DNA from: an uncultured Lachnospiraceae bacterium
GTDB lineage: Bacteria > Bacillota > Clostridia > Lachnospirales > Lachnospiraceae
Direction: 5' to 3'
Length of the DNA: 9,210 nucleotides
NCBI GenBank assembly: GCA_900544445.1
Contig: UQVK01000125.1
Span: 1-9,210, forward strand
A model generated the notes under the pieces. That model had not been told where the DNA came from and searched no databases. It saw only the letters and a program-made list of their open reading frames with translations. Position 1 is the stretch's first letter, and each line of letters opens with the position of its first letter. Position numbers and translations under genes: made by a program. This document shows positions 1-9,210 of this stretch, piece by piece.

Positions 1-149
1 CAGCCGCAGCCGTTCCCCCTGCCATCACCGCCATTGCTTCGGCAGCCGCAGTCATTGTCCCGGCTTCTGCAGTCAGTATTCCAGCAGCCTCCCGTCCGGT
101 TTCCTCTTCCGCAGCAGCATAAAAGTAACAGTAAATATAAACAGTTCAT
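1..149 (-). CDS. Cys-rich small protein, C-terminus beyond window
   Basis: Partial minus-strand reading frame. An ATG at 149-147 follows an excellent ribosome binding site (AAAGGAG, complement of 158-164) at 8 nt spacing, and 49 codons are open up to the window edge. The peptide begins MNCLYLLLLLCCCGRGN. It has a short Leu-rich hydrophobic stretch (residues 4-10), a CCCG motif (11-14), then a Gly/Asn/Asp/Arg/Cys-rich tail. Cysteines are at 3, 11, 12, 13, 22, 27, 34, 36 and 48, that is 9 of 49. The start lies 56 nt after the DUF5662 stop with no convincing terminator between, so co-transcription with the GH13 and DUF5662 genes is likely; a weak TATAGT -10-like hexamer (170-175) might add its own start. 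I recognise no named family. Metal-binding peptide, modified-peptide precursor or surface/spore-associated Cys-rich protein are all possible, none shown. The ribosome binding site and composition support a real gene; the function is unknown. Confidence 0.62.
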   Translation of the reverse strand, partial: MNCLYLLLLLCCCGRGNRTGGCWNTDCRSRDNDCGCRSNGGDGRGNGCG

Positions 150-205
150 ATGCTCATCTCCTTTACGATACTATATGTAAAGAAGATGAAAAGGTTCCGG
201 CCGCT

Positions 206-781
206 TCAGCGCTTCTTTCCCAGAAGAGAGATCCTGACATAGCGGAAGGTCCTTTCCTCTCCCTCCTGTGCCAGCATAGTCAGAAGCTTCAGAAGAAGCT
301 CTCTCGTATTTTCATGCATGATGGGCGGCTCCTTTGCTGCCAGAAAATACTCCAGAGGATCAGCGTCCGTATACTGACTGCCGCGGTATACCTTGGAAGC
401 CGCGATCCGGTCCATCAGCATCTCCGCCACATATTTCACCGGCATCTCCACCGGAGCCAGTCCTCCCGGCACATCTCTTGTGCTGTAATCGATCCAGTAT
501 TCATAATGATGCCGGTTTCGTCCCTTATGATGGAGCCAGGCGGAGGAATATCCCTTCTCCTCCCGCTCCGCGTTGTTTGGACTTCTGTTTCCCTGAAAAT
601 ATTTCGCGCCCACCAGAAATTCCGCAGGGCTGTATTTCGACAGATCATGGGTCAGCCCCTGCCGGTAAAGTCCGACGGCGAAGCAGCCCTTCATCACCAG
701 ATATTTATGATACGTAATGGTCCTGAAATGCTTCCAGGCGCCCGTCAGCAGGCGGACGCCGCCTTTTTTGTCATTATTCAC
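206..781 (-). CDS. DUF5662 family protein, possible HD-like metal-binding fold
   Basis: Complete 191-residue soluble protein that I recognise as DUF5662, whose role is unknown. Visible conserved blocks are GLTHDLSKYSPAEF (residues 42-55, with H45-D46), a His-rich block with H84, H85, H91 and H92 followed by YEYW (about 84-96), and MPVKYVAEMLMDRIAASKVY (113-132, with D124). The order His (H25), His-Asp, His cluster, Asp resembles the metal-ligand order of HD-domain phosphohydrolases; this is inference. The start is a GTG at 781-779 that overlaps the end of the upstream GH13 gene by 8 nt. The ATG inside the overlap is out of frame, and the next in-frame ATG (residue 30) would remove conserved sequence, so GTG is preferred. 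The overlap suggests translational coupling. No signal peptide or membrane segment is visible. Confidence 0.85.
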   Translation of the reverse strand: MNNDKKGGVRLLTGAWKHFRTITYHKYLVMKGCFAVGLYRQGLTHDLSKYSPAEFLVGAKYFQGNRSPNNAEREEKGYSSAWLHHKGRNRHHYEYWIDYSTRDVPGGLAPVEMPVKYVAEMLMDRIAASKVYRGSQYTDADPLEYFLAAKEPPIMHENTRELLLKLLTMLAQEGEERTFRYVRISLLGKKR

Positions 782-2876
782 AGTTCTTCGGTCCTGCTTT
801 CTGAATCTCTTCCGGCCTGCTCTCTTCCGGTCCGGCTTCGGAATGCGAGGCTTTTCTCTTTCCTTTTTTCCGTCCGGGTAAACTGCCGGATGATTTGCCG
901 GACAAGCTGCCGGGGAAGTTTCCCTCTCCGTCCGCCTTCTTCTGCGCGGCAGGCGCGCTGCTGATCAGGATCCGGATGGACCGGCCGGGAACACGGGTGC
1001 TCCGCCCTTCTCCGGCAGTCTCCTCCGGCTTTGCGGCCGTCATTTTCTCCGCTTTCTTTTCAGCCCTCTTTCCGTCATCGCTCTTTTCCGGCGCTTCCTC
1101 AAAGGTATCGCAGATTCTGACCCAGCTGCATCCCTCCGGCAGCGCGGGAAGCGCGAAATCATGCTCCTCCCAGTGCATATTATAGGCGATATAGAAGGAT
1201 TCGTCATTTTCCTTCCGGTTTTTCTTCGCATACCTTCCGCAGTACATCACACCTGCGATGCGGTTCTGCCGGTCCGTATTCAGCTTCCAGGCTTCCTCGC
1301 CGTGATAGGACAGATCCGGACAGCCGCAGGAAAGGTAATCCAGCATGGTCAGCTCCTCCGGACAGTGCAGAATCGGATGCTCCCTGCGAAGAGCCACCGC
1401 CCATTTCACGAAGGTAAGAAAATCCCTGTTCTCCTCAGTCAGTCTCCAGTCAAGCCAGTTTACGGCATTGTCCTGACAGTAGGGATTGTTGTTTCCTCCG
1501 TGGCTGAAGCCGAATTCATCTCCACTGACGATCATGGGCGTTCCCTGTGCCGTCAGCAGCAGCAGCATGGCATTCTTCATCTGCCGTTTTCTCAGCCTGA
1601 GGACCGCCTTTCTGCGCGTTTTCCCTTCGAAGCCGCAGTTCCAGCTGAAATTGCTGTCGCTGCCGTCCCGGTTATCCTCCCCGTTCGCTTCATTGTGCTT
1701 TCCGTCATAGGAAACCAGATCCGCCAGACTGAAGCCGGAATAATTGGTCATATAATTTATGACGCCGGCCTGAGAAGGGTTCCTCTTCAGGCAGGAAAGC
1801 ACGGAAGGAAGCATATTTTCATCTCCCTTCAAAAAGCCACGCATGGGATAGAGAAAGCTGTCATTATAGGACGCCAGGTTTTTATAGACTGGCGTTTCAT
1901 TGTTTTCATAGATATCGCCACAGGGCATATCCTCATAAAAAAGCTTGGTATTCCCCAGCATCGGCTCCGTCGCGAGAAGGGCCATAGGCACCCTGACTCC
2001 CAGCAGATGGAAGCCGTCCACATGATATTCCAGCACCCAGTAACGGATCACCTCCAGAATATACGCCTGCTTGACGGACGGAGGAAAATAAAACTGCATG
2101 ATCAGCTCGATTCCCGCCTCATGAAGCGCCTTCACCAGGCTCTTAAACTCCTCTGCCGGATGATCCGAGGCCGCATAGGAATACTTGGGCGCAAAATAAT
2201 AGCCCTCCTTATAACCCCAGTAATTGATTCTGGGCGTCTCCTCCGCCTCCGGATTCTCCATATAACGCCTCTTCGCTTCTTCCATGGTAGGCTCCGGCCG
2301 CTTCTCCCGTTCAAGCTCCACAAATTCGCAGGAGGGCATCAGCTCCACCGCCGTGATTCCCAGCTCCTTCAGATAGGGAATCTTCTCCCGGATTCCATCA
2401 TAGGTTCCCCGGTTCTTCACCCCCGAGCTCACGTGACGCGTAAATCCCCTCACATGCAGAAGATACAGAATGCTGTCTGAAAGGGACGTCATGGGCGGCC
2501 GATCCTCTCCCCAGTCAAAGCTTTCCGAACAGATTCCGCCCTTCAGCGAGGGATCCACGCGCCTGCCCCATTTCTCGTTTCCATAGATGATCGCCGCATA
2601 AGGATCCGTAATGATCTCGTCCCCCGCGTAATAATTATACTTAAAATTGCTGCCCGTCAGGCCTTCCACCTGCAGGCAGTATATATTGCCCACTTTTTTC
2701 CCCATATGAAAGGGAAGACGCACCGGCGTCCCCCGGTCATTCAGATACAGAAGCACTCCGCACTCATCCTTCGTGTGAAGAGCTGCCGCGAAATTCAGCC
2801 TTCCATCGGCAGTTACGGATACGCCCATGGGATATGGTACTCCAGGATAGGTCTTAATCTGCTGTCTTACTGTCAT
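774..2876 (-). CDS. GH13 glycogen-debranching-like protein, predicted catalytically inactive
   Basis: Protein of the GlgX/isoamylase branch of glycoside hydrolase family 13. Numbering starts at an upstream in-frame ATG at 2885 (703 residues). That ATG directly abuts AGGAG (2886-2890), whereas Met4 (ATG at 2876) has 9 nt spacing, so I choose 2876 (700 residues). A CBM48-like N-terminal domain (about 15-100, ending DPYA) precedes a TIM barrel (about 138-505). Hallmarks kept are WGYKEGYYFAP (223-233), KHNEANGEDNRDG (396-408), FSWNCGFEG (413-421) and GNNNPYCQDNAVNWLDW (464-480). The active-site blocks are altered. Region I reads QFYFPP (264-269) instead of DVV(Y/F)NH. Region II reads DGFHLLGV (290-297) instead of DGFRFDLA, losing Arg and the nucleophile Asp. 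Region IV reads TNYSGF (380-385) instead of TAHDGF, losing the stabilising Asp. Only the acid/base Glu seems kept (E318 in KLFYE). Residues 596-626 and 645-703 are Lys/Glu/Ala/Ser-rich low complexity around a last C-domain strand (about 629-642). There is no signal peptide, so it is probably cytosolic. A regulatory or glucan-binding role is inferred. Confidence 0.9.
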   Translation of the reverse strand: MTVRQQIKTYPGVPYPMGVSVTADGRLNFAAALHTKDECGVLLYLNDRGTPVRLPFHMGKKVGNIYCLQVEGLTGSNFKYNYYAGDEIITDPYAAIIYGNEKWGRRVDPSLKGGICSESFDWGEDRPPMTSLSDSILYLLHVRGFTRHVSSGVKNRGTYDGIREKIPYLKELGITAVELMPSCEFVELEREKRPEPTMEEAKRRYMENPEAEETPRINYWGYKEGYYFAPKYSYAASDHPAEEFKSLVKALHEAGIELIMQFYFPPSVKQAYILEVIRYWVLEYHVDGFHLLGVRVPMALLATEPMLGNTKLFYEDMPCGDIYENNETPVYKNLASYNDSFLYPMRGFLKGDENMLPSVLSCLKRNPSQAGVINYMTNYSGFSLADLVSYDGKHNEANGEDNRDGSDSNFSWNCGFEGKTRRKAVLRLRKRQMKNAMLLLLTAQGTPMIVSGDEFGFSHGGNNNPYCQDNAVNWLDWRLTEENRDFLTFVKWAVALRREHPILHCPEELTMLDYLSCGCPDLSYHGEEAWKLNTDRQNRIAGVMYCGRYAKKNRKENDESFYIAYNMHWEEHDFALPALPEGCSWVRICDTFEEAPEKSDDGKRAEKKAEKMTAAKPEETAGEGRSTRVPGRSIRILISSAPAAQKKADGEGNFPGSLSGKSSGSLPGRKKGKRKASHSEAGPEESRPEEIQKAGPKNCE

Positions 2877-2944
2877 GGTTTTCATCTCCTGTTTCTTGTT
2901 TGGGGCGGTACATGTGCAAACCAGTCCAAATCACATTTGCTTTT

Positions 2945-2953
2945 ATTATATCA
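2945..2953 (-). promoter_or_regulatory. Extended -10 promoter of the GH13 gene
   Basis: On the minus strand this reads TGATATAAT, a perfect TATAAT -10 (2945-2950) preceded by the TG of an extended -10. The -35 region (about 2968-2974) is GC-rich and poor, which fits an extended -10 promoter. The predicted transcription start near 2938 gives a leader of about 60 nt. The initial leader contains interleaved short inverted repeats (GCAAA...TTTGC, TGTG...CACA) between about 2920 and 2940, possibly operator-like. Confidence 0.6.
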
Positions 2954-3001
2954 TATAGGAAGAACCGCCGCCAGATTTTTATCGCCAAAGACGTTCCTTT
3001 G

Positions 3002-3010
3002 TGTTATACT
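3002..3010 (+). promoter_or_regulatory. Extended -10 promoter of the DUF1292 gene
   Basis: Reads TGTTATACT, a TATACT -10 (3005-3010) with an extended TG. A 4/6 match to TTGACA (TCGCCA, 2982-2987) lies 17 nt upstream. It is back to back with the GH13 promoter, the two -35 regions being about 10 nt apart. A perfect 8-nt palindrome, CCACGTGG (3013-3020), covers the expected transcription start and could be an operator. The start codon lies about 70 nt downstream. Confidence 0.55.
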
Positions 3011-3085
3011 GTCCACGTGGCAGGAATTCCCGCCGGCAAAATTCAACTGTTTTCATTTAACGAACAGGGAGAAATGGAGGTAAGC

Positions 3086-3430
3086 ATGAGCAGCGATTAC
3101 AGGAAGCCGTCCGGAGAGCCGGAAGAAGAAATGAGCGTAGAGCTGGAACTGGAAGACGGCTCAAAAGTCAACTGCGCCGTCATTACAATTCTTGAAGTGG
3201 AGGGAAAGAACTACATCGTACTCCTTCCGCTGGACGAATCCGGGAACAACGAGGACGGAGAGGTCTGGTTCTACGGCTATTCGGAAAACGAAGAGGATCC
3301 CAATGAGGAACCTGAGCTTCGCTACATTGAAGACGACGCGGAATATGAGATCGTGGCGGACGCCTTTGACGAATATCTGGACAACTGTGAGTTTGACGAG
3401 CTGATTGACCCGGATGAGGAGCAGCTTTAA
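3086..3430 (+). CDS. DUF1292 family acidic protein
   Basis: 114-residue protein with the DUF1292 pattern: VELELEDGSKVNCAVITILE, then a short beta-rich core (YIVLLPLDE, VWFYGYSE) and an acidic C-terminal part (LRYIEDDAEYEIVADAFDEY). By my count 39 of 114 residues are Asp or Glu and only 5 are Lys or Arg, so it is strongly acidic and small enough to act as a binding partner. The family is widespread in Firmicutes and its biochemical role is not established. The start at 3086 is set by GGAGG (3076-3080) at 5 nt spacing; the in-frame ATG at 3074 overlaps that ribosome binding site and is unlikely. It has its own promoter and terminator, so it appears monocistronic. Its TAA (3428-3430) overlaps the TAA of the convergent helicase gene (3427-3429) in a shared TTAA. 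Confidence 0.88.
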   Translation: MSSDYRKPSGEPEEEMSVELELEDGSKVNCAVITILEVEGKNYIVLLPLDESGNNEDGEVWFYGYSENEEDPNEEPELRYIEDDAEYEIVADAFDEYLDNCEFDELIDPDEEQL

Positions 3431-5430
3431 AAGCCGAGGTCACTGAGGAACCGGGAGAGAAATCCCGGTTCCTCTTTTGTTCCCGCCACCCACAGCAGAG
3501 TCAGACGCTTTCTCGCCCGCGTCATGGCCACATAAAACATCCTCCTCTCTTCTTCCACCTGCTCTCCCTTCATGCTTTTCTTATGGGGAATTGTCCCTTC
3601 ATTGCAGTCCGGCAGATAGACGGCATCGTATTCCAGCCCCTTGGAAGCGTGCATGGTCAGCAGGCTGACGCAGCCCTCTCCCGGCTTTTTCGCCGAGGCG
3701 CTCTCCAACTCCTTTTCATAGAAAAGAATGTGTTCCTCCAGCTCCGCCTGTGAGGGAAACTCCCTTACCTGCTTCTGAAACCAGTCCGCTTCCTGACGCA
3801 GTTCCTGAAGTCTGCCGTTTCCCTCCAGAGCGGACTGCCTCAGATATTCGTCATACCCCAGTCCCCGCCGGATATAGTTGACGGCAGCGTATGGATCCAT
3901 CCGCTTCAGGCGGGCCAGATCCATTTCCAGCTTTCTCAGAATTTCCTTCATATAGGGCTTATCCCGGTAAAAGGCTTTCAACCGGTCCAGGTCAACCCGC
4001 TCGGTATCCACCGCAGAGCGGGAAATATAGCGCTTCGGCCGGTTCATGATACGAAAAAAATCCGACCGCCTCTGTCCCGCGAAAACGAAGGACAGGTAGG
4101 CCCGAAGGTCCAGCGCCGTCTGACTGCGATAGGGGCTTTTCAGTTTCTCCTTCATCCAGAAGGGTATGCCTTTTTTTGTCAGCAGCTCTGCCAGCTCCGC
4201 CGCATCCCGGTTCGTCCGGAAGATGACGGCGGTCTTTCCCCGCTCCTCTCCCGCCTCCAGAAGCTCTCCCGCGATTTTTTCATTCTGCGCTTCTCTGTCG
4301 GGAAAACCCAGGAAGCGGACCGCCTCTCCATGGCCAGAAGCTGCTCTGCTCTTCTTTTCAAAGCGGTTTTTGTTTACGGAAATCAGTTTCCCGGCGCAGG
4401 AAAGGATCTCCGGCGTGCTCCGGTAGTTGATGGAAAGCTCCACCCGTCTGGCCTGTGGATAGTCCTTCTGAAAGCCCAGCATAAGCTCCGGCCTCGCGCC
4501 GCGGAAGGCATAGATGGACTGATCGTCGTCCCCCACCACGAACAGGTTGTTTTCCGGCAGGGCGAGCATGCGCAGAACTTCGTACTGCATGGCGTTGATG
4601 TCCTGAAATTCGTCCACCAGAATATATCGGAACTTTTTCTGCCAGGCTGCAAGAATGGAAGGATACTGCAAAAAAAGATTCCTGCATTCCAGCACCATGT
4701 CGTCAAAATCCAGCTTCCGCCGCTCCTTCGCCTCCCTGCTGTAGGCGGAATAGACGGCGAAGAACTGTTCCTTTGACAGCGCGCCGGCCTGCGGCATCTC
4801 CTGCGGACCGTCCGGAAGCACTCCGGGGCAGCCGTCGTTTTTATATCGGCTGATCTGATTCAGCAAAAGCTCCAGCTGATCCTCTTCCATGGAAGGAAGT
4901 CCCTTCTGCCGGAACAGGACGGTCTTTAACAGCTCTCTCTTTTCATGTTCGGATAAAATATTACCGGACTGGTAATGATAGGCACTTTTCAGAATGTGAT
5001 AATAGATGGCGTGGAAGGTTCCGAAGTTCACCGGATAGAACTTCCCTTCCGTCAGGCGGAAGAATCTGCCCTTCATTTCCTCGGCAGCCGCCCTGGTAAA
5101 AGTGATGACCAGAATGGAATCGGGCTGTACCCCGCCCTCCTCAATCAGACAGCGGATGCGCTGCGTGATGGTATACGTCTTTCCGGAGCCTGGGCCTGCG
5201 AGAACAAGCATTGCTCCGTCCCGGTGCGCAATGGCTTCCGCCTGGCCGGGATTGGAGCCTGCTTCCGGCATGGGCCGCCCAGAAATAGGAGGGTGGGCCG
5301 AACCGGAGGCAGTAGGGCGGGACGGGACGGAAGCGGGAGGGCGGACCGAACCGGAAGCGGGAGACCCGGCCGCCGGCACAGATTTCTGCGCCGGCGCGCC
5401 GCTCGGCTCCCGTTTCAGGAAATCATCCAT
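3427..5430 (-). CDS. UvrD/PcrA-like superfamily 1A DNA helicase, short form
   Basis: ATP-dependent 3'-5' DNA helicase of the UvrD/Rep/PcrA group, 667 residues, acting in repair or replication-fork maintenance. Motifs in order: Q motif SNPGQAEAI (59-67), Walker A AGPGSGKT (78-85), Ia [12 protein letters not shown] (108-119), II LVDEFQD (271-277), [18 protein letters not shown] (298-312), IV NYRS (335-338), [13 protein letters not shown] (591-602) and [20 protein letters not shown] (626-643). All core ATPase residues are present, so it should be active. It ends only about 27 residues after motif VI and so lacks the C-terminal extension with the RNA-polymerase-binding module of typical PcrA (usually over 700 residues). 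The N-terminus (about 8-57) is Pro/Ser/Ala-rich and probably disordered. The ATG at 5430 overlaps the gltX stop by 8 nt, suggesting translational coupling. It is better called a UvrD-like paralogue than PcrA itself. Confidence 0.95.
3445..3481 (+). terminator. Rho-independent terminator of the DUF1292 gene
   Basis: Perfect 12-bp stem, GAGGAACCGGGA (3445-3456) and its complement (3463-3474), with a 6-nt loop (GAGAAA), followed by TTTTGTT (3475-3481). It starts 15 nt after the DUF1292 stop. It lies wholly inside the 3' coding end of the convergent helicase gene, where the stem encodes residues near EEPGFLS. On the minus strand no T-tract follows the stem, so it should act mainly on plus-strand transcripts. 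Confidence 0.9.
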
Positions 5431-6889
5431 TCAGGCTGCCCTGCAGCATCCGGATTCCGGTACGGATGCGCGCGAGGGACTCTTCCTTTCCGATGATTTC
5501 CATGATTTCCGTGGCTCCGGCAGGGGTCATCTGCCTGCCGGACACGGCGGTGCGGATCGGCCACATGACGTAGCCGTTCTTGCATCTTTTTTTCTCCACA
5601 TAGGAAAGAAGCGTCGCATAGAGGGCATCGTTGGAATAATCCTCCTGCTCCTCCAGAATGGGAAGCACCTCTGAAAGCACCTCCAGAGAGCTTTCCTGCG
5701 TGGTCTTCATTTTCTTATGAGCGTACATGGCCGTATCGTATTCGGGCAGCGTCTCGAAGAAGTCCACCATATCCACGATATCGGGGAAAATCTCAATTCT
5801 GGTCTTAACCATCGCCGCGATTTTCTTCAGATCCAGATCTTTATGAATCGCCTGCTTCAGGTAAGGCTCGGCCATCTCATAGAAGCGGTCAAAATCCATG
5901 GCCTTGATGTATTCGCCGTTCATCCATTTCAGCTTGGTGTAATCGAACACCGCCGGGGATTTGGACATGTGATGATAGTCAAACTCCCGGATCAGCTCGT
6001 CCATGGACATGATCTCCTGGTTGTTCTCCGGGCTCCAGCCGAGAAGGGCAACGAAGTTCACGATGGCTTCAGTCAGAAAGCCCTGATCCAGAAGATCCTC
6101 ATAGGAGGAATGGCCGCAGCGCTTGGACAGCTTGTGATGCTCCTCATCCGTGATCAGCGGGCAGTGCACATAAACGGGCACCTCCCAGCCGAAGGCCTCA
6201 TACAGACGGTTATACTTCGGAGAGGAAGAAAGGTATTCATTTCCCCGCACCACATGGGTGATTCCCATGAGATGGTCGTCCACCACGTTAGCAAAATTGT
6301 AGGTGGGGTAGCCGTCGGACTTGATCAGGATCATGTCGTCCAGTTCCGCGTTTTCCACCGTAATGTCTCCGTAAATCTCATCATGGAAGGTGGTGGTTCC
6401 TTCCGTGGGATTGTTCTGACGGATCACGTAGGGCACGCCCGCCGCAAGCTTCGCTTCCACCTCTTCCTTCGACAGATGCAGGCAGTGCTTGTCATACACG
6501 TTGATCTCCTTGCCCGCAACCGTACGGGTGAGGGTGGCAAGGCGCTCCTTATCGCAGAAGCAGTAATAGGCCTCTCCCTTTTCGATCAGCTTTTTGGCAT
6601 ATTCCAGATAGATGCCCTGCTTCTGACGTTCGCTCTGCACATAGGGGCCCACGCCGCCGTCCTTGTCCGGTCCCTCGTCATGGACGAGTCCCGTCTTCTG
6701 AAGGGTTCTGTAGATGATGTCCACGGCTCCCTCCACATATCTTTCCTGGTCCGTATCCTCAATGCGCAGGATGAAATCGCCGCCTTCATGCTTGGCGATC
6801 AGATACGCATACAGCGCGGTACGCAGATTTCCCACATGCATTCTGCCCGTGGGACTGGGTGCAAAACGTGTTCTTATTTTCATTCTCAT
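5423..6889 (-). CDS. gltX: Glutamyl-tRNA synthetase
   Basis: Class I aminoacyl-tRNA synthetase that charges tRNA(Glu) with glutamate, in the cytosol; 488 residues, normal for bacterial GluRS. The N-terminal Rossmann catalytic domain opens with [20 protein letters not shown] (8-27), where HVGN (18-21) is the HIGH motif, followed by [10 protein letters not shown] (41-50). A CFC (110-112) plus CLH (136-138) set fits the Cys-x-Cys...Cys-x-His zinc site of zinc-type GluRS. The KMSKS equivalent is KLSKR (253-257), followed by [10 protein letters not shown]. The C-terminal part (about 325-488) is the helical anticodon-binding region. ATG at 6889 has AAGGA 4 nt upstream; Met3 (ATG at 6883) is an equally good start with 10 nt spacing. 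It has its own strong promoter and is followed by the overlapping helicase gene. The leader (about 47 nt) is too short for a T-box. Confidence 0.97.
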
Positions 6890-6903
6890 CGGTTCCTTTC
6901 CGG

Positions 6904-6928
6904 GCCGCCCGGATTCATCCCGGCCGGC
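6904..6928 (-). repeat. GC-rich hairpin in the gltX leader
   Basis: Inverted repeat with 9-nt arms (GCCGGCCGG and CCGGGCGGC on the minus strand, one G-G mismatch) and a 7-nt loop. It lies between the predicted gltX transcription start (about 6936) and the ribosome binding site. No T-tract follows it, so it is not an intrinsic terminator, and it leaves AAAGGA free. It may stabilise the mRNA 5' end; any regulatory role is unproven. Confidence 0.45.
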
Positions 6929-6942
6929 GTCATATATGCATC

Positions 6943-6971
6943 AGTTTAAGCAAATCAGTGCGGTTTGTCAA
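6943..6971 (-). promoter_or_regulatory. Sigma-A promoter of the gltX-helicase operon
   Basis: On the minus strand: consensus -35 TTGACA (6966-6971), a spacer of exactly 17 nt, and -10 TAAACT (6943-6948). It begins 27 nt upstream of the ATG-proximal leader hairpin and within the 104-nt gap between feoB and gltX. No terminator is visible after the feoB stop, so some read-through from feoB cannot be excluded. Confidence 0.85.
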
Positions 6972-6993
6972 TCGGGTTTTCGCTTCCTCTTTC

Positions 6994-8997
6994 TCACCGC
7001 AGGATCAGCGATCCCACCTGGAAAACGACCACACTCACCCCCCAGGCCAGCACGAGCTGGAACGCCAGCATACCGCAGGTGAATTTCCAGGAACGGCTTT
7101 CCCGGTGGATCGTTCCGATGGTCGCCGCGCAGGGCACGTACAGCAGACAGAACAGCATCAGGCAGAACGCGTTAAGACTGCCGAAGGTGGGATCGAACTG
7201 CCGGATATTTTCGATGATGGTCGCCATGCCGGCTGCTGAATTCACATTGGAAACGCCGAACAGCACGGAGAAGGAGGAAACCACCACTTCCTTTGCGGAG
7301 ATTCCGGAAATCAGCGCCACAGCGATCTGCCAAAGGCCCAGACCGGCGGGGGCGAGCACGGGAACCAGGAAACGTCCGATTGCCGCGCCGAAGCTTTCGG
7401 AAGGATCCGTCACCATGCCGTGCACGCCGAAATTCAGGACGAACCAGATGGCGATGGATGCGATGAAGATCGTGGTTCCCGCCTTCGTCAGATAATCCTT
7501 CAGCTTGTTCCAGACATAGGTGCGGATGGTTCTCGCGTTCGGACGCTTATATTCGGGAAGCTCAATGAGCAGGGACTGATTTTCCTTTCCCTTTTCCAGC
7601 CGGTTCTGGATGAGAGCCACCAGAATCGCCACCACCATGCCGATCACATACATGGAAAAGGCCACCAGCATGGAACAGTTCGGGAAAAACATTTCCGAAA
7701 ACAGCACATAGATCGGCAGTCTCGCAGAGCAGGACATGAAGGGCGTCACGATCATGGTGCGCCGTCTGTCATGCTCTGTCTCCAGCGCGCGGGTCGCCAT
7801 GATGGCGGGAACCGTGCAGCCGAAGCCGAGAATCATGGGCAGAAACGCCTTGCCGGAAAGTCCCACACGCCCCATGATGCCATCCATCACATAGGCCACC
7901 CTGGACATATAGCCGCTGTCCTCCAGAATGGCAAGAGCCAGAAACAGGATGAAAATATTGGGAATAAAGGTCAGGATGCCGCCCACACCGGCCACAACAC
8001 CGTCCACCACCAGGGAAATCATCCAGTCCGCCGTATGGATGGCCGCAAGGCCGGAACGCATCAGATCGGATACGACGGCAAGGGCGTATTCCAGACCGCC
8101 CTTCAGGAAATCTCCGACGGCAAAGGTCATAAAGAACACCAGCGCCATGATGCACAGAAACACCGGAACGCCCCAGACCGGATGGGTCAGAACCCTGTCG
8201 ATTTTATCCGTTCCGGCTGCCTTTTTCGCCTTATAGAACAGCGTCTCATCGATCACCGTTTCGATATATTCGTATTTTTTCTCCGTGATCTCCTTCTCGT
8301 AGCTGCGGTCCGCCACACCCTTCAGCTCGATGGGATGATCCTTCTTCACCTCCGGATCGTCCTCCAGCAGCTTGATCGCGTGCCAGCGCAGGGAGGAATG
8401 GTCCGGATAGCTGTCCTTCATCCGCTCTTCCAGAACCGCAAGCCTGTCTTCGATTTCTTTCCCGTAATTCAGGATATCCTGCTTCGGACCTTCCTCATAA
8501 TGATGAACCACCGCATGCATCAGAATGTCGAGCCCGGTCCGCTTTGCCGCGGAAACCGGAACCACAGGAATCCCTCCCAGCATCTCCGGCAGACGGTGCA
8601 GGTCGATCTCCATCCCCCGCTCCTTCACGATGTCCATCATATTGAGCGCCAGGATGACCGGCTTCCCCAGCTCCAGAAGCTGGAGCGTCAGATACAGGTT
8701 TCTCTCCAGGCTGGAAGCGTCTACCACGTTGACGATCGCTTCGATATCATCGTCCAGGACGCATTTTCTGGTCACCATCTCTTCTATGGTATAGCAGGTC
8801 AGAGAATAGATGCCGGGCGTGTCCACCAGCTTCAGCTCATATCCTTCATAAGTGATATTTCCTTCGTATTTTTCCACCGTCACGCCGGGCCAGTTGGCCA
8901 CCTTCAGCTTTGAGCCTGTGACCGCATTAAACAGCGTGGTCTTTCCGCAGTTCGGATTTCCCACAAAAGCCACATGAATATGATTATCTGCACGCAT
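6994..8997 (-). CDS. feoB: Ferrous iron transporter FeoB
   Basis: Inner-membrane Fe(II) uptake protein, 667 residues from Met at 8997. The N-terminal GTPase domain has G1 GNPNCGKTT (13-21), G2 around NWPGVTVE (35-42), G3 DTPG (59-62), G4 NMMD (119-122, the NxxD form) and G5 SAA (149-151). A helical spacer (about 165-265) follows, then the polytopic membrane domain with several hydrophobic segments (for example 276-294, 335-358, 443-463, 508-525, 611-628, 639-666). Conserved membrane motifs are GFGCTVPAIMATR (391-403), PFMSCSARLPIYVLF (419-433), GISAKEVVVSS (565-575) and YVPCAAT (620-626). Met at 8997 is chosen because GGAGG (9008-9012) precedes it by 10 nt and because the conserved domain begins at once. 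The frame stays open to 9093, but that stretch runs into the hairpin block and looks non-coding. No FeoA domain is fused and no feoA is seen; it could lie beyond the right edge. Confidence 0.96.
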   Translation of the reverse strand: MRADNHIHVAFVGNPNCGKTTLFNAVTGSKLKVANWPGVTVEKYEGNITYEGYELKLVDTPGIYSLTCYTIEEMVTRKCVLDDDIEAIVNVVDASSLERNLYLTLQLLELGKPVILALNMMDIVKERGMEIDLHRLPEMLGGIPVVPVSAAKRTGLDILMHAVVHHYEEGPKQDILNYGKEIEDRLAVLEERMKDSYPDHSSLRWHAIKLLEDDPEVKKDHPIELKGVADRSYEKEITEKKYEYIETVIDETLFYKAKKAAGTDKIDRVLTHPVWGVPVFLCIMALVFFMTFAVGDFLKGGLEYALAVVSDLMRSGLAAIHTADWMISLVVDGVVAGVGGILTFIPNIFILFLALAILEDSGYMSRVAYVMDGIMGRVGLSGKAFLPMILGFGCTVPAIMATRALETEHDRRRTMIVTPFMSCSARLPIYVLFSEMFFPNCSMLVAFSMYVIGMVVAILVALIQNRLEKGKENQSLLIELPEYKRPNARTIRTYVWNKLKDYLTKAGTTIFIASIAIWFVLNFGVHGMVTDPSESFGAAIGRFLVPVLAPAGLGLWQIAVALISGISAKEVVVSSFSVLFGVSNVNSAAGMATIIENIRQFDPTFGSLNAFCLMLFCLLYVPCAATIGTIHRESRSWKFTCGMLAFQLVLAWGVSVVVFQVGSLILR

Positions 8998-9059
8998 TTT
9001 TCCAATTCCTCCATTTCTTCCGCAGCCTGTCCGTTCCCTGCCGGGAATTGTGTCGGCGC

Positions 9060-9210
9060 TACAGTTCAGCCTTCGGCAGAACTGTAACGGCATCCGGCCA
9101 TTCCAATCGCAGCACTCGCCTCATCGTGCAGCGATGGGCCGGATGCTTCCTCGCTATACGTTTTCGTACGGTCTGCGCAGTAAATGCGCAGACCTGGCTG
9201 AATAGTAACG
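9060..9210. repeat. Multi-hairpin palindromic intergenic element, cut by window edge
   Basis: About 150 nt without a plausible gene, made of successive inverted repeats. Hairpin A has arms TACAGTTC (9060-9067) and GAACTGTA (9079-9086), with an inner GCC/GGC pairing around TTC after one A-A mismatch. Hairpin B has arms GCATCCGGCC (9090-9099) and GGCCGGATGC (9137-9146), with inner pairs ATCGC/GCGAT (9106-9110, 9131-9135) and GCAC/GTGC (9112-9115, 9126-9129). A small TACG/CGTA pair with a T4 loop lies at 9157-9168. Hairpin C has arms GGTCTGCGCA (9170-9179) and TGCGCAGACC (9185-9194). Two related 15-mers, ggcagaactgtaacg (9075-9089) and ggctgaatagtaacg (9196-9210), match at 12 of 15 positions and sit 121 nt apart. 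A further 5-bp hairpin (9034-9047) lies between this block and the feoB ribosome binding site. It could be a dispersed palindromic repeat, a MITE-like element or a structured RNA upstream of feoB. No clear promoter for feoB is visible in it. Confidence 0.7.

Follow-up and report, generated by a model that had tools for sequence, protein, structure and literature searches.

A maintained GlgX-like pseudo-isoamylase in an uncultured Lachnospiraceae bacterium, with a possible glucan-binding role

The locus and its predicted fold

The window, by which we mean the whole 9,210-nucleotide stretch analysed here (contig UQVK01000125.1, GenBank assembly GCA_900544445.1), comes from an uncultured Lachnospiraceae bacterium and encodes on its minus strand a GlgX-like protein that we refer to as a pseudo-isoamylase. 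An ORF check returned 703 open codons, in agreement with the intact frame of more than 700 codons described in the initial annotation. The gene lies between a co-directional DUF5662 gene and a divergent DUF1292 coding stretch, and has the following features:

3134..3430, plus strand: coding stretch for DUF1292, running away from the pseudo-isoamylase gene on the opposite strand, start approximate, given for context only
774..2885, minus strand: pseudo-isoamylase gene, GlgX-like, 703 amino acids
2601..2837, minus strand: beta-rich N-terminal stretch (residues 17-95) where GlgX and isoamylase have their N-domain (from the AF2 strands and the alignment of the model with GlgX)
2211..2219, minus strand: Trp223 and Tyr225, aligned with Trp222 and Tyr224, two sugar contacts in S. 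venezuelae GlgX
2073..2102, minus strand: former catalytic region I, residues 262-271, with QFYFPP replacing DVV(Y/F)NH; 44 residues present in GlgX are deleted after it
1995..2024, minus strand: former region II, residues 288-297, with Arg replaced by His293 and the nucleophile Asp by Leu295
1917..1946, minus strand: former region III, residues 314-323, with Glu318 kept in the window but not in the family, and Trp replaced by Met320
1728..1760, minus strand: former region IV, residues 376-386, with His-Asp replaced by Tyr382-Ser383
1623..1700, minus strand: isoamylase loop KHNEANGEDNRDG...SWNCG, kept, residues 396-421, model confidence partly low; Glu403 corresponds to the sugar-contacting Glu470
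1464..1499, minus strand: GNNNPYCQDN loop, kept, residues 463-474; Asn467 and Tyr469 correspond to the sugar-contacting Asn534 and Tyr536
777..1085, minus strand: C-terminal part, residues 601-703, with structured strands ending near residue 643 and a charged, low-confidence tail at 656-703 (AF2)
206..781, minus strand: DUF5662 gene, which begins with GTG and shares 8 nt with the end of the pseudo-isoamylase gene (Pfam PF18907, 129.5 bits)

No RNA element in the window reached its gathering score, and a promoter and terminator scan of positions 2700-3200 returned one of each, near chance level.

The scaffold of a GlgX-type debranching enzyme had been judged to be well kept, and the AF2 model agrees. 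The window protein is predicted with a pTM of 0.87 (0.89 for a second family member) as a three-domain isoamylase fold, its best structure matches are rice ISA1 and S. venezuelae GlgX, and residues 11-643 of the model align with residues 2-705 of GlgX. Streptomyces GlgX binds c-di-GMP through an ExR(X)6R motif in its N-domain (PMC9530166, in excerpt). The counterpart of this motif in the window, read by eye on the alignment, is YLNDRGTPVRLPF, which has no Glu before the Arg and a different spacing, and c-di-GMP control of the Streptomyces type was rejected on this basis.

The former active site, its clade and the selection on it

Each of the catalytic-site residues listed in the initial annotation lies where it was placed: QFYFPP at 2079-2096, His293 at 2007-2009, Leu295 (CTG) at 2001-2003, Glu318 at 1932-1934, Tyr382 (TAT) at 1740-1742, and Ser383 (TCC) at 1737-1739. 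In the alignment with S. venezuelae GlgX (7u39), Asp342 corresponds to Leu295, Glu378 to Glu318, and His449-Asp450 to Tyr382-Ser383, while Trp380 corresponds to Met320 and the region I His271 to Pro269. GlgX residues carry their published numbers (PMC9530166, in excerpt), converted by a 3-residue offset between SEQRES and published numbering that was derived from the NYWGY motif. The Asp-to-Leu and Asp-to-Ser replacements are multi-step changes, as had been proposed, with Leu295 three base changes and Ser383 two from an Asp codon; the His293 and Tyr382 codons are each one base from the canonical residue.

We compared the window protein with relatives in two sets of rows, leaving out the fragment L223 and three pullulanases. 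The pseudo set comprises 227 rows (the window, 120 listed proteins of 7996 scored, and 106 loci), 206 of which are long (the window, the same number of listed proteins, and 85 loci); near-copies between sets were kept. The GlgX set comprises 39 rows, 35 from searched genomes of the sampled bacterial family and four from named plasmids. The Asp-Glu-Asp triad is intact in 0 of the 227 listed pseudo rows, window included, and thus in none of the orthologues examined, compared with 39/39 GlgX rows, although this contrast is partly built in because the motifs were already known when rows were assigned to the GlgX or the pseudo group. Two of the three triad residues remain in five pseudo rows, one in 69, and none in 151, with two rows gapped. 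Asp occupies the nucleophile position in a single pseudo row (L213), in which the other two triad positions are changed.

Residues at the former nucleophile, acid/base, and stabiliser sites vary among the 206 listed long rows, where the major residue reaches fractions of 0.29, 0.38, and 0.32, respectively. The nucleophile position is Lys in 60 of these rows, Met in 58, Leu in 42, and Asn in 15, with others in the remainder; it is Asn in 17 of the 21 short or divergent pseudo rows. The Glu318 position is Tyr in 78 long rows, Glu in 50, Asp in 14, and Gln in 11, again with others, so the suggestion that the acid/base Glu remains holds for the window but not for the family. Asp or Glu occurs at the stabiliser position in 64 of the 206. 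A search of the alignment for carboxylates that might have migrated into the site found none newly conserved at an old catalytic position; the only acids conserved in pseudo but not in GlgX rows are Asp394, Glu403, and Asp516, all of which lie elsewhere.

The linker between regions I and II is 20 residues long in 227/227 listed pseudo rows and 64 in 39/39 GlgX rows. This 44-residue deletion had gone unremarked in the initial annotation.

Given that the catalytic-site residues are replaced, we predict with high confidence that the protein has lost catalysis and would not cut glycogen. On sequence grounds the window protein is not classed as a GlgX enzyme: it differs from GlgX, TreX, and bacterial isoamylase (TIGR02100, GH13_11) in the absent triad, in the linker length, and in its TIGR02100 score of 304.1 bits, which is below the curated cut-off of 640.9.

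We built a tree of 86 rows with three pullulanases as the root. Its 54 pseudo rows group in a single clade (SH-aLRT 99), and the GlgX rows fall on the other side (93). The pseudo rows are the window, 27 of the best 80 of 582 loci (every third), and 26 later loci, and 29 of the 39 GlgX rows were included. The tree comes from a quick search without bootstrap, contains 27 weak forks, and has two flagged long-branch rows (L205 and L218). Clade membership and linker length are freer tests than the triad contrast, and both agree with the division into GlgX and pseudo forms.

To survey occurrence, we sampled 250 genomes from the GTDB family to which an Anaerocolumna genome (locus L036) belongs; we take this family to be Lachnospiraceae. 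The family profile matches 207 of the 250 genomes, and about 200 carry the pseudo form. Carriers were called by E-value alone (1e-125 or better) in 171 cases and by residue reading in 21, and the remaining eight by the number of hits, uninspected (G040, G060, G075, G119, G132, G191, G206, and G231); residues were checked in 24 of the 36 weakest profile matches. Seven genomes with GlgX only were set aside, G017, G215, and the fragmentary G052 by residue reading and G056, G190, G219, and G241 by hit pattern alone. GlgX itself is found at an E-value of 1e-125 or better in 84/250 genomes, one of these matches being partial, and is missing from about 122 of the 200 pseudo-form carriers. The first 14 genomes have one pseudo copy each, accompanied by GlgX in six and without it in eight. 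Among the best 80 of 582 loci, 67 are labelled Lachnospiraceae, one Clostridiaceae, and one Fusobacteriaceae, and 11 have no family label.

Four of six close pseudo pairs yielded dN/dS values of 0.088-0.100 (two were saturated), and five of 27 GlgX pairs yielded 0.033-0.076 (22 were saturated); dS exceeded 1.5 in all pairs for which a value was obtained. Fourteen positions are fixed differently between the two groups, of which seven (264, 265, 266, 268, 293, 294, and 296) fall in the old regions I and II. As new residues have been fixed in these regions, the change looks like replacement and not erosion. The maintained pseudoenzyme proposed in the initial annotation thus stands: this is a maintained, family-wide bacterial pseudo-isoamylase, under purifying selection and with conserved replacement residues, that most sampled family members carry. 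Two findings that the initial annotation had named as refuting, carboxylates relocated to the old catalytic positions and close orthologues free of the substitutions, did not appear among the rows compared.

A decaying pseudogene would account for the lost catalytic residues, and the dN/dS values are slightly higher than those of GlgX, but the open frames across the family, the low dN/dS, the invariant motifs, and the common deletion refute this reading and leave it virtually no room.

The protein could also be an active enzyme with a rebuilt site, perhaps the missing debrancher of strains in which no known one occurs. The conserved pocket residues are compatible with this, as are the acidic residues that part of the listed long rows retain at the stabiliser and acid/base positions. 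Among 20 GlgX-less carriers, chosen in handle order, glgB is present in all 20, type I pullulanase in six, and GH133 in five, so that 13 have none of the three debranchers. However, 15 of 20 listed GlgX-less non-carriers (of 43 without a match) are likewise without any debrancher (glgB 17, pullulanase five, GH133 two). The debrancher gap therefore extends beyond carriers, and the case for a hidden debranching enzyme is weaker for it; the pseudo-specific acids all lie off the old catalytic positions, and Lys, Met, or Leu occupies the nucleophile position in most rows. We consider an active enzyme very unlikely.

Sugar contacts, glycogen, and candidate partners

The residues that contact acarbose have been defined in S. 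venezuelae GlgX (PMC9530166, in excerpt). Eight non-catalytic sugar contacts could be mapped (Arg212 could not), of which five are kept in the window and three, the equivalents of His271, Trp380, and His449, are lost. The kept contacts are conserved across the 206 listed long rows, with Trp223 in 206, Glu403 in 204, Asn467 in 206, Tyr469 in 189 (Trp in the other 17), and Tyr225 in 150 (Phe in the other 56). The Glu403 column contains Trp in 31 of the 39 GlgX rows, so either Glu403 is not shared with the GlgX of the family or the alignment slips there. Of the seven contacts in the -1 subsite of GlgX, the window protein keeps the Trp, Tyr, and Glu and loses His271, Asp342, Trp380, and His449; with four of the seven lost, and the kept Glu not family-wide, binding could be weak. 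The KHNEANGE...SWNCG and GNNNPYCQDN loops are among the best-conserved parts of the protein and are partly of low confidence in both AF2 models, which would fit, weakly, with loops that become ordered by a ligand or partner. Taken from the conserved contacts, glucan binding is probable.

The explanation that we favor, at roughly even confidence, is that the protein is a non-catalytic, glucan-binding accessory of glycogen metabolism of the GlgX-like isoamylase type. The kept part of the cleft would bind alpha-glucan chains (maltooligosaccharide or glycogen) without cutting them, and the glucan-bound protein would serve as a scaffold or sensor setting how branching, phosphorolytic, and debranching enzymes meet the polymer, a mode modelled on plant ISA2 acting with ISA1. 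The role of sensor, scaffold, or regulator suggested in the initial annotation is conjectural, and the protein encoded by the co-directional DUF5662 gene is a possible functional partner.

The genomic setting fits such an accessory role, with glgA in 246/250 genomes and glgB in 14/14 and 20/20 carriers checked, but because glycogen synthesis is near-universal in the sample, its co-occurrence with the pseudo form tells us little. None of the recurrent neighbours could be recognised as a glycogen gene, and a glycogen link through gene neighbours was dropped. These neighbours look like housekeeping genes, on names that, apart from the profile-scanned genes of the window itself, we have taken from sequence.

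A narrower possibility is that the protein is the non-catalytic subunit of an active canonical GlgX, as in a strict bacterial equivalent of the ISA1-ISA2 pair. The pseudo form occurs in about 78 of the 84 genomes with GlgX and in about 122 of the 166 others (Fisher p 0.0002, kinship ignored), and plant ISA2 binds ISA1 (PMC12892837 and PMC12510319, both in excerpt). The same survey counts about 122 carriers in which GlgX is missing, a pattern already present in eight of the first 14 genomes. Because of these carriers GlgX is not an obligate partner as a rule, and obligate partnership as the general case is ruled out; a strict pairing of this kind is distinctly improbable.

The most regular neighbour is DUF5662, found in 45/81 loci (the window and the best 80 of 582) and always downstream and on the same strand; in 41 of these loci it lies within 600 nt of the pseudo-isoamylase. 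Taking the most upstream start codon, DUF5662 begins between -136 and +27 nt from the pseudo-isoamylase stop in 31 of 35 measured loci and at 569-655 nt in the other four. It was not found in 36 of the 81 loci, some of which are short-flanked. Where the flanks are long enough (61 loci), DUF5662 occurs in 24/33 with a gltX or uvrD match and in 10/28 without. In this same set of 81 loci, gltX occurs in 36, uvrD in 40, and DUF1292 in 47, with all matches but one upstream, and DUF1292 is upstream and on the opposite strand in 43.

PF18907 is a Pfam family of unknown function. In 41 of 45 rows DUF5662 retains H25, H45-D46, H84-H85, H91-H92, D98, and D124, a His/Asp pattern that may resemble a metal site. 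A search for relatives of solved structure gave none (best E-value 0.15), the one PHROG match is to a family also labelled function-unknown (51.5 bits), and no publication on DUF5662 was found in the open-access collection searched.

These observations permit a regulator whose true partner is DUF5662 and whose ligand is something other than glycogen. In that case a different metabolite would bind in the refitted pocket (QFYFP, HLxG, NYxGF), and the isoamylase body would act as a scaffold for the predicted metal-binding partner. The constant orientation and close spacing of DUF5662, its distribution between loci with and without gltX or uvrD, its conserved His/Asp residues, and the new residues fixed in the old pocket all favor such a pairing. 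The five conserved sugar contacts are hard to explain without a glucan, however, and the loci in which DUF5662 was not found also count against it. We regard this alternative as rather unlikely, though the strongest of those competing with a glucan-binding accessory. More speculative, and a long shot, is a two-protein, glycogen-docked switch that arose in Lachnospiraceae separately from the plant system, in which the dead isoamylase, as the subunit that reads glucan, would clamp glycogen chains and bring DUF5662, as an HD-like metalloenzyme not studied before, to the polymer. A signalling or phosphohydrolase reaction would thereby be tied to the state of the glycogen.

Comparison with known systems and implications

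The closest comparison is plant ISA2, a non-catalytic isoamylase paralogue that forms complexes with ISA1 (PMC12510319, in excerpt). That study reports variation at four or more of the five conserved catalytic residues in each ISA2 it examined, and removal of ISA2 alters polymer form even where ISA1 is inactive; rice ISA2 boosts ISA1 activity (PMC12892837, in excerpt). The window protein shares with ISA2 the GH13_11 fold, the change of the nucleophile and of at least four of five catalytic residues, long retention, and occurrence in makers of branched alpha-glucan (PMC12510319, in excerpt); four residues (His293, Leu295, Tyr382, and Ser383) are changed and Glu318 is kept, on an assumed version of the exact five-residue list. 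The two also differ. As modelled, the bacterial protein begins at the equivalent of the GlgX N-domain and does not have the extra N-terminal beta-sandwich of ISA2. With regard to descent from the Chloroplastida ISA2, the bacterial family profile scores ISA1 at 361.7 and ISA2 at 198.2 bits, and the tree covers pseudo, GlgX, and pullulanase rows. The 44-residue loop deletion, measured against GlgX, marks the bacterial clade, and a GlgX partner is missing in about 122 of the 200 bacterial carriers, which weakens the ISA1-ISA2 analogy. With its GlgX-less carriers, no extra N-domain, and a clade-specific deletion, the protein would work like ISA2 at most, and we do not file it as ISA2.

Two further systems can be compared. 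The rBAT and 4F2hc ectodomains have lost catalysis; they derive from a different GH13 branch and belong to the membrane glycoproteins of animal amino-acid transporters. GlgD has an unrelated fold and acts at an unrelated step. What the former share with the window protein is an alpha-amylase-family fold in a partner subunit (SLC3; PMC8537225, in excerpt), while GlgD is a second subunit beside the catalytic GlgC (ADP-glucose pyrophosphorylase) in the same glycogen pathway (PMC10395257, in excerpt).

Among the matches listed in our search of the open literature, none described a non-catalytic isoamylase from bacteria. Homology-based annotation can give proteins of this kind the name GlgX. A gut survey, for example, records two glgX homologues in Blautia obeum (PMC10395257, in excerpt), and we would guess that one of these may be a pseudo-isoamylase. 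If homology-based naming has this effect, estimates of debranching capacity in gut genomes may be too high. The 13 GlgX-less carriers noted above that have neither type I pullulanase nor GH133 do contain both glgA and glgB. Why a non-catalytic isoamylase stays under selection is a stated open question in starch biology (PMC12510319, in excerpt). The bacterial family would provide a second, apparently separate case, and since most of its carriers are without GlgX, the question may become testable in a simpler setting.

Genes flanking the pseudo-isoamylase

Two genes adjoin the pseudo-isoamylase gene in the window, and a further open frame lies within it:

206-781, DUF5662 gene, whose start overlaps the end of the pseudo-isoamylase gene
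3134-3430, DUF1292 gene, on the other strand and pointing away from the pseudo-isoamylase gene
1161-2480, plus strand, open frame of 439 codons, antisense to the pseudo-isoamylase gene

Among 81 loci (the window and the best 80 of 582), DUF5662 is found downstream and co-directional in 45, with the same orientation wherever it occurs, and DUF1292 lies upstream on the opposite strand in 43. Because DUF1292 and the pseudo-isoamylase are divergently encoded, the intergenic stretch after 2885 may be common to both genes. An alignment of DUF5662 sequences contains conserved His and Asp residues, which, judged from sequence, look like a metal site. DUF5662 also has a weak phage-family match, phrog_20637. 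The antisense frame is probably spurious.

Variation and distribution of the pseudo family

A shorter or divergent subset of the family comprises 21 aligned rows (loci L200-L220 without L217, plus L222). In this alignment the nucleophile position is Asn in 17 of the 21, and many of these rows lack part of region III. Charged C-terminal tails that differ in sequence between members occur in the window protein (777-917), L061, and L074; that of the window protein has low confidence in the structure model.

A family member is also present in L056, a locus whose record is named Fusobacterium naviforme (Fusobacteriaceae). In neighbour clustering its gene neighbours group with those of Lachnospiraceae loci, so this organism label may be mistaken.

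Known debranchers and a further candidate for glucan cleavage

Type I pullulanase and GH133 are both absent from 28 of the 40 GlgX-less genomes checked for debranchers (carriers and non-carriers of the pseudo-isoamylase pooled), and glgA was found in all 40. The genomes of loci L106 and L107 encode a GH13 protein of roughly 690-710 residues, which we take to be neopullulanase-like; the same profile pattern was matched in 13 of 14 genomes, the sequences read being those of L106 and L107. This protein is a candidate source of other glucan cutting.
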